A DNA stretch of 57,045 nt, taken from the NCBI GenBank assembly GCA_022572885.1, contig JACZVC010000018.1:8632-65676 (forward strand), given 5' to 3'. The translations under genes and the position numbers were made by a program. Each line of letters opens with the position of its first letter. The stretch's first letter is position 1. This DNA is from Pseudomonadota bacterium. GTDB taxonomy: Bacteria > Pseudomonadota > Gammaproteobacteria > Steroidobacterales > MnTg04. Positions 1-57,045 of this stretch are shown in pieces. The notes below the pieces were generated by a model. That model was not told the DNA's origin. It made no database searches and was given only the letters and a program-made list of their open reading frames with translations.

Positions 1-94
1 TGAAATGATAGAAATATCACTATGGGAAGGCATGCTACCGCTGAGTCTCGGACGATTGAGGGGTTCACCTGCAGATGGTGAAACAGGGAGGAAA

Positions 95-2464
95 TCACTC
101 ATAACGCAATGGTTTGAACCACTCAGTTTTATCACCTGGCACAGTGGCACACTTAATATCCTCTGATTGTATCAACGTCTGGATCGCCTCATCTCTAAGA
201 CGCGCGGGCATTTTCTGAAATCGTTTGGTGATTTGTGATCTTGCCACATATCCCTTGATATTCATTTCCCGTTTGTCGTTATCTCTTGCGGCCTTCGTTT
301 TTTCCCATTCAGTGGTCATAGCGATTATGTAATTGCGAATTTGTGTTATCGCGCGGTCAATATTGCTGTCCGCGATCTCTTCGGTACCAATCTTGACAAT
401 TCCGCTTACACACGATCGCACAAAACTGATAGCCCAATTCGCAATTTCTATATCGACAACTGGTTTGGTATTTTGTATTGGGCCCATTTCGGCTGCACAA
501 CCTATCGCCAGGATACCAGAGACCTTAACTGCGTTTTCAAGAGCTCGTGCATACAATGGACCGAGATTGTCATTGGCTACACGACATTCCTCCGCCTCAT
601 TGCGATATTTTTTCAGTGCTGCTTCCGCTTCCGGAGAAACACAGATAATCATTGGGTCTGCCGGGTCGTCACCGGTCTCATCCGGGAGTTCAAACGGATC
701 CAACCGTTGGAGATTTTTCAGAGCGCACTTGAGATCATTGCCAATATTGATGTTAGGATTTTTGTAAGCAGGTCGGCGATTATGTGTCTGGACGATTAGC
801 AAGCGATTTAGCGTTCCATCAACAACATCCTTACTTGAGAGGGCGTCCGTCAAAGATCGTCTAGTGGTGGTGCCAAACATGCAAACGAATGGTCTATTTA
901 TACTTGGAATGTTGTCCTGTGGATTAGCGTAAATTTTTCCGGCATAAGTGGTATCCGCTTGACCGAATAACCGCATTAACTCTGAAACTAGATCGTAAGC
1001 ATGGGAATTGTTTGGATTGGCGGCCACATTCAGGAATCGACCAAATTCATCAATCAATAACGTGATGTCATGGCGATCCGAGGAACTTAATGCCCTCAGG
1101 AGTGCGGTGCTAGAAGACACTGACTCTTTAACCCGAACCAATCCATCAACGACACTCAAGGCGGCCTTTATAGCTTTACGCGGCGCTTCTTTTCCTTCAC
1201 CTGTCTCCGCAACCGCAACCACATAGAGATTGAGTGGCGTGCGCCAGGGTCCTACAACGAACCAATTTCTTGTTAGAGAGGCAACGGTAATGAGACCTGC
1301 GCAAATGTCCAAGAGCGGCTGATCACGAAATGCGGCATTGTTACTGTACTCGGCGACCAGGCCTACCAGTCCCGGCGGTTTCAGCAATTCTTCTGGAAAA
1401 GACTCATCGCTACTATGGCGGGCGCATGCACGATCGTTCCCATGTATTAGGTTATCGGACTCGAGGTTAACGATGTCTGCCGAATAATCTTCACGTGGAC
1501 CGGAATACTCATTTAACTTGAAGCCAGCCTCTTTAGCTAACCCAAGCACAGTGGCACCGGTAACACCGTGGGACGTATGACAAAAGCCATGCCATTTGGA
1601 CTCGCACTCATTCTCACGTGACTCGTCATACTTGCTAGAGGTCCGACTCCATTCGTCCCACATTTCGAAGCCTGCGCTAGACCCATCCGATTCGTGATGA
1701 AGAGACATGCCGACGGTTCTCCACTCATCGTAATCATCGGCGGAAATGTGATCGAGAGCTGCTCTGAGAAAATCCGCATGAATTCGACCCCCATTGGTAA
1801 TTCGTCGTTTTTTCGTCGATACGTTTTTTTTGATGATATTGCAGCCGTAATTTTCGAGAAACACCTCTAATGCGAGCAGATAATTGTCGATGCCTTGACG
1901 AGTTACAATTGGCAGATCCTCAATACTAGTATTCATCGGGTTCTTTGGGCCTACCCAGTCGTATTCTTTCTGAGTATCAGGATGAATTCCGAATGCTACA
2001 AACTGCTGCCCATAAGCGAGGATTTCGACTTTTTGTGCTTTATTGTTGTGTCGAAATTTCACCACGTGCTTGCGAATATCGGATTGGGCTGCCTGATAAA
2101 CTAGTAACGATCTGGGCACCTGACCAACCCTTTCAAATGGTGAATTGCCTAACTCGGTGCGAGTCATCGCGACTATAGAATTGACGAGTTGCTTGTCATC
2201 AACATCAATGTCAACCCCGGCCAAGTTGTGGCAGCGAAGACTGGTATTGATCCCCAAGCTCGTATTGGCCCAGGACTCAATTTCAGTCCGGTCAATTGTT
2301 ATGCTATTCCACTTTCTAAGGCGAACTGCCTTCCCATCGGCTGGCAGCGGCCCATAACCTTTTTCCAAGAGCTGAAGGCGATCACTTGTGTAGCTGTTCT
2401 GCTGGGGAGAATGGCTAGAATTGTTGTTTGGAATGAGGGGTGCCTCGGATGTTGGTCTACTCAT
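95..2464 (-). CDS. Element replication protein: primase-polymerase (AEP) plus DUF3987-type ATPase
   Basis: A 789-aa protein from the ATG at 2464, which overlaps the stop of the upstream regulator gene by 8 bases, so I prefer it over an ATG 66 bases further up. The N-terminal third resembles bifunctional DNA primase/polymerase domains: an acidic GVDIDVDD motif near residue 88 and a later FGIH segment fit the two metal/nucleotide motifs of archaeo-eukaryotic primases. A middle part (FLRAALDHI...DYDEW...WDEW) resembles PriCT-2 domains. The C-terminal half is a DUF3987-like ATPase with a Walker-A-like TGEGK and a Walker-B-like LLIDEFGR. Such fusions start replication of phage satellites and integrative elements. 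The neighbours (AlpA-like regulator, P4-type integrase) fit that role. Family placement is by motif recognition; the biochemical role is inferred. Confidence 0.75.
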   Translation of the reverse strand: MSRPTSEAPLIPNNNSSHSPQQNSYTSDRLQLLEKGYGPLPADGKAVRLRKWNSITIDRTEIESWANTSLGINTSLRCHNLAGVDIDVDDKQLVNSIVAMTRTELGNSPFERVGQVPRSLLVYQAAQSDIRKHVVKFRHNNKAQKVEILAYGQQFVAFGIHPDTQKEYDWVGPKNPMNTSIEDLPIVTRQGIDNYLLALEVFLENYGCNIIKKNVSTKKRRITNGGRIHADFLRAALDHISADDYDEWRTVGMSLHHESDGSSAGFEMWDEWSRTSSKYDESRENECESKWHGFCHTSHGVTGATVLGLAKEAGFKLNEYSGPREDYSADIVNLESDNLIHGNDRACARHSSDESFPEELLKPPGLVGLVAEYSNNAAFRDQPLLDICAGLITVASLTRNWFVVGPWRTPLNLYVVAVAETGEGKEAPRKAIKAALSVVDGLVRVKESVSSSTALLRALSSSDRHDITLLIDEFGRFLNVAANPNNSHAYDLVSELMRLFGQADTTYAGKIYANPQDNIPSINRPFVCMFGTTTRRSLTDALSSKDVVDGTLNRLLIVQTHNRRPAYKNPNINIGNDLKCALKNLQRLDPFELPDETGDDPADPMIICVSPEAEAALKKYRNEAEECRVANDNLGPLYARALENAVKVSGILAIGCAAEMGPIQNTKPVVDIEIANWAISFVRSCVSGIVKIGTEEIADSNIDRAITQIRNYIIAMTTEWEKTKAARDNDKREMNIKGYVARSQITKRFQKMPARLRDEAIQTLIQSEDIKCATVPGDKTEWFKPLRYE

Positions 2465-2684
2465 GCGAATTGACCTGTTCGATCCAAGCTCGAATGTCTT
2501 CCACTCTCCATGCCGTGGTGCGTGGCCCAAGTTTCACTGGTTTAGGGAAGCGGCCCGATTTGACACCATCCCACCAGGTGGATTTACCAACAGGGATTAT
2601 GGCAGGGATGGGCGGATCGGCATTGGGGTCGCCGACTATTTGAGTTATGCGGAGATAGCCCGTTTCGGGAAGTTGATACGACAT
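2457..2684 (-). CDS. AlpA-like regulatory protein of an integrated element
   Basis: A 74-aa protein with the AlpA pattern of a MerR-like winged helix: YLRITQIVG, a GKSTWWDGVKSGRFP recognition segment, and a WRVEDIRAWI C-terminal helix. AlpA proteins activate integrase or excision genes of P4-like elements. I chose the ATG at 2684 because a GGAG lies 8 bases upstream. An ATG at 2717 would add 11 residues and also has a weak AGG. The stop overlaps the start of the replication gene by 8 bases, suggesting translational coupling. Confidence 0.8.
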   Translation of the reverse strand: MSYQLPETGYLRITQIVGDPNADPPIPAIIPVGKSTWWDGVKSGRFPKPVKLGPRTTAWRVEDIRAWIEQVNSHE

Positions 2685-2737
2685 GATGTGACTCCATACT
2701 GAGAGGTATGAAGCCATCTATACCTGTCCGGTAGATC

Positions 2738-3283
2738 TCACGAGGCCCGAAAATACTTTAGGATTTGCCTAATTCTCGGACACATCTCCGTTTTCGATGA
2801 ATTCTTGGCTCTTCGTTCCGCTTCCGCCTCGATTTTTTCGATAACTTTGTTTCGGTCCGCCAATGGGGTACCTTGTTTGTTGTATGAGCGTCTGATTTTC
2901 TTCCGGTTGGGGTGCCGAATATTCGCGTCTTTCAGAGCAAAATGTATGAATTCTCGCTCTTCGTTTTCTGCAGGAGACAGGTTACTAATTGCGCCCGTGA
3001 TCTTACGTATGTTATCGATCTCACTGACGTGCTGTCTAAAGGTTCTGCGTAATTCACCGATAACCTTTTGAAGCACTTCCTTCTTGGGCCGGCCTCGTGC
3101 TCTGGCGCGTGGCAGGGACTGTAAATCTTTAAGATGCTGCTTGTAATGTCCAAGAACCTCCTCCACTTGCGTGATTGCTCGAGCGGCTTTCTCTTGGTCG
3201 TTTAGATTGACAGACGGGTCGAGGCCAAGTAAGTCAATCAGCTTTTCACGAGTGTCTTCGCTTAGACAATGACGTTTAGGCAT
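2738..3283 (-). CDS. Hypothetical protein of the integrated element
   Basis: I do not recognise this 181-aa protein. It is very basic and mostly helical in appearance, with an RARGRPKKEV stretch near residue 65 resembling an AT-hook or other basic DNA-contact segment. The C-terminus is rich in Arg and Lys (RRAKNSSKTEMCPRIRQ). It lies between the integrase and the AlpA-like gene on the same strand. A DNA-binding accessory role is possible, but only the charge and the context support it. Confidence 0.6.
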   Translation of the reverse strand: MPKRHCLSEDTREKLIDLLGLDPSVNLNDQEKAARAITQVEEVLGHYKQHLKDLQSLPRARARGRPKKEVLQKVIGELRRTFRQHVSEIDNIRKITGAISNLSPAENEEREFIHFALKDANIRHPNRKKIRRSYNKQGTPLADRNKVIEKIEAEAERRAKNSSKTEMCPRIRQILKYFRAS

Positions 3284-3332
3284 TCAATTTGCGGACCCGG
3301 TTTTTCGCGGCGGCTTCGGCATGTGAATACCC

Positions 3333-4538
3333 TTATGCTCTAAGTGTCAAAATTTTGGCACTTGTGTCGGATCCCACGAACGCCGCCCAAGTGTCCATCA
3401 ATTGACGGCGCTTATCGAATAAGTCTCCGCGCAGATACGCCGCCTCAACCTTATCGGAAACGGTATGTGCAAGCGCCATCTCACAAACCTCACGGGAGAA
3501 ATTGGTTAGTTCGGCCGCCCAATCGCGAAATGAAGATCGGAACCCATGCGCCGTAATTTCCTTGCCCATGCGGCGAATCATCATCAGAAAGACCATAGTA
3601 GATAGTGGCTTCTTTTCAGATCGACCCGGGAAAATATACGGCCCACCGTAAGATAGTTCTTTCGCTTGCGCCAGTATCTCTATGCAACGTTGACTGAGGG
3701 GTACTCGAAATTTCCGTCCAGCCTTCATCCGTTCGGACGGAATCGTCCACGTCTCTTTCTCTGCCTCTATTTCGCTCCATTTAGCCAGGATAACTTCGCT
3801 AGTACGAGTAGCTGTCAATATTAGAAATTCAAAGGCTAGGCGTGTGGACTCATTTGCGTCGGCCTTACCCAATTTTCTGATGAACGAGTTTACTTCCGAA
3901 TAAGGAAGGGCGGCATGGTGTTTCTGTTTCTTTGGTTGGTTTGGTAGTCCTTTCACTATGCCATTGATCGGATTATCACCGGTTCTGTGTCCTGCAGCTT
4001 TAGCCCAGTCCAGTACCGTGCCGATTCTCTGTCGCACTCGCCTTGCCGTCTCCGGCTTTGTCAACCATATCTTAGATAAGGCATTCAGAACGTCTGGGGT
4101 ATCTACTAGGTCAACTGAACGATCACCAAATAACGGGAATGTGTATTCCTTGAGCGTTTTGATCCACTGTGCGGCGTGCTTTTTGTTTTTCCACGTAGCG
4201 GAATGTTCTTCATGCACCAATATTGCCGCTTCTTTGAAGGTTGGTATCTGCGCGCTGGCTTTCCGTCTCTCCACCAACGGGTCACCACCCTTTCGAGCGG
4301 TCTTTCTCATGCAGGCGGCTTCCTCACGGGCCTCAGCGAGTGATACCAGCGTCAGTCCGCCGAGACCAATGTCTCGACGCCTGCGCTGTACGACGGTGCG
4401 AAGCTCCCACCGCTTGCTGCCTGAGACGTCCACAATCAGGTATAATCCGTTGCCATCTGCATACTTTCCAGGCTTCTTGAGCGCCCTGACAGCGGTCGCT
4501 GTGAGCGCCTTATGAGGATGTGGCCCCCTAGTCTTCAT
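3333..4538 (-). CDS. P4-type tyrosine integrase
   Basis: A 401-aa site-specific tyrosine recombinase. The N-terminus shows the usual P4-family opening (LTATAVRALKKPGKYADGNGLYL), an arm-binding DUF4102-like domain. The catalytic domain carries the first Arg in TATRTSEV, the HxxR box in TAHGFRSSFRDWA, and a later His/Tyr pair in LAHTVSDKVEAAY. Length and order are normal, so the enzyme appears intact. It is the last gene of the element before core fabA, which places one junction in 4539-4747. No tRNA lies there, so the target differs from the common tRNA sites of this family or lies elsewhere. The far junction is outside the window. Confidence 0.93.
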   Translation of the reverse strand: MKTRGPHPHKALTATAVRALKKPGKYADGNGLYLIVDVSGSKRWELRTVVQRRRRDIGLGGLTLVSLAEAREEAACMRKTARKGGDPLVERRKASAQIPTFKEAAILVHEEHSATWKNKKHAAQWIKTLKEYTFPLFGDRSVDLVDTPDVLNALSKIWLTKPETARRVRQRIGTVLDWAKAAGHRTGDNPINGIVKGLPNQPKKQKHHAALPYSEVNSFIRKLGKADANESTRLAFEFLILTATRTSEVILAKWSEIEAEKETWTIPSERMKAGRKFRVPLSQRCIEILAQAKELSYGGPYIFPGRSEKKPLSTMVFLMMIRRMGKEITAHGFRSSFRDWAAELTNFSREVCEMALAHTVSDKVEAAYLRGDLFDKRRQLMDTWAAFVGSDTSAKILTLRA

Positions 4539-4747
4539 GATAGTTCTCTACTTACCCCACATTTCACCCCACATAATATATCGGATATTAACAGACTAGG
4601 TTGGACAATGTCGGACTATCGAATTGCTGCAGCCATTGCTAGATAACGGATTGAGGGACGCAACTCAAGGCGCTAGACACCAAGTAGGCGGACACCCCCT
4701 CCGCCAACAAAAACCCCCGTTGCGCCGAACAGGAAACAATCATTCAC
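4539..4747. other. Junction interval between integrase and fabA
   Basis: This 209-base stretch separates the element from the core chromosome and should contain one attachment site and the fabA promoter. Bases next to the integrase (4540-4620) are AT-rich with repeated CCCCACAT-like runs, as often seen upstream of P4 integrases. A perfect 6-bp inverted repeat, GGCGGA at 4687-4692 and TCCGCC at 4700-4705, sits about 45 bases before fabA and could be an operator or weak hairpin. I could not locate the att core because the opposite end is not in the window. Confidence 0.35.
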
Positions 4748-5275
4748 ATGGCCAGCCTGGAAAACAAGAAAAATTCCTACACTCGGGATGAACTGGAGAC
4801 CTGCGGCAGTGTAGGCTTGTTCGGTCCCGATGCGGGAAAACTGCCGACCGGCAACATGCTGATGTTCGACCGCATTGTTGAAATTAACGACGATCGCGGG
4901 CTCCACTCCAAGGGATATATTGAAGCGGAGCTGGATATCAACCCGGAGCTGTGGTTTTTTGCTTGTCACTTTGTCGGTGATCCGGTCATGCCCGGTTGTC
5001 TGGGCCTGGACGCGTTGTGGCAGTTGTGTGGTTTTTTTCTCACCTGGAAAGGTTGCAAGGGCAAGGGGAGAGCGTTGGGCGTGGGCATTGTAAAATTCAG
5101 CGGCCAGGTCCTGCCGACGGCGAAAAAGGTGACTTACACTTTGAATATGAAGCGCGTGATTACCCGAAAATTGATCATGGTTATCGCCGACGGTACCGTT
5201 GCCGTGGATGGGCGAACGATTTATACGGCGGACGACTTACGCGTCGGGCTGTTCCTTTCCACCGATAATTTTTAA
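4748..5275 (+). CDS. fabA: 3-hydroxydecanoyl-ACP dehydratase/isomerase FabA
   Basis: A 175-aa FabA, close to the usual 171-172 aa. It makes trans-2-decenoyl-ACP and isomerises it to cis-3-decenoyl-ACP, the branch point to unsaturated fatty acids. The active-site His lies in [15 protein letters not shown] and the Asp in LGLDALWQL. The [13 protein letters not shown] block is also typical. fabB starts 10 bases after its stop, so the two form the classic fabAB unit found mainly in gammaproteobacteria. The ribosome site is weak (AGGA about 13 bases upstream), but homology from residue 10 on fits this start. Confidence 0.97.
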
Positions 5276-5285
5276 GGGCAAACGT

Positions 5286-6497
5286 ATGCGTCGGGTAGTC
5301 GTTACGGGTATGGGTCTGGTTTCCTGTTTGGGGAATACCAAGGAAACCGTCATTGATTCATTGCGCCACGGAAAATCGGGCATCAGCTTCAATGAAAAAT
5401 TCCAGGAAATGGGTTTGCGTAGCCGCGTTTGCGGTTCGGTCGATATCGATCTCAGCGAGCACATCGATCGCAAGGCTCTTCGCTTTATGGGCGATGCCGC
5501 CGCTTACGCCTACGTTGCCATGCAAAACGCCATCGATGATGCCGGCCTGACCGATGACCGGGTCTCGAATCCGCGTAGCGGGATAATCGCCGGTTCAGGC
5601 GGCGCATCGAGCGCCAACCTGGTCTGGGGCGCTGACAAGTTACGCGAAAAAGGCGTGCGCCGCGTAGGCCCGTACCTGGTCCCACGCACCATGAGCAGTA
5701 CCGTTTCCGCATGCCTGGCCACGCATTTCGGAATTCGCGGCCTCAACTATTCCATTACTTCCGCCTGCGCGACCAGTACCCATTGCATCGGCGCTGCGAT
5801 GGAACAAATCCAGTGGGACAAACAGGACTTGATTTTTGCCGGTGGCGGTGAGGAAGAAGACTGGATCCTGGCGATGATGTTCGACGCCATGGGCGCTTTG
5901 ACATCCAAGTACAACGACACGCCCTCGACGGCGTCGCGCGCCTTTGACGCCGGGCGCGACGGCTTCGCGATCGCCGCGGGCGGCGGCATGCTGGTGTTGG
6001 AAGAACTGGAGCATGCAAAGGCTCGCGGTGCGAAAATTTATGCCGAGCTGGTTGGTTATGGCGCGACGTCCGATGGTGAAAACATGGTCGCACCTTCAGT
6101 CGAAGGCGCGGTGCGCTGTATGCAACAGGCGATCGCCACCGTCGACACGCCGATCGACTACATCAACACCCATGGCACCAGTACGCCGGTGGGGGATATC
6201 GCTGAGCTCGACGCCATCTCCAGAGTGTTCGATGAACAGATACCGCCACTGAGCTCGAGCAAATCCTTGTGCGGCCATTCGCTTGGCGCCGCGGGCGTAC
6301 AGGAGGCAATTCATTGCCTGCTGATGCTGGAGAACGATTTCATGGCTGGCTCGGCCAATATTTTCGAACTGGACCCGAAAGCCGAAGGTTTCCCCATTTT
6401 GCGGGAGACCAGGGACAACGCCGGCCTGAACACGGTCATGAGCAACAATTTCGGTTTCGGCGGCACCAATGCTTCGCTGGTGTTCCGGCGCTACTGA
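5286..6497 (+). CDS. fabB: Beta-ketoacyl-ACP synthase I FabB
   Basis: A 403-aa condensing enzyme that elongates cis-unsaturated acyl-ACPs with malonyl-ACP in type II fatty acid synthesis. The catalytic triad is visible: Cys in [11 protein letters not shown], His in [11 protein letters not shown], and His in [12 protein letters not shown] chose the ATG at 5286, preceded by AAGGG, because [10 protein letters not shown] is the normal N-terminus; a longer frame starting inside fabA is not needed. Pairing with fabA 10 bases upstream supports FabB rather than FabF. Confidence 0.96.
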
Positions 6498-6582
6498 TTT
6501 CCTGGAATTGTCGCACCAGAAACGAGATTAAGTTAAATGCCGCACAAACCAGGCAGGCTTGTACTATGCTAGACGGACAATA

Positions 6583-6695
6583 AACGACAAAGCCAAATCC
6601 GCCAAAAGACGGAGACGGAAAGCCACGGGTCCTCGCTTCCTCCGAGAAGCCATGGATGACTCCCCGAAGGACCCAAAGACAGCCGGGCTGCCACT
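6583..6695 (+). ncRNA. Cyclic di-GMP-I riboswitch (GEMM-I)
   Basis: The leader of the following secreted-protein gene carries the conserved GEMM-I core. It has ACAAAGCCAAA (the GGCAAACC-like 5' segment), a TCCG...CGGA hairpin, then GACGGAAAGCCACGGG (the GACGCAAAGCC block), and finally AGCCGGGCTGCC at 6681-6692, matching the AGCCGGGTTGCC 3' block. GGGTCC at 6627-6632 can pair with GGACCC at 6669-6674. The spacing and order of these blocks are those of c-di-GMP-I aptamers. The aptamer ends about 80 bases before the start codon. I could not decide whether control is at termination or translation. Confidence 0.82.
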
Positions 6696-6773
6696 GCAAT
6701 GCAGGGTACCTTGGGCGCACAACTGTATAGAAATCCGAAGCAGCCTGAATGCCTTTGCAAAGGAGTTCGGACC

Positions 6774-9542
6774 ATGCGCCGGTATTTCATTCAACCAACA
6801 AAGTTTCTTACTTTAATCGTTGCAATCAGTTTCGTATTTGCGAACCAATCCCTGGCCCAAGGCACTTGGGAGACCAAGGCTCCGATGCCGACACCGCGGG
6901 GAGCGCACCCGGCGGTAGCTATTGGCGGAAAGATTTATGTAATCGGTGTTCACGACGAAGTTCCGGGCCTGGGATTCAATGTCGTATCGAACCTGATCGT
7001 CTACGATTCTGCGTTTGACAGCTGGTCACCGGGGACACCGCAATCGGCACACTTGGGAGGACATGGCGCCGCCATCATCGATGGCAAGATATATGTTGCC
7101 GGCGGATGCTTGGGGTCGCCACCCTTTGGCCCCGCCTGCAGTTTTGTGACCAATACGCTCGAGCGCTACGATCCGGCTTTGGATCCTTTGTTGGGTGCGC
7201 CAGCGGGTTCGAACCCTTGGACAACGCTTGCGCCCATGCCGGCATATCCAGGTTCGACCAATGGTAGAAGAGCGGGTCTGGCTGCCGTAGCAATCGATGG
7301 AAAGCTGTATGCGGTCGGAGGATTTTTTCAATGTAACATCTTCTGCCCGTCGAATAATGTTCTGCAACGCTACGATCCGGCTTTGGACGCCTGGACAACG
7401 CTCACAGACATGCCAACCTGTCGAGACGGTATGCATGCGGCGGCGATTGGCGGTAAGTTATACGTGGCAGGCGGTTTTCAGAGAACCGGTGGGTGTGGAT
7501 TCGGCGGCGGCGGTTTCTCGTCCAGCAAACTTGAAGTCTACGATCCGGCTTTGGATCCTCTCCTGGGAGCGCCCGCGGGTTCAATTCCTTGGACAACCTT
7601 GACCGATATGAGCGCTGCACGGACGGCATTGGGCGTTGGCGTGATCGACGGTTTGCTCTATGCCGTCGGCGGAAATGATGGTGTAGGTGCAAATCTGGAC
7701 CTATTGGAGGCGTACGATCGGGTAACGGATGTCTGGACGACCCAGACTCCGATACCGACGGCGCGCTCGCAACATGGCACTGCGGTCATCGGCAACCAAC
7801 TCTATGTCATGGGCGGTGCTAGTACCGTCCTATTGAGTTCGATGGAAGTGTTTACGCCAGATGCTTGTACCGCGCCACCTGCCAATATCATCAATTGGTG
7901 GCCGCTGGACGAAATATCACCCGGCAACGTGGCGGTCGATCTTGTCGGCGGTGCAGATGGCACGGTGATTGGCACCGTTAACGCGGTGGCCGGTAAAGTT
8001 GGTGGCGGATATGAATTTCCGGGTGGCCCGGTGCCATCACACGACGCTTCTGTCGACATCCCCGGTGGTGGCGGGCTCAATCGTGCCGATCTGGCAGAAG
8101 TGACGATCGAAGCCTGGATCAATCCAGACCTGGCCTCCTTGTTTAGTGACGAACGGGAGATTGTTCGGAAAAATTACACTTTGCCTTCCGGGGGCTCAGG
8201 TGCGTTTCTGCTGTCGTTCCAGATTGGCTTCTGCGCTTCGCCAGCACCGTGTCTCACTTTCTTCTTTCCCACCGCTTCCGGGAATCAGCAACTTAGTGTT
8301 CCGGTAAGCGGTATCGCCGACGACGGCGGGCCTTACAATTTCACCGATGGATTTCATCATGTTGCAGCGACCTACGATGGAATTGCCCAGAAAATTTATA
8401 TCGACGGGCGGTTAATTGACTCGAGGCTTGTTGCAGGCCCGATAATTCTGTCAACTTTGTCAACTGACCCTACGACTACCTTAACAATTGGCGCCTCGTG
8501 CACGCCGACCCTACCGAGCTCACGTTGTGAAGTATTCGATGGCATCATCGATGAGCTCAGTCTTTATGACCGCGCCCTGACGCAGATTGAGATTCAGGCG
8601 ATCGTGAGCGCCGGAAACGCGGGCAAGTGCACGGTTATCAATGAGCCCCCGACCGCCGAAGCCGGTGCCAATCAGTCGATCCACGCCGGTGATTCTGTGA
8701 TTCTGGATGGCAGCGGCTCATCCGACGACGTTACACCATCAGAGGATCTGCTGTATGCGTGGAGTTTCGACAGCGTACCAGCAGGCAGCAGCGCGACACT
8801 CAGCGGTGCGTCGACCATTGCGCCGAGTTTCACGACAGACCTGCCAGGTGACTATGTCGTCAGCCTGGTGGTGACCGATGAAGGCGGCCTCCCCAGCGTA
8901 CTGGACACTGTGACGATATCGTCCTTGAACGTGGCGCCGACCGCCGACGCCGGCATGGACCAGGGTAGCGTCGTAGGGTTCATGGTTACGCTGGATGGAT
9001 TCGGTAGTGACGATGCGGATCTCGATCCCATTACTTTTGCGTGGGCATTGACGGTCAGGCCAGCAGGCAGCGCCGCTTTTCTCACCGGGCCGGACACCGT
9101 TTCACCATCCTTTATACCGGACCTGCCAGGCACCTATGAAGCACAACTGGTCGTCAACGACGGCTTTGCAGATTCCGCACCGGACGAGGTAGCCGTCTTC
9201 GTCATAACGGTGGAAGCTGCTGTTGCTCAAATGAAAGCTGTGGACGCCATCAATATCATCGCCTTTTTGGCCCCGGACAAAATAACAACGAAGGGTAATC
9301 AGACGGCGCTTGGCAATCACCTGGCGCAGGTTATCGAGGCATTGCAAACGGGTGATACCGAGAAAGCTATCAAGAAACTCACCCAGGCCATCGAGCGAAC
9401 AGACGGATGTAAGTTGCGTGGTACGCCCGATCTGGGGAAAGGTCCAGGCCCGCAACCTAAGAAAGACTTTATCGCCGATTGTGCATCGCAAGCGCCTGTC
9501 TATACGCTATTGGCGGAAGCGTTGGCGACACTAACGCCGTAA
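6774..9542 (+). CDS. Secreted Kelch / LamG / PKD repeat protein under c-di-GMP riboswitch
   Basis: A 922-aa exported protein. It starts at the ATG at 6774 behind a clear AAAGGAG and opens with a signal peptide ending in SLAQ. Residues about 30-365 are Kelch repeats (recurring GGKIYVIGG-type blades and LERYDPALD motifs), probably a beta-propeller. Residues about 370-610 form a LamG-like lectin fold (NWWPLD...VTIEAWINPD...DELSLYDRAL). Two PKD/REJ-type domains follow (AEAGANQSI..., ADAGMDQGS...), then a helical C-terminal domain with two Cys. This layout suits a surface or matrix protein binding sugars or partners. The upstream c-di-GMP riboswitch fits a role in attachment or biofilm. The exact ligand is unknown. 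Confidence 0.82.
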   Translation: MRRYFIQPTKFLTLIVAISFVFANQSLAQGTWETKAPMPTPRGAHPAVAIGGKIYVIGVHDEVPGLGFNVVSNLIVYDSAFDSWSPGTPQSAHLGGHGAAIIDGKIYVAGGCLGSPPFGPACSFVTNTLERYDPALDPLLGAPAGSNPWTTLAPMPAYPGSTNGRRAGLAAVAIDGKLYAVGGFFQCNIFCPSNNVLQRYDPALDAWTTLTDMPTCRDGMHAAAIGGKLYVAGGFQRTGGCGFGGGGFSSSKLEVYDPALDPLLGAPAGSIPWTTLTDMSAARTALGVGVIDGLLYAVGGNDGVGANLDLLEAYDRVTDVWTTQTPIPTARSQHGTAVIGNQLYVMGGASTVLLSSMEVFTPDACTAPPANIINWWPLDEISPGNVAVDLVGGADGTVIGTVNAVAGKVGGGYEFPGGPVPSHDASVDIPGGGGLNRADLAEVTIEAWINPDLASLFSDEREIVRKNYTLPSGGSGAFLLSFQIGFCASPAPCLTFFFPTASGNQQLSVPVSGIADDGGPYNFTDGFHHVAATYDGIAQKIYIDGRLIDSRLVAGPIILSTLSTDPTTTLTIGASCTPTLPSSRCEVFDGIIDELSLYDRALTQIEIQAIVSAGNAGKCTVINEPPTAEAGANQSIHAGDSVILDGSGSSDDVTPSEDLLYAWSFDSVPAGSSATLSGASTIAPSFTTDLPGDYVVSLVVTDEGGLPSVLDTVTISSLNVAPTADAGMDQGSVVGFMVTLDGFGSDDADLDPITFAWALTVRPAGSAAFLTGPDTVSPSFIPDLPGTYEAQLVVNDGFADSAPDEVAVFVITVEAAVAQMKAVDAINIIAFLAPDKITTKGNQTALGNHLAQVIEALQTGDTEKAIKKLTQAIERTDGCKLRGTPDLGKGPGPQPKKDFIADCASQAPVYTLLAEALATLTP

Positions 9543-9570
9543 CCTGCGGGTAATCTGCAAAGGCAACGGA

Positions 9571-9601
9571 AACCTCGCCGAGTGGCGGGGTTTTCTTTTT
9601 T
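9571..9601 (+). terminator. Rho-independent terminator after the Kelch protein gene
   Basis: CCTCGCC and GGCGGGG form a short GC-rich stem with a GAGT loop (one internal mismatch), followed by TTTTCTTTTTT. It sits 30 bases after the stop codon. Confidence 0.8.
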
Positions 9602-9706
9602 GCGTTGCAGCAAATGTCGGCAATTTCGCATTTTTTGACCTGGAATTTCGCTATCATTGCCTTGACGCAACTGACATCGGCGGACCTGCAAGCCGCTGGT
9701 GAGAGG

Positions 9707-11119
9707 ATGGATCCTTTGCGAGTCGTGACCGCGCTACTGGTCGCCGTGGTCCTGGGTACCTGCTCGAGACCGCCGTCACTGGTGGAACAGATCAAGACGC
9801 TCGGTGAGCTGCGGGTCATCACCCGGAACAGCCCCACGACCTATTACATCGGACACGAAGGCCCGATCGGGCCTGAGTACGACCTGGTCAGCCGGTTCGC
9901 CGAGGAGCTGGGCGTCGAGCTCAGGATCGATGTCGATGAGGAACTGCGGACGCTGATACCGGGCGTGAAATCCGGTCGCGCCCATATCGCGGCCGCCGGC
10001 CTAACCATCACCGCGGACCGCCTCGTCGAGGTCGCCTTTGGCCCCTCTTACGATGACATTTCCGAATTCCTGGTTTATCGCGTCAATACGCGACGGCCCA
10101 GGGAACCCAAAGACCTGATCGGCAAAAGTATTGAGGTCATCAAGGGCAGTGCGCATGCCGACACCCTGCATCAATTGCGTCAGCGCTACCCCGACCTGGC
10201 CTGGATCGAAACGCCAAACGTCACCGGCGAAGAACTGATCTACCAGGTCGCGCAGGGCAAGATCGATTATACGATTGCGGATTCCAGCGAGTTCAATGTG
10301 TCGCAGAAATTCCATCCGGAAGTCCGGGTTGCGTTTCAGTTGAGAAAAAATCTGCCGCTGGCCTGGGCCATACCCAGAAATTCGCCGGCCTTGCACGATT
10401 CGGTGCAACAGTTCTTTGCCGGACTCAGGAAAAGCGGCGAGCTCGAGCGCATCCTGGAGAAATATTATGGCAATGTCGGAAATTTCGATTATGTCGGCAC
10501 GCGGGCGTTTCTGCGGCATATCGAAACCCGCCTGCCGCAGTTCAGGACCAGTTTCCAGCAAGCCGCGGCGGATTCCGGCATGGACTGGCGGTTGCTGGCG
10601 GCGGTTGGCTACCAGGAATCGCATTGGAACCCGAAAGCGGTGTCGCCGACCGGCGTGCGCGGCATCATGATGCTGACCCAACTGACCGCACGTCAGTTGG
10701 GCATCCAGAATCGGATCGATCCCGTGCAAAGCATCTCGGGTGGATCGCGGTATATCCGGGAGATGATGGGCAGGATTCCCGAGCGCATCCCCGAACCCGA
10801 CCGGACCTGGCTGGCGCTGGCGGCCTATAACGTCGGCTGGGGCCACGTGGAAGATGCCCGGATCATTACTGAAATTCGGGGACTGAACCCGGATAGCTGG
10901 GTCGATGTCAGGAGCAGCCTGCCATTGCTGACGCAGAAAAAATGGTATTCGCGGGTACGGCGAGGTTACGCGCGGGGCTGGGAGCCGGTCCATTACGTGG
11001 ACAATATTCGCAGCTATTACGATGTGCTGCTGTGGCTGTACTCGGACTCCAGCCCGTTCAGGGAGCGGCTGGACCTTGACGATGAAGAACAACAGCCCAA
11101 AAAACCGATTGAGGCCTGA
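9707..11119 (+). CDS. mltF: Membrane-bound lytic murein transglycosylase F
   Basis: A 470-aa lipoprotein with two domains. An extracellular-solute-binding (SBP_bac_3) domain covers roughly residues 35-265 (LRVITRNSPTTYYI...). An SLT lytic transglycosylase domain follows, with the catalytic Glu in AAVGYQESHWNP and downstream GVRGIMMLT and AYNVGWGH motifs. It cleaves peptidoglycan to 1,6-anhydromuropeptides. I place the start at 9707 (GAGAGG just upstream) because it yields a signal peptide with an LGTCS lipobox; an in-frame ATG 102 bases earlier would bury it. The 3' end overlaps the next gene by 38 bases. Confidence 0.92.
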   Translation: MDPLRVVTALLVAVVLGTCSRPPSLVEQIKTLGELRVITRNSPTTYYIGHEGPIGPEYDLVSRFAEELGVELRIDVDEELRTLIPGVKSGRAHIAAAGLTITADRLVEVAFGPSYDDISEFLVYRVNTRRPREPKDLIGKSIEVIKGSAHADTLHQLRQRYPDLAWIETPNVTGEELIYQVAQGKIDYTIADSSEFNVSQKFHPEVRVAFQLRKNLPLAWAIPRNSPALHDSVQQFFAGLRKSGELERILEKYYGNVGNFDYVGTRAFLRHIETRLPQFRTSFQQAAADSGMDWRLLAAVGYQESHWNPKAVSPTGVRGIMMLTQLTARQLGIQNRIDPVQSISGGSRYIREMMGRIPERIPEPDRTWLALAAYNVGWGHVEDARIITEIRGLNPDSWVDVRSSLPLLTQKKWYSRVRRGYARGWEPVHYVDNIRSYYDVLLWLYSDSSPFRERLDLDDEEQQPKKPIEA

Positions 11120-11618
11120 GACCGGCTTTCCACCCGTCGCCGACGCTGACTCCCGCGTATTGGTACTCGGCTCCATGCCCGGCATCATGTCTCTCGAACG
11201 GCGGCAATACTATGCGCAGCCGCGCAACGCGTTCTGGCCGATCATGGCTAAGCTGTTTGGCATCGCGAGCGGAGGCGAATACGCCGAACGATTGCAAGGC
11301 CTGCTCGATGCCGGCGTCGCGTTGTGGGACGTGCTGCAATCCTGCGAACGAAGCGGCAGCCTGGATGCCAACATCGATATGAAAACGGCGGTAACGAACG
11401 ACTTCGTCGGTTTTTTCCTGGCGCACCCGCGCATCGATCGGGTTTTCTTCAACGGCGCGACAGCGGCCAGCATATTTGAACGCCGGGTGTCGCCTGACCT
11501 GGAGAAAGCCGGCATCCGTTCGATCGAGCTGATCCGCTTGCCATCGACCAGCCCTGCGCATGCCGCGATGATCTATGCGGAAAAACTGCGGCGCTGGTCG
11601 GTCATCTCCGCTTCCTGA
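11082..11618 (+). CDS. DNA-deoxyinosine glycosylase (UDG family 6)
   Basis: A 178-aa protein of the hypoxanthine-DNA glycosylase group of the uracil-DNA glycosylase superfamily. The family motifs are VLVLGSMPGIMSLERRQYY with RNAFW, a central FNGATAA, and LPSTSPAHA near the end. It removes hypoxanthine (deaminated adenine) and possibly uracil from DNA, starting base excision repair. It starts inside the end of mltF, so it is probably co-transcribed and coupled. Its 3' end overlaps that of the convergent tadA by 17 bases. Substrate specificity is inferred from the motif group. Confidence 0.82.
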   Translation: MKNNSPKNRLRPETGFPPVADADSRVLVLGSMPGIMSLERRQYYAQPRNAFWPIMAKLFGIASGGEYAERLQGLLDAGVALWDVLQSCERSGSLDANIDMKTAVTNDFVGFFLAHPRIDRVFFNGATAASIFERRVSPDLEKAGIRSIELIRLPSTSPAHAAMIYAEKLRRWSVISAS

Positions 11619-12072
11619 AAAAGTCCTTGAGCAACTCCCCGCATTCCTTCGCCATGACGCCGCCTTCAACATCGAGTCGATGATTGAGCGAGTCCGCCTG
11701 CACGAGGTTGAACACCGAGCCGGCCGCGCCGGTTTTTGGATCGGCTGCGCCGTAGACCAGTCTCTTGATTCGCGCATGCACCATCGCGCCGGCGCACATG
11801 GCGCAAGGTTCCAGCGTGACATACAGCGTGGCATCCGCCAGGCGATAGTTGTCCATACGCCGGGCGGCCCTGCGCATGGCCTGCATTTCGGCATGAGCCG
11901 ATGGATCCGCCAGCGCGATCGGCTGGTTGAAGCCCTCGCCGATGACAGCGTCCCCGTGCACGACAACGGCGCCCACCGGCACCTCTCCCTGATCCCGCGC
12001 CTGCGTGGCAAGCTCCAACGCCCGGGTCATGAATTCCTGGTCCGGATTTATTCCCGCTTCAGTATCGGCCAT
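11602..12072 (-). CDS. tadA: tRNA-specific adenosine deaminase TadA
   Basis: A 156-aa zinc deaminase that converts A34 to inosine in tRNA-Arg(ACG). The zinc site and catalytic Glu are visible as SAHAEMQA and LEPCAMCAGA. The flanking VPVGAVVV and KTGAAGSV segments are typical of TadA. Length is normal. It is the last gene of a probable guaB-guaA-peptide-tadA minus-strand unit and converges with the DNA glycosylase gene. Confidence 0.95.
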   Translation of the reverse strand: MADTEAGINPDQEFMTRALELATQARDQGEVPVGAVVVHGDAVIGEGFNQPIALADPSAHAEMQAMRRAARRMDNYRLADATLYVTLEPCAMCAGAMVHARIKRLVYGAADPKTGAAGSVFNLVQADSLNHRLDVEGGVMAKECGELLKDFFRKRR

Positions 12073-12078
12073 GATTGT

Positions 12079-12192
12079 TCACATGTAGTCTTTATTTATT
12101 ACATCCAATTCTTTCAATTTCATCTCAAGTCTTATTACTTTGCCAAGTGCGGCAAGTGCAAAAATAAATCCAATAATTCCTAAAACTTCCAT
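12079..12192 (-). CDS. 37-aa single-pass membrane peptide between guaA and tadA
   Basis: A small frame that begins 3 bases after the guaA stop and ends 6 bases before tadA. A GGGAG sits 6 bases before the ATG, within the end of guaA. The peptide starts MEVLGIIGFIFALAALGKVI, a plausible transmembrane helix, followed by a charged tail (RLEMKLKELDVINKDYM). It is much more AT-rich than guaA and tadA, yet the frame is open and well placed. I recall similar short membrane peptides in other proteobacteria but cannot give a function. The layout of the peptide plus its ribosome site makes chance less likely. Confidence 0.6.
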   Translation of the reverse strand: MEVLGIIGFIFALAALGKVIRLEMKLKELDVINKDYM

Positions 12193-12195
12193 GAT

Positions 12196-13812
12196 TCACT
12201 CCCATTCGATGGTGGCTGGTGGTTTTCCGGAGATGTCATAGGTAACCCGGGATACGCCGGGGACTTCATTGATAATCCGGCGGCTGACGTGGTCGAGAAA
12301 ATCGTAGGGCAAACGGGCCCAGTGTGCGGTCATGAAATCGATGGTTTCGACGGCGCGCAGCGCAATGACATAGTCGTAACGCCGGCCATCGCCGGTCACG
12401 CCTACCGATTTGACCGGCAGGAAAACGGCGAAGGCCTGGCTGGTTTTTTCATACAGCTGGTGTTTGTGCAGCTCGTCGATAAAAATATCGTCGGCCAGCC
12501 GCAGCAGGTCGGCGTATTCCTTTTTGACTTCGCCGAGTATGCGCACGCCAAGCCCGGGGCCGGGGAACGGATGCCGATAAAGCATATCGAATGGCAGGCC
12601 CAGCTCGAGACCGATTTTCCGGACCTCGTCCTTGAACAGCTCGCGCAATGGCTCGACCAATTGCATGTTCATTTTCTCGGGCAGGCCGCCGACATTGTGG
12701 TGCGACTTGATGAGCTGCGCTTTGCCCGTTTTGGCGCCCGCCGACTCGATGACATCGGGATATATCGTGCCCTGCGCCAGCCATTTGATTCCTTCGAGCT
12801 TGTGCGCTTCCTCATCGAAAATCTCGATAAACAACCGGCCGATAATTTTTCTTTTTTCTTCCGGATCGGTGACCCCCCGCAGGCCATCGAGAAAACGCCG
12901 CTCGGCATCGACCCGGGTGACCTTGATGCCCATGTGTTTCGCGAACATGGCCATGACCTGGTCGCCTTCGTGCAGACGCATCAGGCCATGATCGACGAAC
13001 ACGCAGTTGAGTTGATCGCCAATCGCCTGGTGCAACATTGCCGCAACCACCGCTGAATCGACGCCACCGGAAAGCCCGAGCAATACCTGGTCCGTTCCCA
13101 CTAGCTCACGAGTCTTCGCGATGCTGTCGCTGATGATGTTGCCCGGCGTCCAGTCGGAGGCCAGCCCGCAAATCTCGTGCAGGAAGCGGCTCAGGATGCG
13201 CTCGCCCTGCTTGGTATGGGTTACCTCGGGGTGAAATTGCACGCCGTAAAAGCCGCGCGCCTCGTCCGCCATCCCGGCTATTGGCGCGTTGCCGGTACGG
13301 GCGATCACGCTGAAACCCGCGGGCAGTTCATCGACGCGGTCGCCGTGGCTCATCCAGACGTCGAGCAACGCTGTGCCGTCATCGGCCAAACGATCCTCGA
13401 TATCGCTGAGCAGGCGTGAATTGCCCACGCTCTGCACGCTGGCATAACCGAATTCGCTGTGACCGGCCGTGGTGACCTTGCCGCCAAGCTGCTCGGCCAT
13501 GGTCTGCATGCCGTAACAGATACCCAGTACCGGCACGCCATAGTCGAACACCGCAGCGGGTGCACGAGGCGTCATTGCATCATCGCTGTCGTCGATTGCC
13601 GATTCGGGGCCGCCCGACAGGATCATGCCATGCGGGCCAAATTTGCGGATGGCGTCGTCGTTTGTGTCCCAAGGATATATTTCGCTGTAAACGCCGGCCT
13701 CGCGGACCCGGCGGGCGATCAACTGGGTGTACTGACCGCCAAAATCCAGGATCAGCACGCGTTGGGCGTGGATATCCGGTTGCCGGGTCGGGTCGGGAGT
13801 CGCTGCAGCCAT
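12196..13812 (-). CDS. guaA: GMP synthase (glutamine-hydrolysing)
   Basis: A 538-aa GuaA converting XMP to GMP with ATP and glutamine. Residues about 20-210 are the class I glutamine amidotransferase, with the nucleophile Cys in GICYGMQTM and a HPEVTHT motif. The ATP pyrophosphatase domain has the P-loop [10 protein letters not shown]. The end, [10 protein letters not shown], is the standard dimerisation-domain terminus. The start at 13812 has GGGGAG upstream and lies 13 bases after the guaB stop. A longer frame into guaB is unlikely. It forms an operon with guaB. Confidence 0.97.
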
Positions 13813-13825
13813 CGATGCTCCCCGT

Positions 13826-15292
13826 TCAGTCGACCCGGTAATTCGGGGCTTCCTTGGTGATCGCGACATCGTGCACATGGCTTTCGCGTATGCCCGCACT
13901 GGTGATCCGCAAGAATTCCGGTTTGGTCCGCATTTCCTCGATATTGCGGCAACCCGTGTAACCCATCGCGGCCCTGAGGCCGCCGGCCATCTGGTGGACG
14001 ATGGCGATCAAGCTGCCCTTGTAGGGGACTCGCCCCTCGATCCCTTCGGGCACCAGCTTTTCGACCTCGTCGGCCGTATCCTGGAAATAACGATCGCTGG
14101 AACCGTCTTTCTGCGCCATCGCGCCCAGCGACCCCATCCCCCGGTAGGCCTTGTAGGAGCGACCCTGGTAAAGCTCGACCTCGCCCGGCGATTCCTCGGT
14201 GCCGGCGAACAACCCGCCCAGCATCACCGAGTGGGCGCCGGCGGCAATGATCTTGGCCAGATCGCCCGAATAACGGATACCGCCATCGGCGATCAACGGC
14301 ACGCCTTTTTTCGCCATCGCTTCGGCAACGTCGAATACGGCGCTGACCTGGGGGACGCCGATGCCGGCGACGATGCGAGTCGTGCATATAGAACCGGGAC
14401 CGATGCCGACCTTGACCGCGTCGGCGCCGGCCTTGACCAGCGCTCGTGCGCCTTCCGCCGTCACGATATTGCCGCCGATCACCTGCAAGTCGGGATACTC
14501 GGACTTGATCATCGCGACCCGGTCGAGCACCCCCTTGGTGTGGCCGTGCGAGGTATCGACGACCACGACATCGACGCCGGCGGCGACCAGGGCGGCAACG
14601 CGTTCATCGGTTCCCTCGCCGATGCCCACCGCGGCGCCGACATGGAGCGCGCCAAGCTGATCTTTGCAGGCATTCGGAAACTCCGTCGCCTTCTGAAAAT
14701 CCTTGGCGGTAATCATGCCACGCAACTTGAAATCTGCGCTGACGACCAGGACTTTTTCGATCCGGTGCTTGTGCAACAGCGACAGCACTTCTTTCTTGTC
14801 GGCGCCTTCACGAACCGTGACCAGCTTGTCTCTTGGCGTCATTACCGATGACACCGGCGCATCGAGTTGCGTCTCGTAACGCAAATCCCGGTGGGTCACA
14901 ATGCCGACCGGCGTGTCGCCATCGACGACCGGCACGCCGGATATATTGTTAGCCTGGGTCAGCGCGATGACTTCACGGATGGTCGCGTCGGGTCCGGTCG
15001 TAATCGGGTCGGAAATGATGCCGCTTTCGTATTTCTTGACCCGGCTGACCTCGCGGGCCTGGATCGCTGCGGTCATGTTCTTGTGGATGATGCCGATACC
15101 GCCTTCCTGGGCCAGCGTGATGGCCAGGCGGGATTCGGTCACCGTGTCCATTGCCGCCGACAACAACGGCAGATTCAAGCGGATGCTGGCGGTCAGCTGG
15201 GTACCGAGATCGACCTCGCGCGGCATGATTTCCGAGTAGGCGGGCAGCAGCAGGACGTCATCAAAGGTCAGTGCTTCCTGAACGATTCGCAT
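13826..15292 (-). CDS. guaB: Inosine-5'-monophosphate dehydrogenase
   Basis: A 488-aa IMPDH that oxidises IMP to XMP with NAD, the first step to GMP. The catalytic loop [11 protein letters not shown] carries the active Cys. Two CBS domains (roughly residues 95-200, with SGVPVVDGD) regulate the enzyme. The phosphate-binding GGIRYSGD and the flap region GSLGAM are present. It is the first gene of the guaBA unit, with GAGGGG before its ATG and a good promoter upstream. Confidence 0.97.
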
Positions 15293-15319
15293 GGCGTCCC
15301 CTCATCGAGTAAACCGGCC

Positions 15320-15348
15320 ATTTTACTGTTGTGGAGCGACCAGGTAAA
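15320..15348 (-). promoter_or_regulatory. Likely sigma-70 promoter of guaBA
   Basis: On the minus strand, TTTACC (-35, at 15343-15348) and TAAAAT (-10, at 15320-15325) are separated by 17 bases, about 28 bases before the guaB ATG. It lies in the 109-base divergent gap shared with xseA. Confidence 0.55.
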
Positions 15349-15401
15349 CCTGCCCCCTGCGCTGGTTCCCACCAGCCGGCGTTCATGGTCAAATACCGGC
15401 T

Positions 15402-16610
15402 ATGGATCCGAGCCCAAATCGTGAAATCTTCACCGTCAGCCGCCTGAACCAGGAAGCCAGGGACATGCTGGAGCAGAGCTTCGGGCTGATCTGGCTGGAA
15501 GGCGAAATCTCCAATTTCACCCATCACGGCTCGGGCCACATGTATTTTTCGCTGAAGGACGAACAGGCCCAGGTTTCCTGCGCGATGTTTAGAGGGCAGA
15601 ATCGCGGGCTTGGCTTCCGGCCAGCCAAGGGCATGCAGGTCCTGGTCCGCGCCAAAGTCAGTATTTACGAGGTCAGCGGTCGTTATCAGCTGATCGTCGA
15701 GAGCATGGAAGAAGCCGGCGAAGGCCGTCTGCAGCGCGAATTCGAACGGCTCAAGAAAAAGCTGCTCGATGCCGGCCTGTTTGCCGCGGATCACAAGCAG
15801 CCGTTGCCGGCCGCGCCGAGAAAAATCGGCATCATTACTTCGCCGACCGGCGCCGCGGTCAGGGATATCCTGCAGGTACTGAAACGCCGGTTTCCGGTGG
15901 CGCGAGTGCTGATTTACCCGGTCGCCGTGCAGGGCGAGGCCGCCGCCGGCCAGATCGTCCGCGCCCTGTCCCTGGCCGAGACCCATGGCTCCTGCGACCT
16001 GCTGATCCTGGCTCGTGGCGGCGGCTCGCTGGAGGACCTTTGGGCCTTTAACGAAGAAGCGGTGGCGCGGGCCATCTTCGAATGCCCGATACCCGTGATT
16101 TCCGGGATCGGCCACGAGATCGATTTTACGATCGCCGATTTTGTCGCCGATGTGCGCGCACCGACCCCATCGGCCGCGGCCGAAATAGCGGTGCCCGACC
16201 AAAGAGAATGGCTGAACACCCTCGCCGTGAACCTGGACCGGTTGCGCAATCGGGTGCGACGGTATTTGTCGGCCAGGCGGGAGAAAACCGGCTGGCTGGA
16301 AAAACGCCTCGCGCAGGCGCACCCGGGCCGGTTGCTCAATCGGCAGGGGCAGAAACTCGATGAACTGAGTTTGCGCCTGCGACGCGCCGCCAAAGACAAG
16401 CTGGGCAGGATGCACCAGCGCCTGGACCCGCTGGCGAGAGCATTGCAGGCGATCGGCCCGCAGGCGACGCTCGAACGCGGTTACGCCATCGTCAGCCACG
16501 GCGAGGCAATCATCCGCGATGCCGGTGCATTGAAAAAAGGCGATGAAATCCGGATTCGCTTCGCCCGGGGGGCGGCCACATCGACCGTCGAGGAAACCCA
16601 TAAGCAATGA
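15402..16610 (+). CDS. xseA: Exodeoxyribonuclease VII large subunit
   Basis: A 402-aa XseA, somewhat shorter than the 456-aa E. coli protein. An OB-fold comes first (EGEISNFTHHGSGHMYFSLKD), then the nuclease domain with GIITSPTGAAVRDIL, LARGGGSLEDLWAFN and SGIGHEIDFTIAD, then a coiled-coil. The very end has the conserved LERGYAIV. With XseB it degrades single-stranded DNA. It overlaps the next gene by 4 bases (ATGA), so the two are probably translated together. Confidence 0.96.
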   Translation: MDPSPNREIFTVSRLNQEARDMLEQSFGLIWLEGEISNFTHHGSGHMYFSLKDEQAQVSCAMFRGQNRGLGFRPAKGMQVLVRAKVSIYEVSGRYQLIVESMEEAGEGRLQREFERLKKKLLDAGLFAADHKQPLPAAPRKIGIITSPTGAAVRDILQVLKRRFPVARVLIYPVAVQGEAAAGQIVRALSLAETHGSCDLLILARGGGSLEDLWAFNEEAVARAIFECPIPVISGIGHEIDFTIADFVADVRAPTPSAAAEIAVPDQREWLNTLAVNLDRLRNRVRRYLSARREKTGWLEKRLAQAHPGRLLNRQGQKLDELSLRLRRAAKDKLGRMHQRLDPLARALQAIGPQATLERGYAIVSHGEAIIRDAGALKKGDEIRIRFARGAATSTVEETHKQ

Positions 16611-17449
16611 CCCAAGCAGGTTTTTACGCCGCCGGGCTGCTGTTGGCTGTGCTGATCGCCAGCCCGCCCGCGGCCGCGCTACCGCGACACCAGGCGGTCC
16701 CCGGCGGGGTCGCCGTGATCGAATTGCCGGCGACCGGTGATACGCGGCCGCGAGTCAGCTTCAGGGACCGGCCGGTCATGGTGGTCGCCGAAAACGATCG
16801 CTGGTTTGCCGTCGTCGGCATCCCGCTGTCGATGGCGCCGGGACCGGCAAGCCTGAGCATCGATAATCCGGATGGGCCCGCCCTGCCGCTGGCTTTTGTC
16901 ATTGCGAATATCGACTACCCCGAACAACGGCTGACGATCGGCAATAAACGCCAGGTCGATCCGACCGCGGAAGACCTCGTGCGAATTGCCGGCGATCGCC
17001 GGGAAATGGCCCGGGCTTTTGGCTCGTGGGACGAAAAGCCGGTGGACACGGCTTTTCGTTTGCCCGCGATCGGGCCACGCAGCAGCGCCTTCGGCCTCAA
17101 ACGTTTTTTTAACGAGCAACCGAGAAGCCCGCACAGCGGCGTCGATATCGCGGCGCCGGACCAGTCCGATGTGGTCGCACCGGCGGCCGGCGTCGTGGTC
17201 GCCAATGGCGATTATTTCTTCAACGGCAATACCGTATTGATTCATCACGGTCAGGGCCTGGTCACGATGTATTGCCACCTGAGCGAGATCGACGTGCAAG
17301 ATGGCGACCGCCTCGACGGCGGCGACCTGATCGGCAAAATCGGCCAGACCGGCAGGGTCACCGGCCCGCACCTGCACTGGAGTGTCAGCCTCAACCGCGT
17401 GAGGGTCAATCCCGAGTTGTTTCTCGTCGAACCCATCCCCGCCCGATGA
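16607..17449 (+). CDS. Periplasmic M23 family metallopeptidase
   Basis: A 280-aa secreted protein with a signal peptide ending near AAALP, a beta-rich N-terminal domain, and a C-terminal LytM/M23 domain (about residues 160-270). Zinc ligands are visible in HSGVDIAAP and HLHW, and the second His region in MYCHLSE. It probably cleaves peptidoglycan peptide cross-links. It starts in the stop of xseA (ATGA) and its own stop overlaps the start of the next gene in the same way. Confidence 0.9.
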   Translation: MTQAGFYAAGLLLAVLIASPPAAALPRHQAVPGGVAVIELPATGDTRPRVSFRDRPVMVVAENDRWFAVVGIPLSMAPGPASLSIDNPDGPALPLAFVIANIDYPEQRLTIGNKRQVDPTAEDLVRIAGDRREMARAFGSWDEKPVDTAFRLPAIGPRSSAFGLKRFFNEQPRSPHSGVDIAAPDQSDVVAPAAGVVVANGDYFFNGNTVLIHHGQGLVTMYCHLSEIDVQDGDRLDGGDLIGKIGQTGRVTGPHLHWSVSLNRVRVNPELFLVEPIPAR

Positions 17450-19590
17450 AAACCTGTACCGACTTTGACGACTGTGTGGATTTTGTTATCGACACGGTGG
17501 GCACTGAGATCGTCATCGGCATTCCGCTCGGGCTGGGCAAACCCAATCGTTTCGTCAATGCGCTGTACCAGCGGGCCAAAAAAGATCCCGCCCTTCAGTT
17601 GACGATATGCACGGCGCTGACCCTGGAAAAACCGTTGGCGAAGTCGGATCTGGAGCGGCGCTTTCTCGAGCCGTTCGTCGAACGCGTGTTTGGCGATTAT
17701 GTGGATCTGGATTACGCGCTGGACCGGCGGCGCGGCGAAACGCCGGACAATGTCGAGATCGTCGAATTTTTCTTCGCGCCCGGGCAAATGCTGGGCAATG
17801 CCAGGGCACAACAGAACTTCGTCGCCAGCAATTACACCCATGTCGCGCGCGACATGCTGGCCCGCGGGATCAATGTGCTGGGCCAGCTGGTCAGCCGCCG
17901 GGAGGTCGATGGCAGGCTGCGCTACAGCCTGAGCTGCAACCCGGATGTGTCGCTCGAGCTGGCAAGGAAAATGCGCGCGCTGAGCGATCGCAAAGTCGCA
18001 CTGGTTGCCGAAGTCAATCAGAACCTGCCGTTCATGTATCGCGATGCGATGGTCGATGGCGATTTTTTCGATGCGGTCGTCGATACGCCCGAACCCCACT
18101 TCAGGCTGTTCGGTACGCCGCGGCCGCCGATCACCGATGTCGATCACATGATCGGTCTGTATGCCAGCGCCCTGGTTCGCGATGGCGGCACTTTGCAAAT
18201 CGGCATCGGTTCCCTGGGCGATGCCATCGCATCGGCATTGATACTCCGGGAACAAGACAATACCGCCTATATCTCAGTGCTGGATGCTGCCGATGCCATT
18301 GCCAACCATGGGGAGCTGATCTCCACGATCGGTGGAACCGGCCGTTTTGCCAGCGGTCTTTTTGCCGCCACCGAAATGCTGGTCGATGGCGTTTTGCAGT
18401 TATACAAGCACCGCATCGTCAAGCGCAAAGTCTATGACGATCTGCTGATCCAGACCCTGATCAACGAAGGCCGCATCGACGACGATAACCCGCATTCGGT
18501 TATCCGGGCCTTGCTGGAAGAAGGCTTGATCCCGCATCGACTCAACGATCACGCACTCGAATACCTGCAACGACTGGGCGTAATCGACGACGCGGTGGCG
18601 ATCGAAGGCGACAAGCTGGTGTGCGGCGACGGCCGGCGCCTGTCGGCCGACCTTGCAGACCCCGCGTCGCTCGACGCGTTCGTGCAACATTGCCTGGGAC
18701 CCGGGTTGCGCGGCGGCACCGTGATCCATGGCGGCTTTTTTCTCGGTCCGCAGGATTTTTATGCGGCTCTTGCGGCGATGCCGCGCGAGGAAAGCGAACT
18801 GATCTGCATGACCGGCGTGGAAAAAATCAACCAGTTGTACGGCCGCGAAGAGCTCGACACCTTGCAACGCAAACACGCGAGGTTTATCAACAGTTGCCTG
18901 ATGGTCAGCCTCCTCGGCAGCGTCATTTCCGACACCCTGGCCAGCGGCGAAGTCGTCTCCGGCGTGGGCGGTCAATACAATTTCGTCAGCATGGCGCACG
19001 CGATCCCGGGCGGGCGTTCGATCATCATGGTCAAGAGCACGCGGGAATCCGGCGGCCGGATCGATTCCAATATTCTGTGGAGATACGGCCGGGCCACGAT
19101 CCCGCGCCACTTGCGTGATATCGTGATCAGCGAATACGGGATCGCGGACCTGCGCAGCAAGACCGATAGCGAGGTGATCGGTGCGTTACTCAATATCACC
19201 GACTCGCGGTTCCAGGAGGCTTTGCGGCGGGAGGCCATTGCCGCCGGCAAGCTGCCGCGCGACTACCGGATCCCCGCCCGCTTCAGCAACAACCACCCGC
19301 AGCGCCTGCAACAAATACTGGCCGCTGCCCGCGCCGATGGTTATTTCAGCCGCTTCCCGTTCGGTACCGAATTGAGCGACGAAGAATTGCGGATTGCCGG
19401 CGTGCTCAAAAAAATCAAGGCCGCGTCCACTTCATACGCGGGCAGAATGGGCTTGGTACGCGACATCCTGTTCCCCGGCGCCGTCAACGAAGAAATCGCC
19501 GGCTTACTAAAAAGAATGGAACTCGCCACTGCGCTCAGCCTCAAGGAAAAAATTTACCGGCGCCTGCTGATTGCCGGGCTGGGTCGTTAG
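17446..19590 (+). CDS. Acetyl-CoA hydrolase/transferase family protein
   Basis: A 714-aa protein with an acetyl-CoA hydrolase/CoA-transferase fold. The C-terminal domain has VSGVGGQYNFVSMAHAIPGG and a conserved SEYGIADLR, with the probable catalytic Glu in SEYG. It is longer than typical single-function members (about 430-630 aa), with extra sequence at the N-terminus and after residue 630. It may transfer CoA between carboxylic acids or hydrolyse acetyl-CoA; the substrate cannot be read from the sequence. Its ATG overlaps the stop of the M23 peptidase gene (ATGA). It converges with metX, one base between the stops. Confidence 0.82.
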   Translation: MKTCTDFDDCVDFVIDTVGTEIVIGIPLGLGKPNRFVNALYQRAKKDPALQLTICTALTLEKPLAKSDLERRFLEPFVERVFGDYVDLDYALDRRRGETPDNVEIVEFFFAPGQMLGNARAQQNFVASNYTHVARDMLARGINVLGQLVSRREVDGRLRYSLSCNPDVSLELARKMRALSDRKVALVAEVNQNLPFMYRDAMVDGDFFDAVVDTPEPHFRLFGTPRPPITDVDHMIGLYASALVRDGGTLQIGIGSLGDAIASALILREQDNTAYISVLDAADAIANHGELISTIGGTGRFASGLFAATEMLVDGVLQLYKHRIVKRKVYDDLLIQTLINEGRIDDDNPHSVIRALLEEGLIPHRLNDHALEYLQRLGVIDDAVAIEGDKLVCGDGRRLSADLADPASLDAFVQHCLGPGLRGGTVIHGGFFLGPQDFYAALAAMPREESELICMTGVEKINQLYGREELDTLQRKHARFINSCLMVSLLGSVISDTLASGEVVSGVGGQYNFVSMAHAIPGGRSIIMVKSTRESGGRIDSNILWRYGRATIPRHLRDIVISEYGIADLRSKTDSEVIGALLNITDSRFQEALRREAIAAGKLPRDYRIPARFSNNHPQRLQQILAAARADGYFSRFPFGTELSDEELRIAGVLKKIKAASTSYAGRMGLVRDILFPGAVNEEIAGLLKRMELATALSLKEKIYRRLLIAGLGR

Positions 19591-19591
19591 C

Positions 19592-20683
19592 TCAGGCGAA
19601 AAAACCGGCGACGACGGGTCGCAACCGGTCCATGTCCACCAGGAAGGAATCATGGCCTTGCAATGAACTCAGCCGAACAAACTCGGTTTCAATACCGGCC
19701 GCCTCCAGGCCGATCGCCAACTCGCCCTGCTGGTGCAGCGGAAACAGGATATCCGTTTCCACGCCGACGACCAGCGCTTGCCGTAGCTTGATCCGGCTGA
19801 GACCGGCATCGACCGAGCCGCCGTGGTCGGCGACATCGAACAAGTCCATGGCCCGCGACAGGTAAAGGTAACAGTTCGCATCGAACTGGCCGGTAAACTT
19901 GTCGGCATGCGCTTCGAGATAGGCCTCGATTTCGAAATCGATACAAAAAGCATCCCCGGTTTTTCTTTCCTCGGGGACCCGTTCGCGGCCGAAGCGCTGG
20001 ACCCATTCCTGTGGCGAGCGGTAGCTGATCATGCCCAGCTTGCGCGCCATGCGCATGCCCTTGATCGGTCCTTCACCGGGTGGGTAACTGCCCTGACGCC
20101 AGTCCGGGTCGTTGCGGATCATTTCCCTTTGCAGCGAGCGTATCGCCGTCGCAAACGGCAAGGACCTGGCGGCGGACGAAATCGACAACATGCGCTCGCT
20201 GGCATCCGGGTAAAAAAGGCAATAGGCCAGCGCGCCCATGCCGCCCATCGACGGGCCGACGACCGCGTACAGCGTTTCGATCGCCAGCGCCTCGACGACC
20301 AGGTGGGCGCTGCGGGCGATGTCCTCGATGGAAAGCACCGGGAAATCCAGTTGGTAGGGCTTGGCCGTTTCCGGGTTGACCGACGCCGGGCCGGTAGAAC
20401 CAAAGCAACTGCCGAGCGAGTTCACGCAAATAATGAAATAGCGATGCGAATCCAGCGGCTTGTCCGGTCCGAGCATCGGCTCCCACCAGCCCGGTGACGG
20501 ATCGTTCTCGCAAGAGGCCGCGTGCGCGGATGGCGACAGGCCCGTGAACACCAGGATCGCATTGCTGCGCTCGGAGTTGAGTTGCCCCCAGGTCTCGTAA
20601 GCAATTTGCATCTGCTGCAGATGGCCGCCCAAGTGCATCGTAAATGGCGCATCCAGTTGCAGAATTTTCCTGGCTGTCGTCAT
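19592..20683 (-). CDS. metX: Homoserine (or serine) O-acyltransferase MetX
   Basis: A 363-aa alpha/beta-hydrolase-fold acyltransferase. The nucleophile Ser is in VVGPSMGGMGAL, the Asp in VGVETDILFPLHQQ and the His in LQGHDSFLVD. SLGSCFGSTGP is the MetX signature. It acylates homoserine for methionine synthesis. Sequence alone does not tell acetyl from succinyl donors, and some relatives act on serine for cysteine synthesis. The start at 20683 gives the family-typical length; a longer frame upstream has no support. Confidence 0.88.
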   Translation of the reverse strand: MTTARKILQLDAPFTMHLGGHLQQMQIAYETWGQLNSERSNAILVFTGLSPSAHAASCENDPSPGWWEPMLGPDKPLDSHRYFIICVNSLGSCFGSTGPASVNPETAKPYQLDFPVLSIEDIARSAHLVVEALAIETLYAVVGPSMGGMGALAYCLFYPDASERMLSISSAARSLPFATAIRSLQREMIRNDPDWRQGSYPPGEGPIKGMRMARKLGMISYRSPQEWVQRFGRERVPEERKTGDAFCIDFEIEAYLEAHADKFTGQFDANCYLYLSRAMDLFDVADHGGSVDAGLSRIKLRQALVVGVETDILFPLHQQGELAIGLEAAGIETEFVRLSSLQGHDSFLVDMDRLRPVVAGFFA

Positions 20684-20845
20684 GGCGTGTTTCCGTTGCG
20701 TTGGCGGGTCCGGTGGCCCCGCGACCCCGGATTCTACCACCGCGCAAAGCCAAAAAACCCGGCCGCCAACACCCCAAGACACTGGCTGCGTTATTATCGA
20801 CAGATTCGTGAGTGAATCATCGGTCCTTGTCATGGAGTCTACGGC

Positions 20846-23212
20846 ATGCACAATCCCCGAGTTCCGCTTTCCCTGTTCCTGGCCCTGGTACTGCTTTCCA
20901 CGACCGGCTTTGCCCAGCAACCCGATGCCTATGTCCCACCCGATCTCGAACCCTGGCGGCAGTGGGTATTGCAAGGCGAGGAATTCAGGAATTGTCCTTT
21001 CTACGCGAACCGCGGCGCAGGCGAGGAAAGCAATCACCTTTGCGCCTGGCCGGGCGTGCTGTCGCTTTCGCTGAACCAGGGCAACGGCAGCTTCGAGCAG
21101 ACCTGGACGGTACACGAAGCCGGCTGGGCAGCGCTGCCCGGCGATCAGAAAAACTGGCCCGAAGCGGTCAGCGTAGACGGCCGGCCCGCGGCAGTGGTCA
21201 GGCGCGGCTCGCATCCTTTTGTTTATCTTGCGGCCGGCAGCCACCGGCTCGGCGGCAGCTTCACCTGGCACGCCCGACCGGGCAGCCTGCGGGTGCCGCT
21301 GGCGACCGGTTTGCTGAGCCTGAGGCTGGATGGCCGCCCGGTCGCTATGCCCGATCGCAGGAAGGACACCGTCTGGCTGGGTGAACGGCAAAGAACCGTA
21401 GAACAACAAGAGCAGATCGGCGTCGAGGTTTACCGGCTGATCAGCGACGGCGTCCCGACCATTGTGACCACGCTGATCGAACTCAATGTCTCCGGTCCTG
21501 GCCGCGAAGAAGTGCTCGGCATGGCGTTGCTGCCGGGGCACACGCCGATGCGACTGGACAGCGAACTGCCGGCGCGGCTCGAAACCGATGGCCGGCTGCG
21601 CGTGCAAGTACGCCCCGGCAACTGGCAGTTGACGCTAATCTCGCGCGCCGAATCGGCCAGCAACGAAATCGCGCGAAGCGCGCCGAGCGAACATTGGCCG
21701 GCGCAGGAAATCTGGTCATACCAGCCGGATAATCGCTTGCGGGTCAGCGCGGCCGAAGCGGCATCGCCGGTCGATCCATCGCAGGTCGATATACCCGGTG
21801 AGTGGAGAAATTTCGCCGCGTTCCGGCTGGCGGCGGATCAATCCATGCGCATCGTCGAAAGACAGCGTGGCTTATCCGACCAGGATGCCAACCGGCTGAC
21901 CCTGAATCGCAAGCTCTGGCTGGATTTCGATGGCAAGGATTACACAGCGCAAGACCTGATCAGAGGCCAGATGCGCATGGACTGGCGGCTGGATATGTTG
22001 CCGCCTTACCGCCTGGCCAGCGTTCGCAACAATCACAACGGCGAAAACCTGCTGGTCACCGAGGGCAGCGAGCCCGGCTGGACCGGCGTGGAATTGCGCC
22101 AGCCCAATATCGATATCGAAACCGTCAGCCGGATCGAAGGCGCCGGTTCGTCGCTGGCGACCGGCGGCTGGAACGCGCAGTTCGACAATATCAGGACCAC
22201 CCTGTCACTGCCGCCGGGGTACCGGCTGCTCGCAGCGCCGGGGGCCGATCATTCGGGCGGCGCCTGGCTGCAGCGCTGGCGTTTGCTCGATATTTTCCTG
22301 GTGCTGCTGATCGCCGTGGCCGCGGGGCGCATGCTCACACCATTGTTCGGCGTGCTGGTCCTGGTCATGATGACGCTGACTTACCAGGAGGTTTTCGCGC
22401 CGGTGTGGAGCTGGCTGAACCTGCTGATTGCGATCGCGCTGACCTCGGTCGCGCCCGAAGGCCGCTTCCGCACGCTGACCCGGCGTTACCGCGCGCTCAG
22501 TTTCCTGACGGTCCTGGTGATCGCGCTGCCCTTTGCCGCGAATCAGGTGCGCATGGCGATGTTCCCGCAACTGGAGCACAGCCGGTTGACGGAGTTTCAG
22601 TATGCTGGTGCGTATTTCAGCCGTTCACCCGGGGTGGCGGACAAAATGCAAAGGGTTGATCGGTTCCTCGCGGACGAGCCCGCAAGAAAGCCGCGTAGTG
22701 ATCAACCGGCAGACTTGGAAGTGGCGGAACAAGGATTGATCGAGGTTACCGGCTCAATGATTGTCCAGGCGGATCTCATGGATCGCTATGCAGCCAACAC
22801 CTTGTTGCAGACCGGACCGGGTAAACCGCAGTGGTCGTGGAACAACTACCAATTGCGCTGGAGCGGCCCGGTGCTGGCAAGCGAGAGTTTCAGGATGGTG
22901 ATCATGCCGTTGTGGCTGACCGCGATCTGGCGTGTCGCCAGCGTACTGCTGCTGGCGCTGGTGTTGCTCGGACTCGCGCGCAGGAATTACCGGCTGCCCG
23001 CCGGCATGGATAAATGGATGCCGGGCAAGGGATCGGTGGTGATGGTCATGTTGCTGGCTGGCCTGCTGGCAGCGCCGGGCACGATACCGACAGCCAATGC
23101 CGAGATCCCTGATCAGACTCTGTTAACGGAACTCAAACAAAGACTGACGAAAAACCCGGAATGCGCGAATCGCTGCGCGGAATACAGCCGCGCGCGTGAC
23201 CGTTGGCAATAA
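20846..23212 (+). CDS. Large membrane protein, N-terminal part (likely split gene)
   Basis: 788 aa from an ATG preceded by GGAG. A signal peptide (LALVLLSTTGFAQQ) is followed by about 470 residues of periplasmic beta-rich sequence. A cluster of membrane helices lies at roughly residues 480-590 (IFLVLLIAVAAGRM...FLTVLVIALPF), then a soluble stretch, then two more helices near 690-760. I do not recognise a named family. The final 16 residues change character: after NPECANRCAEYSRAR the next frame continues naturally, so this and the following gene are probably halves of one protein of about 1365 aa. Confidence 0.7.
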   Translation: MHNPRVPLSLFLALVLLSTTGFAQQPDAYVPPDLEPWRQWVLQGEEFRNCPFYANRGAGEESNHLCAWPGVLSLSLNQGNGSFEQTWTVHEAGWAALPGDQKNWPEAVSVDGRPAAVVRRGSHPFVYLAAGSHRLGGSFTWHARPGSLRVPLATGLLSLRLDGRPVAMPDRRKDTVWLGERQRTVEQQEQIGVEVYRLISDGVPTIVTTLIELNVSGPGREEVLGMALLPGHTPMRLDSELPARLETDGRLRVQVRPGNWQLTLISRAESASNEIARSAPSEHWPAQEIWSYQPDNRLRVSAAEAASPVDPSQVDIPGEWRNFAAFRLAADQSMRIVERQRGLSDQDANRLTLNRKLWLDFDGKDYTAQDLIRGQMRMDWRLDMLPPYRLASVRNNHNGENLLVTEGSEPGWTGVELRQPNIDIETVSRIEGAGSSLATGGWNAQFDNIRTTLSLPPGYRLLAAPGADHSGGAWLQRWRLLDIFLVLLIAVAAGRMLTPLFGVLVLVMMTLTYQEVFAPVWSWLNLLIAIALTSVAPEGRFRTLTRRYRALSFLTVLVIALPFAANQVRMAMFPQLEHSRLTEFQYAGAYFSRSPGVADKMQRVDRFLADEPARKPRSDQPADLEVAEQGLIEVTGSMIVQADLMDRYAANTLLQTGPGKPQWSWNNYQLRWSGPVLASESFRMVIMPLWLTAIWRVASVLLLALVLLGLARRNYRLPAGMDKWMPGKGSVVMVMLLAGLLAAPGTIPTANAEIPDQTLLTELKQRLTKNPECANRCAEYSRARDRWQ

Positions 23213-24941
23213 CCGGGTCGATATGATCCTCGATGTGCAGGCCATCGTGAATGTCGCCGTACCCTTGCCCGGCAGCGGCGATCGTTGGGAACCCACAACC
23301 GTTCGGGTCGATGGCCAGCCCAGGAGGAATATCTTGCGCACGCCGGATGGCGTGATGTGGATAGAACTCGACGCCGGCGTGCACCAGGTCCGGCTCAGCG
23401 GTCCGCTCAACGCAAACGACTCGCAGGAACTGTTTTTTTCGGAACGGCCGCACCGGGTCGAACTGCAGACCACCGGCTGGGACGCGTCTGGCGTCGTCGA
23501 TGGCAAACTGCTGGCCGGTAGCATCGGACTGACCCGGATCAGGGAAGACGGCGAGAAAAAAACCCTGAGCTCCGATCGCTTCCCGACCTTCGTCAGGGTT
23601 AAACGGCAATTTGCATTTAACCTCGATTGGACGATCTGGACAACGGTGCAACGCGCAGCGCCTGCCACCGGCTCCATCACCGTTGAGATACCGTTACTCG
23701 AGGGTGAGTCCGTCGTCAGTGAGGATGTCGAGGTCAGGAATGGCAAAGTGATCGCAGCACTGCCGGCCAACGGACGTTCGTTTCGCTGGGTATCCAGGCT
23801 GGAGCGGAGCGACGCTTTGCAACTGGTGGCGACGACGGACAGCGGCTGGACAGAAATCTGGCAGTTGACCACCAGCCCGACCTGGCACATCGATTTCACC
23901 GGCGTACCCGAGGTCCAGGCGAACCCGGACAACACGGACGACTCGTACTGGGTCGCCGAATTCGATCCCCTGCCGGGTGAGACCCTTAATATTTCGGTAT
24001 CGCGCCCGGCCGCGATCGCCGGCGACACGCTGGCGATCGATAATGTGCAACTGACCAGCAACATCGGCAAGCGCTCGGCCAGTTCGACGCTGGAGTTTTC
24101 CTACCGCAGCACCCAGGGCGAGCAGCATACGATCAAACTGCCCGCCGATGCCGAGGTGACCCGGGTCATGGTCGATGGCCGGCCGCTGCAGGTGAGACCG
24201 GACAACGGGCTGCTGCCGCTGAGCATCGAACCGGGTAGCCACCAGGTGACGATCGAGTGGCGCGATTCGCAAAAAGCCGGCAGCAACAACCGCACGGCGG
24301 CGGTCGACCTGAACTCCCCGGCAAGCAATATTCACCTGCGCCTGCAGGTGCCCGAGGACCGCTGGATCCTGTACACCGCTGGTCCCGCGCTGGGTCCGGC
24401 CGTGCTTTACTGGCCGGCGTTGCTGCTGATGATCGCAATCGCGCTGGGGCTCGCAAAAATCAAGCGCACGCCATTGCGCCGCAGAGACTGGGTCTTGCTC
24501 GGCCTCGGCCTGAGCACTTTTTCGTGGGGCGTGCTGATGCTGATGGCGGCCTGGCTGTTCGTCATGGATTATCAGCAGGACATTCGCGACAAGCTCGCCA
24601 GGCAGCAATTCAATTTGCTGCAGATAGCGCTCGGGATTTTTTCGGTCGTCGTCCTGATGCAGTTGCTGACCTCGGTGCCCGAGGGCCTGCTCGGCACGCC
24701 GGACATGCAGATCGTCGATTCCGACCGCCAGGACAACACGCTGAACTGGTTCGCCGATCATGCCGACAGCGAGTTACCGACCGGCAACACCATTACCGCA
24801 CCCATGTGGCTGTACAAGGTAGCCATATTGCTGTGGGCGCTGTGGCTGAGTTTTGCGCTGATCCGCTGGATTCCGTGGGCCTGGCGCTGTTACAGCCGGG
24901 GCGGTCTGTGGAAAGGCAAGGTGGAAACGACGCAGGGCTAA
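23196..24941 (+). CDS. Large membrane protein, C-terminal part (likely split gene)
   Basis: 581 codons from a GTG that overlaps the end of the previous gene by 17 bases in the +1 frame. It begins in the middle of a beta-rich domain (DVQAIVNVAVPLPGSG) without a signal peptide. It ends with at least four membrane helices (ALLLMIAIALGL, FSWGVLMLMAAWLF, LQIALGIFSVVVL, VAILLWALWLSF). The lack of an export signal for what should be periplasmic sequence argues that it is the continuation of the upstream gene, joined by a one-base frame change near 23195. Independent translation by coupling from the GTG is the alternative; the ribosome site is weak. Confidence 0.7.
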   Translation: MTVGNNRVDMILDVQAIVNVAVPLPGSGDRWEPTTVRVDGQPRRNILRTPDGVMWIELDAGVHQVRLSGPLNANDSQELFFSERPHRVELQTTGWDASGVVDGKLLAGSIGLTRIREDGEKKTLSSDRFPTFVRVKRQFAFNLDWTIWTTVQRAAPATGSITVEIPLLEGESVVSEDVEVRNGKVIAALPANGRSFRWVSRLERSDALQLVATTDSGWTEIWQLTTSPTWHIDFTGVPEVQANPDNTDDSYWVAEFDPLPGETLNISVSRPAAIAGDTLAIDNVQLTSNIGKRSASSTLEFSYRSTQGEQHTIKLPADAEVTRVMVDGRPLQVRPDNGLLPLSIEPGSHQVTIEWRDSQKAGSNNRTAAVDLNSPASNIHLRLQVPEDRWILYTAGPALGPAVLYWPALLLMIAIALGLAKIKRTPLRRRDWVLLGLGLSTFSWGVLMLMAAWLFVMDYQQDIRDKLARQQFNLLQIALGIFSVVVLMQLLTSVPEGLLGTPDMQIVDSDRQDNTLNWFADHADSELPTGNTITAPMWLYKVAILLWALWLSFALIRWIPWAWRCYSRGGLWKGKVETTQG

Positions 24942-24943
24942 AG

Positions 24944-26365
24944 CTATCTGCGTTTAACGTGTTTTCTCAGGCGCTCGCGTTTTTTCTCCTGGCGCGGGGT
25001 CAGCTTGTTGCGCCTGCCCGCGTAGGGATTCTTGCCGCTGCGGAACTCGACGCGTATCGGTGTGCCTTTCAAGCGGAAGACCTTCCTGAAATGATTGATC
25101 AGGTAACGCCGGTAATCAGCCTTGACCTTGGCGGTCTGGTTGCCGTGGATGACGATGATCGGCGGATTCCTGCCGCCCTGGTGGGCATAACGTAACTTGA
25201 TCCGCCGGCCACCGACCAGCGGATGCGGGTGGCGGCTGACCGCGTCTTCCAGGCACGCAGTCAGGTCCGGCGTCGACAGATCGCGCATCGCGGCCGCGTA
25301 GGCTTTGCGGACCTCGCCGAGCAATTTACCAACGCCGTTGCCATACAGCGCGGATATAAAATGCAGCGAGGCGAAATCGACGAATGGCAGGCGCAACTCG
25401 ATGCCGCGGCGGGTATTCTGCTTTTGCTCCTCGCTCAAGCCATCCCATTTGTTGACCGCGAGCACCAGCGCCCTGCCACGTTGCACGATCAGTCCCAGCA
25501 AGCCGGCATCCTGATCGGTAACGCCTTCGCGGGCCTCGACCAACGCGATCACCACGTGGGCGTCATCGATCGCTTTCAGGGTCTTGATGATGCTGAATTT
25601 CTCGACCAGGTCGCTGACCCTCGCCCGGCGGCGTACACCGGCGGTGTCGATCAGCGTGTAATCGTGTTTATCGCGCGAGAACGGCACGAATACGCTGTCC
25701 CGGGTGGTGCCGGGCTGGTCAAAGGTAACCAGCCGCTCCTCGCCGAGGAAACGGTTGATCAGCGTGGATTTCCCGACATTGGGACGGCCGACGACGGCGA
25801 CCCGGATTCCCGGGTACAGGCTGTCGAGATTGATTTTGGTATCCGGAAAATCCTCGAGTACGAGCTCCATCAAGGCCGCGATGTTGTGCCCGTGCGCCGA
25901 GGAGATCGCCAGCGGTTCGCCCATGCCCAGCGCATGGAATTCGGCGCCGGCGGCATCCGCTTGCAAACCCTCGGCCTTGTTGACCACCAGGTATAAAGTC
26001 TTGCCCAGGCGACGCAGCATTTCCGCGACATCGGCGTCGCTCGGCATCAGACCCTCACGGCTGTCCACCATGAACAGTACGACATCGGCTTCGTCCAGCG
26101 CGGCTTGTGTCTGCCGCGCCATCAGCGCGGCGATGCCTTCCTTTTCGCCTGACAGGCCGCCGGTATCGACGACCAGGTAATCCCGCGGGCCAATCTTGCC
26201 AAAGCCGTATTGCCGGTCGCGGGTCAGCCCCGGCACATCGGCCACCAGCGCATCGCGGGTCCGGGTCAGGAAATTGAACAGCGTGGATTTACCGACATTG
26301 GGCCGGCCCACCAGGGCGATGACCGGCAGGCCGCCACCGGGATCCGCGACCGCCGGCGCGTTCAT
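24944..26365 (-). CDS. der: Ribosome-associated GTPase Der (EngA)
   Basis: A 473-aa tandem GTPase essential for 50S subunit maturation. Two complete G domains are visible: [13 protein letters not shown] and [13 protein letters not shown], with DTGGL/DTAGV, NKAE and NKWD motifs. A KH-like C-terminal domain ends in a basic tail. The start at 26365 (MNAPAVAD) gives the normal N-terminus. It lies 7 bases after bamB, in the conserved hisS-yfgM-bamB-der order. Confidence 0.96.
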
Positions 26366-26372
26366 CGAGGCC

Positions 26373-27545
26373 TCAGTCCTCGTCGGCGGGCAGTTTTGCC
26401 CGGTAAGCCGACAACCGACCGCCATCGCTTTGCACGAAAACCAGGTCATCGAGCACCAGCGGCGTCGCACTGATCCGGCCGCCGCCAACCTTGTTGCGCG
26501 CCGCCAGCCGTCCATCCGTCCGCCTGAACCAATGCAGATAGCCCTCAAAATCGCCGGCCAGCAGGAAAGAGCCATAGACCGCGGTCGTGGTCAGCATCCG
26601 GCGGTGCAACGCGTCCTGTTGCCAAATGATTTCACCGTTGCGCCGCGCCATCGCAACGATGTGGCTTTTGTCATCGGTCAGGTACAAGGTGCTGCCATCG
26701 CTGGAGATGCCGCGATGACTGGACAGCTCGCGTTCCCACCAAGCCTGCCCCGATTCCAGCGCCAGCATCGCGGCCCGCCCCTGGTAACCGGCGACGAAAA
26801 TATCCGCGCCCATCACCAGCAACTGCCCGTCGATATCCGACAGCCTTTCGATTTCCGTCTTGCCGGTCGCCGGACTGACCAGCGTGTCCCAGACCGTGGC
26901 GCCGTCTGCCAGGGAAATCGCCATGACCCGGCCATCGTCAAAACCACAGATAACGACGTCGCCGCTGATTACCGGGCTGGAGTTTCCGCGCAGCGTCAGC
27001 CGCGGGACCTCCTGTTCGATCAGCCAGACCGGTGAGCCGTCGGTCACTGACAGGCCATGAACACTGCCATCGACCGTTCGCACGACCACGATATTCCTGC
27101 TGATTGCAGGCGTCGATAACACCTCGCTGCTCAGGCTGGTCCGCCAGCGCTGCGTGCCATCGACGGTATTCAGGGCGACCACCTCGCCATTGCCGCTGCC
27201 CAGCACCAGCATGCCTTCACCCACGCCCGGTCCGCCGGAGAACGCGATGTCCATGGAGGTCTTCCAATAAGTCTTGCCGCTGATCGTATCGACCGCGATG
27301 ACCTTGCCGTCGTAGCTGGCCGCATAGACCCGGGCGCCATCGCTAACCGGGTTCAGACCCAGGTAGAGATTCTCCGTATCGCCGCCGATCTTGACACTCC
27401 AGACCTTGCGCACCCGGAATTCCTGATCAAAACCCGCCAGCTCGACGGGCGGGTCCGCCGGTTCATCCTTGCCAAAAATTCCACAACCCCCGGCAAGGGC
27501 GGCAGCCAGGAAAACCGGCAACAGGCGGTAAATGGGGTCGATCAT
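26373..27545 (-). CDS. bamB: Outer membrane assembly lipoprotein BamB
   Basis: A 390-aa lipoprotein with lipobox LAGGC and an eight-bladed PQQ-like beta-propeller (repeats such as [17 protein letters not shown] and [17 protein letters not shown]). It is the accessory scaffold of the BAM complex that inserts beta-barrel proteins into the outer membrane. The start overlaps the yfgM stop by 4 bases (ATGA). Confidence 0.95.
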
Positions 27546-28201
27546 GAATCCTCACCCGGCGCTTCAGTGGGTTCCTCGGCCATGCTATCCAGTTTCATCT
27601 GCAACAACTGAGTGTTGACCACACCCCGCTCAAACAGGCCCAGCGCCTGCCTGTATTCGTCACGCGCGGCGGCGCGGTCGCCCAGACCAAAATGGACGTC
27701 TCCTCTGAGTTCGTGGTAACGCGCCGCGAACCGGCCTGGTTCGGGAACAGCCAGTGTTTGCAAGGCGGTGGCATGGTCTGCCTGCTCCATTTGCAGGCGC
27801 GCCAGCCGCAGCCGCGCAATATGCCGGATTTCCTCATCGCGCGTGTTTTCGAGCACGCCGGACACATAGCCCGCGGCCAGTCCCGGTTCCGACTGTCCCA
27901 CGTGATATTTCGCCAGCGCGAATGCCGCCAGGTCGGCGTATGGCGTATCCTGGTATTCAGAGATCAGCCTGGCGCCTACCTCCAGCGCGGTCGCCGCTGC
28001 GGAGTTTTCCAGCGCCTCGGTCATGGCCGTGTAAGCCTCCGAGCCTTCGATGGCCCGCGTTTCCCGATACTGTTGCCACTGGTTCCAGCCCACCAGCCCG
28101 GCCACGCCCATGACCAGGCCGGCGAGGATGTACATGCCGTTATCGCCCCACCATTGCCGCAGTTGTGCTATTTGGTCTTTTTCCGAAAGAAACTCGTCCA
28201 C
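27542..28201 (-). CDS. yfgM: YfgM-like ancillary SecYEG translocon subunit (TPR)
   Basis: A 219-aa protein with the standard N-terminus LSEKDQIAQLRQWWGDNG, one membrane helix (YILAGLVMGVAGLVGW) and tetratricopeptide-like repeats in the periplasmic part. YfgM binds the Sec translocon and periplasmic chaperones. Its position between hisS and bamB supports the name. Confidence 0.93.
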   Translation of the reverse strand: MDEFLSEKDQIAQLRQWWGDNGMYILAGLVMGVAGLVGWNQWQQYRETRAIEGSEAYTAMTEALENSAAATALEVGARLISEYQDTPYADLAAFALAKYHVGQSEPGLAAGYVSGVLENTRDEEIRHIARLRLARLQMEQADHATALQTLAVPEPGRFAARYHELRGDVHFGLGDRAAARDEYRQALGLFERGVVNTQLLQMKLDSMAEEPTEAPGEDS

Positions 28202-28219
28202 TTCGACTCCTGTCCCGAT

Positions 28220-29509
28220 CTAAAGGTTTTGGTCGCCCGCGGCCAGCATTTGCCGCACGCGTTCAACCAGTTCGTTTTGATTGCAGCTTCGCTGCGGCTC
28301 ATCGCTGCGCAGCGGTTTGATCGCGATGGTCCCGGAGGCGCATTCTTCTTCACCCATGATCAGGGCCAGTTTTGCGCCACTGCGATCCGCCCTTTTCAGC
28401 TGCTTGCGGAAACTGCCGCCACCGGCATTACACACGACCGCGATATCATCCAGCGCGTCCCTGAGTTCCTCGGCCAGGCGCATGCCCCTGAACTCGGCTT
28501 CGGCTCCCAGCATCGCAAAAAATACATCGGGGTCTGCCGGCTTGGCCGCACAACCGGCTTGCTCCACCAGCGCAACCAGGCGTTCCATACCCAGCGCCCA
28601 GCCAACGGCCGGCGTCGGCTGGCCGCCAAGTTGCTCCACCAGGCCATCGTAACGACCGCCCGAACAGACCGCATCCTGCGCGCCCAGTTGGTCGGATACC
28701 CATTCGAATACCGTGCGCGTGTAGTAATCCAGGCCGCGCACCAATCTTGGCGCAAGCTGGTATTCGCAGCCGGCTTCATCCAGGTAGCGGCGCAGATCCT
28801 TGAAATGCCTTGCTGATTCTTCATCCAGGTAATCGGTGATCGACGGCGCGCCATCTATGATTTCGGCGATTTCAGGATTCTTGCTGTCGAGGATGCGCAT
28901 CGGGTTGGCCTTGAGCCGCCGGTTGCTGTCCTCGTCCAGGCCATCTGCGTGAGCCTTAAAATATTCGACCAGTTTTTCCCGGTACAACTTGCGGGATTCC
29001 GGGGTACCCAGGCTGTTGATCTTCAAGGTCAGGCCGCTGATCCCCAGTTCGCGCCAAAGCCTCGCCGACAACAGGATCAGCTCCGCATCGACATCCGGCC
29101 CGGCAAATCCCAGCGCCTCGACATCGAGCTGGTGAAATTGCCGGTAGCGGCCTTGCTGGGGCCGCTCATAGCGAAACATCGCACCGCCGCTCCAAAGACG
29201 CTGTTGCTGGTTATACAGCAGGCCGTTGCTGAGTCCGGCCCGCACAATGCCCGCGGTCCCTTCCGGGCGCAGGGTCAGGCTCTCGCCGTTGCGATCCTCG
29301 AAGCTGTACATTTCCTTCATCACGATATCGCTCAGCTCACCGATCGAGCGCTTGAACAGTTCGGTGCGTTCGAGCAGCGGTACGCGAATTTCCCGGTAGC
29401 CATACTTAGCGAAAAGCACGCGAGCGACCGCTTCCACCTGTTGCCAGATGGCAGTCTGCCCGGGCAGGATATCGTTCATCCCCCGAATTGGCTGAATACC
29501 TTTACTCAT
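28220..29509 (-). CDS. hisS: Histidyl-tRNA synthetase
   Basis: A 429-aa class II synthetase. Motif 2 (FRYERPQQGRYRQFHQ), the His-specific LVRGLDYYTRTVFE and motif 3 (GWALGMERL) are clear, followed by the anticodon-binding domain. The start MSKGIQPIRGMNDILP at 29509 is the usual one. ispG, which normally precedes hisS in this gene order, is missing; rodZ ends 16 bases upstream. Confidence 0.97.
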   Translation of the reverse strand: MSKGIQPIRGMNDILPGQTAIWQQVEAVARVLFAKYGYREIRVPLLERTELFKRSIGELSDIVMKEMYSFEDRNGESLTLRPEGTAGIVRAGLSNGLLYNQQQRLWSGGAMFRYERPQQGRYRQFHQLDVEALGFAGPDVDAELILLSARLWRELGISGLTLKINSLGTPESRKLYREKLVEYFKAHADGLDEDSNRRLKANPMRILDSKNPEIAEIIDGAPSITDYLDEESARHFKDLRRYLDEAGCEYQLAPRLVRGLDYYTRTVFEWVSDQLGAQDAVCSGGRYDGLVEQLGGQPTPAVGWALGMERLVALVEQAGCAAKPADPDVFFAMLGAEAEFRGMRLAEELRDALDDIAVVCNAGGGSFRKQLKRADRSGAKLALIMGEEECASGTIAIKPLRSDEPQRSCNQNELVERVRQMLAAGDQNL

Positions 29510-29525
29510 ATTTTTAGCGGGATTT

Positions 29526-30389
29526 TCAATCACTCTCAATCGTGATCTGGGCTGTGTTGCCGCGGCGTCGCGCATTTTGCAGTGCAAACGGCTCGCCGTC
29601 CACCAGGATTTCCACGCCATCGGCAAATCCCAGGAAAATTTCAACCGGCGGTACGCCGATCAGAGTCCGCTCGCTGCCCGCCAGGCCCATCTCATAAATC
29701 AGGCGCCGTCCCCGCGCGTCATAAGCTTCGATCCACGATTCACGATTGAAACGCACGGTCAGGCGTTTCGTGGGCAGCGCCACTTTCACTGGCGGTCCGG
29801 CCTCGGGCGATGCTTCAACCGCTTCGCCATTGCCGGCTGCCGCCGGCAGTTGGTGAGGCGACGCGGCGGCGCCCGGCGTATCGTGTTCAACATCGCCGGC
29901 CGGATCGTTGCCTGCGGCCTGCGGTATCGCAATCTGCGGCGTGACGGCCGGTTCGCCGCCATCGAGATTATTGGTCCGCTCGATGATCCAAAGACCCACA
30001 TAGAACAACGCACCAATGACAATCACAAAACCGGCTGCCAGTGAAATTCTGCGCACCCGCTTGTCTCGCTGCATCGCCATTTCGACCTCGGTTGAAACCG
30101 CTGCGGGGCTCGGGTCGGTACCCAGCGACTGCATATGCCCAAGCAATTGTTCGCTGTCGAGCTTGAGCAGCAACGCGTAGTTCCGCAGATGCCCGCGCAC
30201 GAAGACCGGCGCGCCGATCAACTCGAAGCGCTCACTCTCCAGTGCATCGATCTGGTATTCGCCAAGGTGAAGTTCAGCCGCAACCTGGGAAATCGCAAGA
30301 CCCTGTGCTTCGCGCGCCTGCCTTAACTGCTGACCGGGACCGGTCCGGGTCTCTTGCGATTCATCCTGTTTGCCCGGTTCATCCGGCAT
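29526..30389 (-). CDS. rodZ: Cytoskeletal/cell-shape protein RodZ
   Basis: A 287-aa protein with an N-terminal Xre-like helix-turn-helix (QLRQAREAQGLAISQVAAEL, residues about 20-85), one membrane helix (AAGFVIVIGALFYVGLWII), a Pro/Ala-rich linker and a C-terminal DUF4115 domain (WIEAYDARGRRLIYEM). RodZ links MreB to the elongation machinery. The start at 30389 overlaps the pilW stop by 11 bases. Confidence 0.93.
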   Translation of the reverse strand: MPDEPGKQDESQETRTGPGQQLRQAREAQGLAISQVAAELHLGEYQIDALESERFELIGAPVFVRGHLRNYALLLKLDSEQLLGHMQSLGTDPSPAAVSTEVEMAMQRDKRVRRISLAAGFVIVIGALFYVGLWIIERTNNLDGGEPAVTPQIAIPQAAGNDPAGDVEHDTPGAAASPHQLPAAAGNGEAVEASPEAGPPVKVALPTKRLTVRFNRESWIEAYDARGRRLIYEMGLAGSERTLIGVPPVEIFLGFADGVEILVDGEPFALQNARRRGNTAQITIESD

Positions 30390-31152
30390 TTTTCTCCGCC
30401 TCCAGCACCCAACGGACCTCGACGGAATCCGGGAATTTCTCCAGCAGCTGCATTGAATACGCACCGGCCGCGGCCTTGTCGCCGAGCGCCTCCTCCACGC
30501 GCAGACCCAGCCACAACGCATCGGGGGTCGCCGACGCCGCACTGGCCATATAGCGGTCCATGAACGCCCTCGCCTGCAGGTAAATTTTCTCTTCGAAACT
30601 CAAATCCGCCAACTGCAGGAGCGCGCCGATAAATTCGGGGTCCGCTGCCAGGGCGAGCCTGAAATACGACTCCGCCTGCCCGCTGTTCCCTTTATCGCGG
30701 GCACACAGGCCGGCGTTGGTATGGGCAGCAGCCGGCGTTCGGTAGAGCGGGTTCTTCACCGCCCTTGCGAAATTTTCCATCGCCTCGTCGTAATCCCCTC
30801 GCTGGCAAAGATACGCACCATAATTATTCAGGGTCGCTGAGTTATCCGGCTCCAGGCGCAATGAACGACGATATTCCGCACCCGCCTCAGCCAGCCTGCC
30901 AAGCCGGATATACAGGACCGCCAGCGCCGTATGGGTGTCGGCGCGATCGGGATCCTGCCTGATCGACTTCTCCAGTATCTCCAACGCAGCCTCCATATGA
31001 CCCTGGTGCATATAAGCGACGCCCAGTTGCAAATTGTAGCCGGCGGCCGCGCTGATCGATTGTTTGTCGGGTTCGGGTTTGCGCCCGGTGGTCACACAGG
31101 CGCTCGCCAGCGCCGCGGATAAAATAATCAGATGCTGGATTATGGCTTTCAT
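30379..31152 (-). CDS. pilW: Type IV pilus biogenesis TPR lipoprotein PilW/PilF
   Basis: A 257-aa lipoprotein (lipobox LASACV) made of tetratricopeptide repeats (e.g. [40 protein letters not shown]). It is the pilotin for PilQ secretin assembly. It overlaps rlmN by 4 bases (ATGA) in the conserved rlmN-pilW-rodZ order, which supports the assignment over other TPR proteins. Confidence 0.93.
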
Positions 31153-32258
31153 GCGCTTGCTGCCTTTAGCTTCATTTTGTCACCCAGTCGCGCCGTGGTC
31201 CGGTCCTTGACCCTGCCGGCCAGTTGCCCGCATGCCGCATCGATGTCCTGCCCCCGCGTGCGCCGGGTGGTGGTCATGATACCGCCGTCCAGCAGGATTT
31301 GCCGGAATTCGTCGATGCGTTGCGCCGGCGAGCAACGATACCCGGTGCCGGGAAATGGATTGAAAGGAATCAGGTTGACCTTGGCTGGCCGATCACGCAG
31401 CAGAAGCGCCAGTTCCCTGGCGAGACCGGGACTGTCATTGACGCCATCCATCATCACGTATTCAAAAGTGATGTGCCGGTTGTGGTGTTTTTTCGCATAT
31501 ACCCAGCAGGCATCGAGCAATTCCCGGATCGGGTGCTTGCGATTGATCGGCACCAGGCGGTCGCGAAGCTCGTCATTGGGCGCATGCAGGGACACCGCCA
31601 GCGCCACATTGCAGTCGTCAGCCAGTTTTTCCAGGTTCGGCACCAGCCCCGACGTGGACAGCGTAACCCGGCGCCTCGATAACTCGAAACCCAGCTCGTC
31701 GATCAGCAGCTGCAGTACCGGCACCACATTGCGGTAATTGGCCAACGGCTCTCCCATCCCCATGAAAACCACGTTGGTGATGACGCGTTCCGACGCCAGC
31801 GCCGTTTCCCCGAGCAGACGCTTTGCCAGCCAGACCTGGCCGGCGATCTCCGCGCTGCCCAGGTTGCGGTTGAAACCTTGCTTGCCGGTCGCGCAAAAAC
31901 TGCAATCCAGCGCACAGCCGACCTGGCTGGAAATACACAAAGTGCCCCTGTCCGCCTCGGGGATAAAGACCATCTCGACCGCCTGGGCCGCATCGGTACG
32001 CAGCAACCACTTGCGCGTGCCATCGCCCGACAGTTGTTCGGTTACGATCCCGGGCGCCTTGATCTCGGCAATTTCCTTGAGGCGCTGGCGCAAGGTCTTG
32101 CTGATATCGGTCATGCGATCGAAATCGGCTTCGCCCCGACGATAAATCCATTTCATCAACTGGCGCGCACGATATGGGCTCTCGTCGAGCCCGGCGAAGA
32201 AATCCTCCAGTTGCGCCCGTGAAAGACCCAGCAGGTTTTGGCGTTCGCCATTCATCAT
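31149..32258 (-). CDS. rlmN: 23S rRNA/tRNA adenine-C2 methyltransferase RlmN
   Basis: A 369-aa radical SAM enzyme that methylates C2 of A2503 in 23S rRNA and A37 in tRNA. The cluster motif CX3CX2C is seen in [14 protein letters not shown]. The SAM-binding GMGEPLANY and the conserved C-terminal [13 protein letters not shown] (with a catalytic Cys) are present. Two adjacent ATGs (32258, 32255) could start it; I use the first. ndk lies 25 bases upstream. Confidence 0.96.
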
Positions 32259-32283
32259 TATTATCAGGCGATCGGGCAGCCGC

Positions 32284-32709
32284 CTAACGGGTGCGCGGAC
32301 AGGCCCCGTCGTCGCCAAAGAAAAAGCCGATTTCCCAGGTAGCCGTTTCCGGCCCATCGGAACCGTGCACGACATTGGCGTCTATCGAGGCGGCAAAATC
32401 TGCGCGTATCGTTCCCGGATCGGCTTCGGCCGGGTTGGTCGCGCCCATGATTTCACGATTTCGCGCGATGGCGTTTTCGCCTTCCAGCACCTGCACCAGG
32501 ACCGGACCGGAACTCATATAGCTGACCAGATCGGGATAAAACGGCCGTTCCTTGTGAACCGCGTAAAACTCGCCGACCTGCTCGGTGGACAAATGCATCA
32601 TCCGTGACCCGACTATGCGCAGACCACCTTCTTCGAAGCGTTTGCAGATCTCGCCGATGATGTTTTTTTCGACGCCATCGGGCTTGATAATCGATAAAGT
32701 ACGTTCCAT
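32284..32709 (-). CDS. ndk: Nucleoside diphosphate kinase
   Basis: A 141-aa Ndk that transfers phosphate between nucleoside di- and triphosphates. The catalytic His is in [11 protein letters not shown], and [12 protein letters not shown] is the usual N-terminus. Length is normal. Confidence 0.98.
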
Positions 32710-32772
32710 TTAGTGATTTTCCATGTTTTTCGACGAAAATACCGGTATTTTTAGGGCTTTTCGTGAAAGTTA

Positions 32773-33096
32773 TCAGACGTTGAAGCTTTCACCGCAGCCA
32801 CACTCGCCCTTGCTGCGCGGATTCCTGAACTTGAACGCCTCGTTGAGTCCCTGCTTGATGAAATCCACTTCGGTACCATCGATCAGCGGCAGGCTATCTT
32901 TGTCGACCACCACCATGACGCCACGGTCTTCGAACACGGTATCGTTTTCCTCCACCGCGTCGGCGTAATTGATGACATACGCGAATCCGGAACAACCGGT
33001 TTTCTTGACGCCCACGCGCAAACCCAGGCCACTACCTCTTTTTTCCAGGTAGTCCTTGACGCGGTCGGCCGCGGATTGGGTCAGCGATATGGCCAT
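32773..33096 (-). CDS. iscA: Iron-sulfur assembly protein IscA (A-type carrier)
   Basis: A 107-aa A-type carrier that delivers Fe-S clusters. The three conserved cysteines are present: [12 protein letters not shown] and the C-terminal [11 protein letters not shown]. The start [14 protein letters not shown] at 33096 gives the normal length. It follows the iscU-like gene in the iscS cluster. Confidence 0.94.
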
Positions 33097-33142
33097 GACA
33101 GGTATTTTCTCACAGATGTTTTCGAATGTAATCCCTGACAGT

Positions 33143-33514
33143 CTACCGCTTTTCCCATGCAGCCAGCGCTGCGGCGATCGCGTCCTCGACAATCAATGCC
33201 TGCCCCAGCTTTTCCGCCGGCAGCCCCAGCTCGTCGGCAAGCTGTTGCGGGGTTTCCTGCACGGCATCGTCCACTGGCCTGCCGATCAGCCGCTCAGCCA
33301 TGTATTCCGCGACCGCGATCGTGTGCGGACAGCCATAGGCCTTGAAACGGGCATCGTGTATCCGGCTGGCGATGATCTCCAAATAGAAAACCACATCGCT
33401 GCCGGTACGGCGTTTGCCGGCGCGGCCGATGGCCAGCCGATCCGCGGGCAGCCGGGGACGGCCCGCGTGCCGCGGGCGCCGGAAGCGGGACAGGACTGCC
33501 TTGCTGTATTCCAC
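33143..33514 (-). CDS. IscU-like scaffold protein lacking two of three ligand cysteines
   Basis: A 123-aa protein starting at a GTG, with an IscU/NifU-N fold. The segment [20 protein letters not shown] matches IscU around its second ligand Cys. The first ligand region (PACGD in IscU) reads RRTGSDVVF, and the third (HCSILAEDAI) reads [10 protein letters not shown], so only one of three cluster ligands remains. It sits between iscS and iscA exactly where iscU belongs. It may bind IscS without holding a cluster, or hold one with other ligands. I recall similar variants in other gammaproteobacteria. Confidence 0.82.
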
Positions 33515-33525
33515 TGCGCTTGCGG

Positions 33526-34716
33526 TCAGGCGCCGTCCGCGGCCGCCGTCCGCGGCGCCAGCTCGCGCATGCGGGTGACTTGCCGGGTGGTTTCGGCGAT
33601 CGCAAAATCGATATCGGCCTCGGTGCTGAACCGCCCGACGCTGAAGCGTATCGATGCCTGCCCGAGCTGGTCGTCGCGACCCAGCGCCCGCAACACATAT
33701 GACGCTTCGGTGCTCGCCGAGATACAGGCCGAACCGCTGGAAACCGCCAGCTTGTGCAACGCCAGCAGCAGGCTTTCACCCTCCACCCCCGCGAAACTGA
33801 CGTTCAATATTCCGGCCACGCGCCGTTGCGGGTCGCCGTTTAGCCAGACGCCATCGAGCGCCGACAACCCGCGCCAGAGTTTTTCCCGCAGCGCCAGCAG
33901 GCGCTGGTATTCGGACTCCAGTTCGGCCGCGGCAATCGCATAGGCTTCGCCCATGCCGACGATCTGGTGGGTCGCCAGGGTTCCCGCGCGCAGACCCATT
34001 TCCTGGCCCCCGCCGTGGATGATCGGATCGAGCTGACACCGTGGACTGCGACAGACATACAAAGCGCCGATGCCCTTGGGACCATAAATCTTGTGCCCGG
34101 TAAATGACATCATATCCACCTTCAACTCGGCCAGGTTGATTGCCAGCTTACCCACGCTCTGTGCCGCATCGACATGAAACAGCACGGCGCGTTCGCGGCA
34201 CAATTCACCGATCGCCGCGATATCGGTAATGGTCCCGATCTCGTTGTTGACCTGCATCAGCGAGACCAGGATGGTGTCGTCACGCAGCGCTTCGCCCACT
34301 TGTTGCGAGTCGATCATGCCCCCCGCCAATGGGTGCAGGTAAGTGACCTCGAAGCCTTCCTTTTCCAGTTGCCTGCAGGTATCCAGCACCGCCTTGTGCT
34401 CGATCTTCGAGGTGACGATATGCCTGCCCCGATCGCGGTTAAACCGTGCGCTCCCGGTGATCGCCAGGTTGTCGGATTCGGTGGCGCCGGATGTCCAGAT
34501 AATTTCCTGGCGGTTTGCACCGACCAGGCCGGCGACCTGGCCACGGGCGTTTTCAACCGCCCCCTTCGCCTGCCGCCCGAACACATGGCTGCTCGACGCC
34601 GGGTTGGCAAACAGACCGTCCGCCGTCAGGCAGGCGGACATTTTGGCGGCGACCCGCGGGTCCGTCGGCGTGCCGGCCGCGTAATCCAGAAATATTGGCA
34701 GTCCTGATTCAGTCAT
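33526..34716 (-). CDS. iscS: Cysteine desulfurase IscS
   Basis: A 396-aa PLP enzyme that moves sulfur from cysteine to Fe-S scaffolds and tRNA thiolation proteins. The PLP Lys is in [12 protein letters not shown], and the active Cys in [11 protein letters not shown]. The start at 34716 ([17 protein letters not shown]) gives normal length and overlaps the trmJ stop by 8 bases. No iscR, hscBA or fdx lies nearby, so the isc cluster here is reduced. Confidence 0.94.
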
Positions 34717-35440
34717 TGGGTTTTTTCCCGGTTGGTTTCTGCACCGCCGACAATATGCCACGGAGAATATTGATCTCATTTTCATCCGGAGCGGCGCGGT
34801 TGAACAAACGCCGCAAGCGACGCATCAAGTGTCGCGGATTATCCGGGTCGAGAAAGCCACTTGCCAGCAGAACTTCCTCCAGGTGCTGATAAAAACGCTG
34901 CATATCTTCGGCCACCGCCGGCGGCGGGTCGGCGGATGCCGGAGGCAGAGCGCTCTGCCCGCGCGCCAGGCGAATTTCGTAGGCGAGAAGCTGCACCGCC
35001 ATGGCCAGGTTCAGCGAGCTGTATTCGGGATTCGCCGGAATGCTGATCAACAGGTGGCAACGTTCCAGTTCCGCGTTGGACAAACCATATTTTTCACGGC
35101 CAAACAACAAAGCGACCGTTGTATTGGCGGTGCTCGCCACCAGTTCGGCAGCCGCTTCACGCGGCGTCTTGCAAGGCCAGGCCAGGCTGCGCTGCCGGGC
35201 ACTGACCGCCGCAACCAGGCCACAACCCTGCAAAGCCTGGTCGAGATTGGCAACCACCGTTGCCGATTCCAGCAACTCGTGCGCGCCGGAGGCCCTGGCG
35301 GTAGCATCGTCATCGGGAAAGGATTTTGGCGCCACCAGCCAAAGATCGTCCAATCCCATGTTATGCATTGCCCGTGCGGCGGCGCCGATATTGCCCGCAT
35401 GGCTGGTTTCCAGCAACACGATTCTCAACGATTGACTCAT
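34709..35440 (-). CDS. trmJ: tRNA (Cm32/Um32) methyltransferase TrmJ
   Basis: A 243-aa SPOUT methyltransferase for 2'-O-methylation at position 32 of tRNA. The N-terminus [19 protein letters not shown] and the knot motifs [12 protein letters not shown] and [17 protein letters not shown] are typical. The start at 35440 puts the conserved block near the N-terminus. Its place next to iscS and divergent from suhB is conserved in gammaproteobacteria. Confidence 0.94.
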
Positions 35441-35575
35441 GACGATGAGATCCCGCAGAACCACTCAATTTCAATCAACAACGGCGAAAACCCCCAATGT
35501 TTGCTATCCTTCCGCCCCCGAAAGGCCGTCGTATTATAACGGCGGTTACTGCTCTTTGATAAACAGGTGATCCCG

Positions 35576-36376
35576 ATGAATCCGATGCTGAACATAGCCC
35601 GGCAGGCTGCCCTGAATGCCGGCGATATCATCGTCCGCAACATCAACCGGCTACAGCGGATGCAGATCACCAAAAAAGGCCGCAACGATTACGTCACAGA
35701 GGTCGACCGGCTGGCCGAGCAGGAAATAATCGGGACCATACGCCATTCATATCCGGATCACGCCTACCTCGCCGAGGAAAGCGGCCAGACCGGCGATAGC
35801 GAATTTGTCTGGATTATCGACCCGCTGGATGGCACCACCAACTACCTCCACGGCTTCCCGGTATTCGCCGTATCGATCGCGCTACAGATCAATGGCCGCC
35901 TGGAATGCGGCCTGATCTACGACGTCATGCGCCAGGAAATTTTCGAAGCCTCGCGCGGTCAGGGCGCCAAAGTCGACGGCCATCGAATCCGGGTCAGCAA
36001 ACAAGGCGGCCTGCAAGGCGCTTTGATCGGCACCGGATTCCCGTTCCGCAACAACAACCGCTGGCTCGACGAGTATATGGAAATGCTCAAGACGGTGATA
36101 AAAAGCGCGGCCGGGGTCAGAAGGCCCGGCGCGGCCGCGCTCGATCTGGCCTATGTCGCCGCCGGCCGGCTCGATGCGTTCTGGGAGACCGGTTTGTCAC
36201 CTTGGGACATGGCGGCCGGCGCGCTGATTATTCGTGAGGCCGGCGGTTTCGTAACCGACTTCAGCGGCGACGAAAACTTTCTCGAAAGCGGCAACATCAT
36301 CGCCGGCAACCCGAAGGTCTATAAAGACCTGATGAAAGCCATCCATCCCCACCTTGGCGCACTTGGCGCTCTTTAG
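35576..36376 (+). CDS. suhB: Inositol-1-monophosphatase SuhB
   Basis: A 266-aa member of the inositol monophosphatase family. Metal-binding motifs are YLAEESG, IIDPLDGTTNYLHGFP and SPWDMAAGALII. In gammaproteobacteria SuhB also acts in rRNA antitermination complexes. I use the ATG at 35576; a GTG 9 bases earlier is possible. It is divergent from trmJ. Confidence 0.95.
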   Translation: MNPMLNIARQAALNAGDIIVRNINRLQRMQITKKGRNDYVTEVDRLAEQEIIGTIRHSYPDHAYLAEESGQTGDSEFVWIIDPLDGTTNYLHGFPVFAVSIALQINGRLECGLIYDVMRQEIFEASRGQGAKVDGHRIRVSKQGGLQGALIGTGFPFRNNNRWLDEYMEMLKTVIKSAAGVRRPGAAALDLAYVAAGRLDAFWETGLSPWDMAAGALIIREAGGFVTDFSGDENFLESGNIIAGNPKVYKDLMKAIHPHLGALGAL

Positions 36377-36401
36377 CCTGCATGCCGCGCCCATCGAAGC
36401 A

Positions 36402-37337
36402 TCAGGGCATTTCGTCGAGTTCTTTTTCGATCACCGGCGGCATCAGGTCCTGGGTCGAAACATCCAGGACCAGCGCCAGGCTGCTGGCCACGTATATCGA
36501 CGAATAGGTACCGATCACGACACCGACAATCAGCGCCGTCGCGAACGAATGGATGGCTTCACCACCAAGGAAAAACAAGGCCAGCAATACCAGCAACGTC
36601 GTCATCGATGTGATCAGCGTGCGGCTCAGAGTCTGGTTGATGGATACGTTCATGACTTCCAGTGCATGGCTTTTACGAATCCGCAAGAAATTTTCGCGAA
36701 TCCGGTCGAAGACGACGATAGTGTCGTTCAACGAGTAACCGATAACGGCCAACACGGCTGCGAGCACGGCAAGATCGAACGGCAGGTTGAATAGCGAGAA
36801 AAACCCCAAGGTGATGATCACGTCATGCACCAGCGCAGCGACCGCGCCGAGCGAGAATTTCCACTGAAAGCGGAACGCGACATAGGCCATGATGAACAGC
36901 AGGGCGAACAACATCGCCAGGCCACCCTGTTCGCGAAGTTCCTCGCCGACCTGCGGGCCGACAAACTCGACCCGGCGCAAGGTCACGGTCGGGTCCTGGG
37001 TGGAAAGCACTTCGAGGATTTGCACGCCGACCGCATCGCTGCTCGCTTCGCCTTCCTGCGGCAGCAAGCGAATCAGCACATCGCGATCGGTGCCGAAATT
37101 CTGCAACTGCGCGGAAGCAAAGCCCGCCGCCTCGAGTCCGCTGCGGATTCGCGGCAAATCGGCGGCGTCCTGGTAGCCCACCTCGAGCAGCACGCCGCCG
37201 GTGAAATCGATACCGAATTCCAGGCCCTTGGCAAACAGCGAGCCCACTGAAATAACGAGCAGCAGCGTCGAAAAGGCGAATGCGATTCGCTTCTTGCCCA
37301 TGAAGTCAACACCGGAAAATACAAGCGTGGTTTTCAT
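36402..37337 (-). CDS. secF: Protein translocase subunit SecF
   Basis: A 311-aa inner-membrane protein with six predicted helices. GIDFTGGVLLEV is the SecD/SecF signature, and SLNDTIVVFDRIREN lies in the conserved helix region. With SecD it drives late steps of Sec export using the proton gradient. It starts 13 bases after secD. Confidence 0.96.
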   Translation of the reverse strand: MKTTLVFSGVDFMGKKRIAFAFSTLLLVISVGSLFAKGLEFGIDFTGGVLLEVGYQDAADLPRIRSGLEAAGFASAQLQNFGTDRDVLIRLLPQEGEASSDAVGVQILEVLSTQDPTVTLRRVEFVGPQVGEELREQGGLAMLFALLFIMAYVAFRFQWKFSLGAVAALVHDVIITLGFFSLFNLPFDLAVLAAVLAVIGYSLNDTIVVFDRIRENFLRIRKSHALEVMNVSINQTLSRTLITSMTTLLVLLALFFLGGEAIHSFATALIVGVVIGTYSSIYVASSLALVLDVSTQDLMPPVIEKELDEMP

Positions 37338-37350
37338 CAGGAGATCCCTC

Positions 37351-39201
37351 TCAGATCGACAGGTGGTCCAAATGCTGACGGCGGCCATAAATCACGTTGA
37401 TCAGCGCACGGGTGCCGACAATGGCGGTAAACATCGAGGTCAGTATACCCAGCGACAAGGTGACGGCAAAACCGCGGATCGCACCGGTGCCAAAGGTGAA
37501 CAAGACCACCGCGGCGATCAGCGTGGTGACGTTGGCGTCGATAATCGATGAAAACGCCTTGCCATAACCGGCGGCGATGCTGGCTTGCGGACTGTTGCCG
37601 TTACGCAATTCCTCGCGGATACGCTCGAAGATCAGCACATTGGCATCAACCGCCATACCAACCGTCAGCACGATGCCGGCGATACCCGGCAGCGTCAGCA
37701 CCGCCTGCAGCAACGACAGCAATGCCACGACCAGCACCAGATTAGCCGATAGCGCCAGGTTCGCGACCATGCCGAACACGCGGTAATAGATGATCATGAA
37801 CACGAAGATTGCGAAGAAACCGATCTTGACCGCCTCGAAGCCCTTGTCGATATTGTCCTGGCCCAGGCTCGGGCCGATGGTTCTTTCCTCGACGATGAAT
37901 ATGGGCGCCGCCAGCGAACCCGCTCTGAGCAACAGCGCGAGATCGCGTGACTCGACCGGCGTCAACCCGGTGATCTGGAAATTGCTGCTGAATATACCCT
38001 GAATGGTGGCGATGCTGATCACTTCCTCACGGGTCGAAGACCTGAGGCAGCCGCTGTTGCCGGGACCGAGTTCATCGCAGACTTGCTCGATAAACACGAC
38101 GGCCATCGATTTTTTCAGATTGTTCTTCGTTGTTTCGAGCATCCGCCGCGCGCCCTTGGCGTCCAGCTTGACGAAGACCGCCGGCTGGCCTTCCGAAAAG
38201 CCCGAGGTCGCATCGGTAAGCTGGTCGCCGGTGACAATGACCTCGCGCTTGAGCAGCACCGGTGAGCCGTCGCGCTCGAAATACAGTTTGCTGCCCAGCG
38301 GCGGCCGGCCGCGGCGCTGCGCCTCATAGGCATTGCTGTCCTGGTCCACCAGCCTGAAATCGACAGTTGCCGTCGCACCCAGAACGATCTTGGCCTGCGC
38401 CGGGTCCTGCACGCCCGGCAACTGAACGACGATACGACCCAATCCCTGGCGCTGGACCAAAGGCTCGGCGACGCCCAGTTCGTTGACCCGGTTGCGCAAG
38501 GTCGTGATGTTTTGCTGGATCGCAAAATCCTGGCGTTGTTTGATCAGGTTCGCGCTCATGCCGACGCGGACTACCGTGTCCCCGCCGATCCGCCTGTCGC
38601 TGAGCACCAACTGCGCATCGTAGGCACGCAAAAGGCCGTTGACCGTATCCAGGTCGTCCGGGTTACGCAGCGTCAGGTTGATCCTGTCACCGCTGACTTC
38701 GATACTGCGGTAGGGAATTTTCTCATCGCGCAACAGCGCTCGAAAATCGGATCTGTACCTTTCCAAGGTTTGTGAGATGGTGCCTTGCAGGTCGACCTCG
38801 TACAGGAAGTAAACACCGCCGCGCAGATCGAGACCCAGGCTCATCGGCTGCAAGCCCAACTCACGCAACCAATCCGGCGTACGCGGTTCCATGGTCAGGG
38901 CGACGACGTAATTGTCGCCAAACTGCTCCCCGAGTACGGCGGCTGCCTGGATTTGTATGTCCTTATCGGCGAAACGCACCACCACGCGGTCCTGCTCGAG
39001 ATGGGCGGCCAGGAATTCGACGCCGGCTTCATCGAGGAAGCCTTTGGCCTGGTTCAGCCCGAGTTCGCCCATGGGCTCGCGCTTTTCGGGCGCGATCTGC
39101 AGGGCCGGATCTTCGCCATAGATATTGGGCAACGCCAGCAGCGTGCCAAAAACAATGACCGCGACAACCAGAATGTTCTTCCAGGCTGGATATCGATTCA
39201 T
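37351..39201 (-). CDS. secD: Protein translocase subunit SecD
   Basis: A 616-aa protein with one N-terminal helix, a large periplasmic P1 domain, LGLDLRGGVYFLYEV near residue 117, and five C-terminal helices including VGMAVDANVLIFERIREEL. It works with SecF and YajC. Operon order queA-tgt-yajC-secD-secF matches other gammaproteobacteria. Confidence 0.97.
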   Translation of the reverse strand: MNRYPAWKNILVVAVIVFGTLLALPNIYGEDPALQIAPEKREPMGELGLNQAKGFLDEAGVEFLAAHLEQDRVVVRFADKDIQIQAAAVLGEQFGDNYVVALTMEPRTPDWLRELGLQPMSLGLDLRGGVYFLYEVDLQGTISQTLERYRSDFRALLRDEKIPYRSIEVSGDRINLTLRNPDDLDTVNGLLRAYDAQLVLSDRRIGGDTVVRVGMSANLIKQRQDFAIQQNITTLRNRVNELGVAEPLVQRQGLGRIVVQLPGVQDPAQAKIVLGATATVDFRLVDQDSNAYEAQRRGRPPLGSKLYFERDGSPVLLKREVIVTGDQLTDATSGFSEGQPAVFVKLDAKGARRMLETTKNNLKKSMAVVFIEQVCDELGPGNSGCLRSSTREEVISIATIQGIFSSNFQITGLTPVESRDLALLLRAGSLAAPIFIVEERTIGPSLGQDNIDKGFEAVKIGFFAIFVFMIIYYRVFGMVANLALSANLVLVVALLSLLQAVLTLPGIAGIVLTVGMAVDANVLIFERIREELRNGNSPQASIAAGYGKAFSSIIDANVTTLIAAVVLFTFGTGAIRGFAVTLSLGILTSMFTAIVGTRALINVIYGRRQHLDHLSI

Positions 39202-39228
39202 TTGCAGCTTCCTTGTCGCAGAGCCTGA

Positions 39229-39555
39229 TCAGGCACTTTTTATGGTTCCCTTGGGCAATACCGTCGCAACCGCCTGTCTTTGCAGTTTGATGGAGGTACC
39301 CTCCGCAATTTCGACGGTTACGAAATGCTCGCCGACATCGGTGAGTTTACCGAGGATGCCGCCGTTGGTCACAACTTCGTCGCCGCTGTTCAACGCGCCG
39401 ATCATCGCCTTGTGCTGCTTGGCTTTTTTCTGCTGGGGCCGGATCAGCATGAAATAGAACACGACAAAAAGAATGACTATAAAAAACACGCTGGACATCG
39501 GGTTCTGCTGAGCGGCGGCGTCCTGGGCCCATGCGCTGGAAATAAAGAAATCCAT
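39229..39555 (-). CDS. yajC: Preprotein translocase subunit YajC
   Basis: A 108-aa small membrane protein with one helix (SVFFIVILFVVFYFMLI) followed by RPQQKKAKQHK and GDEVVTNGGILGKL, all typical of YajC. It lies 27 bases ahead of secD. I use the ATG at 39555 rather than an upstream in-frame one. Confidence 0.96.
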   Translation of the reverse strand: MDFFISSAWAQDAAAQQNPMSSVFFIVILFVVFYFMLIRPQQKKAKQHKAMIGALNSGDEVVTNGGILGKLTDVGEHFVTVEIAEGTSIKLQRQAVATVLPKGTIKSA

Positions 39556-39683
39556 GTTGTCTCCCTCGGTTATCCGCGGTTTTGCCACGGATTGGAACAT
39601 GCTAAACGACCGGTTTTTTCAACCGCTGTATCGAGCCATGGCAGGCCCGAAAGCCCGCTATTATGCCACAAGCTGAGACTAAT

Positions 39684-41832
<2,149 letters not shown>

Positions 41833-41869
41833 AGGTCGCGCATGGTATCAGCTTCGCCTGCCGGCGCCG

Positions 41870-41897
41870 AAAAAAAAGGCCCGGAAGTATCCGGGCC
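41870..41897 (-). terminator. Rho-independent terminator after the double-PDZ protein gene
   Basis: On the minus strand GGCCCGGA and TCCGGGCC form a perfect 8-bp stem with a short loop (TACT), followed by eight T. It lies about 30 bases after the PDZ protein stop and separates that module from queA. Confidence 0.9.
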
Positions 41898-41927
41898 GTA
41901 ACAAAGATCCTGCGTCTGTTTTAATCG

Positions 41928-43046
41928 TCAAGTGCCCGTGGACGGCACGATTTTCAACTTGTGAATGATCGCATCGTCGCTGTTTTTCCAAATCCTGATA
42001 TCCCGATCGATCTTGGGTAGCGTGATTTCCAGCTTGCGTTTTTTCTTGTTGCGCATCACCTGCAACTCGACCGTTTCGCCAGCCTCATAGGAGCCGATGA
42101 TGCGGATCGCCTGGCCGGGACTGGACGGTTTGCGGTCACCGATTTTCAGGATGACATCGCCATCCCGTAAATCGATGTTTTCATCCTTTGGTGCGCGCAC
42201 CACGAGCAGGCCTTCCTTGACGCCGAAATACTCGCCAAGCTCCTCGGTCAGGGAAACCATCTCAATATCGCCCAACGCGCCGCCAAACCGGTGCCCGCCA
42301 AAGGCGAAAAATTTTCTTGCTATATGCGGCGCATGTCCCGGCAGGCCGTCCGGGGCGCTAAATGCGAACGCAAGATCTTCACCACCGGAGAAATCAAAAT
42401 CGAAGTTCATATCGAAGAACTTGAACTCGGTGGTTTCTATAACGGCACTATGGGACTTGCCATCGCGCAAATAGCCCACGGTCACTTTTTGACCCGGTTC
42501 CACATCCGCCATGTAAGCAATCAACTTGCCAATCGACGATTCTTCATCATCGGCTTTGAGCGAAACATCGTCGATCTTTACCAGGATGTCGCCTGCCTCG
42601 AGGCTGGCTTTTTCGGCGGGACCACCGGACGACACACCGACCACTTCTACGCCATTGTCATGTTTCGTTGCCGGGCCGCCGCCAAGGTTGATCCCCAGCA
42701 TCGCTTTTGGCTGACGCCGATGGATGCGAATCGCGATATCGCCCGCCATTTCCTGACCCAGTCGAGCCATCTCACGAGCGGCATGTTCCAGCGCCTCCCG
42801 GGCAAGCGCCATTTCAGCGCCGTGTTCGGCGCGGTCGAGTTCGATTTCTTCGCGCACCGATTCCACCTGGGCCTGTGCCAACCGCAGGCTTTCGAACACG
42901 ACATCGTTCATCAGCTCAACATCGGCGACCGCATCAAGTTCGGCGAACAATTCCTCGGTAATTTTCTCGGCGTCGGTCGCCTGGACCGGCAACGCCAGGA
43001 ACAACATGCCGGCAATGCCGGCGATTAGAATCCTCAAAATTTTCAT
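41928..43046 (-). CDS. Periplasmic double-PDZ domain protein
   Basis: A 372-aa exported protein with a signal peptide (IAGIAGMLFLALPVQA), a helical coiled-coil-like segment (residues about 30-110, many Glu/Arg/Ala), one PDZ domain near 115-200 (MLGINLGG...ASLEAGDILVKIDD) and a second near 270-350 (GVKEGLLVV...LRDGDVILKIGD). No protease catalytic triad is seen, so it is not a DegP-type enzyme. GGAG lies before the ATG. It follows ECF sigma and anti-sigma genes, so it probably senses or responds to envelope state. Confidence 0.8.
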   Translation of the reverse strand: MKILRILIAGIAGMLFLALPVQATDAEKITEELFAELDAVADVELMNDVVFESLRLAQAQVESVREEIELDRAEHGAEMALAREALEHAAREMARLGQEMAGDIAIRIHRRQPKAMLGINLGGGPATKHDNGVEVVGVSSGGPAEKASLEAGDILVKIDDVSLKADDEESSIGKLIAYMADVEPGQKVTVGYLRDGKSHSAVIETTEFKFFDMNFDFDFSGGEDLAFAFSAPDGLPGHAPHIARKFFAFGGHRFGGALGDIEMVSLTEELGEYFGVKEGLLVVRAPKDENIDLRDGDVILKIGDRKPSSPGQAIRIIGSYEAGETVELQVMRNKKKRKLEITLPKIDRDIRIWKNSDDAIIHKLKIVPSTGT

Positions 43047-43069
43047 ATTTTTCTCCATTAAAACATTGA

Positions 43070-43714
43070 TCACAAAGAAGCAAAACTGGCCTCGGTGTAA
43101 CGCACCTTGACCAGCGAATCCATCAAATTCACCTTGGACCGCCACAAATCCCTGGCCTCGCCAGAGGTCAGTGCGGTGTCGGGCTGGTTCAGCGTGTAAT
43201 TCACCAATGCAAGACTGTTTTCCAGGCTGGCGATGGTGTTATCGGTTCCCGCGCGGACGACCTCCGGCCTTCCGGGCAAGCTCTGCAACAACATGCCAAG
43301 GCGACGCGAGCGATCGATCAGCACATCCACGTCGTCGTCCTGGTTAACGGCGAGATAAGGCGGTGCAACATCGCCGGTCGGGGCAACGACGCGGTTGTCA
43401 ATCGAGTCGCGACCGCTGAGGTTGCCCGCCAGCCAGACCATCACCAGCAATGACGCAGCAATGCCCCAGGCCAGCGGTTGCCGCCATGACCAGCCACTTT
43501 CCGCAGATGGCTGCACGATATTTCGCCAGCGACCATCGGGCGGCTCAATTTCCGGCAAGGAGCACATGGTCTCGCGCAGGGTGACCAGGCGAGACAATTC
43601 CGCTTTACAGGCGCCACAACTGTCAAGGTGCGCCCTGAGCCCAGGATCACCGGCATGGCCGTCCTGACTTTGCGCGTCTCGCAGATCTAGTAGCTGTTCG
43701 ATATTTGCATGCAT
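43070..43714 (-). CDS. Putative anti-sigma factor (zinc-finger type, membrane-anchored)
   Basis: A 214-aa protein with an N-terminal HLDSCGACKAEL motif, resembling the His-x3-Cys-x2-Cys zinc site of anti-sigma factors. A membrane helix follows (PLAWGIAASLLVMVWLAG), then a periplasmic domain of about 115 residues that I do not recognise. It overlaps the sigma factor gene by 28 bases, the usual pairing. It should bind and hold the sigma factor until an envelope signal. Confidence 0.83.
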   Translation of the reverse strand: MHANIEQLLDLRDAQSQDGHAGDPGLRAHLDSCGACKAELSRLVTLRETMCSLPEIEPPDGRWRNIVQPSAESGWSWRQPLAWGIAASLLVMVWLAGNLSGRDSIDNRVVAPTGDVAPPYLAVNQDDDVDVLIDRSRRLGMLLQSLPGRPEVVRAGTDNTIASLENSLALVNYTLNQPDTALTSGEARDLWRSKVNLMDSLVKVRYTEASFASL

Positions 43715-44280
43715 GTTTCCACCTCACCGGCATCCGCCATCATCCTGCGCAGTTTTTCGTGCCCCCGTGATAACTGCGATTTTGAAAAACTGGCGGTCTT
43801 GCCCATCATTGTCGCTATCTCTTTGTGCGTATAACCCTCGACGTCATACAACCAGATCACCGCACGGGTAACCGGCGACAGTTTCGCCAGCTGGCGTTCG
43901 AGTTCGGCACCTTCCACGGCCCGCAACCCATCGCCCATGGCGAGGTGATCTTCGGCCGGCCGTTCGTGTTCGGCCTCCAGCGGCGTGGCCAGCCGGTGCC
44001 AGGCCGAACGCAGCACCATCAACGCCTTGTTCGCGGCGATCCGCCTGATCCAGGCGCCGACCGGCGCATCGCCCCGGTAGCTGCCGATCTTGCGGATCAC
44101 CTCGACGAAAGTGTCCTGCATCACCTCTTCGGCCTGGTTCGGGTCATGCAATATCCGGATCGCCAGGTTATAGACCGGTTTCGCATAGGCCTTGTAGAGC
44201 AGCTCATGTGCTTTCAGATCGCCGCGCTGGGCACGGCTCACGATGGCCGGATCGATACTGGCTTGCAGGAATGTCGACAT
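43687..44280 (-). CDS. ECF-family RNA polymerase sigma factor
   Basis: A 197-aa sigma-70 family protein with region 2 (LLYKAYAKPVYNLAIRILHDPNQAEEVMQDTF) and region 4 (LSPVTRAVIWLYDVEGYTHKEIA). It lacks regions 1 and 3, as ECF factors do. Together with the overlapping anti-sigma gene and the PDZ protein it forms a three-gene envelope-response module. The target promoter motif is not visible in the 144 bases upstream. Confidence 0.92.
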   Translation of the reverse strand: MSTFLQASIDPAIVSRAQRGDLKAHELLYKAYAKPVYNLAIRILHDPNQAEEVMQDTFVEVIRKIGSYRGDAPVGAWIRRIAANKALMVLRSAWHRLATPLEAEHERPAEDHLAMGDGLRAVEGAELERQLAKLSPVTRAVIWLYDVEGYTHKEIATMMGKTASFSKSQLSRGHEKLRRMMADAGEVETCMQISNSY

Positions 44281-44424
44281 TTCGCCTTCTCTGATGCCTT
44301 ATCGGCGAGCGGGGTCGCAGGTAAATGAAAATTGTTGGGGGGGAAATCCGGCAGACCCCTCATCTTTAGCCTGCCATGCTACACTTGCGCCCGGTTTTCT
44401 GCCGCCCCCTTGCAGTCCGAATAC

Positions 44425-44509
44425 GCCGATGTGGTGGAATTGGTAGACACGCAGCACTCAAAATGCTGTGCCTTCGGGCGTGTCGGTTCGAGTCCGACCT
44501 TCGGCACCA
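44425..44509 (+). tRNA. tRNA-Leu (CAA anticodon)
   Basis: An 85-base class II tRNA with encoded CCA. The anticodon stem CAGCA/TGCTG holds the loop CTCAAAA, reading CAA. The long variable arm is GTGCCTTCGGGCGT. The T arm is GTCGG-TTCGAGT-CCGAC. The acceptor stem GCCGATG/CTTCGGC has one T-T mismatch at the sixth pair; in E. coli leuX this position is A-U. An accessory segment begins directly after it, consistent with use as an integration site. Confidence 0.96.
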
Positions 44510-44691
44510 TCTCATGAGACCCTTGATATATAAGGCTTCCAGCGATCAGAAAGACTCTAAAGTGTGATACTTAGTGTGACTCACTAGCGGCCTCTTTTGC
44601 GCTACTTGGAGTAAAGGGAGGCGGCACTGACGGGCAGAAGGAAGCCCTGCGACCACAGGTGCAGTAGACCCGCCAGCGCCACCATTGAGGG

Positions 44692-45111
44692 TTACGCGGT
44701 GCGGCGTTGTGCGTTGCCGCGTCGGTCGTACTCGACGCGCTCTTCGGGCGTCATACGCATTCTGTACCGAGCGTTTCGCTCTGCGTCAGTGAAGTTGAAC
44801 AGGGTCACTCCCTCGCGAGCGCGAGACTTGTTGCGCTTGTCGCAGGACTTACAGACTCCATGCCGCCCGTCTTTTGTCGAGGAATTGCGGTGGAACTCTG
44901 TGAGTGTCTTCACGATGTTGCAGACACCGCAGAACTTCTGGCCGGCCTCACGCAGCTTTGCGCAGACAGCCTGGGATTCGGCAGTGTGACCGCTGTGTGT
45001 CCGGAGCGTCTCAAAGTCTTCGTTTGAAAGTTCCATGGCTATGCTGCCAGCGAGGAATCCATCGGGGTCTTTGGGAACTCCGGAGGGAGTCATAGGTAGG
45101 TATTGAGGCAT
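44692..45111 (-). CDS. Zn-ribbon protein of the tRNA-Leu element
   Basis: A 139-aa protein with a paired CxxC zinc ribbon: FCGVCNIVKTLTEFHRN then VCKSCDKRNKSRARE. The layout C-x2-C, L-x-EF, CKSC is shared with the HNH nuclease gene 1.6 kb upstream, but no HNH residues are seen here. The C-terminus is basic. Such proteins are common in phages and may be DNA-binding or inactive nuclease relatives. It is the last gene of the element before the tRNA. Confidence 0.6.
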   Translation of the reverse strand: MPQYLPMTPSGVPKDPDGFLAGSIAMELSNEDFETLRTHSGHTAESQAVCAKLREAGQKFCGVCNIVKTLTEFHRNSSTKDGRHGVCKSCDKRNKSRAREGVTLFNFTDAERNARYRMRMTPEERVEYDRRGNAQRRTA

Positions 45112-45259
45112 TGGATTCCTCTGAAAGCGTTGCTGTGTAAGGGCTTCAGCCTTAAGTGAGCCACTAAGGGGAGGTAGGTCATTCCCTAAGGGACTTATAG
45201 GGACTCACTAAGTGACATTTGTACTTAGTAGTACCCTCTAAGGGGTAGAGAACTGAGAC

Positions 45260-46612
45260 CTACCTGTTAAGGAGGAGTCTTACGGCAGTGGAGTGAACGA
45301 AGGTAGTCTGACCAGTATGGGCATTAAACTTGTCCATCATGATCTGAGCCGCCTGCGTCTCTCGCCTGAAAGAGACCACAAGGCCGTCATGAACCTGTAG
45401 TGCTGTGATGTTGTGCTCGATACATTCGAGCAGTACGTCCACAATGATCTCTGATTCCATGAAATGGAAATAATGACCTAAGCCACGTTCCCATAGCGAA
45501 TCGAGTGCAGGATGGTGCGCTTTGATGGCAGATACGATCTCAGGAAGTGGAATGTCGCATCCCTTGAAGTTCTCCTCGCGAACACCTTTCGGCCACCTTA
45601 CGAGCGGCTTCCGAGCAAACATGAGTGCGCCAAAGATGCGCTTGACGCCAGTGCGCCATTGGCCCAAGCCTGGAATGTTGTAGGCATCGGGGCCGGTCAC
45701 TTCTTCGATAGACCCCCGTACCGGGAGTAATAGCCCCTGATTCGCATACGCCAGTGACGGCATCATGGATCGGAAGTCCACTTCGACCACTCCGCAACCG
45801 TCGATTGATATGTGCTTGCGCTGCTTGGCGCGCAGTCCGTTCAACCAGAAACCGCCGAAGAGTCGGCCACCCTCAGTAAACGATGCATTATTGAAGTAGC
45901 GACGCTGGCGACGGTTGGTGAGATCCACAAACTTGCCGCCGCTGTAATCTATATCAGCGTGTCGAAGATACGCATTGATCCGGCGCATTTCGTCGCGGTA
46001 ACCGTTCGATAGGTCGGTGTCGATGTAGTCGAGCCACTTCGCGCGGTTCTCGTGAGCGGCCTTAAGGTTATTCTGTGTCGGCTTTGCGCTCTTCAGTATG
46101 ACGATCTCTTCGTCGTCACTGAGCGTCATGTCTTCCGGCACAATCTTGTGGTCGTCAATCAGGTTAAGCAGACTCGGGCCAGCCTTGTAAGCGGTCTGTC
46201 GACCGGCGTAGTAGTCACCACGTTCGGCCAGTTCCGCGAATCCCATTTCGGGAGCCGTCAGTAGATCGAGAGCTTTGACTGTGGGCCGACCTTCGAAGGC
46301 CGCTTGATAGCGATTCTTTTGCTTGACCGTGGTGCGTCGACTCAAATGGATGCGCCCTGCGCCCTTCTCAGAGGTCACTGCGCGATGCATCAGGCCGCAC
46401 ACGAGAGCAGTGATAGCTGCCATCAGGTTATTGTGAGCGGATGTCCGACGAGAGCGCCGTCGGAGTCCCTTGAATAGTTCGTAGTTGCGTATCTGATTCA
46501 GTACGTTGTCCACGATGATCTGTGCGATGTTGTCGCCGACATCGTAGGGGATGCGATACGGACTGAAGCTCCGGTCGCGTTCGTCAATGTTGTGTGCGTT
46601 TATTTTCTTCAC
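45260..46612 (-). CDS. Divergent minimal family-A-like DNA polymerase
   Basis: A 450-aa protein that I read as a compact family-A polymerase core. RRYFNNASFTEGGRLFGGFW is at residues 237-256. Motif A is VEVDFRSMMPSLAYA with Asp279. A motif B-like WRTGVKRIFGALMFA has Arg320 and Lys324, echoing RRAAKAINFGLIYG of Pol I. Motif C is ALQVHDGLVVS with Asp409, matching QVHDE in Pol I. There is no room for exonuclease domains. The first 230 residues are basic and unrecognised. It probably replicates or repairs the element. Assignment rests on motif order and spacing, not on a search; similar short proteins occur in phages and integrative elements. Confidence 0.65.
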   Translation of the reverse strand: MKKINAHNIDERDRSFSPYRIPYDVGDNIAQIIVDNVLNQIRNYELFKGLRRRSRRTSAHNNLMAAITALVCGLMHRAVTSEKGAGRIHLSRRTTVKQKNRYQAAFEGRPTVKALDLLTAPEMGFAELAERGDYYAGRQTAYKAGPSLLNLIDDHKIVPEDMTLSDDEEIVILKSAKPTQNNLKAAHENRAKWLDYIDTDLSNGYRDEMRRINAYLRHADIDYSGGKFVDLTNRRQRRYFNNASFTEGGRLFGGFWLNGLRAKQRKHISIDGCGVVEVDFRSMMPSLAYANQGLLLPVRGSIEEVTGPDAYNIPGLGQWRTGVKRIFGALMFARKPLVRWPKGVREENFKGCDIPLPEIVSAIKAHHPALDSLWERGLGHYFHFMESEIIVDVLLECIEHNITALQVHDGLVVSFRRETQAAQIMMDKFNAHTGQTTFVHSTAVRLLLNR

Positions 46613-46734
46613 AGCAGTGTCTCGTTGTAGTGTCTAAGGGGATACGTGAAGGTGTCTCAAAGGGACCCCCAAGGCGGGGGATCAAGCCCGTCTCGGGGAG
46701 TCGGATTGCGAGACACTACTCACGCAAATTAGGT

Positions 46735-47196
46735 TTATTTCTTGTAGGTAACAAAGCTCACGCGGAGGAAGACCGGCTTCGGGGGAAGCCAGTCCGTCCG
46801 TGATCCTTTGGCGATGTTTTGGTCAGCACGTAGCGGTGTAAGGTTATCCGGACAGTGTTGGCCGCCGTTGAACAGGCTGACAATGTGATCGACATGGAAC
46901 TCAAGACCGGTCGCGTCGGTCAATGCCTCCGCAGTCACGTAGGCCGATTGAATGTCGGCGTAGGCCGGTGTTCCAGGCGCGCACCAATCAGGCGTCTGTC
47001 CGAGTCTTAGCGCTCGCTGTCGGGCATTCTTGGCGGAGACCTTCGACTTGTTGTCCCGCCGGTATCGTCGGTCATACTCGGACCGGCACGATTTACAATA
47101 AGCTCGTCGGCCATTGCGGCCATACTTGTACCTACCGAACTCTTCGAGCGGTTTGAGTTCCCGGCACTGCGAACAGCGCCGGGTTTCCTCAGACAT
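46735..47196 (-). CDS. Zn-ribbon HNH endonuclease
   Basis: A 152-aa protein from the ATG at 47196 (AGGA just upstream, 7 bases after the preceding stop). The N-terminus is a zinc ribbon (CSQCRELKPLEEF...YCKSC) and the C-terminus an HNH domain: HVDHIVSLFNGGQHCPDNL followed by LRADQNIAKGS. Phages use such nucleases for DNA nicking, packaging or homing. The ribbon resembles that of the Zn-ribbon gene near the tRNA, suggesting a common origin. Confidence 0.82.
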   Translation of the reverse strand: MSEETRRCSQCRELKPLEEFGRYKYGRNGRRAYCKSCRSEYDRRYRRDNKSKVSAKNARQRALRLGQTPDWCAPGTPAYADIQSAYVTAEALTDATGLEFHVDHIVSLFNGGQHCPDNLTPLRADQNIAKGSRTDWLPPKPVFLRVSFVTYKK

Positions 47197-47203
47197 ATCC
47201 TGC

Positions 47204-47614
47204 TTACTGCTTGGTGTACGTGCTGAAGTTGACCGGGTTAAAGCCTTCGCCGGTTTCATTCGCGAACAGCGCAAAGCTATCGATGGCTTCTTCTTGCGTG
47301 GGCTTATCCATATCGAAGACCGCCATAGCGATAATCGGATGGTGTTGGTCGTCGTACCGCGCCATCTTTACAATCACGTTGCGGCCTCTGCGTTTCGAGT
47401 GTAGCTCACCCATAAAGCAATTCTCAGTTGGCTGGTCGGCAAGGTCAGTCTGTTCGGTCACAATGTGAAATATGGCAAGTTCCTCGTCGGACACCGTGTT
47501 GAGCAGTTCGTAGCCCCTCGACTTATCGATGGGCGAATGCTCAAAGAAATGTCTCAGGATTTCGCCTATATCAATTGCTTTCGGCTGTGTGTCTTGCGGA
47601 TTTGCGTATGGCAT
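47204..47614 (-). CDS. Hypothetical protein of the tRNA-Leu element
   Basis: I do not recognise this 136-aa acidic protein. It starts at an ATG with AGGAG 7 bases upstream, so it is likely expressed. A core such as RNVIVKMARYDDQHHPIIAMAVFDMD suggests a small alpha/beta domain. It lies 7 bases upstream of the HNH nuclease gene and probably shares its transcript. Confidence 0.6.
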   Translation of the reverse strand: MPYANPQDTQPKAIDIGEILRHFFEHSPIDKSRGYELLNTVSDEELAIFHIVTEQTDLADQPTENCFMGELHSKRRGRNVIVKMARYDDQHHPIIAMAVFDMDKPTQEEAIDSFALFANETGEGFNPVNFSTYTKQ

Positions 47615-47747
47615 TTCGTTCTCCTATCGGGTTGGTTTGGTCTTGGTGCGGGTTGGTGTCCACATGATTCGAAACGATGAAAGCCTGCGCTCCCCCGAAG
47701 AGGAGCAACAGGACGGCACCATCCCAAACCAATAGGACGATTTCGGG

Positions 47748-48329
47748 TTATGCAGCGTTTCGCCGCACGAATCTGGCGTACTGTGGAAGTACGGCATCGA
47801 TGCCTTCACGCTGAATGCGTACATTGATTACTTCGCCGGCAGTCTTCGCATCGGCGGCCAAGCCGCGGAGCCGCAGGTTGCGTTGCTCCAATAGAACAGC
47901 CGTGGTGTAGTTCGATTCGTACACGTCACGCTCTTGCTAGTTCACCTTGATCGCGGGATCAGGGATGTTCGCTATGGTGCTTGCCAGTGCCTCTTCCGGC
48001 AGTCCGTTCGCACCTAAGCCGATCTGAAAATCCATCGACCTGTGCATCGAGTCGATTGGCTGTTGCAGATTGTCCGGTACGGAGTGTCCAGCGGGCGTAA
48101 GGCGGGTGACTTTAGCTTTCCAATACCTTCAGCCCATCAGCCATACGTGAGACGTCGACTCATGCCGGCAGAAACCTTGGTTGGATTCTTGGAAATCACC
48201 GACCCGTAGAGCGGCATCGACCTCTTGCGGCGTCAGGTCTGCGAGAGCCTTGGCCGGACCGGCGGTGGGCTTGATCTCGCCATTATGGGGAATCACAAGG
48301 GACTTGTTGCTGTCAGTCAGTAGGTATTC
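47748..48329 (-). pseudogene. Broken gene with in-frame stops (unknown element protein)
   Basis: A single reading frame of 194 codons remains protein-like from end to end. It runs EYLLTDSNKSLVIPHNGEI...DLTPQEVDAALRVGDF..., crosses a TGA at 48129-48131, continues RYWKAKVTRLTPAGHS...LPEEALASTIANIPDP, crosses a TAG at 47937-47939, and ends ...IQREGIDAVLPQYARFVRRNAA with TAA. A further TAG (48330-48332) precedes it. No frame shift is needed, and each stop can be made from a sense codon by one transition. I do not recognise the protein. The start is lost or lies in the adjoining repeat. Decay is the simplest reading; recoding is an alternative. Confidence 0.55.
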
Positions 48330-48341
48330 CTACCGCTTGAG

Positions 48342-48490
48342 TTCGGTAGTTAGCTTCGTGGGGACGTAGTAGAGGGTATTTGGGCTTTGTAAACGTTGGC
48401 GAAAACGCCTGCAGCCTCTGTGGCTATTTAGATACAGCCGAATCGTAGGGTGGACACTCCTAGATCGCCAATTTGACTCTCTCAGGAGCC
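48342..48490. repeat. 150-bp direct repeat, copy 1
   Basis: It begins TTCGGTAGTTAGCTTCGTGG and ends CTCAGGAGCC. It matches copy 2 over its full length with many substitutions, sharing GTTAGCTTCGTGGGG, GGGTATTTG, GGCGAAAACG, GAATCG..GGGTGGACA and AATTTGAC. It includes an imperfect hairpin. It borders the 5' side of the broken gene. Confidence 0.8.
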
Positions 48491-48539
48491 TTCGGTACCG
48501 GGTAAGATTCCTCGGATTCTGGTGAATTTACCCGTGAAT

Positions 48540-48690
48540 TTCGGTTGTTAGCTTCGTGGGGGGGCCGTAACGGGTATTTGACGTTTGTAAACACGGGCGA
48601 AAACGTCTGTAGCGCTCATGACTATTGAGCTACAGACGAATCGTTGGGTGGACATATCGAGAGGTCACAAATTTGACCTTTTGAGGAGCC
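48540..48690. repeat. 150-bp direct repeat, copy 2, with perfect hairpin
   Basis: Second copy, 49 bases after copy 1. It contains a perfect 10-bp inverted repeat, CGTCTGTAGC (48605-48614) and GCTACAGACG (48630-48639). The hairpin is not followed by a T run, so it is not a typical terminator. It ends just downstream of the coiled-coil gene's stop. Confidence 0.8.
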
Positions 48691-48703
48691 GTAGGCGGCC
48701 GTT

Positions 48704-49933
48704 TCAGACTACTTTCAGACCCTCAAAAAGCCTCGTGACTACCGCCTCAGCGTCCTGAACCAGTTTCTCGGCGTCCTGAACCTGTTCCTCGGCAACCGGG
48801 AGTTGACGCACATTCCTCAAGCGCAACATTTCGCCTGTCCCTTTGGGGTCGGCTCGTGCAGTCGCCAGTCGTCCACGCGCGTTGGCAAGATGTCCACGGG
48901 CCGTGCTGTCTAACTGCAGCGCTTCCTCGTGGGCGTCGTCTTCTAACTCCGTACGATCTGGAAATCTACGCTTAGCCGCTGCGAGGTCGTTTTTGGTTTT
49001 CGCGAGCCATTGTTCCACCTTGTGGCATCCACTCTCCTCATTTCGTACCCACTCCCGGAGGTAGTCCATATGTCCATCAAGGCATCTCTGCGGATCATCG
49101 AGAGCCGCCTTAACAGTCTCAAGCTGGCGAAGGCTATCTGCGAGTGATCGCTGAGCCGCTTCGAGTCTTGGAGGAGCGGTGACGCGGTCGGTACGCTCCT
49201 GCGTCTCCCGATACTTCGCTGCCCACTCTTCAGTCAGTAATGGCAACCGCTCTGTGCGCTCCCCTTCCATATCCGTGTGATAGAGGATGGGCGAATAGCC
49301 ATATTCTTTTGCGGCATCTTGTTCAAGTAAAACGTCGAACAACGCATTCGGATTGTCAAAGTCGTTCCGGGGCAGTTCTGGGTGCTTCTCGCAGAGGGTA
49401 TCGAACTCGGCTCGCAGTGTTTTGATCTCTTCTTTAGCGTCGGCATCCAGTTGGATACTGAACGTATTGTCAGGTAGCCGCACCGTACATTGTTTCTTTA
49501 CTGCCTCTATCTTGGCCCATATTCGTTGTTGAGACAGCTCATGAAACACCTTCTCCATCAAGATGGCGTGATCCTCGAATCTCTTCACGTACTCCCTACG
49601 ACGTCGCTGTATACGTTTCTTGCGGGCCTGTATCTCTAATTCGGTTAAGCCCCGGGATTCTATTTCCTTTGTCCGCGTGTATTCATTACGCTCTACTCCG
49701 CGTTTCTCCTCGGCGGTTCTGAGATCAATGTGATCGGTGTCTCTAAGTTTCATCTCGAATTGTTTGATTCGCTCCTCGAGTGCCAGAATCGTGTTCGACG
49801 TTACGGCGCAACCGCCCGCGAGTTTTTCTTCCCGCGCAGCTATAAGTTCTTCCCGACGCTTTGCCCACCGTTTGCGGTCGGCACGCAGGCGGTACACGGC
49901 GGTCGCATCGGCGGCTTTCTTGTCCGTCGTCAT
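48704..49933 (-). CDS. Coiled-coil hypothetical protein
   Basis: I do not recognise this 409-aa protein. From the ATG at 49933 it is extremely rich in Glu, Arg, Lys, Ala and Gln, with long heptad-like stretches (REELIAAREEKLAGG, LTELEIQARKKRIQRRRREYVKRFE, AQRSLADSLRQLETVKAAL), suggesting an extended coiled coil. I chose MTTDKKAADATAV as start because the 81 upstream codons look non-coding in composition and cover a repeat-like intergenic motif. A structural or DNA-organising role in the element is possible, but unsupported beyond composition. Confidence 0.55.
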   Translation of the reverse strand: MTTDKKAADATAVYRLRADRKRWAKRREELIAAREEKLAGGCAVTSNTILALEERIKQFEMKLRDTDHIDLRTAEEKRGVERNEYTRTKEIESRGLTELEIQARKKRIQRRRREYVKRFEDHAILMEKVFHELSQQRIWAKIEAVKKQCTVRLPDNTFSIQLDADAKEEIKTLRAEFDTLCEKHPELPRNDFDNPNALFDVLLEQDAAKEYGYSPILYHTDMEGERTERLPLLTEEWAAKYRETQERTDRVTAPPRLEAAQRSLADSLRQLETVKAALDDPQRCLDGHMDYLREWVRNEESGCHKVEQWLAKTKNDLAAAKRRFPDRTELEDDAHEEALQLDSTARGHLANARGRLATARADPKGTGEMLRLRNVRQLPVAEEQVQDAEKLVQDAEAVVTRLFEGLKVV

Positions 49934-50120
49934 ATTGATTCCATTGTTTTCGTTAAGTAGCGTGGCCAGCAGTCCGGGACCTTTATTATCGTAGCCACTT
50001 AACCTATTGATATACAGACTATTCGAAGTTGGAATGTAATCAATACTGGAAGTTCTGCCTTCATGATGGATATGGCGGACATTGCGAACGGCGGTCACGC
50101 TGCCGCAAATAGTAAAAGCA

Positions 50121-50201
50121 AAACGTCTGCTTTCGACCCAAAGCGAACATTCAGCCCAGTAGCTGCAAATGGCCAAAAGCGGCCATTGCGTCGCTGATCA
50201 A
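50121..50201. repeat. Intergenic GTCCGCTTT/AAAGCGGAC repeat, member 1
   Basis: It contains AAACGTCTGCTTTCGACCC, AAAGCGAACATTCAG and GGCCAAAAGCGGCCATTGC and ends in GATCAATTA. The same pieces recur in three other gaps to the right. It lies upstream of the coiled-coil gene. Confidence 0.65.
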
Positions 50202-50292
50202 TTAAGGCAATCTTGTCTCAATACCGCTTAGACTAACTTAACAACTGGACCAATTAATGCGGGCAGGTCAGCAATGCGAATACCTTGCGACC

Positions 50293-50433
50293 TTATTGCG
50301 GACCAACAGCGATGCGGTAGGTAATGGAATGACCCAACAGCTGATCCATCGGCCCCTCATCGACGGCATCCAGGGTGAGATAGCTGTTCTCGGTATCACG
50401 CTCCAACAGCCCTTGACGGCTGCTCCGCCCACC
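50293..50433 (-). pseudogene. Relic of an IS91-family transposase (C-terminal fragment)
   Basis: On the minus strand one short frame reads GLLERDTENSYLTLDAVDEG followed by PMDQLLGHSITYRIAVGPQ and TAA. This matches, from memory, the conserved C-terminal segment of IS91/IS801-type transposases (SSYL...GHSITYRIAVGP). Nothing upstream continues it: a TAA lies a few codons before. No terminal signals of the element are seen. The rest of this 350-base gap (50177-50527) holds only repeat member 1 and no gene that I can support. Confidence 0.6.
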
Positions 50434-50527
50434 TTAGCGAACTTGACGGACCGGAATCAACATTTTTGTCTCCCTCGGTACCAGTGCCAGTTTCAGCGGG
50501 AGAGGACGCACCACTATCTCAGATTAT

Positions 50528-52270
50528 CTACTCGGTTCTCCTAGCCACATCCACCCGCTTGAGGAGCCATTCCGTCATCGTCTCGAAATAGCCGGGAACA
50601 TACGTTTTTACGTGAGGCCAATCCTCCAAACCACCGGTTCCAGCGAGCCAGATGCTGTGACCAGCCTTGGCGAACACTTTGAGGGTGTAGTCCGTGTTCC
50701 CTCCTTCTCTCAAGGCTTTCCCGACGATCGATTTGTTCGGCTCAGGCGGAACCCACATGTCCAGTTCTCCCCAGATCGCCAGGACCGGGCAGGTGACTGC
50801 ACCGAGCACAGATACAGGATTGTGACCTGCCCTCAGGCGCTGGAACCGCCAGACCCAATGGTCCTCTGACGTTGCTTCCCCCCAATAACCCGCGTCTGTG
50901 TAGGAGAACCATTTCTTGTCCTTCACCGTCTGAATGGCAGCTTCGAGCTTTTCCCACTCTTCCCCGGTCCTTATAAAGTCGGCTTCGAGTTTCACGAACG
51001 CGAGAGCTTCCTCAATCTCCTCCCCCGAAAAGCCGTCTACCCGAAGGGCTGCTTCTGTCCCCATCGGTAACTGCTCCGCATAGGGCAGGCCTGGAGCGGA
51101 TACCATGATGAGGAACGCGACGTCCTTGGAGCGCGCGGCAGCCAGTGAGGCAACAGCTCCCCCTCCGTCGGTAAACCCCCAGATGCCGACCTGCCTCGGG
51201 TTGATGTCCTTATGACGGCGAAGGAACTCAACACCGGCGAGGGCATCTTCGGCCAGATCTCCGAAGCTGGATTCACGCCACGCTCCTCCGGTGGAGGCGC
51301 CAGTCCCTCGCCCGTCGTAGACGAGTGCCGCGATCCCGTGCCGGGCGAAGACGTACTCTGGGAAGACTGGCAGATTACGGTTCGTTGGGCCGCCGCCCTG
51401 TACCATGATGACGGCGGGATGTGGGCCTTTCGTGTTGGGTACGAGGAGCCTGCCGGCCAAGGTGATATCGCCGTTTCGGAAGGTCACGTTCTCTTCCCTG
51501 TACAGCGTGCTTCGTGGGGCAGTTCGCTCCGCACCACCCCGCTCGCGCCAGACGAGGCCGCTGACTTTGCCCTCTTGGTTGCGGACGAAGGTGACTTCCA
51601 CCTCGACGGGAAAGGGAACGAGATACGTCGGCCCAGAGAAGAAGGTGGTCTTGGAGGAGGGGTAGAGACGTCCGACGCGCCCTGATTCCTCGACGTAGGA
51701 GAGCCATGACCTGGAAATGGGATAGGGGGGATCCGGCTTCAGGAAATCATGCCGCCGAATGAATACGGCTCTGCCAGGCTCCAATTCATACGCCCCCATG
51801 TAGTCGTCGTAGAGCGTGTCATCAACTTGGACCCACCGCACGAGTCCGAAGGTGCCTGACTCTCCGGCGTGCTCGACGACTCCCGTAATTGTGTCGCCTT
51901 GGAGCCGTCCATCGAAGGCAATCGTGTCGGCATCCCTCGTCAGTTCAAAGTTGACGCGAGAGGATTCCAGACGGACATCTCCAACCGCCCCTGGTGCCCC
52001 TGGTAACATGTAGACGACGGTCAGTTTTATGCCCCCGTCTTCCGATTTCAACTCAACTCTGAGGTACACCGACTCCTTCTCAAGCTCGAACGCCCCCACC
52101 CACAGGCCTTCGATGACGGAAGCCAGTTGAGTGCCATTGACGGTCACCGTTCCTGAGGATTCTCCCGATTGAGTTTCTCTGGTAGCTGACTTATTTTCTG
52201 GTTTGCTGCATCCGGTAACCAGCAGTATGAGAAGTACGCTATACAAAAAGATTCGAAGAAAACGGTTCAT
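50528..52270 (-). CDS. Alpha/beta hydrolase lipoprotein with Thr at the nucleophile position
   Basis: A 580-aa protein from the ATG at 52270, with AAAGGAGAG ideally placed. The signal sequence ends in the lipobox LVTGCS. The N-terminal third is a beta-rich domain. The C-terminal half is an alpha/beta hydrolase of the dienelactone/X-Pro peptidase type with the oxyanion region VMVQGGGPTNRN. The nucleophile elbow reads GIWGFTDGGGAV, with Thr where relatives have Ser. The acid Asp (WGELDMWVPP) and His (KAGHSIW) are kept. It could be a weak or inactive hydrolase. It lies beyond the tRNA-Leu element, among the intergenic repeats. Confidence 0.82.
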   Translation of the reverse strand: MNRFLRIFLYSVLLILLVTGCSKPENKSATRETQSGESSGTVTVNGTQLASVIEGLWVGAFELEKESVYLRVELKSEDGGIKLTVVYMLPGAPGAVGDVRLESSRVNFELTRDADTIAFDGRLQGDTITGVVEHAGESGTFGLVRWVQVDDTLYDDYMGAYELEPGRAVFIRRHDFLKPDPPYPISRSWLSYVEESGRVGRLYPSSKTTFFSGPTYLVPFPVEVEVTFVRNQEGKVSGLVWRERGGAERTAPRSTLYREENVTFRNGDITLAGRLLVPNTKGPHPAVIMVQGGGPTNRNLPVFPEYVFARHGIAALVYDGRGTGASTGGAWRESSFGDLAEDALAGVEFLRRHKDINPRQVGIWGFTDGGGAVASLAAARSKDVAFLIMVSAPGLPYAEQLPMGTEAALRVDGFSGEEIEEALAFVKLEADFIRTGEEWEKLEAAIQTVKDKKWFSYTDAGYWGEATSEDHWVWRFQRLRAGHNPVSVLGAVTCPVLAIWGELDMWVPPEPNKSIVGKALREGGNTDYTLKVFAKAGHSIWLAGTGGLEDWPHVKTYVPGYFETMTEWLLKRVDVARRTE

Positions 52271-52428
52271 TTTTTCTCTCCTTTGCTTGAAAAGAAGGCT
52301 GCGCTTTTTGGCTTGACATCCAATCAAAGTATAGGACGTATAAAAGCCCTATTCCATGAAGCCCACGTTTATTGAACGGCCATTTGTCTCGCTTTTGGCC
52401 CTTATCGCTGCGAAAACTGGTTTGCTCG

Positions 52429-52515
52429 AACGTCCGCTTATGGCCGAAAGCGGACCTTCAGAATCACCTATTTCTGGTCATTTTAACGTCCGCTTTCGGG
52501 AAAAGCAGACATTCA
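52429..52515. repeat. Intergenic GTCCGCTTT/AAAGCGGAC repeat, member 2 (two units)
   Basis: Two units lie side by side: AACGTCCGCTTATGGCCGAA followed by AGCGGACCTTCAG (52429-52461), and AACGTCCGCTTTCGGGAAAA followed by GCAGACATTCA (52485-52515). Each is an imperfect palindrome. They fill much of the 400-base gap between the hydrolase and ald; the remainder shows no gene. Confidence 0.7.
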
Positions 52516-52672
52516 ACATGAAGCAAAATTGATTGGTGCCGCGTCGAAGTGGGCACCAAAGTGGGCACTACCCATGCCGCAGTCACTATGCTGTATTGGA
52601 CATCGCTTCAGCTTAACCGCGACGGGCTCGTAGATTAGAGGTTAAGGTAGGACGACTCAGGAGAGAATTTCT

Positions 52673-53797
52673 ATGCAGATTGGCGTCATCAGGGAAATTA
52701 AGGACAAAGAAAACCGCGTAGCGCTCACGCCGAAAGGCGCGAAAGCCCTGACCGAGGCAGGTCACCAGGTACATGTACAGACAGACGCGGGTGTGGGTTC
52801 TGGCTTCAGCGACGCGGACTACCTGGCCGCCGGAGCGGAGACTGTTCCCTTGGACGATGCCTGGGCTTCGGAGCTGGTGCTGAAAGTCAAAGAACCGCTC
52901 CCCATCGAATACCCCTATCTCAACGGCCAGATTTTTTTCACCTACTTTCACCTGGCCGGCGCCGACAAGAGTCTGACTGAGACCTTGCTGCAAAATCGCG
53001 TCACCGCGGTGGCTTACGAAACGGTAGAGGACGCGCGCGGCGCTCTGCCGCTGCTAAAACCGATGAGTGCCGTGGCCGGCCATATGGCGACGACTATCGG
53101 CAGTTATTACCTGGCCAAGTTCAACCGGGGTAAGGGCATCCTGCTCAGCACAATTCTCGATCAGCAGTATGGCAAGGTGCTTATCATCGGTGATGGCGTC
53201 GTTGGACGGTATGCCGCCAAAGCCGCCGCCGCGCTTGGTGCGCAGGTCTTTATTTGCGGAAGGCACAGCGAAAGACTCCCGACATTGCAGCAGGAAATCT
53301 CACCAACCCTGAATTTCGTCCTGTCATCGCCGGACAATATTCGGCAGCATCTTGTAGACACCGATCTTCTCATCGGCGCCGTCCTCCTCCCTGGCGCGCG
53401 CGCTCCTTACCTGGTCACCGATGACATGGTCCGTGAGATGCAGGCCGGCTCGGTCATCGTCGATGTCAGTATTGACCAGGGTGGATGCATCGAAACATCA
53501 CGACCGACTTCGCATTCCGAACCCGTGTTCGAGAAACACGATGTCATTCATTACTGCGTGACCAACATGCCGGGGGCGTATCCAAGAACGTCGACCCTCG
53601 CGCTGACGACGGCGACTTTGCCCTACGCCCTGCACTTGGCGAAGAAAGGTCTCCAAGCTTTCGTCGAGGATGAAGGATTTGCAAAAGGGGTCAATACCTA
53701 TCTCGGGCACCTGACATACAAGCCGGTAGCCGAGGCGCTCGGGCTGACCAACACGTACTCACCGTTTTCGGAGCTTGCGAAAAAGCAGCGTGCTTAG
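52673..53797 (+). CDS. ald: Alanine dehydrogenase
   Basis: A 374-aa NAD-dependent Ald, interconverting alanine and pyruvate plus ammonia. The N-terminus MQIGVIREIKDKENRVALTP and the Rossmann motif VLIIGDGVVGRYAA are typical. FTYFHLAG holds the substrate His region, and VDVSIDQGGCIETSRPT the conserved Asp. AGGAGAG precedes the ATG. Length is normal. Confidence 0.96.
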   Translation: MQIGVIREIKDKENRVALTPKGAKALTEAGHQVHVQTDAGVGSGFSDADYLAAGAETVPLDDAWASELVLKVKEPLPIEYPYLNGQIFFTYFHLAGADKSLTETLLQNRVTAVAYETVEDARGALPLLKPMSAVAGHMATTIGSYYLAKFNRGKGILLSTILDQQYGKVLIIGDGVVGRYAAKAAAALGAQVFICGRHSERLPTLQQEISPTLNFVLSSPDNIRQHLVDTDLLIGAVLLPGARAPYLVTDDMVREMQAGSVIVDVSIDQGGCIETSRPTSHSEPVFEKHDVIHYCVTNMPGAYPRTSTLALTTATLPYALHLAKKGLQAFVEDEGFAKGVNTYLGHLTYKPVAEALGLTNTYSPFSELAKKQRA

Positions 53798-53858
53798 CCG
53801 CGGCGCAAGCAATCATCGATCTGCTAAACATCTGATCCGATTTCCCACAGAGCGCAGA

Positions 53859-53890
53859 AAGCCCCACCCCCGTGGCGGGGTTTTCTTTTC
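53859..53890 (+). terminator. Rho-independent terminator after ald
   Basis: GCCCCAC and GTGGCGGGG form a GC-rich stem with a bulged C, followed by TTTTCTTTT, 62 bases after the stop. Confidence 0.75.
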
Positions 53891-53895
53891 CCGGC

Positions 53896-53937
53896 GAACG
53901 TCCGCTCTTGGCTGCGATTTCAACCGGTCGACGCAAC
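53896..53937. repeat. Intergenic GTCCGCTTT/AAAGCGGAC repeat, member 3
   Basis: It carries GAACGTCCGCTCTTGGC and then GCGATTTCAACCGGTCGA. The second piece recurs in inverted orientation in member 4. Confidence 0.65.
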
Positions 53938-53973
53938 ACTTTAGCTAAAACGCAGAAGATGGCGTGTTGCCCC

Positions 53974-55077
53974 TCAATATGACAAATCGCAGTGAGCAAC
54001 TTCACCGCTGCCGTCGAACTGCACGACCCGAAAAAAGCGACCGTGGGCCACAAACGCTGCCATATCCACCAGCAGCGGTTCCAGCCAGTACATGTCGCGA
54101 CCCGAGTTCTCGTATGGCGTCAGCATCTCATGTGGTACGTCGGCCGGCATGTAACAGAGTGAGATCGGCCCGAAATCGACTTGTGCCGATGCGTAGTCAG
54201 CGATCCGGTCATTGCTGATGTATTTTTCGTCGCCGGCCGTAACGACCTGGATCGGGTTCGACAGCGGTTGCCTCGCGTATAGCTGGCGGTTGATTTGCAC
54301 GAGGTCGATCAGCGCGACGACGTGCTTGTATCGATAATCGCAGAATCCCGCTCGGCCGGCTGCCTGCCAGGAGTGACATTTCGCACGTAAGCCCCGCGGT
54401 TTTACGATCATCTTGTTGAATCCCGGTGTCCGGCCGAGCGCCTCCGCCAAGGTCTCAATGAAGGCGCCGCCGCGAATCCCGAGCATCGGCGCGAGCAACA
54501 ATAGCCGGTTGTACAGCTCGGTCGCCTGCAGCGCGGCGCTCAAGCTGATGGCGCCGCCAAGCGAAAAGCCAACAATAATCTTCTCGCCCGGGCTCGCAGC
54601 CATGATGCGATTCATCGACGTCGCAAACTCGAAATAGCCGGAACTGTCTTCGCCGGCTGACGGCAGGGCTGACAGGTCGTCTTCGCCGCCCGCGGTCGGC
54701 ATGGCGCCGTGGCCGGGGAGCAGCGGCAGCAGCACGTCGAAACCCTGCGCGCTGATCCGCGGGGCCAGCTCCAGGAACTGCTGCGGGCAGGTACCGAAAC
54801 CGTGGAACATGATGACGGCGCCGCGACGCTTCGTACCTGGCACTGCGGTGAAGCGCCTTGGTTCGCAGTCGGCCGCGTGCGGCGTTTCGTTTACGCGGTT
54901 TTCGTAGTCCGACCATGCCGCGGCGAAGGTGGCCAGTTCCTCCTGCTCGGCGGGCGGCGCTACGACGCTGAATGCCGCGGTTGTGCAGCCCGCCAGCAAG
55001 CATCCGGCGAGCGCGCACAGCAGGACCCGTCCGAGGATGGCGCATGGCCGCAGTACCATGAACTCTCGTCTGTGCAT
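53974..55077 (-). CDS. Alpha/beta hydrolase lipoprotein
   Basis: A 367-aa protein with a signal sequence and lipobox (ALAGCLLAGCTT). The fold is an alpha/beta hydrolase of the carboxylesterase/lysophospholipase type: VIMFHGFGTCPQQF for the oxyanion region, the nucleophile Ser in VGFSLGGAISLS, and DVPHEM near the end as the probable His. GGGAAG lies before the ATG at 55077. The substrate is not evident. It is tail-to-tail with ald. Confidence 0.82.
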   Translation of the reverse strand: MHRREFMVLRPCAILGRVLLCALAGCLLAGCTTAAFSVVAPPAEQEELATFAAAWSDYENRVNETPHAADCEPRRFTAVPGTKRRGAVIMFHGFGTCPQQFLELAPRISAQGFDVLLPLLPGHGAMPTAGGEDDLSALPSAGEDSSGYFEFATSMNRIMAASPGEKIIVGFSLGGAISLSAALQATELYNRLLLLAPMLGIRGGAFIETLAEALGRTPGFNKMIVKPRGLRAKCHSWQAAGRAGFCDYRYKHVVALIDLVQINRQLYARQPLSNPIQVVTAGDEKYISNDRIADYASAQVDFGPISLCYMPADVPHEMLTPYENSGRDMYWLEPLLVDMAAFVAHGRFFRVVQFDGSGEVAHCDLSY

Positions 55078-55219
55078 CGCGTATCTTCCCTAGAGACCGA
55101 TATTTCGAGTGAGCAAACCAGCGAAACGTTATGGGTGGTAAACAAATTGTTGTTTATCAGAATCTAGACCATGTCGTCGTAAAATACGATATCGAACCGC
55201 AGGATTGTGCCGCATGTGT

Positions 55220-55314
55220 TGCATCGACCGGTTGAAATCGCAACCCAAAGCGGCCGTTGGGATGGTAGAATCGTGAGGGGCCGCTGACGACCCAAAGCGG
55301 ACGTCGTGAGTGCG
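55220..55314. repeat. Intergenic GTCCGCTTT/AAAGCGGAC repeat, member 4
   Basis: It has TCGACCGGTTGAAATCGC (the inverse of the piece in member 3), two copies of ACCCAAAGCGG, and AAAGCGGACGTCGTGAG, close to GATCAATTA as in member 1. It lies about 45 bases upstream of the start of the beta-propeller gene. Confidence 0.7.
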
Positions 55315-55357
55315 ATCAATTAGACTGTGAGAATCGGAAATCTAGGGAGAGGTCACC

Positions 55358-57045
55358 GTGGTTCACCGGCGCCCCATCTGGTTCGCACTCGTCCTTGCGA
55401 CATTGGTGCTGCCGAATACCGCCACCGCTCAAGACGACGACTTGCGCATCATCGAGTTCGAGACCACCGAGGTCACGGCACCTGATGTGGCGGTCTCCCC
55501 TGATGGTGCGTGGTTGATTTTCAATATGCTCGGCCACCTGTTCCGCTTGCCGGTCGAGGGCGGCACGGCCGAGCAGCTCACCTTCGGGCCTTACTACGAC
55601 ACCGACCATACAATCTCTCCTGACGGGAGCCGCGTGGCGTTCGTCTCCGACCGGGACCGCAGCGACGGCAACATCTTTGTGCTGAAACTGGTAACGGGGC
55701 AAATCACCCAGGTCACGCACGAAGCTTGGGCCGCCCGTCCGGCTTGGAGTCCCGACGGCCAGAGCATTGTCTATTTGAGTCTGGTTCGTAAGGTCCCAGG
55801 CGTGTTGCCCATGCCTAAATTCTCATTTTCAGTACCCGACACAGTTCCGGCTTTGGTCCGCCGGGTGGCCTTGGGCGGGGCAGAGCCCGAAACCCTCAGT
55901 GCGCCGCCGCAGGTCATCGGCTCAGTTTTCTACCTGCCGGATGGACGCTTGGCCTGGGCAGCAATCGATCTAGAAATCGAACCAGAAACCCGATCTCCCA
56001 GTGCGACAACCCGGATTCAGGTGAGGAATGAGCAAGGTACGGTGTCGACGCTCCGCACGCTTGCCGGCTACGCCGCTCCTGTGATTCCGAGTCCGACGGG
56101 TGACGGGGTCTACTGCCGCCGCTTCCACCCCTTGGCTGGCTGGTATACACGGCCGGCGGAAGACTTGCTCTTCATTCCCCTCCCTGAGGGAGCTGAGAGG
56201 CAGATCTTCCGCTTGGCGCGGCCCCGGGGCTGGACGCCGCGCTTTGCGGTGGCCCCCGACGGAAAGGGTCTCTACTTGGGCGAGGGCGGGCGTTTATGGA
56301 AAATCTCGCTTCCCGGCCGATCGCACGAACCGATAGCCTTCAGCGCGTACGTGCGCTTGGAAATTCAAGATCCTGTTTTCCCGCGCAAGGTCGCTTTCGT
56401 CCCGCCGGGAGGCGCCGCGCCGCCGCGCAGCGTCCTGAATCCCCGGCTTTCGCCGGACGGTCGCACGCTGGTCTTTGAGGCAGCGCGCTACCTATGGGAG
56501 CAGCCGCTCGATGGCGGGCAGGCTCAGCGGCTATTTGCAGGCAACGCCTTCGAGCGAGAGCCAGCGTTTTCACCGGACGGGCGGCAGCTCGCGTTCGTGA
56601 CCAGCGAGCACGGGAAGGAAGAACTCAGAGTGTTCAACTTGGACACCCGACAGACACGCACCGTGGCTTCGGGGTCGTACTACTGGAACCTGAGCTGGAG
56701 CCCCGATGGTGAGCGGCTAGTTTTTATGGAAGACCCCAGCCGGGTGGTGGCCGTGAATCTCAACGGCGACGGCAAAAAGGAAAAACTCACCGAAGCGGCG
56801 TGGTGGTGGGGATCACGCCCGCAGCTCTCCGCAGATGGTCTGTTGCTCTACTTCTCGGGGCCGCCAGGGGCTGGCACGTTCTATCGGCTGCCGCTCAAAG
56901 ACAAAGCGAGGCCGGAGCCACTGACACAACTGAGGCGCCAAATGACTCGGGCGCTCGTGTCTCCCGACGGGAAGTGGCTCGTCTTCAAGCGCAACACAGA
57001 AATCTGGATAGCGTCGCTTGAAATTAGGCCGATTAGGGAGGAAGA
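55358..57045 (+). CDS. Secreted TolB-like beta-propeller protein (3' end outside window)
   Basis: An open frame from a GTG at 55358 to the window end (562 codons seen, no stop). GGGAGAGG lies upstream. The product opens with a signal peptide (FALVLATLVLPNTATAQ). It then has repeated WD40/TolB-type blades marked by SPDG: VAVSPDGAWL, ISPDGSRVAFVSD, WSPDGQSIVYLS, LSPDGRTLVFEA, FSPDGRQLAFVTS, WSPDGERLVFME, VSPDGKWLVFK. Such propellers often precede an amidohydrolase or peptidase domain, which would lie past the edge. The function cannot be decided from the visible part. Confidence 0.85.
   Translation, partial: MVHRRPIWFALVLATLVLPNTATAQDDDLRIIEFETTEVTAPDVAVSPDGAWLIFNMLGHLFRLPVEGGTAEQLTFGPYYDTDHTISPDGSRVAFVSDRDRSDGNIFVLKLVTGQITQVTHEAWAARPAWSPDGQSIVYLSLVRKVPGVLPMPKFSFSVPDTVPALVRRVALGGAEPETLSAPPQVIGSVFYLPDGRLAWAAIDLEIEPETRSPSATTRIQVRNEQGTVSTLRTLAGYAAPVIPSPTGDGVYCRRFHPLAGWYTRPAEDLLFIPLPEGAERQIFRLARPRGWTPRFAVAPDGKGLYLGEGGRLWKISLPGRSHEPIAFSAYVRLEIQDPVFPRKVAFVPPGGAAPPRSVLNPRLSPDGRTLVFEAARYLWEQPLDGGQAQRLFAGNAFEREPAFSPDGRQLAFVTSEHGKEELRVFNLDTRQTRTVASGSYYWNLSWSPDGERLVFMEDPSRVVAVNLNGDGKKEKLTEAAWWWGSRPQLSADGLLLYFSGPPGAGTFYRLPLKDKARPEPLTQLRRQMTRALVSPDGKWLVFKRNTEIWIASLEIRPIREE

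Follow-up and report, generated by a model that had tools for sequence, protein, structure and literature searches.

An interrupted reading frame on the minus strand

The window (the whole stretch of DNA analysed, 57,045 nt) contains a reading frame broken by stop codons, which most probably (about 0.7 in our estimate) is what is left of a protein gene without known relatives, carried on an element at a tRNA-Leu gene, whose function two nonsense changes within the frame have abolished. The frame is read on the minus strand, from codon 1 at 48344 down to a TAA at 47748-47750:

47748..48344, minus strand: interrupted reading frame, probably a decayed orphan gene (codon scoring, shuffles and window control)
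48330..48332, minus strand: TAG where the repeat gives way to coding signal, probably before the start codon (codon score, and repeat end at 48331)
48129..48131, minus strand: internal in-frame TGA (translation of the frame)
47937..47939, minus strand: internal in-frame TAG (translation of the frame)
47748..47750, minus strand: TAA, natural terminator of the frame (translation of the frame)

A sequence-only reading of this DNA had described a protein-like frame interrupted by three stops, without naming a strand. The frame exists and its location was correct, the strand being minus; two of the three in-frame stops, TGA 48129-48131 and TAG 47937-47939, are clearly internal, but the first TAG lies at the edge. 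A plus-strand reading of 47748-48345 was rejected: it has four stops, and its codon score is weaker. Single-sequence structure prediction of the interrupted frame gave a mean pLDDT of 32.

Coding signal of the frame

The low stop count is by itself nothing unusual: as few stops or fewer were found in that frame in 289 of 2000 dinucleotide shuffles, and in some of the six frames in 1533 of 2000 (77%). Codon usage was scored with a host model, trained on the host genes of the window, and with an element model, trained on five intact element genes, which is weak because two of these five score poorly when left out. The interrupted frame was the top of the six frames under both models; its host-codon score was reached by none of 2000 dinucleotide shuffles and its element-codon score by two of 2000 (0.001). 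A control drew on the window's other 597-nt stretches containing 3-5 stops: with exclusion of those that lie in frame with an open run longer than 120 codons, one of 1615 equalled the frame on both models, and in a first control that kept them, 49 of 3642 (again with 3-5 stops) reached its score on both. GC by codon position in the interrupted frame (0.63/0.42/0.64) resembled that of the intact neighbours. Coding-like codon usage was present in all three segments of the frame and absent from the sequence upstream. Codon usage supports the interrupted frame as a coding relic, and the two internal stops are premature stops with coding-like usage on either side, as in a pseudogene.

The pattern could also have arisen from two or three short genes that share one frame, or from non-coding DNA that is coding-like by chance, a reading to which the unremarkable number of stops, the presence of GTG-start ORFs only 55 and 58 aa long, the lack of a homologue and a coding signal that is flat around the TGA all lend something. 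We regard it as unlikely, since a single frame holds the signal on either side of each internal stop and just that one stretch among the 1615 comparable ones does as well.

The flat region extends over ~48180-48075, where other frames score slightly higher. Dips as deep were found in intact element genes in 435 of 1117 windows, mostly from two genes, and a path decoded across the three minus-strand frames kept to one frame unless indels were made cheap. Compensating frameshifts around the TGA were rejected, as they were used only with cheap indels and similar dips occur in intact genes. The earlier statement that the frame contains no frameshift is borne out to the extent that a one-frame path is preferred, with room left for a short compensated indel; the absence of small compensating indels is plausible.

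Start of the gene and two upstream repeats

Upstream of the broken gene lie two 126-nt direct repeats that have diverged from each other and stand 198 nt apart:

48331..48456, minus strand: 126-nt direct repeat, first copy, immediately before the broken gene; 76% identity with copy 2
48529..48654, minus strand: 126-nt direct repeat copy 2, 76% identical to copy 1

The first TAG (48330-48332) overlaps the end of copy 1. The cumulative codon score drops through the repeats, reaches its minimum at ~48335 and climbs from there, and because it turns at that point the first TAG was placed at the edge of the gene and not inside it. The turn of the score, the overlap with the repeat and the scoring of the repeat stretch as non-coding under the codon models together point to a probable position of this TAG ahead of the start codon, where it would not be a lesion. 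Most likely, the coding part begins between 48329 and 48296: no in-frame ATG was found between 48329 and 48290, and a GTG at 48296 opens a 55-codon ORF.

Differences between the repeats fell on codon positions 3, 1 and 2 in 14, 9 and 7 cases, respectively, which is a weak bias. A 19-base core shared by both copies was found nowhere else in the window; it had an exact match in one viral contig, without similarity around it, which is probably due to chance. No promoter- or terminator-like site was detected in the repeats by consensus, and their RNA fold was not notable (z -0.7 and -1.7). The repeats are perhaps regulatory.

Searches for homologues

The protein of the interrupted frame (P0001) had no homologue in viral contigs, genome contigs, phage records or plasmid records. 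In 59 relatives, 396 genomes of the order and 369 genomes of the class (own genome included in each), the sole match was the own genome. These collection scans were built on short peptide patterns and their reach is limited to close relatives; within that reach, no intact homologue spanning both stops was present among the collections scanned. Pfam, PHROGs and NCBIfam gave nothing below E 0.1 for the frame. A synteny check of 13 loci of neighbour-gene relatives gave no match to it at E<=1, and six of those loci, compared earlier under lenient settings, gave matches only at E>=0.03, which were taken as noise. Scans of viral contigs with the neighbouring element proteins produced no useful relatives. 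As no homologue was found, intact or broken, the full-length ancestral gene is proposed from codon statistics.

The frame is represented by a single sequence copy in a draft genome (66 contigs, 96% complete), and its lesions are substitutions, with no indel detected. The stops might accordingly be errors or minority variants in the draft consensus, the gene being intact in the organism. We consider this improbable: two independent nonsense errors within 200 bases would be unexpected in a reasonably covered contig, and the genes on both sides of the broken frame are intact. The stops are presumed to be real in the organism.

The surrounding element and its insertion at tRNA-Leu

The following features flank the broken frame:

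44425..44509, plus strand: tRNA-Leu(CAA), where the element is inserted; the other junction, on contig C22, has a copy of its 3' end (44490-44513)
44692..45111, minus strand: endonuclease VII-like protein (phrog_1035, E 3e-10)
45260..46612, minus strand: polymerase-like protein, intact, ending in TAG (phrog_4756)
46735..47274, minus strand: endonuclease VII-like HNH protein (phrog_1035, E 6e-29)
47204..47614, minus strand: 136-aa protein without family match
48704..50176, minus strand: 490-aa charged element protein, intact, ending in TGA (ORF reading)

Two genomes of the same genus share with the window the region of the sigma factor gene and the tRNA (91% and 84%); they lack the insert, and the tRNA is directly followed by another, unrelated gene. 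A counterpart of that gene (94% identical) was found on contig C22 of the own genome. There it follows 24 nt that repeat the tRNA end (window 44490-44513, repeated at C22:25617-25640) and, next to these, a gene for a tyrosine integrase (C22:24181-25527; Phage_integrase in Pfam, E 5e-19). The broken frame is part of a phage-like integrative element whose insertion point is the 3' end of tRNA-Leu and which shows the duplicated end and the integrase of a tRNA-integrated element, its junctions being on two contigs; the window ends with its contig, and the inserted DNA between the junctions is not contiguous in the assembly. All other element genes examined were intact, none with signs of decay, a point against the reading of the frame as a decayed gene. 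Window stretches ~52422-52515 and 53895-53992 are dispersed repeats, with many further copies in the own genome and in relatives.

The motifs of the polymerase-like protein (45260-46612) resemble, as we take it, those of family A polymerases; it had no Pfam match. Nine loci with phrog_4756 polymerase-like relatives were compared (L046, L047, L048, L049, L050, L051, L063, L064 and L065; three weaker matches were left out), and in eight of them a tRNA gene was present within the 10.7-19.9 kb fetched. Two loci also contain a serine or tyrosine recombinase. These relatives may represent one family of elements that integrate at tRNA genes and bring a replication protein of their own. One of the loci, L049 (G000:C3, ~8714-9739), lies in the own genome and contains another, diverged copy of the polymerase-like gene, near a tRNA-Gly.

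Recoding and readthrough

Stop-codon recoding had been put forward as one source of the interrupted frame, with the observation, set against it, that the polymerase gene of the same segment ends in TAG. That observation was borne out: in two other genomes, proteins homologous to the polymerase-like one (38% and 35% identical) stop no more than a few columns away from its own end. The 490-aa gene ends in TGA, and none of the other listed intact element genes contains an in-frame TAG or TGA. In the own genome there were 48 tRNA hits, 47 of which were named by ARAGORN, the window tRNA among them; none of these 47 has a CTA or TCA anticodon, and the alignment of the 48th, a weak hit, read by eye, shows no such anticodon loop. 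The genome being 96% complete, a suppressor tRNA may have been missed. A search around six related loci likewise revealed no CTA/TCA tRNA nearby. A tRNA at G000:C3:105573-105655 (L112) combines a long variable arm with a Pro (tgg) anticodon according to ARAGORN, an unusual combination.

None of the marks of a stop-recoded phage (a stop unused as terminator, many genes with in-frame stops, a suppressor tRNA) was found. It is very improbable that recoding or programmed readthrough carries translation past the stops to yield the full protein. The frame has no detected indel, and bacterial in-frame stops under purifying selection are reported in a published survey (PMC7918605), but both stop codons terminate genes of the same element, the neighbours are uninterrupted, the tRNA set contains no amber or opal suppressor, and with two different stops to pass in one gene, losses would be multiplied; on the first three of these grounds recoding and readthrough were rejected. 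Still harder to credit is a gene kept as a conditionally read frame, its stops passed only in some state of host or element and its full protein rare and controlled.

Discussion

Among the origins considered beforehand for the interrupted frame, inactivation fits best, in the form of nonsense changes, given two internal stops with coding-like codon usage around them. The frame was presumably once one intact gene. This ancestral gene would have comprised ~180-190 codons and have been carried by the phage-like integrative element at tRNA-Leu. The nonsense changes would be, in frame order, a TGA and then a TAG; translation would halt after ~55-65 codons, and the remainder would no longer be made as one protein. 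Decay would have followed loss of selection on the element. According to the same survey (PMC7918605), in-frame stops are over-represented in genes of mobile elements.

As in the bacterial pseudogenes of mobile or acquired DNA surveyed in PMC522871, there is here an interrupted coding-like frame in an acquired element, but with no intact relative by which to define it by comparison. Phages in which TAG encodes glutamine (genetic code 15; PMC9523058) share an in-frame TAG in a protein-like frame; in this element, in contrast, TAG is also a terminator, TGA occurs too, there is no suppressor tRNA and other genes are without in-frame TAG. The broken gene is most probably an ordinary gene relic, with no sign of stops being used as amino acids.

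The polymerase-like protein of this element has motifs that we take to be family A-like, unlike the family B of pipolins. With pipolins (PMC7385651), the element (and not the broken gene) shares an integrated state and a polymerase-like gene, but theirs is of family B and the one reported here matches phrog_4756 and not family B.

The value of the broken gene is mainly one of annotation, in that one candidate for stop-codon recoding is removed. The surrounding integrated element, with its polymerase-like and endonuclease VII-like proteins, is a more interesting object than the broken gene itself.
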